From Bacillus niameyensis (GTDB lineage: Bacteria > Bacillota > Bacilli > Bacillales > Bacillaceae_C): a stretch of DNA of 64,000 nt. Under the pieces are notes generated by a model. It saw only the letters and a list, made by a program, of their open reading frames with translations. It did no database searches and was not told the DNA's origin. The translations under genes were made by a program, and so were the position numbers. The stretch is from contig NZ_LN831197.1 of NCBI RefSeq assembly GCF_001375535.1, forward strand, positions 747,719 through 811,718, in the 5' to 3' direction. Shown here piece by piece: positions 1-64,000 of the stretch (positions are counted from its first letter, which is position 1; each line of letters opens with the position of its first letter).

Positions 1-588
1 GGCATTCTTTGTTTTGCCATTGGTATCTTTTATACTTTCGGCCCTTTGCCTATTTCAAGGCTCCCTTTAGGTGAAGTGTTTTCCGGAGTTACGATGGGAT
101 TTGGAATTATCTTTTTAACTGTTTATGTAAATGCATTTGACAAGGGCATCATAGATATTTTTTGGACCGGACAACTAATTGAGCTACACGCAAATTATTA
201 TGTATTACTTGAAATATTATGGGTGTCCTTACCATGTGTGTTTACAATTGCTAACGTTATGCTAGCCAATAATATCTGTGATCTAGAAGAAGATATTTCC
301 AATCATCGCTATACATTGCCCTATTATATAGGAAGAAAAAAGGCTATTAAACTATTTGATATTCTCTATGCAGCAACATTTCTCGCGATCATCACAGCGG
401 TGATATACAATGTTTTGCCTATCATTATATTACTCTCACTATTTGTCATGATTCCAGTTTACAAACATTGTCGTCAATTTAATGGAAAGCAAGTCAAATC
501 TGAAACATTTGTATTATCCGTTAAAAATTTAATCCTAGTAAACGGCTCGATTGTCACTATGTTTGTCATTTCTCTTCTAATTTTATAG
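1..588 (+). CDS. UbiA-family prenyltransferase, C-terminal part (MenA/DMK-type)
   Basis: The reading frame is open from the first base, so the N-terminus lies left of the window. The visible ~195 residues are mostly membrane helices. They carry an Asp-rich segment (NNICDLEEDISNHRYTLPYY, residues about 95-114 of the visible part) that matches the second aspartate motif of UbiA/MenA enzymes, which attach an isoprenoid chain to 1,4-dihydroxy-2-naphthoate or a related aromatic ring. The ECF transporter genes follow after only 14 bases, so they are probably co-transcribed. Seen: Asp-rich motif, hydrophobic pattern, neighbours. Inferred: a demethylmenaquinone-type product rather than another UbiA substrate. 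Confidence 0.8.
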   Translation, partial: GILCFAIGIFYTFGPLPISRLPLGEVFSGVTMGFGIIFLTVYVNAFDKGIIDIFWTGQLIELHANYYVLLEILWVSLPCVFTIANVMLANNICDLEEDISNHRYTLPYYIGRKKAIKLFDILYAATFLAIITAVIYNVLPIIILLSLFVMIPVYKHCRQFNGKQVKSETFVLSVKNLILVNGSIVTMFVISLLIL

Positions 589-602
589 AAAGGTAAAGTG
601 CC

Positions 603-1415
603 ATGATAAAGCCTATTTTAGCAATAAATAACTTATCCTTTCAATATGATAAGCGGTCTAATCATAAGAACATAGATAATATTTCATTGGCTGTTGCTGA
701 GGGCCAATGGATAGCCGTCATTGGGCAAAATGGTTCTGGAAAATCGACTCTAGCCAGAATAATAGTAGGTTTGTTAGAACCTCAGACAGGACAGATATTC
801 GTAGAGGGTATCGAAATAAATGAAGCAACCAAATGGAAACTTCGTCAAAAAATAGGGATTGTTTTTCAAAATCCTGATAACCAATTTATAGGTACAACTG
901 TTCAAGATGACATTGCATTTAGTTTAGAAAATATAAATATGCCTTATAAAGAGATGGTAAAAAGAGTAGATTGGGCATTGGAATTAACTGGAATGGGCCC
1001 ATTTCGACACCATGATCCTTCTCGTTTATCTGGTGGACAAAAACAACGAGTCGCGATAGCTAGTATATTAGCTTTGAAACCATCTATTATTGTATTAGAT
1101 GAAGCATTTGTCATGCTTGATCCCAAAAGCAGAGAATCATTAATTTCTACATTATTATCTCTCAGAAAAACGGAGAATATTTCTATTATTTCCATTACAC
1201 ATGATATGAATGAAGCAACTGCAGCTGATCATATATTACGAATGAAAAATGGGCGAATTATTAAAAGTGGGACCCCGAAAGAGATTTTACAAGAGGATGA
1301 TGAGCTAGCCGCTCCTATTGGAGAACAACTTAGAAGAACCTTAAAAAAACGAGGATATCAAGTACCGGATTCCTACATGACGGAAGATGGGATGGTGAAG
1401 TGGTTATGGAAATAG
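603..1415 (+). CDS. ecfA1: Energy-coupling factor transporter ATPase EcfA1
   Basis: ABC ATPase of an energy-coupling factor (ECF) vitamin/cofactor importer; it acts at the inner membrane face as a heterodimer with EcfA2 and drives EcfT plus a substrate-binding S protein. Visible motifs in order: Walker A GQNGSGKST (about residues 40-48), Q-loop FQNPDNQF, signature LSGGQKQR (about 141-148), Walker B IIVLDEAFVMLDP, and the switch His in ITHDMNEA. The 270-aa length is typical. The ATG follows GGTAAAG. It overlaps ecfA2. This copy lies beside a UbiA gene, not in a ribosomal-protein operon, so it may be a second, dedicated ECF module; no S component is visible here. Confidence 0.88.
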   Translation: MIKPILAINNLSFQYDKRSNHKNIDNISLAVAEGQWIAVIGQNGSGKSTLARIIVGLLEPQTGQIFVEGIEINEATKWKLRQKIGIVFQNPDNQFIGTTVQDDIAFSLENINMPYKEMVKRVDWALELTGMGPFRHHDPSRLSGGQKQRVAIASILALKPSIIVLDEAFVMLDPKSRESLISTLLSLRKTENISIISITHDMNEATAADHILRMKNGRIIKSGTPKEILQEDDELAAPIGEQLRRTLKKRGYQVPDSYMTEDGMVKWLWK

Positions 1416-2263
1416 CCTTTCAAAACGTGTCCGCTGATTATCAGTTAGGACCGATCAGAAGCTCGTTAGTACTTAACTCAGTTGATTTAGAAATAATGAC
1501 CGGTTCATTTACAGCTATAGTTGGTCATACAGGGGCAGGGAAATCCAGTCTATTAAGAGCTATGAATGGCTTACTAGTTCCACGTGAAGGTAAAGTGAAG
1601 ATTGGGGAGTTTTTGATTGAGCCATTGATTAATAAATTCACTTTAACCAATGTTAGAAAACGTGTAGGTATGGTCTTTCAATTCCCTGAAGCACAACTAT
1701 TTGCTGAAACAGTTGAAAAAGATATTTGCTTTGGGCCACTTAATTTCGGGTTAACTATTGACGAAGCGAAACAAAGAGCCTTTCAAGTCCTTAAGCAAGT
1801 TGGATTGGAGCCTGACATTCTACAAAAATCTCCGTTTTCTTTATCAGGCGGACAAAAAAGGCGAGTAGCGATTGCTGGGGTTTTAGCTATGGAGCCGGAT
1901 GTTTTAGTTTTAGATGAACCTGGTGCTGGTCTAGACTCGACTGGAAAAAGGGAAATTTTGAGCTTAATTGCTTCTTGGAATAAGGAACGCAATCTAACAA
2001 CCGTATTAGTGACACATGATATGGATGATGTAGCACTTTATGCAGACAAGGTAATCGTAATGGAAAAGGGTAAAGTTGTCATGCATGAAGAAACGAGAAA
2101 ATTATTCGGGAATACAGAACAACTGGAGAAATGGCATCTAAATGTTCCAGAAGCACGTAGACTTCAATTAAAAATTGAAAAAAAGACTGGAGTGCTGCTG
2201 CCTCAAATATGTTTGACAGTTGATGAACTAGCAGATGCTTTAATAAAGGTTGGATTAATATGA
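1406..2263 (+). CDS. ecfA2: Energy-coupling factor transporter ATPase EcfA2
   Basis: Second ABC ATPase of the ECF module. Motifs: Walker A GHTGAGKSS, Q-loop FQFPEAQLF (typical of EcfA2), signature LSGGQKRR, Walker B VLVLDEPGAGLD, switch His in VTHDMDDV. I place the start at the ATG at 1406 (MEIAFQNVS), which follows GGTGAAG; a GTG two codons upstream is possible. The gene overlaps both neighbours, as expected for translational coupling of complex subunits. About 285 aa, normal for the family. Family assignment is firm; the transported substrate is unknown. Confidence 0.88.
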   Translation: MEIAFQNVSADYQLGPIRSSLVLNSVDLEIMTGSFTAIVGHTGAGKSSLLRAMNGLLVPREGKVKIGEFLIEPLINKFTLTNVRKRVGMVFQFPEAQLFAETVEKDICFGPLNFGLTIDEAKQRAFQVLKQVGLEPDILQKSPFSLSGGQKRRVAIAGVLAMEPDVLVLDEPGAGLDSTGKREILSLIASWNKERNLTTVLVTHDMDDVALYADKVIVMEKGKVVMHEETRKLFGNTEQLEKWHLNVPEARRLQLKIEKKTGVLLPQICLTVDELADALIKVGLI

Positions 2264-3060
2264 ATAAACTCATTTTAGGACGCTATTTCCCCGGTGATTC
2301 TTGTTTACATCGGCTTGATCCAAGATCTAAATTGCTTGCGGGTATATCCTTTATTTTCATCCTTTTTCTTGGGAATAATTGGATGACTTATGCGTTACTA
2401 TGGATATTTACTTTTTTCGTTATATATATATCACAAGTCAAGCTTCGTGTATATGTTCGTGGAGTAAGACCATTAATATGGCTCATTTTATTTACTGTTT
2501 TCTTACAAATTTTATTTACTGCAGGAGGAACGATTTATTTTGAATGGGGACTGATTACGATTTCACAATTTGGTCTAGTCAATGGGGGATATATTTTTTG
2601 TCGATTCGTCATGATTATTTTTATATCTACAGTGATCACTTTAACAACGAAACCAATTGATTTAACCGATGGATTAAATTCACTTATGCGTCCTTTGCGG
2701 TTCTTTAAAATACCAGTAGATGAAATATCACTTATGCTGTCAATCTCTCTTCGCTTTATACCGAATTTACTCGATGAAACTCAGAAAGTGATGGATGCAC
2801 AACGAGCAAGAGGCACCGAGTTTGGAAAAGGCTCACTGTTTCAACAAATGAAAACATTAGTTCCAATTTTTCTTCCTTTATTTGTTAGTTCCTTAAATCG
2901 AGCCGAAGAGATGGCAGATGTTATGGAAGTTCGCGGTTACGATTCTAGAGCAGCAAGATCCAGCTTCCGTAAGTTAAAATGGCAATTGTCTGATACTATG
3001 GCCATAATAGTGATGATTCTTTTAACGATCGGATTGTATTTATTAAGATCAAATAGCTAA
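2260..3060 (+). CDS. ecfT: Energy-coupling factor transporter transmembrane protein EcfT
   Basis: Membrane scaffold of the ECF transporter, coupling the two ATPases to the S component. The 266-aa protein has about five or six hydrophobic helices, the N-terminal RLDPRSKLLAG motif, and the two cytoplasmic coupling motifs with Ala-Arg-Gly cores: DAQRARGTEF (around 180-190) and MEVRGYDSRAAR (around 224-235). The ATG overlaps the ecfA2 stop by four bases. No terminator is obvious after the stop. Substrate is not deducible. The linkage to UbiA suggests a redox-cofactor role such as flavin delivery, which is inference only. Confidence 0.88.
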   Translation: MNKLILGRYFPGDSCLHRLDPRSKLLAGISFIFILFLGNNWMTYALLWIFTFFVIYISQVKLRVYVRGVRPLIWLILFTVFLQILFTAGGTIYFEWGLITISQFGLVNGGYIFCRFVMIIFISTVITLTTKPIDLTDGLNSLMRPLRFFKIPVDEISLMLSISLRFIPNLLDETQKVMDAQRARGTEFGKGSLFQQMKTLVPIFLPLFVSSLNRAEEMADVMEVRGYDSRAARSSFRKLKWQLSDTMAIIVMILLTIGLYLLRSNS

Positions 3061-3077
3061 ATAAAGCGAACTGTCAA

Positions 3078-3287
3078 TTAGTCAAGTATTATCGCAAGTG
3101 TTACCACTGCAAGGAATGCTGAAGGATTGTACATTGTAAATGAAGAGTAGACTTTCAAGCCAGTTAACTTTGCTAATATAATAGAAATACCAGCATCTAA
3201 TATATTATTAGGAAATAAAAAATTTCTAATGACATAGTCATCAACACCGCGTAGCGAGGATTGTTCTCCAAAGAATTTCCCTTTTGG
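3078..3287 (-). pseudogene. Possible decayed gene fragment (start-less open frame)
   Basis: In the 470-base gap between ecfT and trhO the minus strand holds about 70 sense codons between two stops. There is no usable start codon near its upstream end. The translation looks protein-like, including a stretch GVDDYVIRNFLFPNN followed by a hydrophobic, membrane-like C-terminus ending LAVVTLAIILD. I do not recognise the family. The simplest reading is the C-terminal remnant of a lost membrane-protein gene. The rest of the gap (3288-3528) shows no supported gene, only a small hairpin near 3454-3469. Confidence 0.3.
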
Positions 3288-3528
3288 TTAACTGTCGATT
3301 GTCAAAACTTTAAATATATGAAAGAAAAAATCGATTTTTATTTGGAAAAAGATGATGAATACGCCTTTACTTACCATTTACGGATATAGTAAGTGCTTGC
3401 TTTTTTACTTAGCTATCGTTAAAATAACTTCTTGTAAGAGTAAAGTGTATATACATTCGGATAACCGAATCTAATCCTCCTAAACACGTTTATATCTTGC
3501 AAATATAAGACGATAGGTGGTATTTTTC

Positions 3529-4497
3529 ATGTGTAAAAATCCAAAATATCAAGTACTATTGTACTACCAGTATGTAGAAATTGATGATCCCGAAACATTT
3601 GCTAAAAGACATTTGAAATTTTGTAAAAGCCTTGATTTAAAAGGGCGGATCCTTGTTGCGAATGAAGGCATCAATGGAACAGTTTCGGGTACTCATGAAC
3701 AAACAGAAACTTACATGAATGAAATGAAGAAAGATCCCCGTTTTGAAACGATGGTGTTTAAAATTGATGAGGCTGACAAACACTCCTTCAAAAAAATGCA
3801 TGTACGCCATCGGCAAGAACTTGTCACACTTCGACTTGAAGATGATGTTAATCCAAATGAATTAACTGGAAAACATCTAAGTCCAAAAGAGTTTTATCAA
3901 GCTTTACGAGATGAAAATACTGTAGTACTAGATGCTCGGAATGATTATGAGTATGACCTTGGACATTTCAGAGGAGCCATTCGTCCAGATATTCAGGCCT
4001 TTCGTGATTTACCTGATTGGGTTCGAGAAAATAAGGATAAATTAGCTGGGAAGAAAATTTTAACTTATTGTACAGGTGGAATCCGGTGCGAGAAATTCTC
4101 AGGTTGGCTTTTAAAAGAAGGATTTGAAGATGTTAGTCAATTGCATGGCGGTATTGTCACATACGGAAAAGATCCACAAGTTCAAGGCGAATTATGGGAT
4201 GGGCAGTGTTACGTGTTTGACGAAAGAATAGCAGTTCCTGTAAACAGAAAGGAACATGTTATCGTTGGTCGCGATTATTTTGATGGTACTCCATGTGAAC
4301 GTTATGTGAATTGTGCAAACCCTGAATGTAATAAACAAATACTTTGTTCAGAGGAAAATGAGCATAAATTTATGAGAAGTTGTACAGATGAATGTCGCGT
4401 TCATCCTAGAAATCTTTATGTTAAAGAGCAAAATCTTACTGAAGAAGATGTACAAGCGCGCATAGCAAAGCTTGAAGAAGAATTTGCTCACCAATAA
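3529..4497 (+). CDS. trhO: tRNA uridine(34) hydroxylase, rhodanese family (TrhO)
   Basis: Rhodanese-domain protein of the TrhO (YceA/YbfQ) family, which installs 5-hydroxyuridine at the wobble base of several tRNAs using prephenate-derived chemistry. An N-terminal ferredoxin-like domain (about 1-95) precedes the rhodanese domain (about 115-215) with the active loop CTGGIRCEK (Cys181). A C-terminal cysteine-rich region ([14 protein letters not shown]) is typical of this family. I chose the ATG at 3529 because AGGTGG lies 8 bases upstream; the in-frame GTG at 3517 sits inside that ribosome site. The 322-aa length is normal. Monocistronic, followed by a terminator. Confidence 0.9.
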
Positions 4498-4503
4498 AAT
4501 TCT

Positions 4504-4537
4504 AAGCCAGTATCCTTAAAAGGTACTGGCTTTATTT
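4504..4537 (+). terminator. Rho-independent terminator after trhO
   Basis: An inverted repeat AAGCCAGTA...TACTGGCTT just after the trhO stop is followed by a T-rich stretch. Confidence 0.75.
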
Positions 4538-4659
4538 ATTCCACGATATCTCCTCAAAATTCCTTAACCTACTATCCATTTTTTTCTACTTATAAAACAT
4601 AATTTATATCACAAAATAGAAACGTTCTTACGAGAACAAATAGGAGGAGGTTGTTAATT

Positions 4660-4863
4660 TTGACTGTGATCACAAAAGTTCAACAAACACTTACAGGATT
4701 AAAGACAGCACAGGCTAGTTTTGAAGGGTTCGCCCTTGATACTGATAACCAACAAGCTAAACAGCTATACAAGACCTGCGCTCAACAAACTCAAGCGATC
4801 ATAGATCAGCTTCAACCCCGAGTTCAAGAAATAATGCAAGAAGAACCTCAATATAACCAATAA
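4660..4863 (+). CDS. DUF1657 small protein
   Basis: A 67-aa soluble helical protein of the DUF1657 family, recognised by the N-terminal pattern MTVITKVQQTLTGLKTAQAS, the central QAKQLYKTCAQQTQ helix, and the EEPQYNQ tail. The TTG at 4660 lies 9 bases after AGGAGGAGG; the TTG at 4651 abuts that site and is less likely. DUF1657 genes commonly accompany spore membrane genes (spoVA-type operons and DUF421/YetF genes); the molecular role is unknown. It begins a three-gene unit with the next two genes. A 14-base palindrome (GTTCTTACGAGAAC, 4624-4637) lies directly upstream of the ribosome site. Confidence 0.8.
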   Translation: MTVITKVQQTLTGLKTAQASFEGFALDTDNQQAKQLYKTCAQQTQAIIDQLQPRVQEIMQEEPQYNQ

Positions 4864-4939
4864 AATTTCTGTTAGTAAAAAGGAAAGCGGAGTGGTGAGT
4901 TTTTGCTGCTCTGCTCCTCTTAAATATTTGGAGGTTATG

Positions 4940-5146
4940 ATGACTGTTTATTCAAAGGTAAAGGGTACATTGGCTACTACTAAAACGATTCAAGCAGAAT
5001 TCAGCCGTTTTGCTCAATTGGCAACAGATCAAGAAACGCAAAAAATTTTTCACGAGTGTATGGAAGAGATGGATGCTATTATTCAGGATTTACATCGCCG
5101 AGTAGAATTTATGAAAGCGGAAGAGCAGCAATATAAAAATTCATAA
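4940..5146 (+). CDS. DUF1657 small protein, second copy
   Basis: A 68-aa paralogue of the preceding gene (MTVYSKVKGTLATTKTIQAE, ending AEEQQYKNS). It is divergent in the middle but keeps the family length and helical pattern. ATG at 4940 follows GGAGG by 5 bases; ATG at 4937 is too close. Tandem DUF1657 copies suggest duplication. It lies 11 bases upstream of the DUF421 ribosome site, so the three genes are probably one transcript. Function unknown; spore-linked by family context only. Confidence 0.78.
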   Translation: MTVYSKVKGTLATTKTIQAEFSRFAQLATDQETQKIFHECMEEMDAIIQDLHRRVEFMKAEEQQYKNS

Positions 5147-5163
5147 AAGGAGGAACTTTGTGG

Positions 5164-6039
5164 ATGGATATTCCTAATTGGCTTGAAGTCATTCTTCGTT
5201 CCATCATGATGGTCGTTGCATTATTTTTTATGACGAAATTATTAGGGAAAAAACAATTAGCACATTTGTCCTTCTATGAATATGTTGCTGGAATTACCAT
5301 TGGTAGTATTGCTGCTGAAGTTTCAACAGGAGTAGAAAGTAGTTTTATAAACGGGATATATAGCCTGCTAATTTGGACAGCAATTCCTTTTGTGATAGGG
5401 CTCATAGGACTTAAAAATAAAAAAATACGGGACTTTGTTGAGGGTACATCGACAGTGATCATTAAGGACGGAAAAATTCAAGAAGAAAACTTAATGAAAG
5501 AGCAATATTCAATTGATGAATTATTACAAATGCTTAGAAAGAAAAATGCTTTTCAAGTAGCGGATGTTGAATTCGCATTGTTAGAACCGAATGGAGAATT
5601 AAATGTCTTATTAAAAAAAGATAAACAACCAATTACACCATCCGACCTAACAATGGAAGTTGCCCCAGATAAAGTCCCTGAAACTGTTATTATGGAAGGT
5701 AAGATAATTGATAAAGGCTTGGCTAATAGCGGATTATCAAGAGCTTGGCTAGATGCTGAATTAGAAAAATTAAATATTGCACTTGATAATGTTTTTTTAG
5801 GACAAGTGAACTCTTTTGGAGAACTAACTGTCGATATTTACGACGACAAGATTCAAATGCCTAGCGCCAAACCACGACAAAGTGTACTTACCGCGTTAAA
5901 AAAATGTCAGGCAGATTTGGAATCGTATTCACTTGATACTGATTCAGCAGAAGCAAAACAGATGTATAAGAAAAATGCCGAAAAACTTTTATCCATAATA
6001 AAAAAATCGGAACATTTACTAACTCAAAAATATCCCTGA
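5164..6039 (+). CDS. DUF421 (YetF-like) membrane protein with C-terminal DUF1657 domain
   Basis: Three N-terminal membrane helices (about 1-80), including the LLGKKQLAHLSFYEYVAGIT region, and then the cytoplasmic YetF/DUF421 domain (about 85-225, with VSTVIIKDGKI-like strands and the GLSRAWLDAEL helix) identify a DUF421 protein. Members occur in spore membranes and in spoVA-type mobile operons. Beyond the usual C-terminus, residues about 235-290 read QSVLTALKKCQADLESYSLD...QMYKKNAEKL, which resembles the DUF1657 proteins encoded just upstream, so this appears to be a fusion. AAAGGAGG lies upstream; I chose ATG 5164 over TTG 5158 for spacing. No SpoVA gene is adjacent. Confidence 0.8.
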   Translation: MDIPNWLEVILRSIMMVVALFFMTKLLGKKQLAHLSFYEYVAGITIGSIAAEVSTGVESSFINGIYSLLIWTAIPFVIGLIGLKNKKIRDFVEGTSTVIIKDGKIQEENLMKEQYSIDELLQMLRKKNAFQVADVEFALLEPNGELNVLLKKDKQPITPSDLTMEVAPDKVPETVIMEGKIIDKGLANSGLSRAWLDAELEKLNIALDNVFLGQVNSFGELTVDIYDDKIQMPSAKPRQSVLTALKKCQADLESYSLDTDSAEAKQMYKKNAEKLLSIIKKSEHLLTQKYP

Positions 6040-6165
6040 GCCAATCGAGGTATTTTATTCTCCGTACATACTTATATTTGAATTTTGCTAACTTTCACAT
6101 GGGCATTTGGTTTATTTCACTTATTAGCGTATAATAGAATTAACTATAAGAAAGGGGATCTTGCC

Positions 6166-6348
6166 ATGGCATATAGAAGAGGACCAAGAGAACCAGTTCC
6201 AGAAAAAGAAACGGTTGTTTGGTCATGTACGAATGAGGAATGTTCGTGTTGGATGAGGGATGCCTTTTCTTCAGAAGAAAAAACAATTTGTCCGATCTGT
6301 AAATCGGAAATGGAAAAAGAAATAAGGGTTTTACCAGTTATTAGTTAG
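6166..6348 (+). CDS. YdjO-like cold-inducible zinc-ribbon protein
   Basis: A 60-aa protein with a four-cysteine zinc-ribbon pattern: CTNEECSCWMR early and CPICKSEM late. This arrangement, with Trp next to the second Cys pair, matches the small YdjO (cold-inducible) family of Bacillus. The ATG at 6166 follows AAAGGGGA. It has its own terminator, so it is probably monocistronic. The molecular role of the family is unknown. Confidence 0.7.
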   Translation: MAYRRGPREPVPEKETVVWSCTNEECSCWMRDAFSSEEKTICPICKSEMEKEIRVLPVIS

Positions 6349-6351
6349 TAA

Positions 6352-6388
6352 ATGGAGACTGTCGCTCATAGACAGTCTCCATTTTTTA
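6352..6388 (+). terminator. Rho-independent terminator
   Basis: A 13-bp stem (AATGGAGACTGTC / GACAGTCTCCATT) with a 7-base loop and a T6 tail lies directly after the YdjO-like gene. Confidence 0.9.
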
Positions 6389-6522
6389 TATTTGTTATTT
6401 ACAAAGGTGAATGCTTTGAAGCCAAGTTGGGAATATCAACTAATAGATAAGAAAAGCGAAAGGCGACCAGCAACTAGCAAATTTTATAGATTCTTATCTT
6501 TTAACTAATGGGAGGGATTGAT

Positions 6523-8070
6523 ATGAGTCAGAATAGAACTAGCGAGGTTATATTTCCTCCGTCCTGGTGGATCCAATCATTAGAAATGCCAACTTTTCCC
6601 GCTCTAGATCACGATATGAATGTTGATGTGGCGATTATAGGTGCTGGAATCACAGGTATATCTATTGCGTATCTTTTGGCAAAGGAAGGAATGCAAACGG
6701 CTATTTTTGAAGCAAGTAAAGTTTTAAATGGTACTACTGGCCATACTACTGCGAAAGTTACATCACAACATGGAGTTATTTTCAACGAGTTAATTAGTCA
6801 TTTCGGTGAAGATGGAGCCAGACTTTATTATGAAGCTAATCACAAGGCGATAGAACAAATCGAAAAAATGGTTAACGATCATAATATAGATTGCTCTTTC
6901 CAAAAGGAAGATGCTTATATTTATACGAATGATGAAAACTATATAGAGAAATTGAAGTTAGAAGCTGATGCCTATAAACGTTTAGGTATTGATGGAGAGT
7001 ATAGTAATGACATTCCTATTAATATTCCTTATAAAGCTGCAGTTGTGATGAGAAACCAGGCTCATTTTCATCCACTTCGCTATTTAGTAAATGTATTGGA
7101 GCTTTTTAAGAAAGAGGGCGGTCAAGTATTTGAAAATTCAGTAGCAACTCATATGGAAGATGGAGATCCACCTATTGTCTCTTTCCGCAATGGTAATAAA
7201 GTAAAAGCTAAATATGTTATTTCCGCCTCCCATTTTCCGTTTCATGACAGTCAAGGATATTTTGCTAGGCTATCCCCAAATCGATCATATGTTATAGCTG
7301 GAAAACCTATGAAATCGTTTCAAGGTGGTATGTATATAAATGCTGAACAGCCAACTAGATCAATCAGACCAGTTACCATAAATAATGAGGAAATGCTCTT
7401 ATTTAGCGGAGAAAATCATAAAGCTGGGCAAGGCGAGCCTGAGAAAGATCATTATGAGGCACTTAAAAAATTTGCAACTGAACATTTTGGTGTTAAAGAA
7501 ATCCTTTACCAATGGTCAGCTCAGGATTTAATAACTCCGGATAAGCTCCCTTATATTGGACGTTTATCTACTTATAAAAATCTTTTTGTCGCTACAGGAT
7601 TCCGTAAATGGGGGATGACGACCAGCCATGTTGCAGCAAATCTTATAAAAGATTTGATTATAGGAAATGCAAACCCTTATGAACAGCTTTTTTCTCCCTC
7701 TCGTTTTAAGGCTGATCCAGGCATTAAAAAAATGATAAAAGAAAATCTTAATGTGGCTACACATCTAATCAGTGGAAAATTCGACCGGCCTGATAAAGAA
7801 TTAAAAGATATTCACAACGGTGAGGGGGCAGTCATCACTATTAAAGGGAAGCGTGCTGGAGCGTATAAAACAAACGAAGGCAAGCTATATGTCGTTGATA
7901 CGACATGTACTCATATGGGCTGTGAAGTAAATTGGAATAGCGGGGATCAAACTTGGGATTGCCCTTGTCATGGTTCACGTTTTTCCTTTGAGGGAGAGGT
8001 CATTGAAGGTCCTGCTGAAAAACCGTTAAAAACTATTGACCCTGATGAAATCGATTATACAACTTCATGA
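6523..8070 (+). CDS. yhfW: FAD-dependent oxidoreductase with C-terminal Rieske [2Fe-2S] domain (YhfW-like)
   Basis: A two-domain redox enzyme. The N-terminal DAO-type FAD domain has the dinucleotide motif IIGAGITG (residues 38-45) and an FAD-proximal segment near GFRKWGMTTSHVAA. The C-terminal Rieske domain (about 430-510) has both ligand boxes: CTHMGC and CPCHGS. The 515-aa length and architecture match B. subtilis YhfW; the physiological substrate is not known. ATG at 6523 follows GGGAGGG; the ATG at 6508 overlaps that site. The gene converges on msrA across a long bidirectional hairpin. Confidence 0.85.
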   Translation: MSQNRTSEVIFPPSWWIQSLEMPTFPALDHDMNVDVAIIGAGITGISIAYLLAKEGMQTAIFEASKVLNGTTGHTTAKVTSQHGVIFNELISHFGEDGARLYYEANHKAIEQIEKMVNDHNIDCSFQKEDAYIYTNDENYIEKLKLEADAYKRLGIDGEYSNDIPINIPYKAAVVMRNQAHFHPLRYLVNVLELFKKEGGQVFENSVATHMEDGDPPIVSFRNGNKVKAKYVISASHFPFHDSQGYFARLSPNRSYVIAGKPMKSFQGGMYINAEQPTRSIRPVTINNEEMLLFSGENHKAGQGEPEKDHYEALKKFATEHFGVKEILYQWSAQDLITPDKLPYIGRLSTYKNLFVATGFRKWGMTTSHVAANLIKDLIIGNANPYEQLFSPSRFKADPGIKKMIKENLNVATHLISGKFDRPDKELKDIHNGEGAVITIKGKRAGAYKTNEGKLYVVDTTCTHMGCEVNWNSGDQTWDCPCHGSRFSFEGEVIEGPAEKPLKTIDPDEIDYTTS

Positions 8071-8123
8071 CCTTGACGATTTACCACTTCATTATTAATC
8101 TTTACGATGTTCGCCATATAATT

Positions 8124-8166
8124 TTGAGAAAAGATTCGACAGAAATTTCGTCGAATCTTTTCTCAA
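8124..8166. terminator. Bidirectional hairpin terminator between convergent genes
   Basis: A perfect 17-bp inverted repeat (TTGAGAAAAGATTCGAC and its complement) with a 9-base loop separates yhfW and msrA. The A/T-rich outer stem can supply the U-rich end in either direction. Confidence 0.8.
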
Positions 8167-8182
8167 ATACAAACTATATTTA

Positions 8183-8716
8183 TCACTGCTTAGCCCAATA
8201 AGTTGCAATAAACTCATCGCGCCCCGATTTTTCCCTATCTTCCGTGTATTCCTCTTCATTCTTTTTATAAAAGTCTTGATGGTACTCTTCTGCACGATAA
8301 AAAGGTTCCGCTTGTTTTATTTCAGTCACAATCGGTTTATTGAATTTTCCGCTAACAGCAAGATCTGCTTTTGATCGTTCTGCAGCAGCTCGTTGTTGAT
8401 CATTATGATAAAAAATAGCTGTTCGATACGAAGTCCCTCTATCTTGAAATTGCCCACCTGCATCTGTAGGGTCAATTTGTTGCCAATATATATCTAGCAA
8501 CTGTCGATAAGGAAAAACATCAGGATTAAACGTAATTTGTACAACTTCATAATGTCCGGAATGCCCCGATTTCACATCTTCATAAGTAGGGTTCTCTACA
8601 TGTCCACCCATATAACCTGATATGACACTGTGAATGCCATCCCATTGATCAAACGGTTTTACCATGCACCAAAAACAACCGCCAGCGAAAGTCGCTTTTT
8701 CAAGATTTTCTGTCAT
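8183..8716 (-). CDS. msrA: Peptide-methionine (S)-S-oxide reductase MsrA
   Basis: Repairs methionine-S-sulfoxide in proteins and free methionine. The 177-aa protein begins with the invariant active-site motif GGCFWC (Cys14 nucleophile, Cys17), followed by [16 protein letters not shown] and [12 protein letters not shown], the standard MsrA core, and HQDFYKKN near the C-terminus. There is no fused MsrB domain and no msrB gene nearby. Minus-strand ATG at 8716 is preceded by GGAAAGGATC. Converges on yhfW. Confidence 0.95.
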
Positions 8717-8899
8717 CTATAAGATCCTTTCCAATCCAATATTTTAATATTTTTGCCAAACCAAGTGTGGAAAACAAATTAATGAAAAAAGCTTCACTAG
8801 GCTTAATTAAACCATAAATCGGCCAAATACATCAAATGAATAAAACAAATCTTTCTATACGTGATTAATGAAAGTTATGAAAAGTCCATACAATTCACA

Positions 8900-8931
8900 T
8901 GACAAATTTATCATTTTATCTTAAGATAAAG
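8900..8931 (+). promoter_or_regulatory. Candidate promoter with overlapping 16-bp palindromic operator
   Basis: A perfect 16-bp palindrome (TTTATCTTAAGATAAA, 8916-8931) lies 44 bases upstream of the ABC exporter start. A plausible sigma-A promoter, ATGACA (8900-8905), 17 bases, TAAGAT (8923-8928), places the palindrome across the -10 box, the arrangement expected for a repressor site (for example a MarR- or TetR-type protein). The regulator is not in the window. Confidence 0.5.
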
Positions 8932-8975
8932 AGAAATAAATATTTAGCTACACGAATGATCTGGGGGAATGCAAC

Positions 8976-10709
8976 ATGGGGAAAGTTATTTCATATTTAA
9001 AGCCCTATCGCTGGGCCATGGTTTTTGCATGGATGCTCATGTTAATTGAGTTGACAGTGGAATTATGGCATCCCATCTTTATGGCAAAAATTATTGATGA
9101 AGGGATATTGAAGGAAGATTTACACGCTGTCATTCTATGGGGAGGCATCATGGTCGGGATGTCACTGCTAGGATTTGCTGCTGGGATCATCAATTCTTTT
9201 TATTCTTCCCACGCTAGTCAAGGTTTTGGTTTTGATGTTCGTGCGGCAGTGTTCAAAAAAGTGCAATCGTTTTCTTTTAATAATTTAGCTCAATTCCAAA
9301 CATCGTCACTCATCACGAGATTAACAAATGATATTACTCAGATTCAAAACACCGTCTTTATGAGTTTACGGATTGCTTTAAGGTCTCCTTTATTAATAAT
9401 CGGTGGAGTTACAATGGCATTTTTTGTAAACATGAAACTAGCTCTTATACTTATTGCTCCTATTCCAATTTTAGTTGTTCTTCTCGTTTGGATGATGAAA
9501 TTAAGCGGCAAGTTATTTCGACTAGTACAAGATAAATTGGATAAAGTCAATAATGTCATGCAAGAAAATTTAACAGCCATGAGATTAATAAAAGCTTTTA
9601 TTCGAAGAAAATTTGAAGAAAACCGATTCGGCAAGGCGAATGAAGATTTACGAAATCAAACTGTTAAAACACTAAGACTTGTTGAATTACTAGGTCCCAT
9701 TCTTTTGTTTGTCATGAATCTAGCCATATTATTCATTCTTTGGTTTGGTGCCGTTGATGTCCATCAAGCAAGAATTAATGTCGGAGAGGTTGTTGCTATC
9801 GTTAACTATGGTTTTCGAATTACTATGGCACTATCTATGTTATCTTGGATTATAATGGCTTTTTCCCGAGGAAGAGCTTCTTCTCAACGAATTAATGAGG
9901 TGCTTGAGACAACAGTTGACCTCGAAGACAATGCTTCAAGCTACTCCATTCCAAAGATTAAAAAAGGGAAAGTAGAGTTTGAAAATGTTAGTTTTCAATA
10001 CCCTGGCACAAACCACCTAGTATTAGCTAATATTTCTTTTACAGCGAATCCTGGAGAGACGATTGCCTTGATGGGTGCGACTGGAGCTGGAAAATCAGCG
10101 TTATTCCAGTTAGTTCCAAGGTTATACGATATTACAAGTGGTGCTATTAAAATTGATGGAATCGATATTAGGGATATGACCTTAGATTCTCTGCGAAAAC
10201 AAATTGGTTTTGTTCCTCAAGAATCCATTTTATTTACTGGTTCCGTTGAAAGCAATCTTGAATGGGGAAAAGAAGATGCTACTTTACAAGAAATTATCGA
10301 AAGTACAACAGACGCTCAAATTCATGGAACGATTACAAAACTGCCCGAACAATATGAAACGAAAATTGGACAAAAAGGCGTCAATCTATCCGGGGGACAA
10401 AAGCAAAGACTTTCTATCGCTAGAGCGCTAATTAGAAAACCAAAACTATTGTTTTTAGATGACAGTACAAGTGCACTTGATATGAAAACAGAAGCAAAAT
10501 TATTGAATGCTTTGGAAAAATATGACTGTACTACATTCATCATTACTCAAAAAATAACAACAGCGATGAAAGCCGATCAAATTTTGTTATTGGATGATGG
10601 TGAGTTAACAGCCAGTGGTAGTCACGAGAAACTAATGAAGACTTCTCCGCTCTATCAAGAAATATATAAGTCCCAATTTATAAAGGAGGGACTCGCAGAT
10701 GTCCAATAG
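8976..10709 (+). CDS. yfiB: Heterodimeric ABC exporter subunit with degenerate ATP site (YfiB-like)
   Basis: Half-transporter with six N-terminal membrane helices (about 1-310) and a C-terminal ATPase domain: Walker A GATGAGKSA, Q-loop VPQES, signature LSGGQKQR, Walker B LLFLDDSTSALD, and D-loop. The catalytic glutamate after Walker B is Asp, and the switch histidine position is Gln (IITQKITT instead of a TAHR-like motif). Its own ATP site should therefore be weak, as in one partner of asymmetric exporters. Length (577 aa) and gene order fit B. subtilis YfiB/YfiC better than BmrC/BmrD. ATG at 8976 after CTGGGGGAA. Overlaps the partner gene by 11 bases. Substrate unknown; likely drug or lipid export. 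Confidence 0.8.
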   Translation: MGKVISYLKPYRWAMVFAWMLMLIELTVELWHPIFMAKIIDEGILKEDLHAVILWGGIMVGMSLLGFAAGIINSFYSSHASQGFGFDVRAAVFKKVQSFSFNNLAQFQTSSLITRLTNDITQIQNTVFMSLRIALRSPLLIIGGVTMAFFVNMKLALILIAPIPILVVLLVWMMKLSGKLFRLVQDKLDKVNNVMQENLTAMRLIKAFIRRKFEENRFGKANEDLRNQTVKTLRLVELLGPILLFVMNLAILFILWFGAVDVHQARINVGEVVAIVNYGFRITMALSMLSWIIMAFSRGRASSQRINEVLETTVDLEDNASSYSIPKIKKGKVEFENVSFQYPGTNHLVLANISFTANPGETIALMGATGAGKSALFQLVPRLYDITSGAIKIDGIDIRDMTLDSLRKQIGFVPQESILFTGSVESNLEWGKEDATLQEIIESTTDAQIHGTITKLPEQYETKIGQKGVNLSGGQKQRLSIARALIRKPKLLFLDDSTSALDMKTEAKLLNALEKYDCTTFIITQKITTAMKADQILLLDDGELTASGSHEKLMKTSPLYQEIYKSQFIKEGLADVQ

Positions 10710-12486
10710 AGGCAGGCATGGGCAACCAGTAAAAGTTGAAAAAGCAAGAAATTGGAGAAACACATTGCTCCGAATATGGAAATATCTTGATGTTTATCGA
10801 GGGCAACTATCTTTAGTTCTTTTAATGGTTTTAGTTAGCTCTGGACTTGGTCTTTTAGGTCCTTTCCTAATTGGTAAAACAATAGATTCATATATTGCTC
10901 AAAACAGTGGTACTGCATTATTCACGATACTGATTATAATTGGCTGTGTGTACCTATTGTTTTCAGTATCTAGTTTTATGCAAAATTTTTGGATGGTTGG
11001 GATTGGGCAAAAAACGGTTTTCACTATGAGGAATCAACTGTTTACTCAATTGCAAAATTTGCCCATTAAGTTTTTTGATAAACGTCAACACGGAGAACTA
11101 ATGAGCAGGCTAACAAATGATATCGATAATGTTAGCCAAACCTTAAACACATCTGTGATTCAATTATTTTCCAGTGTTTTAACCCTTATAGGAACAATAA
11201 CAGTAATGTTGCTATTAAGTCCAATACTTACATTAATTACAATGATTGTCGTACCATTAATGTATTTTGGAATGAGATGGATTACAAATCGCACAGGAAA
11301 GCTGTTTAAAGAACAGCAAAGACATTTAGGTGATTTAAATGGATTCATTCAAGAAACGATCGCTGGGCAGACAATTGTAAAAACCTTTTCTCAAGAAGAG
11401 AAGATCACTGCAGAATTCATGGAAAAAAATGAACAATTAAGAAAAGCTGGTTATTGGGCACAAACATATTCCGGCTTTATCCCAAAACTAATGAATATGC
11501 TCAATAATTTGAATTTCGCCATCATTGCCGGAGCTGGAGGGGTATTAGCATTAAATGGACATGTCAGTATTGGAACGATCGTTGTTTTTACTGAATACTC
11601 GCGCCAATTCACCCGACCGCTTAATGATTTAGCAAACCAATTTAATACATTGTTATCCGCTGTTGCTGGTGCCGAAAGAGTCTTTGAAATTTTAGACGAA
11701 GAAAAAGAAAAAGATGAGGCTTCGAGCCGCTCGATCGATTATGTTGCTGGTGCCATTGAATTTCGAGATGTTTCTTTTTCATATGATGATGGGGATCAAA
11801 CGATTGAGGATTTCTCCTTTCATGCAAATCCAGGTGAAACAATAGCACTAGTTGGACCAACAGGAGCTGGAAAGACGACTATTATAAACTTACTAGCTCG
11901 CTTTTATGAACCTAATGACGGTAAAATTTTAATTGATGGTATTGATGTCACGACGATTAAAAGAGATAGTCTTAGAAGTAAAATGGGTTTTGTTTTACAA
12001 GATGCGTATTTATTTCAGGGGACAATTAAAGAAAACATACGATATGGAAAACTGAATGCAACAGATGATGAGGTTGTTGATGCGGCAAAAATGGCCAATG
12101 CCCACTCGTTTATTATGAAACTGCCTAATGGGTATGATACTGTGTTAAAGCAAGATGGAGGCGGGATTAGTCAAGGACAGCGTCAATTGTTGTCAATTGC
12201 GAGAGCAATGTTATCAGATCCATCCTTACTTATTTTGGATGAAGCTACAAGTAATATTGATACGATTACTGAAATGAAAATCCAAGAAGCACTGTATCGA
12301 TTAATGAAAGACAGAACTAGCATAGTGATTGCGCATCGGTTAAATACTATTCAAAATGCTGATCAAATTCTTGTTCTCGATCAAGGAAAATTAATCGAAA
12401 AAGGGAACCATAAATCTTTATTGGAACATCATGGGTTTTATTACAGTTTATTCCATAGCCAAATCAAACAAGAAGCCATTTCCTAA
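10699..12486 (+). CDS. yfiC: Heterodimeric ABC exporter subunit with canonical Walker B (YfiC-like)
   Basis: Partner half-transporter: six membrane helices (about 30-330) and an ATPase domain with Walker A GPTGAGKTT, Q-loop VLQDAYLFQ, Walker B LLILDEATSNID with the catalytic Glu, and switch His in IAHRLNT. Its signature is ISQGQRQ rather than LSGGQ. In the heterodimer this altered signature faces the degenerate Walker motifs of the first subunit, while the first subunit's intact LSGGQ faces this subunit's good Walker motifs. That gives one inactive and one active ATP site. AAAGGAGGG precedes ATG 10699. A terminator follows. Confidence 0.82.
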   Translation: MSNRGRHGQPVKVEKARNWRNTLLRIWKYLDVYRGQLSLVLLMVLVSSGLGLLGPFLIGKTIDSYIAQNSGTALFTILIIIGCVYLLFSVSSFMQNFWMVGIGQKTVFTMRNQLFTQLQNLPIKFFDKRQHGELMSRLTNDIDNVSQTLNTSVIQLFSSVLTLIGTITVMLLLSPILTLITMIVVPLMYFGMRWITNRTGKLFKEQQRHLGDLNGFIQETIAGQTIVKTFSQEEKITAEFMEKNEQLRKAGYWAQTYSGFIPKLMNMLNNLNFAIIAGAGGVLALNGHVSIGTIVVFTEYSRQFTRPLNDLANQFNTLLSAVAGAERVFEILDEEKEKDEASSRSIDYVAGAIEFRDVSFSYDDGDQTIEDFSFHANPGETIALVGPTGAGKTTIINLLARFYEPNDGKILIDGIDVTTIKRDSLRSKMGFVLQDAYLFQGTIKENIRYGKLNATDDEVVDAAKMANAHSFIMKLPNGYDTVLKQDGGGISQGQRQLLSIARAMLSDPSLLILDEATSNIDTITEMKIQEALYRLMKDRTSIVIAHRLNTIQNADQILVLDQGKLIEKGNHKSLLEHHGFYYSLFHSQIKQEAIS

Positions 12487-12500
12487 AATAATCATTTAAT

Positions 12501-12541
12501 AAAAAATCCGCTGCTCACTTTTAGAACAGCGGATTTTTTAT
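12501..12541. terminator. Bidirectional terminator
   Basis: AAAAAATCCGCTG ... CAGCGGATTTTTT forms a strong stem with A-run on one side and T-run on the other, between the convergent ABC exporter and TM2 genes. Confidence 0.9.
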
Positions 12542-12545
12542 TTAC

Positions 12546-12755
12546 TTAAGCAGCGTTGTTATATTTTTTATCGAAGTTCTCATCGCTTGTTGCGATATAT
12601 ACGATTCCCTCAATAAAACCAATAATACTTGGAATTCCAGTCCAGCAGAATAAAATATAAACAATGCCTAGACCAATTTTCCCTAGATAGAATTTGTGAA
12701 TTCCAAAACCACCTAGAAAAATTCCAAGTAATCCGGCTACGAGTTTGTTTTTCAT
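12546..12755 (-). CDS. TM2 domain-containing membrane protein
   Basis: A 69-aa protein with two hydrophobic helices. It has the TM2-domain signature: a Gly-rich first helix ending GGFGIHKFYLGK and a second helix after GIVYILFCWTGIPSIIGFIE. These small proteins are common and mostly uncharacterised. ATG at 12755 is preceded on the minus strand by GGAGG. Shares a terminator with the converging ABC exporter. Confidence 0.85.
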   Translation of the reverse strand: MKNKLVAGLLGIFLGGFGIHKFYLGKIGLGIVYILFCWTGIPSIIGFIEGIVYIATSDENFDKKYNNAA

Positions 12756-13011
12756 GAAACTCTATACCTCCAATAAAAAAGAATAAATTAGTACATTGCT
12801 ATTATATCTATTTCTATACAAAAAGGAAATATTTTTGACAATTTCAATAAATCGGTAATATAAGGGGATTAATTTAAGATTTATCAATCGAGCTTGCTCA
12901 AAGAGGAAATCCTATATATAATTGATTTTATCAGTATTTTTTAAATAGCGGAAAAGATAGTCAACTAATTGTGTAAAACACTAGTTTTTTTTACAGCAAG
13001 GAGGTTTTTAA

Positions 13012-13917
13012 ATGCCTATTAATATACCTAAGAAAATGCCGGCGAGAGAAATTTTGGAAGTAGAAAAAATATTTGTGATGGACGAGGAACGAGCTATTGC
13101 GCAGGATATACGTCCTCTCAATATCTTAATCTTAAATTTGATGCCTGAAAAACAAAAAACCGAAGTGCAGCTACTACGACTTTTAGGAAATACACCACTA
13201 CAAGTAAATGTTTCATTTTTACATATGGCTACACATCAATCTAAAACAGTTAGCAAATCTCATCTTGATCAATTTTACACGACGTTTTCTGAAGTGAAAA
13301 ATCAATATTTTGATGGAATGATTATTACTGGTGCACCTATTGAGCATCTACCATTTCACGAAGTGACTTATTGGGAAGAATTAAAGGAAATTTTAGAATG
13401 GACAAAAACACGAGTGACTTCGACAATGCATATTTGTTGGGGTGCACAAGCCGCACTATTTTATCATTATGGAATAGATAAGTATGACCTTCCCGAAAAA
13501 TGTTCTGGAGTATTTCAGCATCAGATTTCCGACCCGAAAATTAAACTAGTTCGTGGGTTTGACGATCTTTTTTTTGCCCCACATTCGCGAAATACAAGTG
13601 TTAGTGAAGATGAAATTATCCAGCATCCAGATTTATTGTTATTGTCCAATGGGGAAGCAGGACCTTTCATGATCATCTCTAAAGATGAAAAGAATATTAT
13701 GCTAACTGGCCATTTAGAATATGACACAACTACTTTGGAAGAAGAGTATGAAAGAGATTTAAATAAAGGGATCGATATTCAACCACCTGAAAATTACTTT
13801 CCAAATGACGACAATACTCGAAAACCACTCAACACTTGGAGGTCTCATAGCCACCTGCTATTCTCTAATTGGTTAAACTACTATGTTTACCAAGAAACAC
13901 CATATGAATGGAAATAA
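13012..13917 (+). CDS. metA: Homoserine O-acetyltransferase (MetA family)
   Basis: First committed step of methionine synthesis: acylation of homoserine. The 301-aa protein has the MetA amidotransferase-like fold: nucleophile Cys142 in [10 protein letters not shown], and His234/Glu236 in TGHLEYD completing the triad. Residue 111 is Glu (GAPIEHLPF). In characterised MetA enzymes Glu at this position favours acetyl-CoA and Gly favours succinyl-CoA, so I call the acetyl form despite the traditional succinyltransferase name. GGAGG precedes ATG 13012. No S-box (SAM) leader is visible in the 250-base upstream gap. Confidence 0.93.
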
Positions 13918-13924
13918 AGCAGAG

Positions 13925-13956
13925 AGAGCTGTCGGATAAGTGACAGCTCTTTTTTA
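13925..13956 (+). terminator. Rho-independent terminator after metA
   Basis: AGAGCTGTC / GACAGCTCT stem, 8-base loop, T6 tail. Confidence 0.92.
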
Positions 13957-14113
13957 TGCCCCCAAAAGTTTGATCTTTTTCATGACGGTTAGGAGCCTAG
14001 TATGGCCCAATTGAAAATATAAGTTTACTGGAAATGACAAATAGGTTGTTTCCTTTTAAAAACCTAAGTATTATAATAACTACATTGCAATTTTTGAAAT
14101 GAGGGTATCAAAC

Positions 14114-15175
14114 GTGAAACAATCAATTTATGGGTTAACGATAGATCAATTAACAGAATGGCTTTTGGAACACGGTGAAAAAAAATACAGAGCACAACAA
14201 CTTTGGGACTGGTTGTATCAAAAGCGGGTTGAGAATTTTGATGAAATGACCAACCTTAGTAAAGAATGTCGGACATTATTAGAAGACAATTTTTGTATTC
14301 AACCGTTAGAACAAGTTATTAAGCAAGAATCCTCGGACGGCACGATTAAGTTTCTATTTCGCTTGGAAGATGGAAATCTAATTGAAACTGTATTGATGAG
14401 TTTCCCATATGGTTTATCTGTCTGTGTAACTACTCAAGTTGGCTGTAATATTGGATGTAGTTTTTGTGCGAGTGGACTATTGAGAAAAAGCCGGGATTTA
14501 ACTAGTGGGGAAATTGTTGGCCAAATCATGAAAGTGCAACAGCTTCTAGATTCAAGAGAAAAAGACCAACGTGTAAGTCATATCGTCGTTATGGGAATCG
14601 GTGAACCTTTCGACAATTACAAAAACCTAATGAATTTTCTCCGAGTTGTGAATGATCCAAAGGGATTAGCTATTGGAGCAAGACATATTACTGTTTCTAC
14701 AAGCGGACTGGCTCATAAGATTCGTGATTTTGCTGATGAGGAACTTCAAGTAAATTTAGCTTTATCACTTCATGCTCCAAACGATGAACTTAGAGGGCAA
14801 ATTATGAAAATTAATCGCGCCTTCCCAATTGCCAAACTAATGGAGGCACTTGATTATTATTTGGAAAGGAATAATCGTCGCGTGACGATCGAATATATAC
14901 TGCTAAAAGATGTCAATGATCATGTAGAAGAGGCTTTACAACTAGCTAAGCTACTTGAAAACAGGCGTCATCTTACTTATGTAAATCTAATTCCTTATAA
15001 TCCAGTTAACGAGCACATTCAATATGAACGAAGTGAACAAAAAAGTATCATGGCTTTCTTTGACACATTAAAGAAAAAAGGGATCCACTGTGGTGTTCGA
15101 CTAGAGCAGGGAGCAGATATTGATGCTGCTTGTGGACAGTTGAGAAGTAAGCAAATTAACAAAAAAGCCATGTGA
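14114..15175 (+). CDS. rlmN: 23S rRNA (adenine2503-C2)-methyltransferase RlmN
   Basis: Radical-SAM enzyme that methylates A2503 of 23S rRNA and A37 of some tRNAs. The cluster motif is CNIGCSFC, followed by [19 protein letters not shown], typical of RlmN and unlike Cfr. GIGEPFDNY (SAM binding) and the C-terminal [11 protein letters not shown] with the catalytic Cys are present. I place the start at GTG 14114 (MKQSIYGLT), 8 bases after GAGGG; the ATG at 14099 overlaps that ribosome site. About 353 aa, normal. Followed by its own terminator. Confidence 0.93.
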
Positions 15176-15192
15176 AATATTTAAATGAACAG

Positions 15193-15226
15193 AAAGGATC
15201 GGTTCCTAGAAACCGATCCTTTTTCA
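15193..15226 (+). terminator. Rho-independent terminator after rlmN
   Basis: AAAGGATCGGTT / AACCGATCCTTT stem with short loop and T-run. Confidence 0.92.
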
Positions 15227-15301
15227 ATAACGAAATCGATTGCTTGTTTGAAAAACTGAAAAGTGTACAATAAAATTAGTTCATTAAAAGGGGAAAAAGC
15301 T

Positions 15302-16057
15302 ATGAAACTAGTATCATGGAATGTTAATGGAATTAGAGCCTGTGTGAAAAAGGGATTTCTGGATTATTTTACTGAAGAGAATGCTGATATTTTTTGTATT
15401 CAGGAAACTAAACTACAAGATGGTCAAATTCAATTAGATTTGGAAAATTACAATCAATATTGGAATTACGCTATTAAAAAAGGCTATTCTGGGACCGCTA
15501 TTTTTACACGAATCAAACCGCTTTCTGTGAAATATGGAGTTGGAACTGATGAAACTGAGGATGAAGGCCGTATAATAACATTGGAATTTGAAGAATTTTT
15601 CCTTATTAATGTCTATACTCCAAATTCTCAGCGAGATCTTGCACGATTAAGTTATCGTTTAACTTGGGAAGATCGAATTCTTACTTACATAAAAGAATTG
15701 GATCAAAGCAAGCCTGTTATTCTTTGCGGTGATTTAAACGTTGCGCATAATGAAATAGATTTGCGAAATCCGAAACCGAATATGGGAAATTCGGGTTTTA
15801 CTAATGAAGAACGTGGGAAATTTACTACTCTGCTGGATAATGGATTTATCGATACATACCGATACTTTTATCCTAATAAAGAGGGGGCTTATACGTGGTG
15901 GTCCTATATGAATAAAGTTAGAGAAAGAAATATCGGGTGGCGAATTGATTATTTTGTCGTTTCTGAACGATTAAAAGATACCTTACTAGATGCCCAGATC
16001 CATTGTGACATTATGGGAAGTGACCATTGTCCAATTATGTTGGAGATTGATCTATGA
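15302..16057 (+). CDS. exoA: Exodeoxyribonuclease III / AP endonuclease (ExoA)
   Basis: Base-excision repair nuclease of the Exo III (Xth) family; it cleaves at abasic sites and removes 3' blocks. Motifs: SWNVNGIRA (start), IFCIQETKLQ with the metal-binding Glu, GDLNVAHNEIDLRNPK, WWSYMN, WRIDYFVVS, and the terminal GSDHCPIML. The 251-aa length agrees with B. subtilis ExoA. ATG 15302 lies after AAAAGGGGAAAAAGCT. The stop overlaps the ATG of the next gene by four bases, so the two are translationally coupled. Confidence 0.93.
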   Translation: MKLVSWNVNGIRACVKKGFLDYFTEENADIFCIQETKLQDGQIQLDLENYNQYWNYAIKKGYSGTAIFTRIKPLSVKYGVGTDETEDEGRIITLEFEEFFLINVYTPNSQRDLARLSYRLTWEDRILTYIKELDQSKPVILCGDLNVAHNEIDLRNPKPNMGNSGFTNEERGKFTTLLDNGFIDTYRYFYPNKEGAYTWWSYMNKVRERNIGWRIDYFVVSERLKDTLLDAQIHCDIMGSDHCPIMLEIDL

Positions 16058-16899
16058 TTGGAAAAACAATATTAATTACTGGAGCTTCAAGCGGGTTCGG
16101 TTTAATAACAACAATCGAGCTTTGTCGTAGAGGATTTGAAGTAATCGCAACGATGCGAGATTTAACTAATAAAGATACCATAATAAAGTTATGTCAACAA
16201 AATGAAGTAGCTAGTCCGACCTATTTTCTGCAATTAGATGTTACCAATTCAAACTCTATAGAAAATCTGGCAGTTAACTTAGAAGCACTACCACCAATTG
16301 ACATTTTAATTAATAATGCGGGATTTGCTCTTGGAGGTTTTGCAGAAGAGGTAAGCCTACAAGAATATAAAGAACAATTCGAAACTAATCTATTCGGAGT
16401 CATATCAGTCACTCATGCTGTACTACCCAATATGAGAGAACGAGGCGAAGGAAAAATCATCAATGTCAGCAGTATATCTGGAATAATCGCCTTTCCAGGT
16501 TTATCTGCCTATGTAGCTTCAAAACACGCATTGGAAGGATGGACCGAATGTTTACGGCTTGAAGTTAAACCATTTGGTATCGATGTTGCACTTATTGAAC
16601 CTGGTTCTTTTCAAACAAATATATGGACAAAGGGAAAAAGAATAGCGAAAAGCTCACTATTAAAGTCATCACCTTACCGTTCCTATATGAGAGCCATTGA
16701 GAATGAAATGGAAAAGGGGAGAAGTAGCTACGGCGAACCGCAAATAGTAGCACTGCTAATAACAGAACTTTGTTTGCGAAAACAAATAAAGAAACTTCGT
16801 TATCCGATTGGAAAAGGTGTAAGAACAATAATCTTTTTGAAACATTTCCTTCCTTGGTTATTTTGGGAACAGATTGTTCTTAAAAAACTAAAACAATAA
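16054..16899 (+). CDS. Short-chain dehydrogenase/reductase (SDR), YusZ-like
   Basis: Classical SDR: N-terminal NAD(P)-binding TGASSGFG (about 8-15), NNAG (about 88-91), catalytic Ser in NVSSISG, YVASKHA with the catalytic Tyr and Lys, and EPGSFQT. The 281-aa length and the C-terminal extension resemble B. subtilis YusZ. Coupled by a four-base overlap to exoA, a pairing that does not itself reveal a substrate. Oxidoreductase class is firm; substrate unknown. Confidence 0.85.
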   Translation: MIGKTILITGASSGFGLITTIELCRRGFEVIATMRDLTNKDTIIKLCQQNEVASPTYFLQLDVTNSNSIENLAVNLEALPPIDILINNAGFALGGFAEEVSLQEYKEQFETNLFGVISVTHAVLPNMRERGEGKIINVSSISGIIAFPGLSAYVASKHALEGWTECLRLEVKPFGIDVALIEPGSFQTNIWTKGKRIAKSSLLKSSPYRSYMRAIENEMEKGRSSYGEPQIVALLITELCLRKQIKKLRYPIGKGVRTIIFLKHFLPWLFWEQIVLKKLKQ

Positions 16900-17039
16900 A
16901 ACTGTATGTGCATTGCTACATCCAAACGTCCATATTTATTTAGTAAAACACATTATGTTTTTGAACTAGTCATAGAAATTCTACAAACATCATTTGGTAG
17001 AATAATAAAAAACAATGTAAAAATAAGGGAGGGCCAATT

Positions 17040-18062
17040 ATGTGTATTAATTTTAAAAAACACACTGAATCATTTTCTTTTTATGACGGAAAAGGAAATT
17101 TGATTGAGAGAGAGACTGAAGTTCGATTTGATCCATTAACTGGGGGAACATCCCGAATCATTTTTGATTCGGGTTTAAAGCTGACACCACCTGATTATTC
17201 AGTAGCCGCAGAAAAAACAAGCGGGAAAAATTGTCCGTTTTGTTCAGAAAATATTTTGCAAATGACACCATTATTCCCAAAAGAAATTGCTGAAAACGGT
17301 CGCATTTTTCAGGGAGAAGCCATTTCATTTCCAAACTTATTCCCTTATAGCAAGCATAACGGTGTAGTTGTTTTTTCTGGCCAGCATTATGTAAAACTTG
17401 AGGAATTCACTCCAACACTAATAAGAAATGCTTTTATGACTGCACAAACATATATTAAAAAAGTAACTAAATCCGATCCCGAAACAAAATATGCATCGAT
17501 TAATTGGAATTATTTACCTCATTCAGGAGGTAGTATTCTTCATCCACATTTACATGTTATTGTATCTGATTCACCAACTAATTATCAGGCCAATGTCCAT
17601 CAAAGTGGTCAAATGTTTTATAACGACAAAGGGAAAGAGTATTTTACAGAGCTTTACAATATCGAGAAGGAAAATAGAGAAAGATGGATCGGGGAAAAGG
17701 GAAGGGTTGCATGGATGCATGCTTATGCCCCGAAAGGACATAATGATTTTCTAGGAATCTTTAATAATGTAAACAACCTTTACGAAATCACCGAACAAGA
17801 TTGGTCTGACTTTGCTGATGGTCTCATTTGTCTTTTCAAAACATTAAAAAGTCAGGACTTTTCAAGCTTTAATTTATTATTCCAGCTTTCTATCGATCCA
17901 AATATGAAACAACCAGCTCACGTTCGATTAATACCACGATTTACATTGGGTGCACTGGATACAAGTGATATAAATTATTTCCAAGCTCTACACCAAGAAC
18001 CATTAAGTTATAAAAAGCCTGAAGAAGTAGCAGCAAAAGCAAGAGAATTTTTTGATGAATAA
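17040..18062 (+). CDS. GalT/HIT-superfamily nucleotidyltransferase-like protein
   Basis: A 340-aa protein with the layout of galactose-1-phosphate uridylyltransferases: an early RFDPLTGGTSRI segment, a zinc-type CPFC pair (Cys65, Cys68), and a histidine-triad-like core ILHPHLHVIVS (His168, 170, 172). In true GalT enzymes the core is HPHxQ; here the Gln is His, giving HxHxH as in other HIT hydrolases and transferases. No other Leloir-pathway gene is nearby. So the superfamily is clear but galactose metabolism should not be assumed. ATG 17040 follows GGGAGGG. Monocistronic by appearance. Confidence 0.7.
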   Translation: MCINFKKHTESFSFYDGKGNLIERETEVRFDPLTGGTSRIIFDSGLKLTPPDYSVAAEKTSGKNCPFCSENILQMTPLFPKEIAENGRIFQGEAISFPNLFPYSKHNGVVVFSGQHYVKLEEFTPTLIRNAFMTAQTYIKKVTKSDPETKYASINWNYLPHSGGSILHPHLHVIVSDSPTNYQANVHQSGQMFYNDKGKEYFTELYNIEKENRERWIGEKGRVAWMHAYAPKGHNDFLGIFNNVNNLYEITEQDWSDFADGLICLFKTLKSQDFSSFNLLFQLSIDPNMKQPAHVRLIPRFTLGALDTSDINYFQALHQEPLSYKKPEEVAAKAREFFDE

Positions 18063-18142
18063 TTAATTATCAATTTTGAGTCGTAAACAATTGGGTCACC
18101 ATCCAATATGATGAAAGTGAAGGAATCTTTGGAGGTGGCAGT

Positions 18143-18571
18143 ATGCCTGTAGTTAAAGCAAGAGAATCGGATATAGATTTATTGGCAAGATTACTGAGAG
18201 CCGAAGCTGAAGGGGAAGGAATACAAGGAATGATGATGGTTGGTAATGTCGGCATCAATAGAATCAGGGCAGATTGTTCCGATTTTAAGGGAATAAGAAC
18301 AATCCCACAGATGATTTATCAGCCGCATGCATTTGAAGCCGTGACCCACGGGTATTTTTACCAAAGAGCAAGAGAGAGTGAAAGAAGGCTAGCAAAGCGG
18401 GCGATCAATGGGGAAAGAGTATGGCCGGCGAAATATAGCCTCTGGTATTTTAGACCTGAAGGAGATTGTCCTGCAACATGGTACAACCAGCCACTTGTTG
18501 CTCGCTATAAATTACATTGTTTCTACGAACCGACAGCTACTGAGTGTGAAAATGTTTATAATACCTTTTAG
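18143..18571 (+). CDS. cwlJ: Spore cortex-lytic enzyme CwlJ
   Basis: Cortex hydrolase used during germination, of the SleB/CwlJ hydrolase family. The 142-aa protein has the catalytic region LLRAEAEGEGIQGMM, then GNVGINRIRADC, QMIYQPHAFEAV and WYFRPEGDCPATWYNQP, and it ends CENVYNTF. This is essentially full-length B. subtilis-type CwlJ with no signal peptide, as expected for a coat-localised enzyme. GGAGG precedes ATG 18143. In B. subtilis cwlJ is next to gerQ; no gerQ is seen here. Shows the organism sporulates. Confidence 0.95.
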   Translation: MPVVKARESDIDLLARLLRAEAEGEGIQGMMMVGNVGINRIRADCSDFKGIRTIPQMIYQPHAFEAVTHGYFYQRARESERRLAKRAINGERVWPAKYSLWYFRPEGDCPATWYNQPLVARYKLHCFYEPTATECENVYNTF

Positions 18572-18573
18572 CA

Positions 18574-18605
18574 AAAACAAGCATCAGATTGATGCTTGTT
18601 TTTAT
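18574..18605 (+). terminator. Rho-independent terminator after cwlJ
   Basis: AAAAACAAGCATCA / TGATGCTTGTTTTT, 3-base loop, T-rich tail. Confidence 0.92.
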
Positions 18606-18619
18606 TATAACTTCCGGTA

Positions 18620-18668
18620 TTAACACCTGGTATTAATAGTTATTTGAATAATTAGCACCAGGTACTAA
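18620..18668. repeat. Two 17-bp imperfect palindromes, 32 bp apart
   Basis: TTAACACCTGGTATTAA (18620-18636) and TTAGCACCAGGTACTAA (18652-18668) are near-palindromic and resemble each other. Their centres are 32 bp apart, about three helical turns. They lie between the cwlJ terminator and the DedA gene. They could be a paired operator or copies of a dispersed intergenic palindrome; the sequence alone cannot decide. Confidence 0.55.
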
Positions 18669-18869
18669 TTCTCGCTATTTTAAGGGGCTATTTAAATATA
18701 TCAACCTCACTCATTTGTTATTTTAATATAATTCTGCATTCAATCTTTTTTTACATATTATACGGGGTATACGCATATACCTAGGCGGGTGTATTTGAAC
18801 AAATTGGTATAAATAGTATCTTCGGATTGTAAGATGGTAAAAAGATCCCTTATGTTAAGGAGGAAGAAC

Positions 18870-19475
18870 GTGGAAGTCTGGATATTAGATATAATGGAGA
18901 AGTTTGGTTATTTAGGAGTTCTTATCTTAATCGCGATTGAGAATATTTTTCCTCCTATTCCGTCCGAAGTCATTTTAACCTTTGGGGGATTTATGACGAC
19001 TTATACGGGACTATCTGTTGCTGGAGTTATTTGGTATGCAACACTAGGTTCCGTTATTGGCGCTATTATTCTTTACGGTATTGGTTATCTATTAAATGCG
19101 GACAGGTTAGAAATTATAGTACATCGTTTTGGTCCTTTTCTTCGCTTGAAAATGACCGATATTCATAGAGCAGAAGCATGGTTTAATCGGTCGGGAAAGT
19201 GGACAGTCTTTTTTTGTAGATTCATTCCTCTTATTCGCAGTCTTATTTCAATACCTGCCGGAATGGCACGCATGAATTTTATCGTGTTTTTCGTATTTAC
19301 ATTATTAGGAACATTGCTTTGGAATGTCATTTTAGTTAATATTGGAGCCGCTGTAGGTGAATCATGGGAAGATATTGTTAAAATGATGGACGTTTACTCG
19401 AATATCGTCTATATTGGATTAGCCATTCTGCTTATCGTATTAATAGGTTTATGGATAAAAAAAAGACAAAAGTGA
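18870..19475 (+). CDS. DedA family membrane protein
   Basis: About 201 aa with four to five hydrophobic segments and both DedA hallmarks: ENIFPPIPSEVILTFGG (about 20-36) and the helix-hairpin FFCRFIPLIRSLISIPAG (about 113-130) with conserved Arg residues. DedA-family members include flippases that recycle undecaprenyl phosphate or phosphatidylethanolamine; which applies here is unknown. Size is close to B. subtilis YngC. I chose GTG 18870, 6 bases after AAGGAGG, over an upstream ATG at 18834 lacking a ribosome site. Confidence 0.85.
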   Translation: MEVWILDIMEKFGYLGVLILIAIENIFPPIPSEVILTFGGFMTTYTGLSVAGVIWYATLGSVIGAIILYGIGYLLNADRLEIIVHRFGPFLRLKMTDIHRAEAWFNRSGKWTVFFCRFIPLIRSLISIPAGMARMNFIVFFVFTLLGTLLWNVILVNIGAAVGESWEDIVKMMDVYSNIVYIGLAILLIVLIGLWIKKRQK

Positions 19476-19490
19476 AAGTGGGAATTGTGA

Positions 19491-19772
19491 ATGGAAATCG
19501 TCGGACATGAAGTTGAACAGTTGCATGATCCAACTGGCATCCTACAAGGAGAACGTTATGAGTTTTTTCTGCAATTTGATGTTCCAGAAGAAGATGATTT
19601 ATTTTCGGAACATGGCTTATTACTAAGGGTCATTTTCTCTGTCACAGAAAGCGAAAAAAGGATTTTGCACTACGAAATTATCGAAAAGAGTTCAAACAAA
19701 GTTTTGGATTTTGCATTAGAACCTGAGGAAGAAGAATTAATCCTTAGCTACTGTATTGAACATTATAAATAG
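19491..19772 (+). CDS. DUF6509-type small acidic protein
   Basis: A 93-aa acidic protein that starts MEIVGHEVEQLHDPTGILQG and has a central GLLLRVIFSVTESE strand region and an acidic C-terminus (EPEEEELI). The pattern fits the uncharacterised DUF6509 family of Bacillaceae. It begins 15 bases after the DedA stop and may be co-transcribed with it. There is no membrane segment or catalytic motif. Function unknown. Confidence 0.65.
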   Translation: MEIVGHEVEQLHDPTGILQGERYEFFLQFDVPEEDDLFSEHGLLLRVIFSVTESEKRILHYEIIEKSSNKVLDFALEPEEEELILSYCIEHYK

Positions 19773-19785
19773 CATCTTGAATCTC

Positions 19786-19814
19786 TTGACATTTCAGAAA
19801 AATATCGCCATAAT
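19786..19814 (+). promoter_or_regulatory. Sigma-A promoter of the pro operon
   Basis: TTGACA (19786-19791), 17-base spacer, CATAAT (19809-19814). Near-consensus; it would start transcription at about 19821, just before the T-box leader. Confidence 0.8.
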
Positions 19815-19825
19815 ATTATAAAATC

Positions 19826-20070
19826 CATTGAACGTTGAAGAAGGATTAGTATACGAATTTTGTTGTGACAGAGAGCGAAATTTAAGAGCTGGAAGATTTC
19901 GCCACTAACAAACCGTAGAACCTACCTTTTGAGTCCTGTGACAAAAACACAGGCGTGTACCTACGTTATAGGAAAAGCGGGATGTTTCTTGACATCCAAT
20001 TATGGTGGTACCGCGGAAGCTAAGTCCTTTCGTCCTTAAAATCGAGGATGATGGGGCTTTTTATTTTTTA
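19826..20070 (+). ncRNA. T-box leader (tRNA-Pro sensing) upstream of proB
   Basis: The leader has Stem I features (the GACAGAGAG motif near 19867), a probable specifier region GAA-CCT-ACC (CCT at 19921-19923, a proline codon) followed by TTTTGAGT, and the conserved T-box TGGTGGTACCGCGG (20003-20016). It ends in a terminator formed by AGTCCTTTCGTCCT and AGGATGATGGGGCT before a T-rich tract (20057-20070). Uncharged tRNA should pair with the specifier and with the T-box bulge and stabilise the antiterminator, switching on proline synthesis. T-box control of proBA is known in B. subtilis. Confidence 0.93.
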
Positions 20071-20087
20071 AAATTTAGGTGATACTG

Positions 20088-21188
20088 ATGAAAAAACAAC
20101 GAGTTGTAGTCAAAATTGGGAGCAGTTCTTTAACGAATGAAAAAGGCGAAATTGATCTAGAAAAATTTAATGATCATGTTTGTGCAGTTGCGGAATTACG
20201 AAAAGCAAGGCATGAAGTAATTCTCGTTTCTTCCGGGGCAGTTGCAGCAGGATTTAAACGTCTTGGATATCCTTCCCGCCCCGTAACAGTTAAAGGGAAG
20301 CAAGCTGCTGCAGCTGTTGGACAAAGCCTGCTTATTCAGTCTTATATAGATAAATTTAACGAGTTTGATATTGTTCCCGCTCAAATTTTATTAACTAGAA
20401 CCGATTTTTCCAATCGAGAACGATATCGAAATGCGTTTGCAACGATGACGGAACTTTTAGATCGGGGAATATTACCAATCATCAACGAGAATGATACTGT
20501 TTCCATTGAAGAATTAACATTTGGCGACAATGACATGCTCTCTGCTCTTGTTAGTGGTTTTATTCATGCAGATCAACTCATCATTTTGACAGATATTAAT
20601 GGGATATATGATTCTAATCCCCGAGCCAATCCACATGCTAAAAAATTAGAATACTTGGAATCCATTTCTGAAGAATTAATAAAGAAAATGGATGGAGCAG
20701 GTTCAAAAATCGGTACAGGTGGGATGAAATCAAAATTATTAGCAGCAAAAACTGCCCATTCCCTTGGCATCCCAATTTTTATAGGTAACGGAGTGGGCAA
20801 AGACAAATTCATAGAAATATTGAAAGGTAATGGGAATGGCACATACATTTCTAATTCAAAAATTACTGCTATCAATACAAGTAGGCAATGGATAGCTATT
20901 CACTCAGAATTGTCTGGTCGCTTATATGTAGACCAAGGAGCAGAAGAGGCTATTTTGTTTAATGGGAAGAGCTTATTGCCAGCTGGTGTATTTAAAGTCC
21001 AAGGTACCTTCCAAAGAGGGGATGTTGTGGAAGTGTTTGGTGTGAATGGCCTTTTAGGTAAAGGGGAAGTCAGTTATACCTCTGATGATTTAAAGAGAAT
21101 AATAGATCAACGAGATAAAGAAAAAAAGCTGGAAACTCCAACAAGCCGGCACGAAGTTATCCATCGGGATCGGTGGGTCCAAATCTGA
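20088..21188 (+). CDS. proB: Glutamate 5-kinase ProB
   Basis: First enzyme of proline synthesis: ATP-dependent phosphorylation of glutamate. Amino-acid-kinase domain (about 1-250) with VVKIGSSSLT, the SSGAVAAG loop, INENDTVS, FGDNDMLSALV and GTGGMKSKLLAA, followed by a C-terminal PUA domain (about 275-355), the standard feedback-regulated form. I chose ATG 20088 after TAGGTG; a GTG at 20079 overlaps that site. Controlled by the T-box just upstream and followed by proA after 17 bases. Confidence 0.95.
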   Translation: MKKQRVVVKIGSSSLTNEKGEIDLEKFNDHVCAVAELRKARHEVILVSSGAVAAGFKRLGYPSRPVTVKGKQAAAAVGQSLLIQSYIDKFNEFDIVPAQILLTRTDFSNRERYRNAFATMTELLDRGILPIINENDTVSIEELTFGDNDMLSALVSGFIHADQLIILTDINGIYDSNPRANPHAKKLEYLESISEELIKKMDGAGSKIGTGGMKSKLLAAKTAHSLGIPIFIGNGVGKDKFIEILKGNGNGTYISNSKITAINTSRQWIAIHSELSGRLYVDQGAEEAILFNGKSLLPAGVFKVQGTFQRGDVVEVFGVNGLLGKGEVSYTSDDLKRIIDQRDKEKKLETPTSRHEVIHRDRWVQI

Positions 21189-21205
21189 TAAGGGAGAGAG
21201 CGTAA

Positions 21206-22453
21206 ATGAGTGAAGTAAAAACGAAGGGACACTTGGCAAAACAAGCCAGTTATTCTCTTGTTAATGTTTCAACCGAAGAAAAAAATATCGCGTTGGAACT
21301 TATTGCTCAAAAGCTGCTAGAAAACCAAGACATTATCCTTCAGGAAAATGAAAAGGACTTGCAAGAAGGTAAAATGAAGGGACTATCTGATGCCGTTCTT
21401 GATCGCATTATGCTAAATGAAAAACGCATCGAGGATATGGCTAGTGCTATTAGACTTTTAATCAAACTGAAAGACCCGATTGGTGAAACCCTCGAAACAA
21501 TCGAAAAAGAAAATGGATTAAAAATCTATAAAAAGCGCGTCCCAATTGGTGTAATTGGCATGATTTATGAAGCACGTCCTAATGTTACAATCGATGCGGC
21601 AACACTTGCTATTAAAACAGGAAATGCCGTTATATTAAGGGGAAGTTCTTCTGCCAAACACTCAAATATAGTACTAGTACACACGATTCACCAAGCATTA
21701 GAGAACAGCGAAGTAGCGATAGACTCTATTCAATTATTAGAAGATACAAGCAGAGAGACAGCTAAAGAACTTTTCCGATTAAATGAGTATCTTGATGTAT
21801 TAATTCCTCGTGGAGGGAAAAATTTAATCGAGACCGTAGTAAGAGAATCTACTGTTCCAGTTATTGAAACAGGCGCGGGTAATTGCCACATTTTTATTGA
21901 TGAATCAGCTGATGATCAAATGACTACAGAAATCATTTTGAACGCTAAATTACAACGTCCTTCTGTATGTAACGCTATTGAGTCTATACTAATTCATGAA
22001 AAATGGCTAAAACAAAGTGGTAAAGCTTTAATCGACCTTCTTCAAAGAAGTGGAGTGGAAATTTTCGGAGATGAAATCATTGCAAACGAATGTCATAATA
22101 TAAGAAAGGCTACCGAAGAAGATTGGTCTACTGAATACCTTGGATTAACTGTTAGTATTAAAGCAGTATCCAGCCTTGAAGAAGCCATTGATCATATTAA
22201 CCGCTTTGGTACAAAACACTCGGAAGCAATTATTACGAATGACGATAATCATGCAAAAATCTTTTTAACTAATGTTGATGCTGCAGCGGTTTATCATAAT
22301 GCGTCAACCAGATTTACCGATGGCTTCGAATTTGGATATGGAGCAGAAATTGGTATTAGCACACAGAAACTTCATTCCCGAGGTCCAATGGGTCTTGAAG
22401 CACTTACATCAAGCAAGTTCTTCATTTATGGGGATGGACAAATTAGAAATTAG
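21206..22453 (+). CDS. proA: Gamma-glutamyl phosphate reductase ProA
   Basis: Second enzyme of proline synthesis: NADPH-dependent reduction of glutamyl-5-phosphate to the semialdehyde. It is an aldehyde-dehydrogenase-like 415-aa protein with [48 protein letters not shown], and the catalytic Cys in [25 protein letters not shown] is near the C-terminus. GGGAGAGAG precedes ATG 21206. Follows proB by 17 bases in the T-box-controlled operon. Confidence 0.96.
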
Positions 22454-22475
22454 TAAATAGGTGAGGAGAGGCATC

Positions 22476-23543
22476 ATGACAGAAATTAAAATTCAATTAA
22501 GCACTAATAAAAAAACTAAGCCAGAACAAGAACAACTTCCATTCGGCAGAATTTTTACGGATCATATGTTTATTATGGATTATTCCAGTGCTCAAGGCTG
22601 GCATGATCCAAGAATTGTTCCTTATCAACCGATTACGCTAGATCCAGCTGCTATCATTTTCCACTATGGGCAAACTGTATTTGAAGGGTTAAAAGCTTAT
22701 TTAAACGACAAGGGAGAAGTATTACTGTTTAGACCGCTCGAAAACATGAAAAGATTAAATCGGTCTAATCATCGACTTTGTATCCCTGAAATCGATGAGA
22801 AGTTCGCTCTCAAAGCACTGAAAAAACTAATTTCGATTGATAAAGATTGGATTCCCAATAAAGAGGGTACTTCTCTTTATATACGTCCATTTATTTTTGC
22901 GACCGAGCCTTATTTAGGTGTTGCACCGTCAACAAATTATCAATTTATCATCATCTTATCACCAGTGGGCGCTTACTATAAAGAAGGAATTAATCCTGTG
23001 AGAATCGCAGTGGAAAGTGAGTATGTCAGGGCTGTAAAAGGTGGTACTGGCAATGCTAAAACAGCTGGAAATTATGCCGGTTCTCTAAAAGCTCAAGAGG
23101 TAGCAGAGGCGGAAGGTTATTCACAAGTACTGTGGCTAGACGGAAAAGAAAATAAGTATATTGAAGAAGTTGGAAGCATGAACGTATTCTTTAAAATTGA
23201 CGGAAAAGTGATAACTCCAGAATTAAATGGAAGCATCTTGGAGGGAATCACTAGAAAATCAGTTATTGAGCTTTTAAACCATTGGGACATACCAGTCATC
23301 GAACGAAGAATATCAATTGAAGAACTTTATCATGCTCATCAAACTGGAACTCTCGAAGAAGCATTCGGTACTGGAACTGCTGCTGTCATCTCTCCAATAG
23401 GTGAGCTTGCATGGAAAGAGCATCATATGGAAATTAATAATAGCGAGACAGGGCCATTAGCGAAAAATATTTATGATACTATGACAGGTATACAGACAGG
23501 AAAAAAAGAAGACTTGTTCGGTTGGCGAATAAAAGTAGAATAA
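22476..23543 (+). CDS. ilvE: Branched-chain amino acid aminotransferase (IlvE)
   Basis: PLP-dependent fold-type IV transaminase for Leu, Ile and Val. Motifs: HYGQTVFEGLKAYLND, PFIFATEPYLGV, the PLP-lysine region GGTGNAKTAGNYAGSL (about 191-206), EVGSMNVFF, and GTGTAAVISPIG. About 355 aa, the long-form length seen in B. subtilis YbgE/YwaA. ATG 22476 follows GAGGAGAGG. It lies 22 bases after proA with a terminator only behind it, so it is probably the third gene of the proline operon; this linkage would place branched-chain transamination partly under the Pro T-box. Confidence 0.92.
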   Translation: MTEIKIQLSTNKKTKPEQEQLPFGRIFTDHMFIMDYSSAQGWHDPRIVPYQPITLDPAAIIFHYGQTVFEGLKAYLNDKGEVLLFRPLENMKRLNRSNHRLCIPEIDEKFALKALKKLISIDKDWIPNKEGTSLYIRPFIFATEPYLGVAPSTNYQFIIILSPVGAYYKEGINPVRIAVESEYVRAVKGGTGNAKTAGNYAGSLKAQEVAEAEGYSQVLWLDGKENKYIEEVGSMNVFFKIDGKVITPELNGSILEGITRKSVIELLNHWDIPVIERRISIEELYHAHQTGTLEEAFGTGTAAVISPIGELAWKEHHMEINNSETGPLAKNIYDTMTGIQTGKKEDLFGWRIKVE

Positions 23544-23557
23544 ATTAAGAATATATT

Positions 23558-23598
23558 AAAAGTAACTAAGCAGAAGTAACTGTTCTTAGTTACTTTTT
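23558..23598 (+). terminator. Rho-independent terminator of the proBA-ilvE operon
   Basis: AAAAGTAACTAAG / CTTAGTTACTTTTT stem with T-run. Confidence 0.88.
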
Positions 23599-23637
23599 CA
23601 TATCTAAAAATTCTTATTGAAATAAAGGTGATCAATG

Positions 23638-24504
23638 ATGGCTTCCCAAAACGACAACAAGATTTTTTGTTCAAGCGAATATGATCCTCTCAATAAGGTG
23701 ATTATGTGTGAACCACAATATATGGAAATACGAGAAGTAATCAACGAGACCCAGAAATATTATACTCAAAACAACATTGATCAAGATCTTGCTATGAATC
23801 AGCATAGAAAATTCACTAGTTCTTTAAGGGCGAATGGTGTTGAGGTTCTGCTTCTGCCACCAGATAATACCTTTCCTGAACAAGTTTTTACTCGTGACAT
23901 TGGCTTTACAATAGGGAATCAAGTCTTCGTAGCACAAATGGCAAGCAGTATTCGCAAGGGAGAAGAAAAAGCATTACAGAAAAGATTGAATTTCCGAGGT
24001 TCCCCTTTTATCGAAATGACTAAAGGGATAATTGAAGGTGGAGATGTTATGATCAATCAACATACAGTGTATGTTGGTATTAGCAGCCGAACGAATAAAA
24101 GAGCAGTTGCAATTCTCCAAGAAGCCTTACCTGATTTCAAAATCATCCCCATTCCTTTTCACGAAGAATATTTACATCTTGATTGTGTTTTTAACATTTT
24201 ATCACGTGACGAAGCTCTTTATTTTCCCGCTGCCTTATCAGATGAAACAATTATGATGTTAAAGAAACAGTTTCGACTAATTGAAGTTACAGAAGAAGAA
24301 CAGTTTACTCTCGGCACGAATGTCCTTTCCATTGGGAATAAGAAAGTGTACAGCCTTCCAAGTAATCAAATTGTGAACGAGAAGTTGCGTGAACGAGGCT
24401 ATGATGTAATAGAAATAGATTTATCCGAAATCATTAAATCAGGAGGCTCTTTTCGCTGTTGTACAATGCCGATTTTAAGGAAAGAGGAGGGGGTTATAGT
24501 ATGA
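23638..24504 (+). CDS. Dimethylarginine dimethylaminohydrolase-like (guanidino-modifying) enzyme, YkgA-like
   Basis: Guanidino-group-modifying hydrolase of the amidinotransferase/DDAH fold (about 288 aa). Visible: an N-terminal YDPLNKVIMCEP strand, PEQVFTRDIGF, IIEGGDVMI (substrate Asp/Glu region), catalytic His in EYLHLDCVFN, and the C-terminal nucleophile region SFRCCTMPI. The size and sequence style match B. subtilis YkgA, annotated as DDAH-like. The actual substrate (methylarginine, arginine or other) cannot be read from sequence. ATG 23638 is 7 bases after AAAGGTG. Overlaps mug by four bases. Confidence 0.8.
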   Translation: MASQNDNKIFCSSEYDPLNKVIMCEPQYMEIREVINETQKYYTQNNIDQDLAMNQHRKFTSSLRANGVEVLLLPPDNTFPEQVFTRDIGFTIGNQVFVAQMASSIRKGEEKALQKRLNFRGSPFIEMTKGIIEGGDVMINQHTVYVGISSRTNKRAVAILQEALPDFKIIPIPFHEEYLHLDCVFNILSRDEALYFPAALSDETIMMLKKQFRLIEVTEEEQFTLGTNVLSIGNKKVYSLPSNQIVNEKLRERGYDVIEIDLSEIIKSGGSFRCCTMPILRKEEGVIV

Positions 24505-25010
24505 AGCCAGTCCAAGACCATCTTAAAGAAGGATTATCTATTCTTTTTGTTGGGTTTAATCCAAGTATTCGCTCAAGCGAAACTGGACATCACTACGCCA
24601 ACCCCACTAACCGATTTTGGAACGTTTTATTTGAAAGTGGCTTAACAAGTAGAAAATTTCTCCCTTCTGAAGGGGATGAAGTTTTTTTTAATGGATTTGG
24701 GTTTACAAATATTGTACCACGGCCAACTAGAAGTGCTGATGAAATTACAAATAACGAATATATTGAAGGCAAAAAAGTTTTAAAAGAAAAAATCGCTCAT
24801 TTTAAGCCGAAAATCGTTTGTTTTGTCGGAAAGGGCGTCTATTTAAAATATACCGGAAAGCGCCAAGCTAACTGGGGATTACAATCTGATCAAACTGTTT
24901 CAGGCGTGCTTGATTTTGTTGCACCTTCGACTAGTGGACTCGTTAGAATGAAGACTAAAGAGATGGTCGAAATATATAAAGAACTTAAAAATCTGATAGT
25001 TGATTTATAA
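24501..25010 (+). CDS. mug: G/U mismatch-specific uracil-DNA glycosylase (Mug family)
   Basis: Base-excision glycosylase for uracil or ethenocytosine in mismatches. The 169-aa protein has the family-2 UDG motif FVGFNPSIRSSETGHHYANP (with Asn as general base) followed by TNRFWNVL, and a second loop APSTSGLVR. Start ATG 24501 follows GAGGAGGGGG, and the gene overlaps the stop of the DDAH-like gene (ATGA), so the two are co-translated even though their roles differ. Confidence 0.85.
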   Translation: MKPVQDHLKEGLSILFVGFNPSIRSSETGHHYANPTNRFWNVLFESGLTSRKFLPSEGDEVFFNGFGFTNIVPRPTRSADEITNNEYIEGKKVLKEKIAHFKPKIVCFVGKGVYLKYTGKRQANWGLQSDQTVSGVLDFVAPSTSGLVRMKTKEMVEIYKELKNLIVDL

Positions 25011-25188
25011 TGTAAATATTGATATAAAATGAGAACCGAAAACTGGGCGAACGAATATGTTGTTATAGATATGCAGTATTCCATATAGGTGTTTTTGAGT
25101 AATTTCTCTATAGATCGTTGCTATTCAGGTGTTTTTATTTTAATATCAATGTAGACTTTCTTGAAAATAAAACATAAGAGGCATAAAA

Positions 25189-26103
25189 ATGAAAGATAAT
25201 TTATTAGTTATGAAAGATTTACAGAATAAGCTTCCTAATCTGTCCATTTTACTATCAGAACCTTTATCCAAACATACATTTATTAAAACTGGAGGGAATG
25301 GAGATATCTTTATTAAACCGAAAGATATCCATGAACTTCAAACGATCGTAAAATATGTCCACACTAACGAAATACCTCTAACTGTGTTAGGAAAAGGAAC
25401 AAATGTCATTATTAAAGATACAGGGATAAGAGGAGTAATTGTAAGTCTAGAAAAATTCAATCACATTTCTGTCAATGGTCGAGAAATTCATAGTGGGAGT
25501 GGTGCGAATATTATCGATGTTTCTCGTACAGCTCTCTCTTTTGGATTAACTGGGCTTGAATTTGCTTGTGGCATTCCGGGCACGGTTGGTGGAGCTTTAA
25601 TTATGAATGCTGGAGCATATGGTGGAGAAATCTCGGAAGTCTTGATTTCTTCAACTATTATAAACGGTTCTGGAGAAATCATCACCCTCCGAGAAGGCGA
25701 ATTTCAGTTTGGCTACAGAAATAGCGTGTTCGCTAAAGAGAATTATATTATTGTAGATGCGGTTTTCCGACTGGAAGAAGGAGATCCTGAAGCGATTAAG
25801 GCAAAAATGGACGAAAATACTTTTTTACGTGAATCGAAGCAACCATTGGAATATCCATCGTGTGGTAGTGTATTCAAACGCCCTCCAAACTATTTTGCTG
25901 GAAAACTAATTCAAGATAGTGGATTACAAGGTACTAGAATTGGCGGTGCAGAAGTCTCGACGAAACATGCTGGCTTTATCGTCAACGTAGATAATGCTAC
26001 CTCTTCGGATTACTTGAAATTAATTAAGCACGTTCAAAAAACAGTAAAAGAAAAATTCGGTGTAGACTTAGAAACCGAAGTAAAGATCATTGGGGATGAA
26101 TAG
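25189..26103 (+). CDS. murB: UDP-N-acetylenolpyruvoylglucosamine reductase MurB
   Basis: FAD- and NADPH-dependent reductase of peptidoglycan precursor synthesis. Motifs: TFIKTGGNGDIF, VLGKGTNVIIKD (FAD), GLEFACGIPGTVGGALIMNAGAYGGE in pieces, FGYRNSVF with the active Tyr/Arg, YPSCGSVFKRP with the catalytic Ser, and the C-terminal LETEVKIIG. Type II (short) form, 304 aa. It stands alone, outside a mur/div cluster. ATG 25189 has only a modest ribosome site (AAGAGG). A terminator follows. Confidence 0.95.
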   Translation: MKDNLLVMKDLQNKLPNLSILLSEPLSKHTFIKTGGNGDIFIKPKDIHELQTIVKYVHTNEIPLTVLGKGTNVIIKDTGIRGVIVSLEKFNHISVNGREIHSGSGANIIDVSRTALSFGLTGLEFACGIPGTVGGALIMNAGAYGGEISEVLISSTIINGSGEIITLREGEFQFGYRNSVFAKENYIIVDAVFRLEEGDPEAIKAKMDENTFLRESKQPLEYPSCGSVFKRPPNYFAGKLIQDSGLQGTRIGGAEVSTKHAGFIVNVDNATSSDYLKLIKHVQKTVKEKFGVDLETEVKIIGDE

Positions 26104-26165
26104 AAGCAAAGATGACTTGTTAGTTACGTAACATGATAGGCCTAATACGGTGAACTGAAGGGAAG

Positions 26166-26200
26166 AAATCGAGTACAAATTGTACTCGATTTTTTATTTT
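26166..26200 (+). terminator. Rho-independent terminator after murB
   Basis: AAATCGAGTACA / TGTACTCGATTT with long T tract. The remaining bases to 26393 show no supported gene. Confidence 0.9.
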
Positions 26201-26393
26201 TACATATGATTCATAAGAATAGAAAGCTAGCTCCTATGGACATTTATCCCATTGAGAATTTCTAACGTAGTTCTAAAGTTTCCCTAGGATAACCCTTTAT
26301 TACTAGAATGTATTTAGAAGAAGATTTTTTCCCTAAATGCAGTAATTTAATGGTAAAATAATCGTTATGAGAATTTAAATGGAGGATGACACA

Positions 26394-27293
26394 TTGGATA
26401 GTAAATTTAATACTCCTAAAGGATTTGGGAAAATACTTGATCACACTTTTAGTTTAAGTAAAAACAAATTCGCCGAATTTTTTACGATTTTCCTTATTTT
26501 TATAGGCCCCATTTATTTACTTCAGGCCCTATTGAGACTCATTACAGGTACAGCCTTTTTCAGGGAAGCCGGTGATGGAGAGTTTTGGTTCGAGCGAACA
26601 CTTATGAGTTTTGATGAAACTTCATCTAATATTTTTGCTGATTTAGGAATCATCTTCGTTAGCTTCATCGGCCTATTTTTATATCCTATGGCACAGGGAG
26701 CAATCATGTTAGCGATCAATCATATTCGAAAAAATGAAGAATATACGATTGGTCAAGTACTCAAAGAAACTTTATCACGTTACGGCTATTTATTAGCAAG
26801 TAGTTTCCTCTTTAGCATGATTGGATTTGGTACTATGTTTGTACCAATTTTCCTCATTGTGATGATTGGTATGGTTCTTGCACTGATTCATCCAGCAATT
26901 GGGATATTACTGGGGATACTCTTATTTATTGGACTTCTTATTGGCGGCGGATTTCTATTAACAAAATGGAGTTTCTACTTCGGTATCGTTGCGATTGGGG
27001 AGGATCAGCTTGGTTTCTCTAAAAGTTGGAAATTAACCCGCAACCGTACATGGGGATTAATGGGACTTTATTTCGTTTTCTTTTTAATCATTTCGACTAT
27101 AACATATGCAGTCGAGATTTCATTCGGATTATTATTAGGAAATAGCGTGTTATTAACACTTTTAACAGGGATTACAACATTATTTACAACGATGTTATTC
27201 TCGGTTGGCTACGCTATTATGTTCTTTGATTTAAAATTGCGCAACGATGCCGATGATTTAAAAGATATGATCGGTGAATATAATGCTAGGTGA
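26394..27293 (+). CDS. Polytopic membrane protein of the MoxR/DUF58 cluster
   Basis: A 299-aa protein with an N-terminal GFGKILDHTFSLSKNKF cytoplasmic helix, then about six membrane helices, and FSKSWKLTRNRTWGLMGLY between the last pairs. The architecture resembles the glycerophosphoryl-diester-phosphodiesterase-type membrane domain found in gene clusters with MoxR and DUF58; no phosphodiesterase domain is present. TTG 26394 is 8 bases after GGAGG; the ATG at 26379 overlaps that site. First gene of a likely five-gene operon. Function unknown. Confidence 0.7.
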   Translation: MDSKFNTPKGFGKILDHTFSLSKNKFAEFFTIFLIFIGPIYLLQALLRLITGTAFFREAGDGEFWFERTLMSFDETSSNIFADLGIIFVSFIGLFLYPMAQGAIMLAINHIRKNEEYTIGQVLKETLSRYGYLLASSFLFSMIGFGTMFVPIFLIVMIGMVLALIHPAIGILLGILLFIGLLIGGGFLLTKWSFYFGIVAIGEDQLGFSKSWKLTRNRTWGLMGLYFVFFLIISTITYAVEISFGLLLGNSVLLTLLTGITTLFTTMLFSVGYAIMFFDLKLRNDADDLKDMIGEYNAR

Positions 27294-27325
27294 TTATAAC
27301 GACCTGATAGGTTGGGTGATAAAAT

Positions 27326-27961
27326 ATGATAGATCCAAATGATGCAAGAGAAGAATTAACCAAGATTTTAAGTAAAAAGGAATACCAGATTTATTACAAT
27401 GAAAATGTTATTCAAGCTTGGTGGCGAAAGGCGAAAGATTGGCTTGGTGAGCAATTAGCGAAACTGTTTCCTTCGATGGAAACGGCTGATAAAGCTGCAG
27501 GCCCGCTGCTTATCGCAATTATTATTATAATTATAATGCTTGTCATTTTAACAGTTACATTAATTATTCGTAATCGCATGCGCAATACAAAATATCGTGA
27601 TCGGCAAGTTCTACACAATGCGAAAGAAATGGAATGGTCCTATCAACGACATTTGTCCGAAGCTGAAAAGAGGGAAGACCACGGTGAATATGCCGAAGCG
27701 ACACGCCATATGTTTCTCGCCTTGCTTCTTTATTTTCATGAGAAAGGGTGGCTTGAAGCACGAATTTGGAAAACAAACTGGGAATATTATGATGAATTAA
27801 GAAAAGTAAATCAAACATGGGCTGATCGTTTTTTCAATCTTGCTAACTATTTTGATGAAGTTACTTACGGAGAATATACTGTACAAAAACAAGAATATGA
27901 ACAATTTAAAACTGAAGTAATGAAATGGCTGCAGATAAAGACAGAAGCCATGGGTGATTAG
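27326..27961 (+). CDS. DUF4129 domain-containing membrane protein
   Basis: A 211-aa protein with an N-terminal segment, one long Ile-rich membrane helix (about 60-82), and a cytoplasmic domain (about 95-205) containing ATRHMFLALLLYFHEKGWL and the Tyr/Glu-rich end typical of DUF4129, a domain often fused to or encoded beside transglutaminase-like and MoxR/DUF58 proteins. ATG 27326. Ends 23 bases before the next start. Role inferred only from its cluster. Confidence 0.75.
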   Translation: MIDPNDAREELTKILSKKEYQIYYNENVIQAWWRKAKDWLGEQLAKLFPSMETADKAAGPLLIAIIIIIIMLVILTVTLIIRNRMRNTKYRDRQVLHNAKEMEWSYQRHLSEAEKREDHGEYAEATRHMFLALLLYFHEKGWLEARIWKTNWEYYDELRKVNQTWADRFFNLANYFDEVTYGEYTVQKQEYEQFKTEVMKWLQIKTEAMGD

Positions 27962-27983
27962 GAAGAAAGGGGGTATCAAGAAA

Positions 27984-29129
27984 TTGCAAAAACATGGAAC
28001 AAATAAAAGAACTTGGACATTATTAATCATTCTTCTTCTCGTCTTTATCATTATCGGTTATTTCCTTTCGTCTCCGAACCGAAAAGAATATTTGGACTAT
28101 ATTTCCGAATCCCCTTCTCCTACGGGGGTAAAAGCATTTTATACATATTTGAAGGAAGAAAAAAAGTCTGTTAAACGATGGACAGATTACCCAGAGAATC
28201 TGACTAGTATCAATAATAGTGATCAAACATTGATCATGATCGAACCTTTTTTCATTCCGGACAGTGAAGAAATGGCGATGTATCAGCGTTTTATGGAGAA
28301 TGGGAATACGATTCTATTATTCTCGAACAATCCTCATGGTATGTTCGATTTGAAAACAGACTCCATGTATGGATTGGAAATTGATGAAGAAGGCCAGGAG
28401 ATTTCTCACAAAAATAGAGATGTATTCAATGCTTTAACTAGTCCTACAGCACGATTACAAACAGACGATAATGATGAAATACTTCTCTATGATGGACTCG
28501 GTACAATTGCCTTTAAAAGGTTTTTTGGAGAAGGGCAACTAATCGTGGCGAATTCACCACACTGGTTAACTAATGATCATATTCTCGATTTTGATCATAT
28601 ACCGCTTATCGCATCTTTAATGAATGAAACAAATAGTGACACAATCTACTTTGACGAATATTTACATGGAATTCAAAACGCTGCAACTGTATTTAAAACT
28701 TATCCGGTCTGGTTTCTCTTATTATTTATTCAAGGAGCTATTTGTCTAATTCTTTGGCTATGGTATAAAGGAAAACGATTTGGCCCTATTTTTATTCCTA
28801 GGGAGGATACAGTTCGATTTAGTGATGAGGGAATAAAAGCTTTAGCTTCTTGGTATTTAAAGGGAAAGTTATACCACGATTCACTAGTAATCCAAGCTGA
28901 TTATATAAAACAGCTCTTACAGGAACGTTGGGGAATCCCTTCGAGTAAAGAATGGTCTGAGATGACGGAAGATTTTAATCGTAGTAATTTAGGGATGTCA
29001 GAAACTAAATCCCAAACTTTTTTAGTGGAGTTAACAAATGTATTAAGAAAAAAGAACGTGAGTAAACAGGAATTCTTATTATGGTCGAAAAAATTAGATC
29101 GTTTACGGAAAGAGGTGGAGCAAGGATGA
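27984..29129 (+). CDS. DUF4350 domain-containing membrane protein
   Basis: About 381 aa: a membrane helix near the N-terminus (about 12-32), an extracytoplasmic DUF4350 region (about 35-255) with SPSPTGVKAFYTYLKEE and IYFDEYLHGI, a second helix (about 265-285), and a cytoplasmic tail with the WYLKGKLYHDS helix. I favour the TTG at 27984, 10 bases after AAAGGGGG, but GTG 27954, overlapping the previous gene, is possible. Overlaps the MoxR gene by four bases. Function unknown. Confidence 0.72.
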   Translation: MQKHGTNKRTWTLLIILLLVFIIIGYFLSSPNRKEYLDYISESPSPTGVKAFYTYLKEEKKSVKRWTDYPENLTSINNSDQTLIMIEPFFIPDSEEMAMYQRFMENGNTILLFSNNPHGMFDLKTDSMYGLEIDEEGQEISHKNRDVFNALTSPTARLQTDDNDEILLYDGLGTIAFKRFFGEGQLIVANSPHWLTNDHILDFDHIPLIASLMNETNSDTIYFDEYLHGIQNAATVFKTYPVWFLLLFIQGAICLILWLWYKGKRFGPIFIPREDTVRFSDEGIKALASWYLKGKLYHDSLVIQADYIKQLLQERWGIPSSKEWSEMTEDFNRSNLGMSETKSQTFLVELTNVLRKKNVSKQEFLLWSKKLDRLRKEVEQG

Positions 29130-30049
29130 ACACAGAATTAACATCCTTACTGGAAAAATATGAAGAACGGATATTGGGCCAAAGCACTAATCTTAGACTT
29201 TTATTATCTTCGATTCTCGCCGGAGGTCATGTACTGTTAGAAGGTGTACCTGGTACAGGAAAAACAAAAACAGTTAGAACACTTGCTGATCTTTTAAACG
29301 GTAATTTCAATCGCATTCAGTTTACGCCAGATTTACTTCCAAGTGATATTACTGGAAGCACTATCTATAATCTGCAGCAAGGGAACTTCGAGACGATAAA
29401 AGGGCCGATCTTTACAAATATTCTTCTAGCGGATGAAATTAACCGTACACCTGCGAAAACACAGGCAGCGCTATTAGAAGCAATGGAAGAGAAACAAGTA
29501 ACGATTCAAGGAGAAACATACTCTTTACCAGATGTGTTCTTTGTTGTAGCTACTCAAAATCCAATTGAATTTGAAGGTACATATCCACTTCCAGAAGCAC
29601 AACAAGACCGTTTTTTATTTAAACTTTATATTGAATTTCCATCGTTCGATGAAGAAAAGAATGTGTTACAACAAGTAATCGAAAATATTCATACATCGAA
29701 CTCATCGGTTATGGATTTAGAAACCTTTTTAAAGATTAGAAGAGAAATAGAAAATGTAACAATTGGGGACAGTGTTTTAGATTATATAATGAAGATCGTT
29801 CGCAAAACACGCGAAGTGGAAACAATTCGTTTTGGGGCGAGTACACGGGCAGCTATTGCGATTGCAAAAACAAGTAAGGCATGGGCTTATTTAATCGGGC
29901 GTGATTATGTAACACCAGATGACGTGAAAATGGTTGCCAAGCCCGCGCTTCGTCATCGTATTCAACTATCCCCACATATAGAATTGGAGGGAGCCTCCGT
30001 TGACCAAATCATCGAAGAATTGGTGGGGTCGATTCCTGTTCCAAGATAG
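29126..30049 (+). CDS. MoxR-family AAA+ ATPase
   Basis: A 307-aa AAA+ chaperone of the MoxR class, thought to assemble or activate partners that carry vWA/DUF58 domains. Motifs: Walker A GVPGTGKT (residues 40-47), Walker B ILLADEINRTP, sensor-1 VVATQNPIE, and PEAQQDRF with the arginine finger. C-terminal lid with RFGASTRAAIAI. ATG 29126 overlaps the DUF4350 stop. The next gene starts 50 bases inside this one, indicating tight coupling with the DUF58 partner. Confidence 0.92.
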   Translation: MNTELTSLLEKYEERILGQSTNLRLLLSSILAGGHVLLEGVPGTGKTKTVRTLADLLNGNFNRIQFTPDLLPSDITGSTIYNLQQGNFETIKGPIFTNILLADEINRTPAKTQAALLEAMEEKQVTIQGETYSLPDVFFVVATQNPIEFEGTYPLPEAQQDRFLFKLYIEFPSFDEEKNVLQQVIENIHTSNSSVMDLETFLKIRREIENVTIGDSVLDYIMKIVRKTREVETIRFGASTRAAIAIAKTSKAWAYLIGRDYVTPDDVKMVAKPALRHRIQLSPHIELEGASVDQIIEELVGSIPVPR

Positions 30050-31358
30050 GGGATTTTTACCATCTAAACGCTTGCTTATTCTTTTTATTGGTTTATTACT
30101 TATTCTATTACTCTTAAGTGTTTGGGGGATCTCTTGGCAATACGTCATCTTTATAAATATAGTGATTTTCTTAGCCAGTTTCCTAGACTTTTTATTTATC
30201 CCAAGAAAAAAGGAAATTCAATTTCGACGGAATATACCCGAGGAATTAGAAAGAGGCCTTGATTATACTGTAACAATCGAAATTAACAATCTGTCAGATC
30301 ATGCCATCTCATTCTCTTTAGTGGACGGTATTCCGCAAACATTTAGTCGCCCCTTTCCTTTGAAAGGTTCCGTTAAAGCGGGAAGCGAAACACAAATTTC
30401 CTATGAAACCATTGCACCAGTAAGAGGGAAATATGAAATCAACCATTTATACTTCCGATATAGAAGTTTCTTAGGATTATGGGAAAAACAAATGCTCGTT
30501 GATTTGAAAAAAACAGTTAAAGTGATCCCTGATCTAACAGATACGAAATCATTTTTAGGGGATGCTCAGAAGTTTTTACTTTATGAAGGTGCTAAAATTC
30601 GAAAATATCATAGTGGCATGGGAAATTTTGCTCAAATAAGAAACTATGTTATTGGGGATGACCCTCGTAAAATTAACTGGCGACAAACAGCAAAGCTACA
30701 TACTTTAATGACGAATGAATATGAACCTGAACATGGTAAATATATTACAATCCTTATAGATTGCGGCCGTATGATGGGAGCAGAACTTGTTAAAGGAAAC
30801 CGTTTGGAAAGGGCACTAGAAGCAGCCATGACAGTTGCAGTTGCAGCTCTAAAGAAAGGTGACTATGTTGCAGTATTAGCTTTTTCAAAAGAAGTTAAAG
30901 TATTTGTACCGCATGCGAAAGGGATGGAGCATTTACAAACGATCCTAAAGTCGATTTATGATTTAAAAGTAGATGCAGTGGAAGCTAATTACGGAGCCGT
31001 TTTTTCCTTTTTAGACACAATGCAAAAAAAACGGAGCCTATTACTACTTTTTAGTGATGTCCGGACATTTTTGCATGAGGAGAATACTCTCCTTTATCTA
31101 CAAAGACTTAGACGCAGGCATCTATTTCTTATGATTGGAATTGAGGATAAAACACTTCTTGAAAAGGTAAAGGAAATACCTATAAATGCCGAAAATACAG
31201 TTGTAAAAAGTATTGCACAACAGCAAATGCTGTTTAAAAAACGGGAAAAGAATAAGTGGGAAAGACTCGGATTACAAATGGTAGAAGCTCAAGAGGAAAA
31301 TTTAGCCACTGCAGCTGTGTCTCATTATATTGATATTATGAATAGACATCTTTTATAA
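30000..31358 (+). CDS. DUF58 domain-containing protein
   Basis: A 452-aa protein: two membrane helices (about 22-70), a beta-rich middle, the DUF58 signature GMGNFAQIRNYVIGDDPRKI followed by NWRQTAKL (about 205-232), and a vWA-like C-terminal half with TILIDCGRMMG (an altered MIDAS-like DxSxS region). Classic partner of MoxR ATPases. Start is TTG 30000, 7-8 bases after GGAGGG, in a different frame 50 bases inside the MoxR gene. Process unknown; possibly envelope or sporulation-related. Confidence 0.88.
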   Translation: MTKSSKNWWGRFLFQDRGFLPSKRLLILFIGLLLILLLLSVWGISWQYVIFINIVIFLASFLDFLFIPRKKEIQFRRNIPEELERGLDYTVTIEINNLSDHAISFSLVDGIPQTFSRPFPLKGSVKAGSETQISYETIAPVRGKYEINHLYFRYRSFLGLWEKQMLVDLKKTVKVIPDLTDTKSFLGDAQKFLLYEGAKIRKYHSGMGNFAQIRNYVIGDDPRKINWRQTAKLHTLMTNEYEPEHGKYITILIDCGRMMGAELVKGNRLERALEAAMTVAVAALKKGDYVAVLAFSKEVKVFVPHAKGMEHLQTILKSIYDLKVDAVEANYGAVFSFLDTMQKKRSLLLLFSDVRTFLHEENTLLYLQRLRRRHLFLMIGIEDKTLLEKVKEIPINAENTVVKSIAQQQMLFKKREKNKWERLGLQMVEAQEENLATAAVSHYIDIMNRHLL

Positions 31359-31367
31359 AGTCAAAAA

Positions 31368-31411
31368 GAGAAAGCTGACTATTTCCTGTTAGCAGGAACT
31401 TCAGCTTTCTC
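31368..31411. terminator. Bidirectional hairpin terminator
   Basis: Outer stem GAGAAAGCTGA / TCAGCTTTCTC with inner stem TTCCTG / CAGGAA between the converging DUF58 and SpoIIM-like genes. Confidence 0.8.
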
Positions 31412-31416
31412 GAGAC

Positions 31417-32397
31417 TTAATTATACATTTCCATTCTATTTGAAGATCTATTAATCAGTTGCTTGCCAATTAGAACGTACATAACCAGTCCTACAACAGT
31501 AAGAAGAGCAACAAAGTATTTAGCTTCTAGCGATATCGCGGCTGGAGTAATAAATCCTTCAATGATCCCTGCAATTATAAATAATGGAATTGTACCGAGC
31601 AGCAATTGAACCGAGCGTTTTGCTTGCCTTTTTAACTGGTAACCTCGTGAAAATGGACCAGGCACAAAAAGTTTATAACCCATTAACAAGCCAGAACCAC
31701 CTGCGATAAAAATAGCTGTTAATTCGATCATACCATGAGGAACAATGTAAGCCCAAAAATCATAGGTTTTACCAGCATGCCAGAATAGCCCAGCTAATGC
31801 TCCAACGATAACACCGTTATAAATCATTACATAAACAGTTAATAATCCGAGAGTTACACCTCCAGCAAAAGCAAGGAAGGCAACTTGAATATTATTCGTC
31901 ATAATTTGAGTAGACATAAGAGGGGAATTAACCATCCCGTCGCTACTACCTAATTGAGCCGGATCCACAGCTTTGGCCATATCACTAGGTAAAACGGTAT
32001 ATAGATTGAGCGGATCATGCAAAATTGAAAAAAAGCCACCCAACATACCAAGTGTAAATAAAGCCATCGCGACAAAAACGGCCTTCCATTGTTCTAAAAA
32101 TAAACGAATAAAAGTCCTAGTAAAGAAATGCTTGAATTGACCAAGACTTGTTGTTTGGTCTTTGTATAAAAGATTATGTGCCTTTGAAACTAGGCTGTTC
32201 AAATACCCTGTCACTTCTTCATTAGGATAATAGGTTTGACTATACGATAGATTTTGAGCGGCTTTTTGATAAAGTTCATGAAAATGATTAATATTAGCTG
32301 CAGTTATACTACTGCCTTTTTTATGTATAGTTGCAACAGCTTTTTCTAGCTCACTCCATTCTTGACGATGTCGCTGAACAAATTGCTTTACATTCAT
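31417..32397 (-). CDS. SpoIIM-family (DUF95) membrane protein
   Basis: About 326 aa. A soluble N-terminal helical region (about 1-95, FVQRHRQEWSELEKAV) is followed by six or so membrane helices, with the SpoIIM/DUF95 features NNIQVAFLAFAGGVTLG and PHGMIELTAIFIAGGSGL. SpoIIM itself takes part in septal peptidoglycan removal in engulfment, but the long N-terminal domain and pairing with an RDD gene indicate the general SpoIIM-like family rather than sporulation SpoIIM. ATG 32397 follows TAGGTG. Transcribed away from the divergent RDD gene. Confidence 0.82.
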   Translation of the reverse strand: MNVKQFVQRHRQEWSELEKAVATIHKKGSSITAANINHFHELYQKAAQNLSYSQTYYPNEEVTGYLNSLVSKAHNLLYKDQTTSLGQFKHFFTRTFIRLFLEQWKAVFVAMALFTLGMLGGFFSILHDPLNLYTVLPSDMAKAVDPAQLGSSDGMVNSPLMSTQIMTNNIQVAFLAFAGGVTLGLLTVYVMIYNGVIVGALAGLFWHAGKTYDFWAYIVPHGMIELTAIFIAGGSGLLMGYKLFVPGPFSRGYQLKRQAKRSVQLLLGTIPLFIIAGIIEGFITPAAISLEAKYFVALLTVVGLVMYVLIGKQLINRSSNRMEMYN

Positions 32398-32511
32398 GAA
32401 TACACCTACTTGCAATTGTAATAAGGTTCAATACCTTTTATTATTATAATAATTATATAGATAAATAGAAACACTTTGGAAGAAAATGAGTATATAGTGG
32501 GAGGTAAAGTT

Positions 32512-33315
32512 TTGGATAAAGAACAAGTGGGAATTAAAACACCAGAATATATATCCTTACAATTTCAATTAGCAGGACTTGGAAGTCGAGCGGTTGCTTA
32601 TATCATCGATAACCTAATTATGACCTTTATAAATATGTTTCTTATCATTATTGCAGTTCTACTTTTCGTTGCATCTCCCGAACTGGAGGCAATGCTTGAA
32701 GCTAACTCTTATATTATTGCTATATTACTTATCGGATTGTTCCTAATCAATTGGGGTTATTTTTTTGTTCTTGAATTTTATTGGGGCGGGAAAACAATTG
32801 GCAAAAAGATCATGGGGATTAGGGTTATCCAAGAAAATGGTCATAGTATAACACTTCTCTCAAGTCTCATTCGTAATCTTCTTCGCATCATTGACCAGTT
32901 ACCTGCTTATAATTTACTTGGGATTATTATGATTTACTTTAATTCTAAGAAGAAGCGAGTTGGTGATCTTCTAGCAGGGACGATTGTTGTATATGACGAA
33001 AGACCAAAAGGAAATAAAAAACTTTCACCAATTGAAAAAGAAATTCAAGCTCGGGGGCTCTCTAAAGATAATCTTCAATTAGAACAATGGACTTTAAAAG
33101 CGATTGATACTAAAGATTGGAATCTTGTTCGTACATACAGTAATCGCTATTTACAAATGGCACAAAATGAAAAAGACGAACTGACAAAGCAAGTTGCGGA
33201 TATTATCTTTCCAAAATTAGGATTGGAAATAGAAAACAAAAATGTAAATGAACTAGAAAATCTGCTGTTTGTTATCTATTTGCATCTTAAAGAGGAATGG
33301 GAGTACGAACTGTAG
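32512..33315 (+). CDS. RDD family membrane protein
   Basis: About 267 aa with an RDD domain (about 18-175): LAGLGSRAVAYIIDNLIM (the Arg and Asp of RDD), FYWGGKTIGKKIMGIRV, SLIRNLLRIID, and KRVGDLLAGTIVV. A soluble helical tail follows. RDD genes recur beside SpoIIM-like, MoxR and DUF58 genes in Gram-positives. I use TTG 32512, 7 bases after GGGAGGT; TTG 32476 lacks a ribosome site. Divergent from the SpoIIM-like gene. Function unknown. Confidence 0.82.
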   Translation: MDKEQVGIKTPEYISLQFQLAGLGSRAVAYIIDNLIMTFINMFLIIIAVLLFVASPELEAMLEANSYIIAILLIGLFLINWGYFFVLEFYWGGKTIGKKIMGIRVIQENGHSITLLSSLIRNLLRIIDQLPAYNLLGIIMIYFNSKKKRVGDLLAGTIVVYDERPKGNKKLSPIEKEIQARGLSKDNLQLEQWTLKAIDTKDWNLVRTYSNRYLQMAQNEKDELTKQVADIIFPKLGLEIENKNVNELENLLFVIYLHLKEEWEYEL

Positions 33316-33332
33316 CGCATATTAGTAATGTT

Positions 33333-33366
33333 AGGGATATAGTTTTTATGCTATATCCCTTTTTAT
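33333..33366 (+). terminator. Rho-independent terminator after RDD gene
   Basis: AGGGATATAG / CTATATCCCT stem, 8-base loop, T5 run. Confidence 0.9.
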
Positions 33367-33507
33367 ATCACTTTTATGTTCATCTTAAGCCATTTGTGAT
33401 ATAGTATGATAGTTATTTAGAGTCACTAAATAATCTTAGTGATCATGTACGGCATTCATGCAATTCAGCAAACAGCCCTTGAATCATTATAGGGAAGGAG
33501 AGATTAT

Positions 33508-34695
33508 ATGGATTCACAGCAACTAGCAAAACAAGAGTTAAAATCTGATAAAATTTGGACAAGTGATTTTGTCTTAATATGTCTAGCTAACTTTTTTATA
33601 TTTTTAGGATTTCAAATGACATTGCCGACACTTCCGTTATTTGTAAAAGAACTAGGCGGTAGTGATCAAATGATTGGGATTATCGTCGGGATTTTTACAT
33701 TTTCAGCATTATTGCTTCGACCATATGCAGGTCATGCACTAGAATCTAAGGGTAGGCGTTTCGTCTACATGTTAGGACTATGTATTTTCGTCTTATCAGT
33801 AGGAGCTTATTCATTCATCGCAAGCATCTCTCTACTAATCATCATGCGCATAGTCCAAGGGGTTGGTTGGGGATTCTCAACAACAGCAAGCGGGACGATA
33901 GCAACTGATTTAATCCCACCAAAACGACGAGGCGAAGGGATGGGCTATTTCGGTTTATCCGGCAATCTTGCACTCGCATTCGGTCCTTCACTTGGTTTAA
34001 CTTTGGCAGGGGTTATCTCGTTTTCTCAACTATTTTTTATTTGTGGTGCCCTTGGACTCGTTGCTCTTTTACTTTCAACGAAAATTCGATATAAGAAAGT
34101 AGAGGAATCACCAAACAAAGCTGCTGTTCCTCGATTTGATATATTTGAAAAATCCGCTATCAAACCGTCATTACTACTATTTTTTATTACCGTTACATTC
34201 GGTGGAATTGCTTCGTTTCTTCCGCTCTATGCAGCCGAAAAGCATATATGGGGAATAGAGGTATACTTTCTTGTTTATGCTCTATTCTTAATGCTATCAA
34301 GAACATTTGCTGGAAAAATTTATGATCAAAAAGGTCATATATATGTATTTTTGCCTGGAACCATACTAGTTTTTATCGCGATGATCTTACTGTCCTGGCT
34401 TCCAAATACGACAGTTCTACTGATTGCCGCTGCACTTTATGGCTTGGGTTTTGGTAGTGTACAACCAGCATTACAAGCATGGGCAGTCGACCAGTCACCA
34501 AGTAATCGAAAAGGGATGGCAAACGCCACATTTTTCTCTTTCTTTGATTTAGGTGTTGGACTTGGAGCCATGACGTTTGGTCAACTTGCTTCGATGTTTA
34601 ACTATGGGGTTATTTATATAACATCTGCAGGGTCGGTATTGATGTCAATATTTTTGTACATTTTTCTTTTGATGAAAGCCAGGAAAATGGTATAA
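33508..34695 (+). CDS. MFS transporter (YwoG-like)
   Basis: Twelve-helix major facilitator of 395 aa. The conserved loop 2-3 motif is RPYAGHALESKGRR and the motif-C-like helix is GLSGNLALAFGPSLG. The C-terminal half ends DLGVGLGAMTFGQLA followed by a final helix and KARKMV. It resembles the YwoG/drug-efflux group; substrate unknown. GGAAGGAGAG precedes ATG 33508. A 7-bp inverted repeat TCACTAA/TTAGTGA (33423-33442) in the upstream gap may be an operator. A decayed copy of its 3' end lies 175 bases downstream. Confidence 0.85.
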   Translation: MDSQQLAKQELKSDKIWTSDFVLICLANFFIFLGFQMTLPTLPLFVKELGGSDQMIGIIVGIFTFSALLLRPYAGHALESKGRRFVYMLGLCIFVLSVGAYSFIASISLLIIMRIVQGVGWGFSTTASGTIATDLIPPKRRGEGMGYFGLSGNLALAFGPSLGLTLAGVISFSQLFFICGALGLVALLLSTKIRYKKVEESPNKAAVPRFDIFEKSAIKPSLLLFFITVTFGGIASFLPLYAAEKHIWGIEVYFLVYALFLMLSRTFAGKIYDQKGHIYVFLPGTILVFIAMILLSWLPNTTVLLIAAALYGLGFGSVQPALQAWAVDQSPSNRKGMANATFFSFFDLGVGLGAMTFGQLASMFNYGVIYITSAGSVLMSIFLYIFLLMKARKMV

Positions 34696-34733
34696 AAAGT
34701 TGTTCTAACAGGGAAATTTAATAAACGCTTATT

Positions 34734-34780
34734 CACCCACAAATGTTGATATATCAATATTTGTGGGTGTCTTTTATTTT
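34734..34780 (+). terminator. Rho-independent terminator after MFS gene
   Basis: CACCCACAAAT / ATTTGTGGGTG with inner pairing around TTGATATATCAA, then T-rich tail. Confidence 0.9.
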
Positions 34781-34815
34781 TAAAGAACTTGGGGAAATTG
34801 ATAAAAAAAGAAAGT

Positions 34816-34861
34816 TGCCTGTGCCCATTCTACTAAACCTTTAGCAGAATGGGCACAGGCA
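34816..34861. repeat. Long near-perfect hairpin inside the decayed MFS copy
   Basis: A perfect 15-bp inverted repeat (GCCTGTGCCCATTCT and complement), nearly closed by inner CTAAA/TTTAG, sits 10 bases before the MFS remnant. GC content is higher than the surroundings. It may be a terminator (ATTTTTA follows) or an intergenic repeat element; there is no transposase and no clear target duplication. Confidence 0.6.
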
Positions 34862-34870
34862 TGATTTTTA

Positions 34871-35029
34871 GATTCAGGCGTTGACCTCAGTGCTATGACA
34901 TTTGGACAACTCGCTTCAATGTTTAACTATGGGGTAATATATATCATAACAGGGAATATAATGATTTCGATGTTATTGAACATTTTTCTTTTAATGAGAG
35001 AGAGAAAAACAGTATATAAAGTCTTTTAA
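34871..35029 (+). pseudogene. C-terminal remnant of a second MFS transporter gene
   Basis: 52 codons plus stop translate to DSGVDLSAMTFGQLASMFNY, then GVIYI and a last helix ending ILL-type residues and RERKTV. This is clearly homologous to the C-terminus of the intact MFS transporter upstream (DLGVGLGAMTFGQLASMFNY). The DNA is diverged, not identical, so this is an old tandem paralogue of which only the last ~13% survives. No upstream part of the gene is present. Confidence 0.85.
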
Positions 35030-35365
35030 AGGAGCACGTTCTCTCAGCTCTCCATTTTTATCAAAGAAAATTGCTCTTGCCAGAGAGTTTATTTCTTCTC
35101 TTATACAATGACCTGCTGTAATCGAGCGCTTATCCGTAAGGTAAGTGTCTTTTGTATATGCGATCATTTAATAAAGTAAAAAATCTTAAGCTAAATTGAA
35201 CTATTAATCTGTTGGGAATATGATAGGTAATTCAAGAAATGAGTTAATTGCTTACTGTGAAAAGACTAGAAAGTTCCACAAATAATGGGGAAGGTAACAA
35301 GATATAAGTTAGGTTATGGTAGGATGAAATTAGAAGTACAACTACTAATAGTGGGGGAAGATAAA
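35030..35365. other. Gene-poor stretch with a short minus-strand open frame
   Basis: No supported gene. On the minus strand a 57-codon frame starts at 35167 (MIAYTKDTYLTDKRSITAGH...) with a protein-like composition, but it has no ribosome site, a stop directly upstream, and a 3' end running into the antisense of the MFS remnant. It may be debris from a lost gene. A short in-frame upstream extension of the amidase (from ATG 35285 or 35324) lies at the right end. Confidence 0.3.
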
Positions 35366-36673
35366 TTGTTTTATGGGCAAATATCCTTAATAGACACCAT
35401 TATAAAGATCAGCAAAAACAAAGATTCATTAACTCAATATTTCAATGATTTCTATAAGCGTTATTCTGAGATTGAACCTCAAATAAAGGCTTTTATCCCA
35501 GAAAAAGGTTTTAAAGAACGCATTGAGATTGAGGCCACAAACTTATTGGAAAAGTGCTCTGACCAAGACCAAAGATCTATATTTTTGGGTATTCCATTTG
35601 CAGTTAAGGATATAATACACGTTGATGGTTTTCAAACCTGTGCCGGGTCTAAACTCCCTCCTAATGTTTTAACAAAGAATGAAGGTTCCTTCATAAAAAA
35701 AGTTCGTTCGATGGGAGGGGTTATAGCTGGAAAAACCGTTACAGAAGAATTTGCTTATCATAGTGTAATCCCTACTAGAAATCCACATAACATTAAGCAT
35801 ACAGCTGGTGGTTCCAGTGCAGGATCGGCAGCTTCGGTAGCCGCTGGAATATGTCCAATAGCTGTTGGTACTCAGACGCTTCGTTCGGTGATTGCACCTG
35901 CTTCATTTTGTGGAATTGTTGGATTTAAACCAAGTTATGGTCGTGTTCCTTTAGATGGATTTATATTACTTTCTCCCTCTTTTGACACAATTGGTTTTTT
36001 CACAAAGGACATTGAAAGTTTGCAATTCGCAAGTTCTCATTTAGTTCCTGACTGGAGGTGCTTTAAATCTGATAAGAAACCTGTATTAGGTGTACCAAAT
36101 GGCATATATATGGAATTCATGTTTGATGATGTAAAACGTGCTTTTGAAAAGCAACTTATAATGTTGGAGAAAGCCGGGTACATAATTCGTAATGTTGAAA
36201 TGCCGTGGGATGATGCTTTCATTGCTGGAGATGCAATGATAAGAATGGTTCAAGGTGAAATGGCACAAGTTCACTCAAATTGGTTTAATCAATACGAGCA
36301 TTTATATGGCTCTTCCGTAAAAGATGCGATAAATCATGGTCAAAATGTTCCTCAAGAAGAATTAGAACAATATCGTATTGGACAAAAAATATTAAGAAAT
36401 GATTTAAAACAAGCTACAATAATAAATGGAATAGATTTATGGATATCACCAGCTCAGGGAGGGGTGGCACCAAAAGGATATGAAAAGACTGGCTGGTCAG
36501 GGATGACCGCAATATGGTCTTACGCTGGGCTTCCTACTATTAGCATACCCGCAATAAAAATAAATGATATGCCATTAGGATTCCAGTGTATAGGGGAATA
36601 TGGTAAGGATGAAGCTCTTTTATTTTGGGCAAAGGAAATTGAACATAGTTTAATAGCTGGAGGTTTGAAATAA
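35366..36673 (+). CDS. Amidase signature family protein
   Basis: Amidase of the Ser-cisSer-Lys class. Catalytic Lys in PFAVKDIIH, the Gly/Ser-rich signature TAGGSSAGSAASVAAG with the cis-Ser, and the nucleophile Ser in GTQTLRSVIAPASFCG, where the usual Gly-Gly before Ser is Leu-Arg. C-terminal PTISIPAIK and PLGFQCIG fit the family. Substrate unknown; the Gln variant of the GTQT motif resembles allophanate-hydrolase-like members. I favour TTG 35366 (LFYGQISLID), 7 bases after GGGGGAA; ATG 35285 or 35324 would add up to 27 poorly supported residues. About 435 aa. Not part of a gatCAB cluster. Confidence 0.75.
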   Translation: MFYGQISLIDTIIKISKNKDSLTQYFNDFYKRYSEIEPQIKAFIPEKGFKERIEIEATNLLEKCSDQDQRSIFLGIPFAVKDIIHVDGFQTCAGSKLPPNVLTKNEGSFIKKVRSMGGVIAGKTVTEEFAYHSVIPTRNPHNIKHTAGGSSAGSAASVAAGICPIAVGTQTLRSVIAPASFCGIVGFKPSYGRVPLDGFILLSPSFDTIGFFTKDIESLQFASSHLVPDWRCFKSDKKPVLGVPNGIYMEFMFDDVKRAFEKQLIMLEKAGYIIRNVEMPWDDAFIAGDAMIRMVQGEMAQVHSNWFNQYEHLYGSSVKDAINHGQNVPQEELEQYRIGQKILRNDLKQATIINGIDLWISPAQGGVAPKGYEKTGWSGMTAIWSYAGLPTISIPAIKINDMPLGFQCIGEYGKDEALLFWAKEIEHSLIAGGLK

Positions 36674-36678
36674 AGTTT

Positions 36679-36870
36679 GAGAAAAGGTTAACCATTTATA
36701 AAAAGCTTATTTCAGGCCAAGCCTTGCTTGATAACCCTGAGCTAAAGCATACTCAAAAACAGACTAAACTCATTCTTCAATCTTGAAAAATTCTTCTCCA
36801 CTTAGATAGGGCTAAAACTAGACCGTCTAATAACGGTGGAGTTAGACCACGCATTTGGAAATTAAAATAA
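36679..36870 (+). pseudogene. Possible gene remnant with in-frame TGA
   Basis: One frame reads 35 codons (LISGQALLDNPELKHTQKQT...), a TGA at 36784, then 27 more codons ending in NNGGVRPRIWKLK and TAA. Composition is protein-like on both sides of the TGA, which suggests a degraded 3' end of a gene. I do not recognise it. Low confidence. Confidence 0.25.
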
Positions 36871-36910
36871 GTCTTCAAATTTGTCAGGGGAAAATAATAT
36901 TACTAATAGG

Positions 36911-36955
36911 AAATAGCATACCAAAAAGTGGATAGTAATTGGTATGCTATTTTTG
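36911..36955 (+). terminator. Rho-independent terminator-like hairpin
   Basis: AAATAGCATACCA / TGGTATGCTATTT with T5; it sits after the remnant region. The bases from 36956 to 37256 hold only short coding-like scraps and no supported gene. Confidence 0.75.
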
Positions 36956-37256
36956 CAGGAACAGAACAAGGCATATTATAGCCGAAAAATCTGTGCTGTG
37001 ATAAGTGAGGTTTTCAAAGATCTAATAATTTAACTTTAGACGATTTAAGGGGGATTGCGTGATGTATTAACAGAAGGATTTTCTTCAATAAGATATGGGA
37101 TGAGGATGAAACAGGGGATTTTCAATTCCACAATGAAATACATACAGAACAATACAAATTCGTTACAATACAGAATTATTGATTTTATAATTGTCTAGAA
37201 ATTTATACAACAATGTAGAAAAGTATAATGAAATAGAACTTACGAGGAGAACTTAT

Positions 37257-38063
37257 ATGGAAACAATAAAAGCTATTGTACTAGATTTGGACGGAACTTT
37301 ATTAAATTCAAAAAAGCTGGTTTCTTCTCGGAACTTGGAAGCTATTCTAAAATGCTACTCTAAAGATATTAACATCATTATAGCTACTGCTCGCCCTCCT
37401 AGATCTGTGAAAAGTTTACTACCACACGAGTTACTACGGCTCGGCTACATTATTTGCTACAACGGTGCATTAATTGTTAATGAATCAACTGGATTACTTG
37501 AACATTGTCCAGTTCCCAATAAAATCGCAAATGAAATATATGAGTTCGTTTCCTCTAGGGATAACCGTATTTATCTATGTTTTGAAATAAAAAATGAGAT
37601 TTTTAGCGACAGGCGTTTAGAGAAGGCTCAGCTTAATGTGTTTGGAATACCCGATAATGCACCAATACCATCAGTGTTATCTAAGGAAGAAATAAGCAAT
37701 CTTTCTGTCTCTAAAATTTTGATACCAAATATTAATAATATATACTTGGAGTTTAATACTATATTTCAGCAGAAAGTAAATATCGTAAATACTGATGGAA
37801 AAGAACTGATACAAATCATGAATAAATCGGTTTCTAAAGAGAATGCACTGCAAAAAGTTTTGAAATTACTTTGTATATCACCGCGGGATACTATGGTTTT
37901 TGGAGATGACTTTAATGACTTAGGTCTTTTTGATATATGTGGTTATCCAATTGCAATGGGAAATGCAGTGGACGAATTAAAAAGTAGGGCAATGATAATA
38001 ACAGAGACCAATGATGAAGATGGTGTAGCAGAAATTTTGGAAAGAATACTTCGAACTCAGTAA
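37257..38063 (+). CDS. Cof-type HAD phosphatase
   Basis: A 268-aa HAD-superfamily hydrolase of the Cof/IIB type. Motif I DLDGTLLNSKK (nucleophile Asp about residue 11), motif II in IIIATARPP, the large type-IIB cap in the middle, and motif III/IV KENALQKVL ... VFGDDFNDLGLFD. Such enzymes dephosphorylate sugar phosphates or pyridoxal phosphate; specificity is not predictable. I chose ATG 37257 after GAGGAGAA; an upstream ATG at 37191 lacks a ribosome site. Confidence 0.88.
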   Translation: METIKAIVLDLDGTLLNSKKLVSSRNLEAILKCYSKDINIIIATARPPRSVKSLLPHELLRLGYIICYNGALIVNESTGLLEHCPVPNKIANEIYEFVSSRDNRIYLCFEIKNEIFSDRRLEKAQLNVFGIPDNAPIPSVLSKEEISNLSVSKILIPNINNIYLEFNTIFQQKVNIVNTDGKELIQIMNKSVSKENALQKVLKLLCISPRDTMVFGDDFNDLGLFDICGYPIAMGNAVDELKSRAMIITETNDEDGVAEILERILRTQ

Positions 38064-38297
38064 TATTTTGTACTTGTAGCCATTAATAGGAAAGATGTTT
38101 ATTCCTTAGACTAGAATATCAGCAATAATACGAAAGCGTTTGTATATATTAGTTCAGATATTTATATTTTAAAATAATATAATATTTTAAATAGAAACGC
38201 CTTTTTAAGGATTTACAATAAAGGCAATTGACAATCAATCATTAGAATGATAGGATACTATCCTCTGACTATTCATATTTAAAGAGGAGGGATATGA

Positions 38298-39275
38298 TTG
38301 ATCTCAATTAATGGACTAAGTAAATCATTTAAAGTCGCGAAACGCTCTAGTGGATTACATAATTCATTGAAAGCGTTGTTTTTTCGTGAGCATGAAGTGG
38401 TACAAGCATTAAAAAACATTTCGTTTACTATTGAACCAGGGGAAATTGTTGGGTATATCGGACCAAACGGAGCGGGAAAATCGACAACGATTAAAATTAT
38501 GAGCGGCATTTTGGTCCCTGACAGTGGAGAATGCAACATCATGGGCTATACTCCCTGGAAAGAGCGCGTTCGGTATGTGAAAAACATTGGTGTTGTCTTT
38601 GGACAAAGATCGCAGTTATGGTGGGATGTTCCAGTCATTGACTCTTTTGAGCTTCTTCGAGACATCTACAAAATACCTCAAGCAGAATACAAAGCCAATG
38701 TTGATTTATTAGTAGAGACGTTAGATTTACAGAATTTAATCTCAACTCCAGTTCGGCAATTAAGCCTTGGACAAAGAATGCGTTGTGAAATTGCTGCTTC
38801 ATTGTTACATAGTCCAAGCATTTTATTTTTAGATGAGCCTACAATAGGATTAGATGCACAATCAAAAATAGCCGTACGAAATTTTATCAAAACGATTAAT
38901 AAGGAAAAGGGAGTCACAGTTATCCTTACTACACATGATATGAATGATATTGAGGCTTTAGCCGATCGAGTCATTTTAATTGGTAAAGGGACGATATTAT
39001 ATGATGGCAAGATGAAAGAACTAAGGAACAAGTACGGTGGGCAAAAAATAATAAAAATCGATTACCAGGAAACCTCTCAACCTATCAATATATTCGGAAC
39101 TACTGTACTTTCACAAACGGCTGGCAAAGCGGTTATGAGTGTGGATACGGAAACGATCGCTATACCAGATGTAATCACTCAATTATCGAGTATCGTTCGT
39201 TTACATGATGTAACAGTTGAAGCTCAACCGATTGAGGAGTTGATCATCCAGTTGTATAAGGAGTACCAAATATGA
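38298..39275 (+). CDS. ABC-2 type exporter ATPase
   Basis: A 325-aa ABC ATPase: Walker A GPNGAGKST (about 55-63), Q-loop FGQRSQLWWD, signature LSLGQRMR (unusual LSLGQ, typical of ATPases paired with DUF990-type permeases), Walker B ILFLDEPTIGLD, and switch His TTHDMNDI. A C-terminal extension (about 245-325) follows. Start is TTG 38298, 6 bases after GAGGAGG. Overlaps the first permease by four bases; the three genes form one exporter. Substrate unknown. Confidence 0.88.
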   Translation: MISINGLSKSFKVAKRSSGLHNSLKALFFREHEVVQALKNISFTIEPGEIVGYIGPNGAGKSTTIKIMSGILVPDSGECNIMGYTPWKERVRYVKNIGVVFGQRSQLWWDVPVIDSFELLRDIYKIPQAEYKANVDLLVETLDLQNLISTPVRQLSLGQRMRCEIAASLLHSPSILFLDEPTIGLDAQSKIAVRNFIKTINKEKGVTVILTTHDMNDIEALADRVILIGKGTILYDGKMKELRNKYGGQKIIKIDYQETSQPINIFGTTVLSQTAGKAVMSVDTETIAIPDVITQLSSIVRLHDVTVEAQPIEELIIQLYKEYQI

Positions 39276-40075
39276 ATGCCTATATTTCAGTATTAAGATT
39301 GAGACTCCTTAATGGGTTGCAGTATCGTACTGCCGCTTTCGCTGGAGTGGCTACCCAATTTTTCTGGGGATTTATGTACATTATGATTTTTGAAGCTTTC
39401 TATGAACATGCAGTCCAATCGCCGCCAATGACATTGTCTGAACTTGTTACTTATCTTTGGCTTCAACAGTCCTTCCTTGCTTTCATTATGTTATGGTTTC
39501 GCGACAATGAATTGTTTGATCTTATTATAAGCGGAAATATTGCTTACGAATTATGTAGACCATGTGATATTTACGGTTTTTGGTATGCAAAATTATTAGC
39601 TCAACGGCTATCGAGCGCGATTCTTCGCTGTTTTCCAATCCTCCTTGTTGCGTTTATATTGCCACAACCATATAGAATGACGATACCGCCAAATCTATTA
39701 ACCTTCTTTTTATTTGTAGCATCTATGATTTTAGGATTACTCGTACTCGTTTCAATATCAATGTTTATCTATATTTCAGTCTTCTACACAATGTCACCAG
39801 TTGGCTCATTATTAATGTTTGGGATTGTTGGTGAGTTTTTTGCTGGTTTAACAATACCCATTCCTTTAATGCCCGAATGGCTTCAAAAAATTGCTTATTT
39901 ACTTCCATTTCGTTTGACGGCAGATTTTCCTTTCCGCGTTTACTCTGGCCATATTCCACAACAAGAAGCAATCGAAGGCATAATCATCCAGATTATTTGG
40001 TTATTTGTTCTTATATTATTTGGGAAGTTGGCATTTAAACAGTCATTGAAAAGAGTAGTCGTTCAAGGGGGATGA
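39272..40075 (+). CDS. ABC-2 family permease, first subunit
   Basis: A 267-aa six-helix membrane protein of the ABC-2 type (ABC2_membrane_6/DUF990 style). N-terminal LRLRLLNGLQYRTAAFAG, DNELFDLIISGNIAYELCRP in the first cytoplasmic loop, and GEFFAGLTIPIPLMPEWLQK before the last helices are typical. AAGGAG precedes the ATG, which overlaps the ATPase stop. Partner of the next gene. Confidence 0.85.
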   Translation: MNAYISVLRLRLLNGLQYRTAAFAGVATQFFWGFMYIMIFEAFYEHAVQSPPMTLSELVTYLWLQQSFLAFIMLWFRDNELFDLIISGNIAYELCRPCDIYGFWYAKLLAQRLSSAILRCFPILLVAFILPQPYRMTIPPNLLTFFLFVASMILGLLVLVSISMFIYISVFYTMSPVGSLLMFGIVGEFFAGLTIPIPLMPEWLQKIAYLLPFRLTADFPFRVYSGHIPQQEAIEGIIIQIIWLFVLILFGKLAFKQSLKRVVVQGG

Positions 40076-40080
40076 GTCGT

Positions 40081-40863
40081 TTGAGTCTTTATTTTAAGTA
40101 CTTAAAAATTTTATTCAAATCACAAATGCAATATCGTACATCTTTTTGGTTGTTATCACTCGGACAATTCTTTGTTCCGTTTTCCGTTTTCGCAGGACTG
40201 TATTTTTTATTCGAGCGGTTTGGGCAGATTAAAGGATGGAGTTTTTACGAAGTAGCCCTTTGTTTTGCAGTAATCCATATGGCATTCGCCATTAGCGAAT
40301 GCTTCGCGCGAGGATTTGATTCATTCTCTAGTCTTGTTCGGGATGGAAATTTCGACCGCCTTCTCGTTCGCCCTAGGGGGACAATCATGCAAGTGATCGG
40401 TTCGAAGTTCGAGTTTACAAGAGTTGGCAGACTGATTCAAAGTGTGGTTGTTCTAATTTGGGCTGTTAGTAATCTTCCAATTGAATGGACTATCGCAAAA
40501 GTTTGTACACTTTTGTTCATGGTTGTAAGCGGAGTCTTTATTTTCACTGGCATATTCATACTTGCTGCAACATTATGTTTCTGGACGATTCAAGGTTTAG
40601 AAGTAGCGAATATATTTACGGATGGTGGAAGGGAGATGGCGCAATATCCACTTAACATTTATCATAAATGGGTTTCTAAATTCTTTACATTTGTGATTCC
40701 ATTTGGTTGTGTGAATTATTTACCTTTATTATATTTGTTAGATAGAAACGAGGGAAGTGGGCTAATGCATATGTTAGCTCCTGTTGCTGGAATCCTTTTT
40801 ATTATCCCATGTGTATTGGTATGGAGTATTGGAGTTAAACATTATCGTTCTACAGGGTCATAA
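40081..40863 (+). CDS. ABC-2 family permease, second subunit
   Basis: About 260 aa, six helices, related to the preceding permease: FKSQMQYRTSFWLLSLG at the start, ARGFDSFSSLVRDGNFDRLL with LVRPRG in the loop, and YPLNIYHKWVSKFFTFVIPF before the last helices. Together with the previous gene it would form a heterodimeric membrane channel. The AGGGGGA site is 10 bases before TTG 40081 but only one base before the in-frame ATG 40072, so I prefer TTG; ATG 40072 remains possible. Confidence 0.82.
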   Translation: MSLYFKYLKILFKSQMQYRTSFWLLSLGQFFVPFSVFAGLYFLFERFGQIKGWSFYEVALCFAVIHMAFAISECFARGFDSFSSLVRDGNFDRLLVRPRGTIMQVIGSKFEFTRVGRLIQSVVVLIWAVSNLPIEWTIAKVCTLLFMVVSGVFIFTGIFILAATLCFWTIQGLEVANIFTDGGREMAQYPLNIYHKWVSKFFTFVIPFGCVNYLPLLYLLDRNEGSGLMHMLAPVAGILFIIPCVLVWSIGVKHYRSTGS

Positions 40864-40883
40864 AATATCAAATTACAAAGAAG

Positions 40884-40926
40884 AGAAGAGGGGATTCACT
40901 CGAGTTTAGTGAGTCCCTCTCTTTAT
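40884..40926. terminator. Bidirectional terminator
   Basis: AGAGGGGATTCACT / AGTGAGTCCCTCT stem with A/G-rich and T-rich flanks, between the exporter and the converging lipoprotein gene. Confidence 0.85.
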
Positions 40927-41813
40927 TAGCCTCTCGTATTTCTTCTCTTAAAGAACATATAGATGACCAACACTATGACAAGGAACAGCATAATCACCGG
41001 CAAATTTCCTATAAGAAATACAACTAGACCCGATCCTGCAGCAAGAAGAAAGTTTGTACTAGCTGCAAATTGCTTTTTCACTTTTTCCCAAGTGTTCAAA
41101 TTTTTGCTGTCAATTTCTGGTATACGATCTTCGTAGAGAACAATTGTGATCGTCGAAAAGGAAGTTTGATTCTCTAAATACTTCATTTTCCCAACAATCA
41201 CTTCAATTTCTTCTTGAACTTTCGATAAATCATTGGATATTTTCAATAAATCTTCTGTTTTTTTCGCACTGTCCATAAAATCAAGCAAGCGTTCTTCAAC
41301 TTTGCGCTTTGATTTTAATCTTGATTCTAAATCAACGTATTGTTCAGTTACATCTTGCCCTGTCACATTCCGTTCCAGAACATTCGCTGCCTCTGCTTCA
41401 GTATCATTCAAAAATACTTGGAAATGATTTTCCGGTATCCTAATAACAAGTTCCCCGGTTCTGCTCGATTCGTGATTCCGATAAACATTGGATTCAACGA
41501 TATAGCCGCCATATTCCTTTACCTTTTTTTCTATATTGAGCTGGGTTTGATCCAAGTCTTTCACGTTTATCTGTAATTGCGCTTGATGAATAATCATTCG
41601 GTCTGATGTTAGTTCATCTGTCTGTTCCAATGCTTTTTCTTCTACAGCATCATTTTCAACTGCATTATCCATATTCATTTCTGATTCATGTACCATTGCT
41701 CCTGAACGTTGATCTTCTGCTTTTTCATTAGAGATATCAGTTGAATTATTTGAGCAAGCGGTTAAGAAAATAGCTATAGACAATAAAATAATAAAATGAA
41801 CAGCACTATTCAT
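40926..41813 (-). CDS. DUF4349 domain lipoprotein
   Basis: A 295-aa exported protein. The signal peptide ends in a lipobox LTAC (Cys20), followed by an acidic, low-complexity linker (about 21-70). Then comes the DUF4349 domain (about 72-270) with IIHQAQLQINVKDLDQTQ, ERNVTGQDVTEQYVDLESRL, a coiled-coil stretch, and SFSTITIVLYE. A C-terminal membrane helix (about 262-285) and basic tail RRNTRG end it. So it is anchored at both ends. Function unknown; DUF4349 is common in Bacillaceae envelopes. Confidence 0.85.
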   Translation of the reverse strand: MNSAVHFIILLSIAIFLTACSNNSTDISNEKAEDQRSGAMVHESEMNMDNAVENDAVEEKALEQTDELTSDRMIIHQAQLQINVKDLDQTQLNIEKKVKEYGGYIVESNVYRNHESSRTGELVIRIPENHFQVFLNDTEAEAANVLERNVTGQDVTEQYVDLESRLKSKRKVEERLLDFMDSAKKTEDLLKISNDLSKVQEEIEVIVGKMKYLENQTSFSTITIVLYEDRIPEIDSKNLNTWEKVKKQFAASTNFLLAAGSGLVVFLIGNLPVIMLFLVIVLVIYMFFKRRNTRG

Positions 41814-42012
41814 AAAACCCCCCCTTTATAGCTATGACGATATTTATTAAAAAAGGTTACAGAGTAGAACAGATACTAACTTAATATTGGACTAAATTTG
41901 AGCTATCAATGATGCTAAGTAGGAATTTTTTTAAATAACCTTTATAAAAATGAATCTTTTTGTGATTCCAAACAGTATATATATTATTATAGTAAGTAGG
42001 AGGGTGCATTTT

Positions 42013-42699
42013 ATGAGTATATTGAAGAGATTTAAAGACATTATGGCAAGTAATATTAATGCCTTATTAGACAAAGCAGAAAACCCGGAGAAAATGATTG
42101 ACCAATACATGAGGAATTTAAGCAGCGACTTAGGGAAAGTCAAAGCGGAAACTGCCTCTGTTATGGCTGAAGAGCAAAGATCCAAAAGAGCATTAAATGA
42201 ATGTACAGCTGATATTGAAAAAATGCAGAATTACGCCATCAAAGCTGTCGAGGGTGGAAACGATGAGGATGCAAGGAAGTTTTTAGAAAAAAAAGCCTCA
42301 CTAACAGCAAAGCAGGCTGAGCTACAAGAAGCCTATAGTTTAGCTGCTTCCAACGCCGTTCGCATGAGAGAAATGCATGACAAACTTGTTTCTGATATTG
42401 GCGAACTAGAAGCTCGCAGAACAATGATTAAGAGCAAAATGGCAGTTGCAAAAACACAAGAAAGATTAAATAAAATTGCCTCTTCTGTTACCGGTGCTAA
42501 TGACAACCTCTCAGCATTTGGTAGAATGGAAGAAAAAGTGAATAAAGCTTTAGATACAGCGAATGCGATGGCTGAATTAAATGCCAATCCAAAAGATGAC
42601 ATTGATGACTTAATGTCAAAATACAATACTACTTCCAGCCCTGCGGTTGATGATGAATTAGCAGCTCTAAAAGAGCAATTAAGAAATAAAGACGAATAA
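42013..42699 (+). CDS. pspA: Phage shock protein A homologue PspA
   Basis: A 228-aa coiled-coil protein of the PspA/IM30 (ESCRT-III-like) family that protects the membrane under envelope stress. The N-terminal SILKRFKDIMASNINALLDK amphipathic helix, KAENPEKMIDQYMRNL, ARKFLEKK and FGRMEEKVNKALD closely match B. subtilis PspA (YdjF). AGGAGGG precedes ATG 42013. Followed by ydjG, ydjH and ydjI in the B. subtilis order. In B. subtilis the operon is sigma-W dependent; a weak sigma-W-like element (TGAATC, 16 bases, CAGTAT at 41951-41978) is the best candidate here. Confidence 0.95.
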   Translation: MSILKRFKDIMASNINALLDKAENPEKMIDQYMRNLSSDLGKVKAETASVMAEEQRSKRALNECTADIEKMQNYAIKAVEGGNDEDARKFLEKKASLTAKQAELQEAYSLAASNAVRMREMHDKLVSDIGELEARRTMIKSKMAVAKTQERLNKIASSVTGANDNLSAFGRMEEKVNKALDTANAMAELNANPKDDIDDLMSKYNTTSSPAVDDELAALKEQLRNKDE

Positions 42700-42711
42700 A
42701 GTCTTAAAAAT

Positions 42712-42738
42712 AAGCTGTAGCTATTATAGCTACAGCTT
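42712..42738 (+). terminator. Intercistronic hairpin (attenuator) between pspA and ydjG
   Basis: A perfect 11-bp stem AAGCTGTAGCT / AGCTACAGCTT with a 5-base loop follows the pspA stop. The 3' tail is only weakly T-rich (TATTAA), so it looks like a partial terminator or mRNA 3'-end stabiliser. Confidence 0.65.
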
Positions 42739-42775
42739 TATTAATGAAGAGTCGCATAAGTGAGGTGGATCATCA

Positions 42776-43804
42776 TTGGTTATTCAATATAAATGTCCTA
42801 ATTGTGGGGATGATATGGTCTTTGACAGTGAATCAGGAACACTTTCCTGCGGAAGCTGTGGTCGGCAAGATACAATTGAAAATTTCCCTGATCAACATAT
42901 TACTACTACATTCTCAGAGGATGAAGCAAAAGAGTATCATTGTAAAAACTGTGGTGCGGTTATTCTGACAGACGCTGATACAACTGCGACAACTTGCAGT
43001 TTTTGCGGAGCGGGTGTCGTCCTTGCTGATCGCTTATCAGGAATATTAGCACCGGCAAAGGTTATTCCTTTTACCATTAGTAAGGAAGAAGCAAGGCAGG
43101 CTTTCCGTACTTGGTGTAAAAAAGGCCTTCTAACACCGAAGAAATTTATGGAGGCTAACCGAATTAAAGGTATAACAGGAATGTACGTTCCGTTTTGGCT
43201 TTATGATTTAAATAGTAAAGTTCAAGTACATGCTACTGGAACAAAAGTGAGAGAATATACTAGGGGCGACTATATATATACAGAAACGAAATATTACGAC
43301 GTCTATAGAAATATTAACCTCGACTATCATAAAGTCCCTGTTGATGCTTCGGAAAAAATGAATGACAAAATCATGGATCGATTGGAACCATACAATTACG
43401 CTGAATTAAAAGATTTTAAAACTCCATATTTAGCAGGATATATTGCTGAAAAGTATAATTATGACGATAAAGAACTTCTACCACGCGTTAAATCTAAGGT
43501 TAGTGGGTTTGTTGAATCTTATATTAGTTCCACTATGGGCGGATATTCCTCTGTTAGTTATCAATCCAAACAGATCGATACGAAAAAGAAGCACAGTGAT
43601 TATGTTCTCTTTCCAATTTGGATGTTTTACTATGATTACAACAAAGAGGAACATATTTTCGCAATGAATGGTCAAACAGGAAAAATCGTTGGCAAACCTC
43701 CGCTAAGTTATGCAAAGGCAGCGGGATGGTTTAGTGGAATTGCAGGGTCTACTTTCATAACTCTTAAAATTATTTCGTTCATAATGGGAGGCGGTTTTTG
43801 GTGA
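42776..43804 (+). CDS. ydjG: YdjG: zinc-ribbon membrane protein of the PspA operon
   Basis: A 342-aa protein with two N-terminal zinc ribbons: CPNCGDDM...CGSCG (about 6-26) and CKNCGA...CSFCGAG (about 50-75). A beta-rich middle follows, with GMYVPFWLYDLNSKVQ and IWMFYYDYNKEE, and a C-terminal membrane region (about 315-340). Matches B. subtilis YdjG, which with YdjH and YdjI helps recruit PspA to the membrane. Start TTG 42776, 7 bases after GAGGTGG. Overlaps ydjH. Confidence 0.9.
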   Translation: MVIQYKCPNCGDDMVFDSESGTLSCGSCGRQDTIENFPDQHITTTFSEDEAKEYHCKNCGAVILTDADTTATTCSFCGAGVVLADRLSGILAPAKVIPFTISKEEARQAFRTWCKKGLLTPKKFMEANRIKGITGMYVPFWLYDLNSKVQVHATGTKVREYTRGDYIYTETKYYDVYRNINLDYHKVPVDASEKMNDKIMDRLEPYNYAELKDFKTPYLAGYIAEKYNYDDKELLPRVKSKVSGFVESYISSTMGGYSSVSYQSKQIDTKKKHSDYVLFPIWMFYYDYNKEEHIFAMNGQTGKIVGKPPLSYAKAAGWFSGIAGSTFITLKIISFIMGGGFW

Positions 43805-44601
43805 GAAGAAATCATTTAATAAAACTAACGATCGCCATTATAACCGTACTCTTCGTTTTTCCTATTTTCTTTATCAATAATGTAAATGCTTCTGCAACTT
43901 CCAAACAAAGAATCTATGATTATGCTGGTTTATTAAATCAAAATGAAATCGATCAACTTGAGGCAATGGCAGAGGAGTATAGTATTAAAAGAGAAACAGA
44001 CTTTATATTTTTAACTACAAAGAATGAAGAAAAACAAGATGTTAAAAAGATTATGGGTGATTTCTATGATGAGCAAGGTCTTGGATATGACAAGAATCAT
44101 GGAAATACAGCGATATTAACGGTTGATATGTATAACAGAGAGATCCAATTAGGTGGTTTTTACAAAGCTGAGACTTATTTAGATGACCATCGGCTTGATT
44201 TAATTCGAGAAAAAATCACTCCTGATATGTCTGCAGGAAATTATGCGAAAGCTTTCGAATCGTTTATAAAAACAGCAGATGAATATATGGATATTAGACC
44301 CGGGGTTGACCCTAATAATATTCTTTTTCAATTTTGGTTTCAGCTAGCAGCATCCGTTGGTTTAGGTGGGATCGTTGTTTTGATAATGGCCTATAATTCC
44401 GGGGGAAAAGTAACGATCAATAATAAAACATATGAAAATCTTGAAACTTCTAAAGTTCTCCAAAGAAAAGACCAGTACATCCGGACCACAACAACGAAAC
44501 GGAAAAAACCTCAGAGTAATAGTGGTGGAGGTTCTGGTGGTGGAGGTGGTGGCCGAACAGGTGGCGGTCATTCTTTTAGTGGAAGTCGAGGGAAATTTTA
44601 A
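43801..44601 (+). CDS. ydjH: YdjH: TPM-domain membrane protein
   Basis: A 266-aa protein with a signal-like helix (about 8-30), a TPM (TLP18.3/Psb32/MOLO-1) domain (about 38-165; RIYDYAGLLNQNEIDQLEAM, GNTAILTVDM), a membrane helix (about 185-205), and a Gly/Ser-rich tail ending GHSFSGSRGKF. Matches B. subtilis YdjH, partner of YdjG/YdjI. GTG 43801 follows GGGAGG by 8 bases and overlaps the ydjG stop; TTG 43798 is the adjacent alternative. Confidence 0.88.
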   Translation: MRRNHLIKLTIAIITVLFVFPIFFINNVNASATSKQRIYDYAGLLNQNEIDQLEAMAEEYSIKRETDFIFLTTKNEEKQDVKKIMGDFYDEQGLGYDKNHGNTAILTVDMYNREIQLGGFYKAETYLDDHRLDLIREKITPDMSAGNYAKAFESFIKTADEYMDIRPGVDPNNILFQFWFQLAASVGLGGIVVLIMAYNSGGKVTINNKTYENLETSKVLQRKDQYIRTTTTKRKKPQSNSGGGSGGGGGGRTGGGHSFSGSRGKF

Positions 44602-44634
44602 ATATTTACTAACATTTGAAAAGGATGAGATTCT

Positions 44635-45615
44635 ATGAGTTTCTTTAGAAATCAATTTGCCAATGTAATCGAATGGGAAGAATTCCGTGACGATATGATT
44701 TTCTGGAAATGGAACAACACAGAAATAAAGAAAGGAAGCAGATTAATTATCCGTCCGGGGCAAGATGCTGTTTTTTTCAATAATGGAAAAATTGAAGGGA
44801 TTTTTGAAGATGAAGGAGATTATAATATTGAATCGCAAATTATTCCCTTTTTATCAACATTAAAAGGCTTTAAATTCGGTTTTAACAGTGGGTTGCGGGT
44901 TGAAGTGCTGTTTGTGAACACGAAAGAGTTTACAGTAAAATGGGGAACAAGGAATGCTATCAATATCCCCACACAACAATTACCCGGCGGAATGCCAATT
45001 AGAGCAAATGGTACATTCCAGTTTAAAGTAAATGATTATATTGCGCTAATTGATAAAATAGTGGGAGTAAAGAATAGTTACTTAGTTGAAGACGTTAAAA
45101 TCCGCATCACTGCGGTTCTCGATCAATTGTTAATGAAGTGGATTACAAGAGAAGGTAAAGATATGTTTAATCTCCAAGCAAATGCTTTTGAAATTGCTAA
45201 GGGGATAAAAGAAGACCTTGATATGCAAATTATTGATAGCGGGATGACGATTACAGGTTTTCAAATTATGAGCTTCAATTATCCGCAAGAAATTCAAGAT
45301 ATGATTACGAAAACAGCATCTCACGGAATGATCGGTGATTTGGGCCGTTATCAGCAAGTTTCGATGACGGATGGGATTTCTTCTGGAAAGGTAAAAGGTG
45401 GCGGAGCTGCATCTGATATGGCTAGTATGATGATGGGAATGGGAGTAGCGAAAGAAATGATGAAAAATATGAGTGAGAGCCAAGATAAGCCAGTACCTCC
45501 CAGTTCCGGAAACACATCTGCAAACGAGAAAGCTAAGCCGAACTTTTGTCCAAATTGTGGAACGAAAACGAGCGGGGGCAACTTCTGTTCTAACTGTGGT
45601 CAGAAATTAGTTTAA
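44635..45615 (+). CDS. ydjI: YdjI: SPFH-domain protein with C-terminal zinc ribbon
   Basis: A 326-aa protein: MSFFRNQFANVIEWEEFRDD at the start, an SPFH/band-7-like domain (about 30-250), a Gly/Met-rich linker, and a C-terminal double Cys pair, FCPNCGTKTSGGNFCSNCGQK. The order and sequence correspond to B. subtilis YdjI, which brings PspA to the membrane with YdjG/YdjH. ATG 44635 after AAGGATGAG. A terminator-like stem (45625-45672) follows. Confidence 0.9.
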   Translation: MSFFRNQFANVIEWEEFRDDMIFWKWNNTEIKKGSRLIIRPGQDAVFFNNGKIEGIFEDEGDYNIESQIIPFLSTLKGFKFGFNSGLRVEVLFVNTKEFTVKWGTRNAINIPTQQLPGGMPIRANGTFQFKVNDYIALIDKIVGVKNSYLVEDVKIRITAVLDQLLMKWITREGKDMFNLQANAFEIAKGIKEDLDMQIIDSGMTITGFQIMSFNYPQEIQDMITKTASHGMIGDLGRYQQVSMTDGISSGKVKGGGAASDMASMMMGMGVAKEMMKNMSESQDKPVPPSSGNTSANEKAKPNFCPNCGTKTSGGNFCSNCGQKLV

Positions 45616-45624
45616 GATCTTCGC

Positions 45625-45672
45625 AATAGGCTTTCATTTCATCTTGAACGATGGATTGAAAGCTTATTTTTG
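45625..45672 (+). terminator. Probable terminator of pspA-ydjGHI
   Basis: Imperfect inverted repeat ATAGGCTTTCATTTCATC / GATGGATTGAAAGCTTAT followed by T5. Confidence 0.65.
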
Positions 45673-45796
45673 TAAATCCACTCCGTTTGAAACAATTAAT
45701 GATTCTCATTCAGTCAAGACTAGTTTATTATAGTAATATGTGTTGTAAACGATTAGAAAAATTTGTTACGATGAGTCCTAATAAAGGGGTATACAA

Positions 45797-46963
45797 ATGT
45801 CTGAGGAAAATATTACGCGAATAGTTGAAAATGGGAAAGAATACATATTGATTGGCACTGCCCACGTTTCACGTAGCAGTGCAGAACTAGTGAAAGAAGT
45901 GATTGATCAGGAAAAGCCTGATACCGTTTGTGTTGAATTGGATGAAGCTCGTTATAAATCCATTACAGAAGGCAGTAAATGGAAAGATATGGATATTTTC
46001 CAAGTGATTAAAGAAAAGAAGGCCTCCTTACTATTAATGAATTTAGCGATCTCTTCATTTCAAAAGAGAATGGCAGAACAATTTAATATTAAACCTGGCC
46101 AAGAAATGATCCAAGGCATTGAATCAGCTAAAGAAATAGATGCTAATTTAGTTCTTGCAGATCGTAATATCCAAGTAACGTTTTCAAGAATTTGGGGGAA
46201 TTTGGGGCTTAAAGGGAAATCAATGTTACTGACCCAAGTCATTTTTGGTATCTTTAGTCGAGAAACTATTTCCGAAGAAGAACTGGAAAAAATGAAATCA
46301 CAGGACATGATTGACTCCATGCTTCAGGAATTTACAGAAAGCTTTCCAAAATTGAAAACGCCTTTAATTGATGAACGTGATCAGTACCTTGCACAAAAAA
46401 TAAAAGATGCTCCGGGTAAAAAAATTGTCGCTGTATTAGGCGCTGCTCATGTCCCAGGGATTACAAATGAAATCAAAAAAGAACATGATTTGCGTGCATT
46501 ATCTCAAGTGCCAGCAAAATCAAAATGGCCGAAAATAATCGGGTGGACCATTCCGGTCTTTATTATCGCTTTGATCGCTTATACGTTTATTGCTAACCCA
46601 TCAACAGGACTTCAACAAACGCTCAGTTGGTTTTTGTGGAATGGTTCATTATCAGCGATTGGTACTGCGTTGGCTTTTGGACATCCTTTAGCTATTTTAA
46701 CAGCCTTCATTGCTGCTCCCATTACATCATTGACTCCCTTACTTGCTGCGGGGTGGTTTGCAGGATTTGTACAAGCCTATTTGCGTAGACCAAGTGTACG
46801 TGATTTCCAGACACTTTCGGAAGATGTTTTTCATTTTAAGGGCTTTTGGCAAAATAAGGTTACAAGAGCGCTATTAGTAATAATACTTGCAAATATAGGA
46901 AGTTCCATCGGTACCTTTATCGGTGGTGCAGATGTTGTCCGCTTATTTTTTAAACATTTCTAG
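45797..46963 (+). CDS. TraB/GumN-family protein with membrane domain
   Basis: A 388-aa protein. The N-terminal catalytic-like domain (about 1-235) has the family signatures LIGTAHVSRSSAELV, VCVELDEARY, LIDERDQYLA and VLGAAHVPGI (two GxxHxxG-like motifs and the ERD motif). A C-terminal region of about four membrane helices (about 250-388) follows. This is the TraB form found in bacteria and archaea, proposed to be a membrane-bound protease-like enzyme. ATG 45797 after AAAGGGG. Terminator follows; stands alone. Confidence 0.85.
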   Translation: MSEENITRIVENGKEYILIGTAHVSRSSAELVKEVIDQEKPDTVCVELDEARYKSITEGSKWKDMDIFQVIKEKKASLLLMNLAISSFQKRMAEQFNIKPGQEMIQGIESAKEIDANLVLADRNIQVTFSRIWGNLGLKGKSMLLTQVIFGIFSRETISEEELEKMKSQDMIDSMLQEFTESFPKLKTPLIDERDQYLAQKIKDAPGKKIVAVLGAAHVPGITNEIKKEHDLRALSQVPAKSKWPKIIGWTIPVFIIALIAYTFIANPSTGLQQTLSWFLWNGSLSAIGTALAFGHPLAILTAFIAAPITSLTPLLAAGWFAGFVQAYLRRPSVRDFQTLSEDVFHFKGFWQNKVTRALLVIILANIGSSIGTFIGGADVVRLFFKHF

Positions 46964-46987
46964 CAACTTGATGAATTAGGAATTCAG

Positions 46988-47022
46988 ACCTACTCGGGCA
47001 ATACAAGACCGAGTGGGTTTTT
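46988..47022 (+). terminator. Rho-independent terminator
   Basis: ACCTACTCGG / CCGAGTGGGT stem and T5 run. Confidence 0.85.
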
Positions 47023-47054
47023 CTTAATGAGTAGGGAGGAAGGGGTGCTTATTT

Positions 47055-47873
47055 ATGAAACCTGTTCTTGAAGCCGTGAACGTAAGTAAAATAATTGATG
47101 GACGTACGATACTAAAAGATATTTCTTTATTAATTAAAGAAAACCAAGCGATTGCGATCCAAGGGAAAAACGGTTCTGGTAAAAGTACATTACTAAAACT
47201 ATTTGCAGGAATTTACGAACCAACAACTGGAAAGGTTGAAAGATCGCAAACGAAAATCGGCTATGTACCAGAACATTTCCCTGAGAATTTACCTTTCAGA
47301 GTAATAGATTACCTATCTCTTGTCACATCGTTTCAGATACATTCAAAACAAAAAGTAGAACAAAGCATGAAAAGATATATCGATTTACTCGAGATCAATC
47401 CTTTTTTAAATGTCCCATTAAAACAATGTTCAAAAGGAACAAAGCAAAAGGTTGGACTTATACAAGCACTTCTTAGAGAACCATCTATCTTGTTTTTAGA
47501 TGAACCATTAACTGGTTTAGATGTTGCTACACAATCCAATCTTCAACAGCTTTTGGAAACTTTGAAAAAGGAAATGGTCATTATTTTTACGACTCATGGA
47601 GAAGAGTTAGTTGATCAATTGGCTGATCAATTATTTCTGCTAGAGGGACAGACAATTTCAAACTTTGAAAAGAAAGTTTTTATCAATAAAAAGCGAATTA
47701 AAATCAAATATAAAAATGAAGAAACAATAAGTAACCATAATTTGCTTTATCATGACCCAGATGAAAAAATTGCCTTACTCACTATAGATCCATTCCATAG
47801 TGACGAGTTATTATTAGAGTTTTTGCAGAAGGGGTGTTCCATTCTGGAAGTTAGGGAGGACGCGGGATCATGA
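47055..47873 (+). CDS. ABC transporter ATP-binding protein
   Basis: A 272-aa ABC ATPase: Walker A GKNGSGKST, a Q-loop-region YVPEHFPENL, a short signature CSKGTKQK (in place of LSGGQ, as in some ABC-2-linked ATPases), Walker B ILFLDEPLTGLD, and switch His in TTHGEEL. The C-terminal ~70 residues are non-conserved. ATG 47055 lies after GGGAGGAAGGGG. Overlaps the permease gene by four bases. Substrate unknown; bacteriocin-immunity or lipid-type export are possibilities. Confidence 0.82.
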   Translation: MKPVLEAVNVSKIIDGRTILKDISLLIKENQAIAIQGKNGSGKSTLLKLFAGIYEPTTGKVERSQTKIGYVPEHFPENLPFRVIDYLSLVTSFQIHSKQKVEQSMKRYIDLLEINPFLNVPLKQCSKGTKQKVGLIQALLREPSILFLDEPLTGLDVATQSNLQQLLETLKKEMVIIFTTHGEELVDQLADQLFLLEGQTISNFEKKVFINKKRIKIKYKNEETISNHNLLYHDPDEKIALLTIDPFHSDELLLEFLQKGCSILEVREDAGS

Positions 47874-48574
47874 TTGGCTTCATTCGTTATCAATGTACTC
47901 GATATATTCGTTCATTGAAGTTCATTCCGCCTATAACGATTTTTTTCATATGGAGCATAACTTTTTATACTTATAAAGGAGTACCAACTTTAAGTAGTTA
48001 TGGTGTCTCAAGCGTCGTCATTTATTTAACAATGACATGGATTGGAATGAGTGTGTTTACACTAGAGGAAGAAAATGAAAAACAATTACTATTTACACAG
48101 TTGGGAAGCAAATTTCGTTTTCTATTTGGTAAATGGAGTCTTTGTTTACTAATAGCGATTTTGTTACTAGTTTTTGCTATTTTATATCCGATCATTATTG
48201 GTAGTTTCAAGACAGCCATTACGCCTCTACATATCGGTCTTTCCATATTCATTCATTTTCTGTTTTCTATTCTCGGTTTAGTAGTAGGATCATTTTTTAG
48301 TATAACTACTTTTGGTAGAAAGAAATATTCATGGTTGGCTGCTATGCTTATTAATATTCTATCGATTGTATCAGAAGGAATGATTGCAAAAATTGCTTGG
48401 TTGAAGTGGATCTTTTTTATCTTACCACCCGTCGGCAAGATGATGAATTATTTCAGCAATGAAGATTTTTTCAATGTGGAAATAGGTTTACGATTACTAC
48501 TCTTATGGGGTATTATCTATACGGTGATCGCCTTTACTGTTGTTACAAAAATGTTTATAAAAGCAGAGAGATAA
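47870..48574 (+). CDS. ABC transporter membrane protein
   Basis: A 234-aa polytopic membrane protein with about six hydrophobic segments and a soluble loop EEENEKQLLFTQLGSKFRFL after the second. It overlaps and follows its ATPase partner, forming a two-gene ABC-2-like transporter. I recognise no subfamily motif. No terminator is obvious before the ZTP riboswitch leader that follows. Confidence 0.75.
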   Translation: MIGFIRYQCTRYIRSLKFIPPITIFFIWSITFYTYKGVPTLSSYGVSSVVIYLTMTWIGMSVFTLEEENEKQLLFTQLGSKFRFLFGKWSLCLLIAILLLVFAILYPIIIGSFKTAITPLHIGLSIFIHFLFSILGLVVGSFFSITTFGRKKYSWLAAMLINILSIVSEGMIAKIAWLKWIFFILPPVGKMMNYFSNEDFFNVEIGLRLLLLWGIIYTVIAFTVVTKMFIKAER

Positions 48575-48622
48575 ATCCGAGTCACACTTAGCGAATTAAT
48601 CAAATAATTTAAATTAAAGGGA

Positions 48623-48651
48623 TTGATAAAAGAGAACGAATATTTTATACT
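48623..48651 (+). promoter_or_regulatory. Sigma-A promoter of the ZTP-controlled unit
   Basis: TTGATA (48623-48628), 17-base spacer, TATACT (48646-48651); each box differs by one base from consensus. It would start transcription about 10 bases before the riboswitch. Confidence 0.8.
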
Positions 48652-48667
48652 TACAATAAATTACAAG

Positions 48668-48767
48668 TATACGTGACTGGCGTAACGTGGAGGACCACGA
48701 GGGAGCGTATATTACAGATGCCGTACGCCTGGGCTAAGTATTTGATCCATGATCAAATACTTTTTTT
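48668..48767 (+). ncRNA. ZTP (pfl-type) riboswitch with terminator
   Basis: The conserved pfl/ZTP blocks are present in order: GTGACTGGCG (48673-48682), the ACGTGG...ACCACGAGGGAGCG hairpin region (48685-48706), and CCGTACGCCTGGGC (48721-48734) that forms the pseudoknot arm. A terminator stem AGTATTTGATC / GATCAAATACT and T7 tract follow (48738-48767). These aptamers bind ZMP/ZTP, the signal of 10-formyl-tetrahydrofolate shortage, and usually turn on purine or folate genes. Here the downstream genes are a DJ-1/PfpI and a VOC protein, and the terminator stem does not clearly overlap the aptamer. Confidence 0.9.
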
Positions 48768-48797
48768 ATTTTCCATTGTAAAGGGAAGTGAAAGGCA

Positions 48798-49400
48798 ATG
48801 AGGATAGGGTTCGTATTATTTGACGGCATGACAAACATGGATTTTGCTGGATTTTATGAAGCAATTACTTGGCTAGCAATCCTGGAGGCGAAAGAAAATG
48901 TAACATGGTCATTTTGTGCTAATAAAGCGGATGTGACAGATGACCGAGGGCTAAATATGAAAGTAACTGAAGTGCTACCAGATTTAGGGAAATTTGATTT
49001 AGTTTTTCTTCCAGGCGGCATATCTACAAGAATGCTTCGGTATGACGATATGTTCGTGGAATGGATCCAAACCGCTAAGACTGCTACTTATAAGGTTTCC
49101 GTTTGTACAGGGGCGCTGTTATTAGGCGCAGCTGGATTTTTACATGATAAAAGAGCGACTACTAACTCGTCAGCATACGAATTATTAACACCATACTGTG
49201 CGGAAGTTATAAAGGCACGGGTTGTAAGAGATGGCAACATTGTTACTGGGGGAGGCGTTACTTCTTCAATTGACCTAGGTCTGTATATGGTCGAAATGTT
49301 AACGAATTCTGAAGTTGCCCGACAGGTGCAAAATAAACTGGAGTATCCCTATTATCAAGTTGGCAACTTGGGGGATATTTACATGGGGAGGCAGCAATGA
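48798..49400 (+). CDS. DJ-1/PfpI family protein
   Basis: A 200-aa glutamine-amidotransferase-like protein with the DJ-1/PfpI fold: GFVLFDGMTNMDFAGFYEA (the Glu near the active site), VFLPGGISTRML, and the nucleophile elbow VSVCTGALLLGAAGFL (Cys about 102). It is closest in style to the isonitrile-hydratase/ThiJ subgroup. ATG 48798 after AGGGAAGTGAAAGG. Lies under the ZTP riboswitch and overlaps the VOC gene (ATGA). The reaction is unknown; a role in folate, purine or one-carbon stress is suggested by control only. Confidence 0.85.
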   Translation: MRIGFVLFDGMTNMDFAGFYEAITWLAILEAKENVTWSFCANKADVTDDRGLNMKVTEVLPDLGKFDLVFLPGGISTRMLRYDDMFVEWIQTAKTATYKVSVCTGALLLGAAGFLHDKRATTNSSAYELLTPYCAEVIKARVVRDGNIVTGGGVTSSIDLGLYMVEMLTNSEVARQVQNKLEYPYYQVGNLGDIYMGRQQ

Positions 49401-49747
49401 TTAATCATTTAAATCTTGTTGTTATTTATTCGAGTAACTTAGAGGTATCAGTTTCATTTTATCAAAATCTTGGACTTACATTTAACAAAGAACAGCACGG
49501 TAATGGTCCTCAGCATTATTCATGTGAATTTGAAAATCTTATATTCGAGTTATATCCCAGCTCAAACGGGATTGTAGATGTGAGTACACGTATTGGATTT
49601 AACGTAATAGACTTGGAACATATAGTTGAAAGTCTTCGTTCTAATGGTAGCTTAATTATTAATGAACCAACTATTAGCTCTTGGGGAAAACGTGCTGTTG
49701 TGCAAGATCCAAATGGCTATAAAGTTGAGTTGCTTGAAAGCATATAA
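49397..49747 (+). CDS. VOC (glyoxalase/bleomycin-resistance fold) protein
   Basis: A 116-aa single VOC-domain protein: HLNLVVIYSSNLEVSVSFYQ at the start (metal-ligand His3-type position), a central YSCEFENLIFELYP strand pair, and VVQDPNGYKVELLES with the C-terminal Glu ligand. ATG overlaps the DJ-1 stop; GGGGAGG precedes it. Metal-dependent small-molecule enzyme or binding protein, substrate unknown. It shares the ZTP-controlled transcript. Confidence 0.85.
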   Translation: MINHLNLVVIYSSNLEVSVSFYQNLGLTFNKEQHGNGPQHYSCEFENLIFELYPSSNGIVDVSTRIGFNVIDLEHIVESLRSNGSLIINEPTISSWGKRAVVQDPNGYKVELLESI

Positions 49748-49833
49748 AGGTCGTTACTCAATTAAATTTACAATCGAGAAGGAATGCTATTTTCTGTAGA
49801 CAATATCAAATAAAAAATACAGGTGTTAATAAA

Positions 49834-49870
49834 GGAAGATAATCGACAAAATAAAAGTAGATTATCTTCC
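49834..49870 (-). terminator. Terminator of the gdnCD operon
   Basis: GGAAGATAATC / GATTATCTTCC stem; on the minus strand it is followed by TTTATT. Confidence 0.75.
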
Positions 49871-49893
49871 CCATGCAACATACGATAACTCAT

Positions 49894-50208
49894 TTACGAG
49901 ACAAGTTTTAACCCAACAGCAGCTCCTAATATGATTCCTATGAAAACAAGCCTTCTCCAGTCTCTTGATTCGCCATATAAAAGCATGCCTAAAATGGCAC
50001 CACCAGAAGCTCCAATTCCGGTCCATATTGCATAAGCTGTGCCCATAGGAAGTGTTTCCATTGAATATGCAAGAAATAAAAAACTTGCACCAAATCCAAG
50101 AATTAAAAGAACTAATGATTGCCAATTACGATCATTGTGCAATTTATTAATCATTACTACACCAAACATTTCACATAAACCCGCTAAGATTAAGGAAATC
50201 CATGCCAT
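49894..50208 (-). CDS. gdnD: SMR-family guanidinium exporter subunit GdnD (YkkD-like)
   Basis: A 104-aa four-helix small multidrug resistance protein: [20 protein letters not shown] with the essential membrane Glu14, then METLPMGTAYAIWTGIGASG and the final helix. It pairs with the upstream SMR gene; the two overlap by one base. As the operon has a guanidine-I riboswitch, it is best read as YkkD/GdnD, half of the heterodimeric guanidinium/proton exchanger. Size and sequence match. Confidence 0.9.
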   Translation of the reverse strand: MAWISLILAGLCEMFGVVMINKLHNDRNWQSLVLLILGFGASFLFLAYSMETLPMGTAYAIWTGIGASGGAILGMLLYGESRDWRRLVFIGIILGAAVGLKLVS

Positions 50209-50549
50209 TAGATATCATCGCCTTCCTGAATGTTGTCTTTTGTAACTAATTTCAAGCCAATGACTCCTGCTATTAAGGCTAAAATTAGAAGTATTTTTGC
50301 TACTTTAAAAGGTTCACCAAAGAATAGAATCTCAGAAAAGACCGTTCCAGCAGTTCCTAATCCAACAAAAACGGCATAAACAGTTCCCACAGGTAGTTTT
50401 CGTCCAGCCATAATCATTACATAAAAACTAATAACGATAGAAATAACCGTTCCGGTCCAGGTCCAAAAATCGTTAGCATGTTTTAAGCCAATAACCCACA
50501 AAACTTCGAAAAAAGCAGCAATAATTACCTTAAGCCAGTCTTTATTCAT
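50208..50549 (-). CDS. gdnC: SMR-family guanidinium exporter subunit GdnC (YkkC-like)
   Basis: A 113-aa four-helix SMR protein: [20 protein letters not shown] with the membrane Glu (residue 15), then [20 protein letters not shown] and a final helix followed by a short polar tail. First gene after the guanidine-I riboswitch; GGAGGTTGTTTAA precedes ATG 50549 on the minus strand. Forms the exporter with GdnD. In B. subtilis ykkCD is controlled the same way. Confidence 0.92.
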
Positions 50550-50582
50550 TTAAACAACCTCCGATTTTATCATTTTGAAAAC

Positions 50583-50709
50583 AAAAAAAAAGCCTAGGAG
50601 ATAACTGTAAACAGTTTCTCCCAGGCTTTTATCCTTCCGTGACACAGTGTTTAGCTGTGAGTCTTCTCTCGGACCAGACCAACATAGTGATTGTTGCGGA
50701 ACCCTAGAA
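50583..50709 (-). ncRNA. Guanidine-I (ykkC) riboswitch with terminator
   Basis: Reading the minus strand, the ykkC consensus blocks appear in order: TCTAGGGTTCCGC, GGTCTGGTCCGAGAG, then GTCACGGAAGGATAAAAGCC and TGGGAGA. The last block is also the 5' arm of a terminator (AAGCCTGGGAGA pairing with TCTCCTAGGCTT) ending in T9 at 50583-50591. Guanidinium binding should hold the last block in the aptamer and prevent termination, switching on gdnC-gdnD. Sequence identity to the class is unmistakable. Confidence 0.96.
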
Positions 50710-50736
50710 AACATTTAACATATGCAATTATCTTGT

Positions 50737-50764
50737 ATTATATACATTTTTATACATTAGTCAA
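50737..50764 (-). promoter_or_regulatory. Sigma-A promoter of the guanidine-riboswitch operon
   Basis: On the minus strand: TTGACT (50764-50759), 16-base spacer, TATAAT (50742-50737), about 30 bases upstream of the aptamer. Confidence 0.8.
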
Positions 50765-50806
50765 TAATTTGATGGTAAAAACATCGAAGGGATTACATAC
50801 AGAACG

Positions 50807-51484
50807 TTATCGCTTATGTGTTTTTATATATTGACTGTTATGATAACGGGTAACTCCAATTACCACAACAATTAGAGCAACTCCACTGGACATTTTATTA
50901 AATATATTGACCCTTGGATAGATCGACTCGATATAAACTATGCAATCTACGAGCACAGGATCATTTAAAATACTAGTAACAGCGCTTTTAGCAATAAAAC
51001 CTCCGGCAATGATAGTTATCCAAGAAAAATTGATAGCTAGCTTTATAATAAATGGTAAAAAAAAGAATGAAATTAGGAGACTAGAGAAGATACCAAGTAT
51101 TAAGTATAATCGTGTTTCTGATATGCCTGAAATGATTATGACACTATCCATACTAATCAAAAAGTCTGTCCCCACTATGAGGAATAAAACTTTAAGTCTC
51201 GCCCATAGGGAGTAATTAGGTCTAATCTCATCTAACATTACCGGCCGAGTCGCAAATTTAAAGGCAATATAAAGTAAAATCATTCCCATTAATAATTGGA
51301 TCATAGGAAGATAGGAAAAACCATTGATTAAGATAATATACAGGGTCCTTGTAAGTGTTAGCATAACGACAGCAGGAAAGGCTATTCTCAAATAAGAATG
51401 TTTGCGTAAGATTGCACCTAGAATTAATAAATTATCAATGTCACTAATAAAAGTTATGAAAAAAACACTTAAAAATCCCTGCAT
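50807..51484 (-). CDS. TerC-like integral membrane protein
   Basis: A 225-aa protein with about seven hydrophobic helices and TerC-type acidic intramembrane motifs: ISDIDNLLILGAIL (first helix) and GTDFLISMDSVIIISG (around 105-120). In standard TerC proteins the second motif is usually xLDNV; here Asp-Ser replaces Asp-Asn. TerC homologues in Bacillus (YkoY, YceF, YjbE) export or metallate with Mn2+. I see no yybP-ykoY riboswitch upstream. ATG 51484 follows GAGGCG. Family likely, metal role inferred. Confidence 0.65.
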   Translation of the reverse strand: MQGFLSVFFITFISDIDNLLILGAILRKHSYLRIAFPAVVMLTLTRTLYIILINGFSYLPMIQLLMGMILLYIAFKFATRPVMLDEIRPNYSLWARLKVLFLIVGTDFLISMDSVIIISGISETRLYLILGIFSSLLISFFFLPFIIKLAINFSWITIIAGGFIAKSAVTSILNDPVLVDCIVYIESIYPRVNIFNKMSSGVALIVVVIGVTRYHNSQYIKTHKR

Positions 51485-51657
51485 TTAAACGCCTCTTTTT
51501 CTTATCCTTTTTCTATTTGTATGTAAAAATTTCAGTTTAATATCAAAAGAATTTCATCTGTAAACCTCTGTTTGAAAGGAGCATTTAAGTTTTAAAAGAG
51601 GGAGGAGGGTGATGTAAAGCTCAATTGACCTATGGTACTGCCAACTAATTTATTAAT

Positions 51658-51691
51658 CGAAAAGAACCTCCGTGTTACAAAAGAGGTTCTT
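51658..51691 (-). terminator. Terminator-like hairpin after the 51717 gene
   Basis: AAGAACCTC / GAGGTTCTT stem with a 12-base loop, followed on the minus strand by TTTTCG. Confidence 0.7.
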
Positions 51692-51716
51692 CAACGATAT
51701 TTCTATTTAAAATATA

Positions 51717-52403
51717 TTACCAAAGTACAAAAATCGCTCCATTTTCTTCATAAATATTGTAGAAAAGATAATTGCCTAGATCTATATTAACTTCCTTACC
51801 TGTTTCTAAGACGGTCTCTATATTTTCTAATAGTCCGGTATATTCTTTAAAATCATCATCAGCAAAAAATTCTAAGAGAATTTCACTATCTTCAACTAAA
51901 GATGTAGCGATGCCTGTGCTCATTTGAAAAATTGGTGCTTCATCTTTCACTATTGCAAAGCAATCGCTGTACGGGATAGCGTATAAAGTAGCATCATTTT
52001 TTTGGGCAATGTTGCTTAAAGCTGCAAATTTTTCCTCATGCATGATATTAACATATCTATCACCATCTATAGTTATTTCATCATTAGCGACTTTAACTAT
52101 TTCTTCACTCGAATTTTCGGCAGCTTGGTTTTGGTTATCAATTACCTTATTTTCAATTTCACTTACAAGCTCAGATGACTCATTTTCTTTTCCAACGTTG
52201 TCGATTTTACTATTAGCAAGTTCATCTGGTTCTTCAATAAGATCTTTTTCAATACTAGACACATCTTGATTTAAGGGGATATATGTTTCATCTGCAGCAA
52301 CAGAAGTAGCGGTCGCCAACTTCGGAGTTCCTTCATACTGAAATATTACCATAACTAAAAACAATAAAGATATCATGACCATTCTATAACAGTTTCGTTT
52401 CAT
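51717..52403 (-). CDS. Exported protein of unknown function
   Basis: A 228-aa protein with a basic start and hydrophobic signal or anchor segment (about 6-24). Then an acidic, Ser/Glu/Asn-rich low-complexity linker (about 35-105) and a compact C-terminal domain (about 105-228; DGDRYVNIMHEEKFAALSNI, ending YNIYEENGAIFVLW). No lipobox, catalytic motif or sorting signal. I recognise no family. AGGGGGAATTATTA precedes ATG 52403 on the minus strand. Monocistronic. Confidence 0.6.
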   Translation of the reverse strand: MKRNCYRMVMISLLFLVMVIFQYEGTPKLATATSVAADETYIPLNQDVSSIEKDLIEEPDELANSKIDNVGKENESSELVSEIENKVIDNQNQAAENSSEEIVKVANDEITIDGDRYVNIMHEEKFAALSNIAQKNDATLYAIPYSDCFAIVKDEAPIFQMSTGIATSLVEDSEILLEFFADDDFKEYTGLLENIETVLETGKEVNIDLGNYLFYNIYEENGAIFVLW

Positions 52404-52640
52404 TAATAATTCCCCCTTAAAAGACGTTCATTATCATAGACGGATTTAGGTTATAAAAAGTTTCAGTTTTTTACCAAGAATATTTCAATTGTTACAAGGT
52501 CGTTACAAAAGATGCAATAAAACGACCTTTTTCCCCTTAATTTGTATATTCCCTTTAGGTAAATCTATCAAACATTTATACCTCCTTAAATAAATGTTGT
52601 GGTAAAATTATTTTATACTATTTGAAAGTGAGTGATTTTT

Positions 52641-52697
52641 GTGAAAGTGGGAAAATCGGTTGTTAAAGTTATGAATTATGAGGTACGAAAGGGATAA
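52641..52697 (+). other. Possible 18-codon leader ORF and hairpin before the methyltransferase gene
   Basis: A GTG-started frame of 18 codons (MKVGKSVVKVMNYEVRKG) ends inside a hairpin (52685-52724: ACGAAAGG ... CCTTTCGT, inner CAG/CTG). The hairpin has no T tail on either strand. The arrangement could be a translated leader, but its ribosome site is weak (GAAAGTGAG). The rest of the 350-base divergent gap (52404-52753) shows only promoter-like AT-rich DNA. Confidence 0.3.
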
Positions 52698-52753
52698 ACA
52701 GTTTTTTTATGCTGTTCCTTTCGTGCGTAAAAAAACACGGAGGGTTAGTGGAT

Positions 52754-53533
52754 ATGTCTTTTAGCTATTATGGTGAACTTTGTACCGAAGTTTATAATTT
52801 AACAAAAAAGATCGGTCAATCTTTTGATGGTGATATAGAATATTACCGTGAAAGACTTAAAAATTGTAAAGGGCGTATTTTGGAAGCAATGGTTGGTTCG
52901 GGCCGTGTGATTATTCCACTTCTAGAATCAGGACTTAACATGGAAGGGGTAGACTATTCACCAGAAATGCTCGCTTCTTGTCGTCTGCGCTGTGAAGCAC
53001 GTAACTTAAATACAAACTTGTATGAAGCGGATCTGAAGGAACTTAATCTTCCATATAAGTATGAAGCCATCATTATTCCTGCAGGCTCATTTTTGTTAAT
53101 CGAAAATCGAGAAGAAGCAATGGAAGTTTTAATGCGGCTTTATGAACATTTGGAAATAGGTGGTCGGATAATACTTGATCTTTTCCTGCCTGAAAACAAT
53201 TGGAACAGTGATGAAGTAGGAAAGTGGAGTGGTTCAAGTATCTTTAACTGTCCAAACGGCGATATTATCACGTTAGAAGAGAAATGTACGGAAGTTGATT
53301 TATTTTTTAATCAACATAAAGTAACGCTATTAAAATATGAAAAGTGGAGAAATGGAGAGCTAATTCAAACTGAATTGCAACGTTTTGCTGTGCGATGGTA
53401 CGGTGTTGATGAATTTAAGTATATTTTAGAAAGTATTGGATTTACTGATATTCAAGTATATGCCGATTTTGAATATGGTAAACAACCGACCAGTGGTAAC
53501 CAAAAGATCGTTTATGAAGCTGTAAAAAGGTAA
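52754..53533 (+). CDS. Class I SAM-dependent methyltransferase
   Basis: A 259-aa Rossmann-type methyltransferase: motif I ILEAMVGSGRVIIPL (about 43-57; first Gly of the loop is Met-Val altered), acidic residue motif II GVDYSPEML, and post-I EADLKELNLPYKYEAIIIPA. The C-terminal half is beta-rich, as in small-molecule methyltransferases. Substrate unknown. ATG 52754 follows GGAGGG by 9 bases. Monocistronic, with the unusual leader described separately. Confidence 0.82.
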   Translation: MSFSYYGELCTEVYNLTKKIGQSFDGDIEYYRERLKNCKGRILEAMVGSGRVIIPLLESGLNMEGVDYSPEMLASCRLRCEARNLNTNLYEADLKELNLPYKYEAIIIPAGSFLLIENREEAMEVLMRLYEHLEIGGRIILDLFLPENNWNSDEVGKWSGSSIFNCPNGDIITLEEKCTEVDLFFNQHKVTLLKYEKWRNGELIQTELQRFAVRWYGVDEFKYILESIGFTDIQVYADFEYGKQPTSGNQKIVYEAVKR

Positions 53534-53650
53534 TATTTAATCAGAACCCTAACTGTTATGACAGTGAAGGGTTCTTAGTCTTATACTCATTTGAGAAATT
53601 GACTGTTTGACAAGTGGGTGCATTTTTCCCGGGCTTTTATACATTTTCAC

Positions 53651-53679
53651 TTGCCTGCACAAACATTTGTTTGTATAAT
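53651..53679 (+). promoter_or_regulatory. Promoter of the endonuclease/RHH unit with internal palindrome
   Basis: TTGCCT (53651-53656), 17-base spacer, TATAAT (53674-53679). In the spacer, ACAAACATTTGTTTGT (53660-53675) has 7-bp arms. It resembles a Bacillus LexA box (CGAAC-N4-GTTCG type) with about three mismatches, so an SOS or other repressor site is possible. Confidence 0.6.
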
Positions 53680-53726
53680 TAAAATAGATACTATTTTTTA
53701 ATACTTCTTCGTTACACCTGTTTTAG

Positions 53727-54527
<801 letters not shown>

Positions 54528-54545
54528 AAAATAGGAGGAACTACA

Positions 54546-54917
54546 ATGTGGAAATTAGTTAACGGAAAATTGATCCAAACAACAGATATATCAAGAGTTA
54601 AATTCAGAACAAATGTAAGTAAAAACATATTAGAGGAACTAAATTCTTTAGCAATTGATAACAATACTCATGTAAATTATCTTATTGAAAATGGTTTAGA
54701 AAATCTTCTATCCAAAGGAACTATTATTTTTAACAAAGATTTAAGACCAAATGACAGAATCCAATATAAGACAACCTATAACAAAGACTTACTCGAAAAA
54801 GTAAAAGAATTCGCTAAAGCAAATCAATTATTTATTAATGATGTAATCGAAACAAGCGTTAGGTATATTGATATTATAAATGTGAAAAAAAGCGATTATA
54901 AACACAGGATAGAGTAG
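54546..54917 (+). CDS. Small basic protein with two ribbon-helix-helix-like repeats
   Basis: A 123-aa protein built from a tandem repeat offset by 54 residues: RVKFRTNVSKNILEELNSLA (17-36) and RIQYKTTYNKDLLEKVKEFA (71-90), each followed by a second helix (HVNYLIENGLENLL; FINDVIETSVRYID). A beta strand plus two helices, repeated, is the pattern of a ribbon-helix-helix (CopG-type) dimer made in one chain. Similar Bacillus proteins have been labelled rRNA methyltransferase, but I see no SAM motif. AGGAGG precedes ATG 54546. Probable DNA-binding partner or regulator of the endonuclease gene; inference. Confidence 0.65.
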   Translation: MWKLVNGKLIQTTDISRVKFRTNVSKNILEELNSLAIDNNTHVNYLIENGLENLLSKGTIIFNKDLRPNDRIQYKTTYNKDLLEKVKEFAKANQLFINDVIETSVRYIDIINVKKSDYKHRIE

Positions 54918-55094
54918 GTAATATTAAAACTCACAAAACGCCCCCACCATAATATCTATTATCGGAAGTTAACTAAAATGATTAAATGTTGTGTCATATC
55001 AAAAGTATACTTTTAACATTGAGACGAAATCGAATTTTTATAAAGAAAATAATATTAGCCGGATTAATTAACATCCGGCTAAACTATATATTCT

Positions 55095-55559
55095 TCAATT
55101 TCTGTTAAATAGATAATTCCTAGGTGTTCCGAAATTGACTAATTTGCTATATTGCTCAAATACTGAATTAAATTGTACTAAAATAGGTGCATCAAGTAGC
55201 CATGGAACGTGTTGAAATAATGCGAAATCCGATTGAATTATAAAAGATAGCATTTCAGGAATCGATGTTTTCCATTGATTATACCGATTTCGAACTCTTT
55301 CTTCATTCTCATGACCTTCATCCATGTACACTATACCCACTAGTACATATTCACCCAGCTTTGGCATCCATTCCAATCTTAATTGGTCTCCCTTATTTGT
55401 ATTAAATCCAAGCATATTATTTGCCGTTTCAATGGTTAGTACCTGCGCATTCCCCTCCTCACTCCATTTCATCGTATATTTTCGTCCGTCCACAGGTCCG
55501 AATGAAGTGGCAGGCGGTACAATCATAACAGTAAACTGCCCGGATTGGAGCTTTTCCAT
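55095..55559 (-). CDS. Staygreen-domain protein
   Basis: A 154-aa cytoplasmic protein with FTVMIVPPATSFGPVDGRKY, WMPKLGEYVLVGIVYMDEGH and VPWLLDAPILVQFNSVFEQY, followed by a FGTPRNYLF end. This matches the bacterial staygreen family; plant members remove Mg from chlorophyll and bacterial homologues have Mg-dechelatase-like activity in some cases, but the Bacillaceae role is unknown. GGGGGAG precedes ATG 55559 on the minus strand. A weak hairpin (AGCCGGA/TCCGGCT, 55057-55080) follows the gene. Confidence 0.7.
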   Translation of the reverse strand: MEKLQSGQFTVMIVPPATSFGPVDGRKYTMKWSEEGNAQVLTIETANNMLGFNTNKGDQLRLEWMPKLGEYVLVGIVYMDEGHENEERVRNRYNQWKTSIPEMLSFIIQSDFALFQHVPWLLDAPILVQFNSVFEQYSKLVNFGTPRNYLFNRN

Positions 55560-55636
55560 CGTGCAACTCCCCCTTCAACTGGTCTAATATATTGTATGGA
55601 AATGCCTATAATAGGTGATATACCTAACCATAACAA

Positions 55637-55684
55637 ACAAGGATAGATGGAGCCCAAATATTAGGTTTCCATCTACCCTTGTTC
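55637..55684 (-). terminator. Terminator of the arg operon
   Basis: AACAAGGATAGATGGA pairs with TCCATCTACCCTTGTT around a 16-base loop, 17 bases after the argF stop; minus-strand 3' flank is TTGTTATGG. Confidence 0.8.
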
Positions 55685-55700
55685 CTGTCTTTATAATTCG

Positions 55701-56645
55701 TTATGCCATCAGTGCCACCATTAAAGCTTTTTGCACATGCAGCCGATTTTCTGCTTCATCAAAAACATATGATTGTGGTCCGTCAATTACTTCCGCAGTC
55801 ACCTCTTGCCCACGCTTTGCGGGCAGACAGTGTAGGAAAATAGCATCTTTGTTCGCAAAACTCATTAATTCTGCATTCACTTGGTATGGCTGGAATGCTT
55901 TTAGTCTAACTTCTTGTTCTTCTTCCCAGCCCATGCTCGTCCATACGTCTGTATACACAGCATCTGCTTCGTGAACTGCTTCCTTAGGATCATTTGTGAC
56001 GATTAAAGATGCTCCCGTTTCACTTACAACCTTTTTGCATAAATCAATCACTTCGGCTTTTGGTTCATATCCTTCCGGAGTTGCTATAGAACAATCAACA
56101 CCCAGTTTTGCACATGCAATCATTAAAGAATGTGCCACATTATTCCCGTCACCTATATAGGCTAATTTTTTCTTATTAAAAGTCCCTTTCGCTTCATAAA
56201 GAGTCATCAAATCCGCCAATGCTTGACACGGATGAAAATCATCAGTTAACGCATTGATCACAGGGATGCTTGAATTAGCCGCTAATTCTTCAACAGCAGA
56301 ATGTTCATGGGCACGAATCATGATACCATCAACATAACGTGATAAAACCTTTGCAGTGTCTGGAACTGTTTCCCCTCTTCCTAGTTGGATGTCATTACGG
56401 CTTAAAAATAATGCATGACCACCTAGTTGACTCATTCCGACCTCAAAGGAAACGCGTGTTCTAGTAGATGATTTTTCAAATATCATCGCTAACGTTTTCC
56501 CTTTTAAATAATGGTGAACAACGCCATTGTGTTGCTTTTCCTTTAATTCAATTGCTGCATCTATAATCTGGGTAATTTCCTCTCCTGAAAAATCTGCTAA
56601 TGTTAGGAGGTGCTTGCCCTTTAAGCTGTTTACTAACGTTTCCAT
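55701..56645 (-). CDS. argF: Ornithine carbamoyltransferase ArgF
   Basis: Transfers the carbamoyl group to ornithine to form citrulline. The 314-aa protein has the carbamoyl-phosphate motif STRTRVSFEVG (about 54-64), GRGETVPDTAKVLSRY, FHPCQALADL, and HCLPAKRGQEV (about 268-278) with the catalytic Cys. Start overlaps the carB stop by one base. Last gene of the operon; a terminator follows. Confidence 0.97.
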   Translation of the reverse strand: METLVNSLKGKHLLTLADFSGEEITQIIDAAIELKEKQHNGVVHHYLKGKTLAMIFEKSSTRTRVSFEVGMSQLGGHALFLSRNDIQLGRGETVPDTAKVLSRYVDGIMIRAHEHSAVEELAANSSIPVINALTDDFHPCQALADLMTLYEAKGTFNKKKLAYIGDGNNVAHSLMIACAKLGVDCSIATPEGYEPKAEVIDLCKKVVSETGASLIVTNDPKEAVHEADAVYTDVWTSMGWEEEQEVRLKAFQPYQVNAELMSFANKDAIFLHCLPAKRGQEVTAEVIDGPQSYVFDEAENRLHVQKALMVALMA

Positions 56646-59600
56646 TACATCACCTTTTCTTTTTCTACCATTTTATCATGCCATTCCTGAAGAGAAACTG
56701 GTTTAACCTTCTTCTTTTGATTCTTAGCTGCTAAATAAGTTAACATTGTTTCCATCTCTGTTATGACAGAAACTTGAGCACTTGAAGCTTGCATCCGCAT
56801 TTGTTTAGATTGATCCGACTTTCCAAAACTAATAAGAATAGCATGCCTACTCTTTTTCAACCATTCAGTGAAAGGCATATGATCATTAGCAATAAATGCA
56901 TCGTGTTTTTTCAACTCGTCCTTAATTGCTTTGAAGTCTTTATCTTCTTGAGCGTCAATATAAACATTTAGATTCTTTCCCTCTTCGTCTGTTTTCCAAT
57001 TAATGGCCTTTGCTAACGCTTCATCAAATGTATTCCCAAAAGCAATTAACTCTCCTGTTGATTTCATTTCAGGAGTTAAAATGGGATCCACTCCATTTAA
57101 TTTTCCAGTTGAAAAAATGGGATTTTTTATAGCGTAGTACGATTGTTTATAGTTGTTTGGTATTTGGAAATCCTTACCAATCAATATATTTATACTTTCT
57201 TCTATTAAGTTAACACCCGTCATTTTACTAATGATTGGTACAGTTCGTGATGCACGCGGGTTAACTTCTAATACAAATAGCTCATTTTGATAGATAACAA
57301 ATTGCACATTGAAAATACCTTTAAATTTGAGCTTTTGAGCAATTTTCTCCGTAAATTCGAAAGCACACTTTTGCAGATCAGACGAAATGCTAATTGGGGG
57401 TGTAACGGCAATACTATCTCCAGAATGGACTCCTGCTTTTTCAATATGCTCGAAATATCCAGGTATATAAATATTTTCCCCATTAGATAAAACATCAACT
57501 TCCATTTCAGTTCCCTTATAATATGCATCTATTAAGACAGGATAATGAATATTATGCACATGATTTTCCAAATCTTCTTCAGCCTGGATAATAAGCATGC
57601 CCTGCCCACCAATTACATAGGATGGTCTTAATAGTAAAGGAAAACCGATATCTTTAATTTTTTCCTTCAATTCACTTTCATTTATAACAGTTACCCCAGG
57701 TATATGGGGAATTTTCAGCTCTTTTAATAAAGAATAAAAACGATCGCGATCTTCAAGAAAATCAATTTGTTCTTGAGAGATTGAAAGTAGCGGCACTCCG
57801 TTTTCTTCCAAATCCTTCGCTAAATTAATCGATGTTTGCCCACCAAACTGAATAATTACTCCTTCAGGTTTCTCATGTTCTAAAACATTTAAAACATCTT
57901 CAGTACTGAGCGGTTCAAAGTATAGGCGATCAGCTATTTGAAAATCCGTACTGACGGTACCTGGATTATTATTAATAAGAATTGTCTCATACCCTGCTTT
58001 TTTCAAAGCTAAAACACCGTGGACAGTACAATAATCAAATTCTATCCCTTGCCCGATCCGAACTGGTCCAGATCCGATGATGGCAATTTTCGGTTTTCCT
58101 GTTACTGTAACCGGATCACCTTGCCCCTTCCAAGTTGAATAAAAATAGGGCGCCGCTGCCGGAAATTCCCCTGCACATGAATCTACCATATTATAAACTG
58201 GCAAAACTTCTAACTGTTTGAGTTTTTCTCGAACTGCTTTATATTCTATGTTCCAAATTTTAGCTAACCATTTATCTGAGAAACCAAAGATCTTTAATTC
58301 TCGCAGTAAATCTTGATCGATTGTAGCTAGAGTTTGTTGTTTCGCCTTTTCCTCCATCGCCACTAAAAAGGAAAGGTTCTCTAAGAAAAACAGATCAATT
58401 TTCGTTGTTTCATGGAGATTTTGAGTAGTAATGCCTCTTCTCATTAGTTCCAAAATGGAGAAAAAACGTAAATCATCAGGTTTTTGAATTGAATCCCATA
58501 GTGTTTCATCGTCTATCTCCGAAATTCCTTTTAACTCAAGGCCAATCGTTTTCATTTCTAATGAACGGACAGCTTTTTGAATAGCACCAGGGAGGTGGCG
58601 ATCAATCGCCATAATTTCACCTGTCGCTTTCATTTGGGTGCCTAAAGTTCGATCTGCACCAACAAATTTATCAAATGGCCATCTAGGCATCTTAACTACA
58701 ACATAGTCTACGACAGGCTCTGTGCTAGCATAAGTAGTTCCTGTAACAGGGTTAAGTAATTCATGGAGATGATAACCAAGTGCCAATTTTGCGGCCATTT
58801 TTGCGATTGGATAGCCTGTTGCTTTAGATGCTAGAGCCGATGATCTACTAAGTCTTGGGTTTACTTCAATTAAATAATATTGATCGGAATTTGGATCATG
58901 AGCAAATTGAATATTACAGCCCCCGATTATTTTTAAAGCGCGAATTATCTTTACTGCAGATGTATAAAGATTTTCAAATTCTTGATCGTTTAAAGTTTGT
59001 TGGGGTGCTATGACAATAGAATCACCCGTATGCACACCAACTGGGTCAAAGTTTTCCATGCTACAGATAGAAATACAAGTATCATTTTCATCACGGATCA
59101 TTTCAAATTCTAATTCTTTAAATCCTGCAATACTTTTTTCTATTAAACATTGAGTAATAGGACTTGCGTCAAGGCCTTTCGCTACTACCGAAACGAGTTC
59201 TTCACTATTTGAAACAATGCCCCCGCCACCGCCTCCTAATGTATAAGCCGGTCTAATAATAACAGGGTAACCAATTTGATTGGCAAAGTTTAATGCTTCC
59301 TGAATGGTATGAATAATAGCACTTTCAGGTACAGGTTCCTCTAAATCATGCATCAGTGATCGGAATGCTTCTCTATCTTCCCCTTGTATGATCGATTCTG
59401 GAGATGTTCCTAACACTTCAACATTATGACGTTCTAATATTCCTTCTTGATACAACTGAACGGTTAAATTAAGACCTGTTTGACCTCCAAGAGTTCCTAA
59501 AATACCATCTGGTTTTTCCTTTTCGATTATTTGCTCAATACTTTTAGTCGTCATAGGTTCAAAATATACAACATCAGCAAACTCTTCATCCGTCATAATT

Positions 59601-59758
59601 GTTGCGGGATTATTGTTTACAAGAACAACTTCAACCCCTTCTTCTTTCAGTGCCATGCAAGCCTGTGTTCCGGCGTAATCAAACTCTGCTGCCTGACCGA
59701 TCATAATCGGACCTGAGCCGATCACTAAGACTTTCTTGATGTCATTTCTTTTAGGCAT
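56645..59758 (-). CDS. carB: Carbamoyl-phosphate synthase large subunit CarB (arginine-type)
   Basis: Synthesises carbamoyl phosphate from bicarbonate, ATP and ammonia. The 1037-aa chain has two homologous ATP-grasp halves: IGSGPIMIGQAAEFDYAG (about 13-30) and IGSGPVRIGQGIEFDYC (about 555-571), RPAYTLGGGGGGI and RPSYVIGGQGMLI loops, and a C-terminal allosteric MGS-like domain (about 930-1037). Length matches the arginine-specific, not the longer pyrimidine-type, CarB. Overlaps carA by 8 bases and argF by one. The partner CarA appears to lack glutaminase chemistry. Confidence 0.95.
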   Translation of the reverse strand: MPKRNDIKKVLVIGSGPIMIGQAAEFDYAGTQACMALKEEGVEVVLVNNNPATIMTDEEFADVVYFEPMTTKSIEQIIEKEKPDGILGTLGGQTGLNLTVQLYQEGILERHNVEVLGTSPESIIQGEDREAFRSLMHDLEEPVPESAIIHTIQEALNFANQIGYPVIIRPAYTLGGGGGGIVSNSEELVSVVAKGLDASPITQCLIEKSIAGFKELEFEMIRDENDTCISICSMENFDPVGVHTGDSIVIAPQQTLNDQEFENLYTSAVKIIRALKIIGGCNIQFAHDPNSDQYYLIEVNPRLSRSSALASKATGYPIAKMAAKLALGYHLHELLNPVTGTTYASTEPVVDYVVVKMPRWPFDKFVGADRTLGTQMKATGEIMAIDRHLPGAIQKAVRSLEMKTIGLELKGISEIDDETLWDSIQKPDDLRFFSILELMRRGITTQNLHETTKIDLFFLENLSFLVAMEEKAKQQTLATIDQDLLRELKIFGFSDKWLAKIWNIEYKAVREKLKQLEVLPVYNMVDSCAGEFPAAAPYFYSTWKGQGDPVTVTGKPKIAIIGSGPVRIGQGIEFDYCTVHGVLALKKAGYETILINNNPGTVSTDFQIADRLYFEPLSTEDVLNVLEHEKPEGVIIQFGGQTSINLAKDLEENGVPLLSISQEQIDFLEDRDRFYSLLKELKIPHIPGVTVINESELKEKIKDIGFPLLLRPSYVIGGQGMLIIQAEEDLENHVHNIHYPVLIDAYYKGTEMEVDVLSNGENIYIPGYFEHIEKAGVHSGDSIAVTPPISISSDLQKCAFEFTEKIAQKLKFKGIFNVQFVIYQNELFVLEVNPRASRTVPIISKMTGVNLIEESINILIGKDFQIPNNYKQSYYAIKNPIFSTGKLNGVDPILTPEMKSTGELIAFGNTFDEALAKAINWKTDEEGKNLNVYIDAQEDKDFKAIKDELKKHDAFIANDHMPFTEWLKKSRHAILISFGKSDQSKQMRMQASSAQVSVITEMETMLTYLAAKNQKKKVKPVSLQEWHDKMVEKEKVM

Positions 59759-60803
59759 ACATTTTTACTCCTTTACTCTGTTCCAGTTGCTGGAAATAGG
59801 CCGATTTCATAAGCGCCTCTAGTTTAAGATTCCTTCCATCTGGATGAAATTGATAAGTATTAATCGGATATTTCTCATGTGTAAGTCCTTCAATGGAACC
59901 GTCCTGTATTGAAAGAAATGAAGGTTTAAAACCGGTTAATTCAAGCTCTTTATTTGAGACACTGTAGCCGTGATTTTGATTCGATGAATATATCTTTTTT
60001 GTTTCAATATGAATAATAGGCTGCCTGAAATTTCGATGGCCCCATTTCATTTTGTCAACTTTTGCACCGAATGAGAGAGCTAATATTTGATGACCGAGTC
60101 CGAAACCGATAGTTGGGAATTTTGTGGCTAGTTCTTTGTAATCTTTTAAATATTTATTCCAAACTGTTGGATTTCCGGAACCCCCAGAAAAAACAAGACC
60201 ATCTGGCTCTAGCTTATTTATTTCCGAAAAATTCGTCTCACCAGAAATAATGGTAAGTTTATAATCTAAACAACGAAGCCAAGAAATTAGTGATTTTTTA
60301 ATACCGAAGTCAAGAACAACTAGATGTTTTTCACTATTAGGATTAATTACTTCTTTTCCACTTCTTCCTAGTATCGTTTTTTTAATAATTGTCTTTGATA
60401 CTTCCTCATAATCAGCATAAATCGTGGCAGACATTTCTCCATTATTTAAGAGATCCTTTACCATTGCCCTTGTATCTGTTCCTGTTAAGACAGGAATAGA
60501 TTGTTCTTTAAATAGAGACATCCACTTTTGGGTTGTAATCGAGGTTTTCAATAACTCTTGTTGAGTAACCAAGGCTGCTAGTTGAAGATCTTCACTTTCA
60601 AAATTAGATAAATCAAAGCTTGAATGTAAGACACCAGGATAAGTAACGATAACTATTTTCCCTTTTATAGCAGGGTCTGTCATAAATTCTAGGAAATTTC
60701 CCATACCTGTATAAAATATAACGTCTCCTGTATATTCCCCTATGTCCCCGTGCCAATGGCCGGTATACCGTTTTCCATTAGCAAATTTTAGAATACCTTC
60801 CAT
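59751..60803 (-). CDS. carA: Carbamoyl-phosphate synthase small subunit CarA, glutaminase site degenerate
   Basis: Small subunit that normally hydrolyses glutamine for CarB. The 350-aa length, N-terminal CPSase_sm domain and C-terminal class I amidotransferase fold fit CarA, and the position in the arg operon confirms it. However, the nucleophile motif normally reading GICLGHQ is GFGLGHQ (Gly235, codon 60099-60101), NGPGDP is GGSGNP (about 207-212), the conserved YPLIGN segment is YPGVLHSS, and the catalytic His-Glu is His320-Asp322. Other motifs (GTDTRA, KMKWGHR, NQNHGYSVS) remain. The frame is intact, so the gene is expressed but probably cannot use glutamine in the usual way. Confidence 0.88.
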   Translation of the reverse strand: MEGILKFANGKRYTGHWHGDIGEYTGDVIFYTGMGNFLEFMTDPAIKGKIVIVTYPGVLHSSFDLSNFESEDLQLAALVTQQELLKTSITTQKWMSLFKEQSIPVLTGTDTRAMVKDLLNNGEMSATIYADYEEVSKTIIKKTILGRSGKEVINPNSEKHLVVLDFGIKKSLISWLRCLDYKLTIISGETNFSEINKLEPDGLVFSGGSGNPTVWNKYLKDYKELATKFPTIGFGLGHQILALSFGAKVDKMKWGHRNFRQPIIHIETKKIYSSNQNHGYSVSNKELELTGFKPSFLSIQDGSIEGLTHEKYPINTYQFHPDGRNLKLEALMKSAYFQQLEQSKGVKMYA

Positions 60804-60876
60804 TATGCACCGACTCCTTTTTGTATGTTTATTTTCGCAAATGAATTTTTATACATTTCAAAGTAAAAAAATATAG

Positions 60877-62025
60877 TTAGCTAACCTTATGAAATAATGT
60901 ACTCTTCATAATTTCAATCGACTTTTCTAATTCTTCATTGGTGACTGTCAATGGTGGGAGCAAACGTATAACATTCGGTCCAGCATTTAAGACAATTAAA
61001 CCGCTCTTCCTTAATTCAGCAAGCATTGGAGCAACTTCATCTTCAAATTCTAAACCAAACATTAATCCTTTATAACGTATCCCTTTAAAGTTCGGCATTT
61101 CGCTAAATAATTGTTGGAGTTTTCCCGCCAAAAATTCACCTTTTCTTTGAACTTCTAAAAGGAATTTGTCATTAAAAATCGTATCTAGCGTCTCTTTAGC
61201 GGCTGCCATTGCTAATGGATTCCCACCAAAGGTTGACCCATGACTTCCGGGGTTAAAGGTAGATTTCAATTCTTCTTTAGCGATTATCGCTCCGACAGGA
61301 AAGCCATTTCCAAGTCCTTTAGCAGATGTAATAATATCCGGTGAAATGGAATAATGTTGATAACCAAAAGGTTTTCCGGTTCGGCCAATCCCTGTTTGGA
61401 CTTCATCTACTATTAGTAACGTTCCATATTCGCAACAAAGTTTTTCGATTTTATTTAAAAAATCCTCTCTTGCTGGATGTACTCCACCCTCGCCTTGAAT
61501 AACTTCTAGCATAATAGCAGCTGTGTCAAAGTCGATTGCCTCTTCGAGAGCTTGAATGTCATTATATGGTACATGTATAAACGTTTCTAGCATGTTTCCA
61601 AAACCTTGTTTCACTTTATCCTGACCAGTTGCAGCCATCGTAGCAAAAGTACGTCCATGAAAGGATTGCTTAAACGTAATAATTTTAGATTTACCTGTAT
61701 GTTTTCTTGCCAGTTTTATTGCTGCTTCATTCGCTTCAGCTCCGCTATTACAAAAGAATACTACATCTCCAACAGAATTAGCGGTTAGCCTTTCAGCTAC
61801 CTCTTCCTGTAATGAACTTTTAAATAAGTTCGAAGTATGCCATAATGTTTTAGTTTGCTCAATCAGAGCATCGACAATTTTCGGATAGCAGTGACCAAGA
61901 TTACAAACACCTATTCCAGCTGTAAAATCCAAATATTCCTTCCCCTCTGAATCGATTACAATCGTTCCGTTTCCAGAAGTAAGTTCCAAATCCCAACGGC
62001 CATAATTTTCGAATAGAAAACTCAT
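60877..62025 (-). CDS. argD: Acetylornithine aminotransferase ArgD
   Basis: PLP-dependent class III aminotransferase of arginine synthesis. The 382-aa protein has FFCNSGAEANEAAIKLAR (about 86-103), LIVDEVQTGIGRTG (about 200-213), the PLP-lysine in ITSAKGLGNGFPVGAI (Lys about 239), and GSHGSTFGGNPLAMAAA. Follows argB by 2 bases and precedes carA by 73 bases in the operon. Confidence 0.96.
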   Translation of the reverse strand: MSFLFENYGRWDLELTSGNGTIVIDSEGKEYLDFTAGIGVCNLGHCYPKIVDALIEQTKTLWHTSNLFKSSLQEEVAERLTANSVGDVVFFCNSGAEANEAAIKLARKHTGKSKIITFKQSFHGRTFATMAATGQDKVKQGFGNMLETFIHVPYNDIQALEEAIDFDTAAIMLEVIQGEGGVHPAREDFLNKIEKLCCEYGTLLIVDEVQTGIGRTGKPFGYQHYSISPDIITSAKGLGNGFPVGAIIAKEELKSTFNPGSHGSTFGGNPLAMAAAKETLDTIFNDKFLLEVQRKGEFLAGKLQQLFSEMPNFKGIRYKGLMFGLEFEDEVAPMLAELRKSGLIVLNAGPNVIRLLPPLTVTNEELEKSIEIMKSTLFHKVS

Positions 62026-62027
62026 CT

Positions 62028-62807
62028 CTAATTCACTGCCTCCAATTCTTTTTGAATGGTCGTTCCAATGAAATGAACTCCTTTAAATAAAGGTGTTTTC
62101 CCACTGACGATCATCACTTCATTCATTCCACCATCTATACTTTTGATCGCAGCCATTACTTTAGGGATCATACCACCTGAAATGGTACCATTCTCAATTA
62201 AATCCATCATTTCAGATTTAGTTGTTTTTTCAATCAACTGATTTTCTTTTAAAATTCCAGGAACGTCTGTCACAAATAGTATTTTTTCTGCTTGGACAGC
62301 TAGTGCAATAGCTGCAGCAGCTGAGTCCGCATTCACATTATAAAAATGATTTTTATCCTCGCTTACAGCAATTGGAGAAATAACGGGTATCATACCGATC
62401 GAGAGCAAATCAAATATAAAGCTTTGATTGACGTCAGTAATTTCTCCTACAAGGCCTAAATTCTCAGAATCCTTTGCTTTGCCGCTCATTAATCCCCCGT
62501 CTGAACCAGTGATGCCAATCGCTGAAATTCCATGTTTTTGCAGTGTGCGAACTAATTTATTCGTCATACTGCCCGATAAAACCATTTCAACAACTTCCAT
62601 CACTTCATGAGTTGTTTTCCTTAGCCCATTAATGAATTCGGCTTGAATTTGCAAACTATCGAGTAATTTATTAATCGCGGGTCCTCCCCCATGAACGATT
62701 ATAGGTTTATATCCATGACTTTGAATTTTTTTGATATTCAAGAAAAATTCATCTGACAATGTCTCAATCATACTGCCGCCACATTTGATGACAATGATTT
62801 TATCCAT
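62028..62807 (-). CDS. argB: N-acetylglutamate kinase ArgB
   Basis: Phosphorylates N-acetylglutamate. Amino-acid-kinase fold, 259 aa: VIKCGGSM (start), VHGGGPAINKLL, FINGLRKTTHEVMEVV, YNVNADSAAAAIA, and GGMIPKVMAA near the C-terminus. The short form without the N-terminal extension of arginine-feedback-inhibited hexameric kinases, as in Bacillus. Preceded by a good ribosome site on the minus strand (GGAGGAAGGATATC). Confidence 0.96.
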   Translation of the reverse strand: MDKIIVIKCGGSMIETLSDEFFLNIKKIQSHGYKPIIVHGGGPAINKLLDSLQIQAEFINGLRKTTHEVMEVVEMVLSGSMTNKLVRTLQKHGISAIGITGSDGGLMSGKAKDSENLGLVGEITDVNQSFIFDLLSIGMIPVISPIAVSEDKNHFYNVNADSAAAAIALAVQAEKILFVTDVPGILKENQLIEKTTKSEMMDLIENGTISGGMIPKVMAAIKSIDGGMNEVMIVSGKTPLFKGVHFIGTTIQKELEAVN

Positions 62808-62838
62808 GATATCCTTCCTCCAAATTTATCATCTTTTA

Positions 62839-64000
62839 TCACGTTCGATAACTCGCATTTATTCTTACATATTCATATGTTAAATCGCATCCCCAAGCTT
62901 TACCCGTTCCGGATCCGATATTTAGATTAATGTCGATTTCTACCTTTTCTTGCTGTAAATAATTACTTAAAACTTCTTCGCTATAATCAACCGGTTCACT
63001 ATCTTGGAGCAAAGAGTTCGGACCGATTGAAATATCAATCGTTTCAGGGTTTAATGTAATGCCGCTCCGACCAATCGCCATCATTAATCTACCCCAGTTA
63101 GGATCAGCACCATAGACCATTGTTTTAACAAGATCTGAGCCAACAACCGTCTTAGCACATTTCCCTGCATCTTCATTAGAGAGTGCACCATTCACAGTTA
63201 CTTCAATTAATTTCGTCGCACCTTCTCCATCTTTAGCAATCATAATAGCCAAATCTTCACAAACCTGATTCAACAGTTGCGTAAATGTTTCCCATTCTTC
63301 ATGTTTAGGTGAAAGGGGCTCATTTCCTGCTAACCCATTGGCCATTACGAGTACCATATCATTTGTAGATGTGTCTCCATCAACAGTAATACGATTAAAC
63401 GTTTGATTCGTAACATCCCGTAAGGCTATTTGCAAATGTTCATGTGAAATGGCAGCATCTGTTGTAATAAAACCTAGCATTGTAGCCATATTAGGTGCAA
63501 TCATTCCTGAACCTTTAGCAGAGCCAGCCATCGTTATCTTTTTTCCATTGATGTACGTTTCATAACAGGTTGTTTTCTTACACGTATCTGTTGTTAAAAT
63601 GGCTTCATTAAAATCTTCGGCAGCTTCATTACTTTTTGACGGTTTTAGTTTTTGAATACCTGGGATAATTTTATCCATTGGCATTTTTTCTCCAATTACC
63701 CCTGTTGATGCAACTGCAACATAGTGACTTTTGATTAAAAATGTATCTGATACCGCTTTTTTCATTTCATTGGCATCCAATAATCCTTGTTTTCCCATAC
63801 AAGCATTAGCATTGCCACTATTAATTACAACGGCTTGAAGTTTACCTTCCTGGTCCAAACTTTCCTTCGTCGTAAGGAGAGGTGCTGCAATAATTTGATT
63901 CAATGTGTATACAGCGGCTGAGTCTGCGGGAACCTCACTGTAAATGATCCCTAAATCATTGCGTTTACGTTTAACTTTTGTATGAAGGCCTGCTGCTGAA
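62839..64000 (-). CDS. argJ: Bifunctional glutamate N-acetyltransferase/ornithine acetyltransferase ArgJ (5' end outside window)
   Basis: Recycles the acetyl group between N-acetylornithine and glutamate and can also acetylate glutamate from acetyl-CoA. The frame stays open to base 64000 (AAGLHTKVKRKRNDLGII), so the N-terminus lies beyond the right edge. The self-cleavage and nucleophile site is in MATMLGFITTDA (Thr after Ala), followed by RITVDGDTSTND and GEGATKLIEV and a C-terminal end of typical type. Visible part about 387 aa. First gene of the operon within the window. Confidence 0.96.
   Translation of the reverse strand, partial: SAAGLHTKVKRKRNDLGIIYSEVPADSAAVYTLNQIIAAPLLTTKESLDQEGKLQAVVINSGNANACMGKQGLLDANEMKKAVSDTFLIKSHYVAVASTGVIGEKMPMDKIIPGIQKLKPSKSNEAAEDFNEAILTTDTCKKTTCYETYINGKKITMAGSAKGSGMIAPNMATMLGFITTDAAISHEHLQIALRDVTNQTFNRITVDGDTSTNDMVLVMANGLAGNEPLSPKHEEWETFTQLLNQVCEDLAIMIAKDGEGATKLIEVTVNGALSNEDAGKCAKTVVGSDLVKTMVYGADPNWGRLMMAIGRSGITLNPETIDISIGPNSLLQDSEPVDYSEEVLSNYLQQEKVEIDINLNIGSGTGKAWGCDLTYEYVRINASYRT

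Follow-up and report, generated by a model that had tools for sequence, protein, structure and literature searches.

Among the closest described systems are the CPS II enzymes of E. coli and B. subtilis (CarAB and PyrAA-PyrAB), with which the proteins analyzed here share subunits, domains and operons, and whose synthetase residues they keep. They differ from CPS II in that the nucleophile Cys is absent from both small subunits and that PyrAA mostly lacks the catalytic His. Vertebrate CPS I (PDB 5dot and 6uel) likewise keeps a glutaminase-homologous region and is ammonia-dependent; its glutaminase Cys is replaced by Ser, and the enzyme is a mitochondrial protein made as a single fused chain, with N-acetylglutamate as its activator. 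Unlike fused CPS I, the proteins described here are separate bacterial subunits (carA/carB and pyrAA/pyrAB), with two paralogues that have changed together, from Cys to Gly; with separate subunits, these Gly-type CPSases are not CPS I as a family. Laboratory mutants of E. coli CarA at C269 likewise lack Cys269 and are active with ammonia only, whereas the loss reported here is natural, old, present in two paralogues and associated with accompanying changes. A further type, CPS III, is presented as intermediate between glutamine- and ammonia-dependent CPSases, with activation by N-acetylglutamate (PMC6022934). For the E. coli CPSase, a review gives glutamine as the preferred and physiologically relevant donor, and an extension of that statement would be contradicted by a bacterial clade in which both CPSases lack the glutaminase Cys. 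Searches of an open-access library, which misses most subscription journals, brought up no description of a bacterial CPSase naturally devoid of this Cys.

The window, i.e. the whole stretch of 64,000 nucleotides of Bacillus niameyensis DNA that was analyzed (genome G000 of our set, 4.68 Mb, completeness 99.97), contains a cluster with the order argJ-argB-argD-carA-carB-argF, in which the gene names are our reading of the translations. Coordinates are given in Table 1. An earlier note on this DNA had claimed that CarA lacks the nucleophile Cys, and this was borne out when the protein was aligned with CarA chains from E. coli deposited in the PDB: Gly235, in the motif GFGLGHQ, stands at the position of Cys269 (occupied by Ser in PDB entries 1c30 and 1c3o, according to the alignment). 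The mapping proposed in that note also included His353 and Glu355, which correspond to His320, kept, and to Asp322, the replacement of the catalytic Glu of HPE being confirmed; no Cys is found at the nucleophile position. The same holds for the change of NGPGDP to GGSGNP, with both glycines (E. coli 241 and 243) retained, for the altered YPLIGN segment, which reads YPGVLH, and for the description of carA as a full-length gene overlapping carB within the arg operon. In addition, E. coli Ser47, which we take to be a glutamine contact, is Ala45 in this protein, while Gln239, Asn277 and Gly279 (E. coli Gln273, Asn311 and Gly313) are retained.

Table 1. Features of the window, with positions counted from its first letter
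Feature	Position	Strand	Remarks
carA	59751..60803	(-)	CPSase small subunit, 350 aa, Gly at nucleophile position
Gly235 codon GGA (E. coli Cys269)	60099..60101	(-)	From alignment
His320-Pro321-Asp322 codons (E. coli His353, Glu355)	59838..59846	(-)	From alignment
carB	56645..59758	(-)	CPSase large subunit, 1037 aa; start (59758) overlapped by the end of carA by 8 bases
CarB Tyr265 codon	58964..58966	(-)	Arg in all Cys-type relatives and all PyrAB read
argF (ornithine carbamoyltransferase)	55701..56645	(-)	Name from translation; last gene of cluster
argD (acetylornithine aminotransferase)	60877..62025	(-)	Name from translation
argB (acetylglutamate kinase)	62028..62807	(-)	Name from translation
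argJ	62839..63999	(-)	Name from translation; continues beyond window edge
Staygreen-family gene	55095..55559		PF12638, 85.3 bits
Free-standing ORF	53748..54527		LAGLIDADG_3 domain
Guanidine-I riboswitch	50616..50718	(-)	
Small multidrug resistance gene	50208..50549		
Small multidrug resistance gene	49894..50208		
DJ-1/PfpI gene	48798..49400		
ZMP/ZTP riboswitch	48663..48741		
T-box leader	19826..20040		98 bits

A whole-genome search with PF00988 (CPSase_sm_chain) yielded two small subunits in G000, CarA and PyrAA (79.1 and 186.6 bits, cut-off 27), and no third one. The PyrAA gene (G000:C6, loci L001 and L047) lies between pyrC and pyrAB, so that the second car/pyrAA-pyrAB set that the earlier note had recommended looking for does exist. 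Its small subunit reads GIGLGHQ, again with Gly at the nucleophile position, and has Glu331 in place of the catalytic His (QYEPE), while Glu333 is kept at the position of Glu355. The glutaminase Cys is, therefore, missing from every CPSase small subunit found in the genome, and regarding its loss as something particular to the arginine operon was too narrow, given that PyrAA of the pyrimidine operon has lost the same residue. Both proteins belong to the CPSase small subunits, as indicated by the CPSase_sm_chain domain and by similarity over the whole length: small chains of CPSases in the PDB match CarA with E values down to 3.6e-38, PyrAA 4-353 matches CPS I (5dot, 36-388) with an E value of 3.6e-57, and both exceed the cut-off of NF009475 (221; CarA, 252 bits). 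Judging from their residues, neither would be a subunit of a glutamine-hydrolyzing CPSase (CPS II). With TIGR01368, a model named glutamine-hydrolyzing (cut-off 307.35), CarA stays below the cut-off (241.6) and PyrAA passes it (440.7) although it has neither the Cys nor the His, a trap for naming.

The loss is not general among class-I GATase-like proteins, since the seven PF00117 matches of G000 other than CarA and PyrAA (nine in total) look ordinary and keep the Cys; we read them as PabA/TrpG-like, GuaA, PyrG (two matches), PdxT-like, C26-type and PfpI-type. There is thus no unexplained class-I GATase among the nine, which argues against one variant of an alternative mentioned in the earlier note, namely that another glutaminase supplies NH3 in trans, in this case a GATase docking on the dead small subunit.

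The small subunits were then compared in the 34 genomes (7 genera) of the GTDB family, where PF00988 has 69 matches, all of which were read. PyrAA is Gly-type in 23 of the 34 genomes (genera g1, g3 and g6) and Cys-type in the other 11 (g2, g4, g5 and g7). The native CarA is also Gly-type in 22 of the 23 genomes with Gly-type PyrAA; the only CarA of G005 is Cys-type, and G013 and G014 have a Cys-type CarA as an extra copy. In the 11 Cys-type genomes, all small subunits (21/21) have the Cys, CarA being Cys-type in 10 of them; the PF00988 search found no CarA in the remaining one, G022. The 45 Gly-type rows use all four Gly codons. The presence of Gly in 22/22 native CarA proteins of the clade, encoded by four different codons and under purifying selection (see below), establishes that Gly235 is neither a sequencing error nor a product of chance.

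The extent of the changes at other catalytic positions bears on the idea that the small subunits might still hydrolyze glutamine by means of another nucleophile. The retention of His320, Gln239, the two glycines and Asn277/Gly279 in CarA, and of Ser47 in 21 of the 23 Gly-type PyrAA proteins, would fit this idea, yet Gly itself cannot be a nucleophile, the catalytic His is lost in PyrAA of 21 of the 23 Gly-clade genomes, Ser47 is lost in 22/22 Gly-type CarA, and Cys269 and His353 of the E. coli enzyme are described as essential (PMC6245113). We consider this explanation extremely improbable; the known glutaminase chemistry is excluded by the loss of the Cys, which in PyrAA is mostly accompanied by that of the His.

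A tree built from all 69 proteins places the 23 Gly-type PyrAA in one clade (support 99) and the 22 Gly-type CarA in another one (100). Both branch in the same way, g3 splitting off before g6 and g1, with a long-branch warning for the CarA of g3. The 23 genomes also form a clade (100/99) in a tree of PyrAB with one row per genome. The simplest account would be a single change from Cys to Gly in each paralogue, on the same stem, retained since then. Over pairs with pS < 0.6, dN/dS was 0.17 and 0.13 for Gly-type CarA (18 and 9 pairs), 0.07 and 0.03 for Gly-type PyrAA (14 and 9 pairs), and 0.09 for both Cys-type PyrAA and Cys-type CarA (5 and only 2 pairs, respectively). Gly-type CarA and PyrAA are therefore under purifying selection and, with open frames in 69/69 small subunits and dN/dS of 0.03-0.17 in the Gly-type groups, carA and pyrAA are not pseudogenes.

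Changes accompanying the loss were searched for in both types of subunits. The nine synthetase residues checked in the first ATP-grasp half of the large subunits are intact, including those of CarB, whose allosteric domain has diverged. Position 360 of the small subunit (E. coli numbering) is Pro in 24/24 Cys-type rows and a different residue in 40/45 Gly-type rows and in 4/4 rows from outside the family, the alignment of CarA being less sure here because the whole surrounding stretch is altered. Residue 265 of CarB, Arg in PyrAB and in the outside rows, is Tyr in 22/22 proteins of the clade. In E. coli, the lining of the tunnel where the two subunits meet presumably includes small-subunit residues 360/361 and large-subunit residue 265, and Kim and Raushel are said to have mutated residues of this tunnel interface in 2004. 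In PyrAB of the Gly clade, only 8 of the 422 columns invariant in the Cys-type proteins are changed, 7 of them between positions 218 and 350 (p 1.4e-4, for a region chosen after seeing the changes). The carboxyphosphate domain, whose limits (residues 1-400) were taken from the review before the comparison, contained 7 of the 8 changes versus 230 of the 422 columns (p 0.058, marginal), or 5/5 at a stricter cut-off (p 0.047), and four control comparisons gave no excess. In PyrAA, 11 of 12 changed columns fall in the GATase part (p 0.02). The changes in CarA and CarB have no such focus: 50 of the 115 Cys-type-invariant columns of Gly-type CarA are changed, 30 of them in the GATase part (p 0.7), and 20 of 62 changes in CarB lie in the carboxyphosphate domain versus 230/422; this and the marginal p for PyrAB count against ammonia dependence. 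The most altered domain of CarB is the C-terminal, allosteric one, with 13 of its 16 invariant columns changed, some of them deleted.

The fast divergence of CarA (50/115 columns), its dN/dS of 0.13-0.17 versus 0.09 in Cys-type CarA (2 pairs), and the loss of 13/16 allosteric columns in CarB would be expected if arginine and uracil were scavenged, the CPSases mattered little and their glutaminase part were decaying. Some relaxation of constraint may indeed be at work, since Gly-type CarA evolves faster than Cys-type CarA. As an explanation of the loss, however, decay is very unlikely: all 69 frames are open and the operons intact, dN/dS of PyrAA is 0.03-0.07, PyrAB keeps 414 of its 422 invariant columns, and the Gly state persists through three genera.

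The distribution of nitrogen assimilation genes follows that of the two types of small subunits. A full-length large subunit of GOGAT (about 1500 aa) was found in 11/11 Cys-type genomes versus 4/23 of the Gly clade (G005, G013, G014 and G028), and AmtB in 10/11 versus 3/23 (G005, G013 and G014), these three being exactly the Gly-clade genomes with a Cys-type CarA. In G013 and G014, a stretch of about 20 kb holds the genes for GOGAT, GS and AmtB together with those for the Cys-type CarA-CarB, in a cluster that includes aminotransferase, DapF-like, DUF294 and exonuclease genes; in G005 the Cys-type CarA is on a different contig from the nitrogen cluster, and G028 has only the GOGAT-GS part. An NADP-type GDH class is present in 22/23 Gly-type genomes versus 3/11 Cys-type genomes (NADP-specific by model in G000, with 774.2 bits and a cut-off of 536, and assigned elsewhere from score and domain length). 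G017, a member of the Gly clade without this GDH, and G028, which has GOGAT, were counted as exceptions against the pattern. GS is present in 34/34 genomes. The PyrAB tree allows four independent contrasts, in which GOGAT goes in the same direction in 4/4 (3 in some pairings) and AmtB in 3 or 4, neither of them in the opposite one; four contrasts cannot reach significance, hence the p of 0.125 for the gene association. GDH gave no contrast on this tree, and GlsA and urease go, if anything, in the opposite direction. A survey of Bacilli calls the enzyme set complete in Bacillaceae, and its own table lists Lysinibacillus sphaericus without GOGAT (PMC3412718).

The four clusters (L173, L174, L175 and L177, in G013, G014, G005 and G028, respectively) contain genes for an AraC-type regulator, the large and small subunits of GOGAT, an aminotransferase, a DapF-like protein and GS (the cluster of G005 was analyzed with Pfam). 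Three of the clusters also have AmtB, DUF294 and exonuclease genes, and three adjoin hisF-like genes. A HisH-like gene was observed beside the nitrogen cluster in G005 and G028; a HisH-like protein is absent from the nine class-I GATase matches of G000. Urease was considered as a source of ammonia and discarded, a full-size match being present in 15/34 genomes and only a weak one, below the cut-off, in G000.

The other variant of a glutaminase acting in trans would be the cytosolic GlsA (PF04960). It is present in 26 of the 34 genomes, namely in each of the 20 whose CPSase small subunits are all Gly-type versus 6 of the other 14, a distribution that favors this variant and counts against ammonia dependence, and the protein of G000 is above the model cut-off (405.7 vs 255.4). 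On the other hand, Cys-type genomes of g4 also carry GlsA, the independent contrasts give no tie, and in the Gly-only genome G004 (L212) the GlsA frame is broken by a stop that separates two open pieces, for which a sequencing error is possible. Besides, free NH3 released by GlsA would still mean a CPSase that uses ammonia. With no third small subunit in G000 and only ordinary class-I GATases among its other PF00117 matches, we regard supply in trans, in either variant, as unlikely, and this part of the earlier interpretation is the less favored one.

The other part, in which the enzyme depends on ammonia and CarA stays on as a subunit, would now extend to both CPSases of the organism: they are probably ammonia-dependent, with glutaminase-dead small subunits kept as partners of intact synthetase subunits. 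This interpretation is strengthened by the identical loss in the second CPSase and by the association of the losses with the absence of GOGAT and AmtB. Cytosolic NH3 would enter, probably by way of the glutamine pocket, now empty, and of a changed interface between small and large subunits, as the loss of Pro360 and the PyrAB changes at 218-350 suggest, and could then travel along the old tunnel to the carboxyphosphate site. The small subunit would persist because the large one presumably needs it. The switch could be tolerated thanks to low-affinity ammonium assimilation via the NADP-type GDH and a presumably high internal ammonium. Further points against ammonia dependence are the conservation of His320, Gln239, Asn277 and Gly279 in CarA and the concentrations needed for the ammonia reaction of the E. 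coli enzyme, called likely physiologically irrelevant (PMC6245113). Since that enzyme needs very high ammonia, there would have to be high internal ammonium, which the gene set suggests, an improved enzyme, to which the interface changes point, or both. On the basis of the residues and gene content, the best reading is that free NH3 feeds these CPSases, in bacteria amply supplied with ammonium. They would thereby work like vertebrate CPS I, the urea-cycle enzyme, which is the known parallel.

To see how far the replacement extends, a motif survey of the order was done with GSNWTHGGNYTNGGNCAYCAR, a pattern that detects the change from Cys to Gly only and that other replacements would escape; it matched in 54 of 397 genomes. 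Among the 49 matches outside the family, 38 were rejected as CPSases, being ObgE (GIGLGHQFLRH and similar), and 7 were non-coding or in another protein. The other four are CPSases: CarA and PyrAA of G130 and CarA of G097 (both of family f22), and CarA of G181 (f17). G130 has, therefore, Gly in both CPSase small subunits. In the full tree its PyrAA joins the Gly clade (97), which would suggest transfer or shared origin, and it has the N271S, H272Y, T314S and P338S changes of the clade; its PyrAB has Y218F and L350I and is unchanged at 261, 264 and 316. When the 12 changed columns were removed, the G130 PyrAA fell outside all PyrAA of the family (90/80, not starred), and in the PyrAB tree the Gly clade holds without G130 (97), whose placement is weak (47) and whose branch is long. 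The double loss in G130 thus seems a case of convergence, apparently independent, against a Cys-type tree background made up of one family; exchange of the small-subunit gene is a less likely explanation.

A wider proposal can be put forward, for and against which we see equal weight. In at least two lineages of Bacillales, both CPSases would have become ammonia enzymes independently, Cys269Gly making the glutamine pocket an inlet for NH3 and the loss of Pro360 together with the changes near residues 218-350 of the large subunit retuning the tunnel for NH3 from solution. The replacement would mark a GDH-based life on abundant ammonium, without GOGAT or AmtB, and regaining or retaining GOGAT-GS-AmtB would bring with it a Cys-type CarA too. 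If this is true, bacterial CPSases are not universally glutamine-dependent. The Gly clade would offer natural and possibly ammonia-tuned CPSases for comparison with CPS I, and an instance of one loss that is shared by two paralogues and recurs in a different family.

Other features of the window were also observed (Table 1). A Staygreen-family protein is encoded beside argF; the host belongs to a bacterial group that is not known to be photosynthetic. A free-standing ORF has, besides its LAGLIDADG_3 domain, a weak homing-endonuclease match. The ZMP/ZTP riboswitch lies ahead of the DJ-1/PfpI gene, and a T-box leader was detected at 19826-20040. Finally, the guanidine-I riboswitch is located ahead of the two small multidrug resistance genes, which probably constitute a guanidinium exporter pair.
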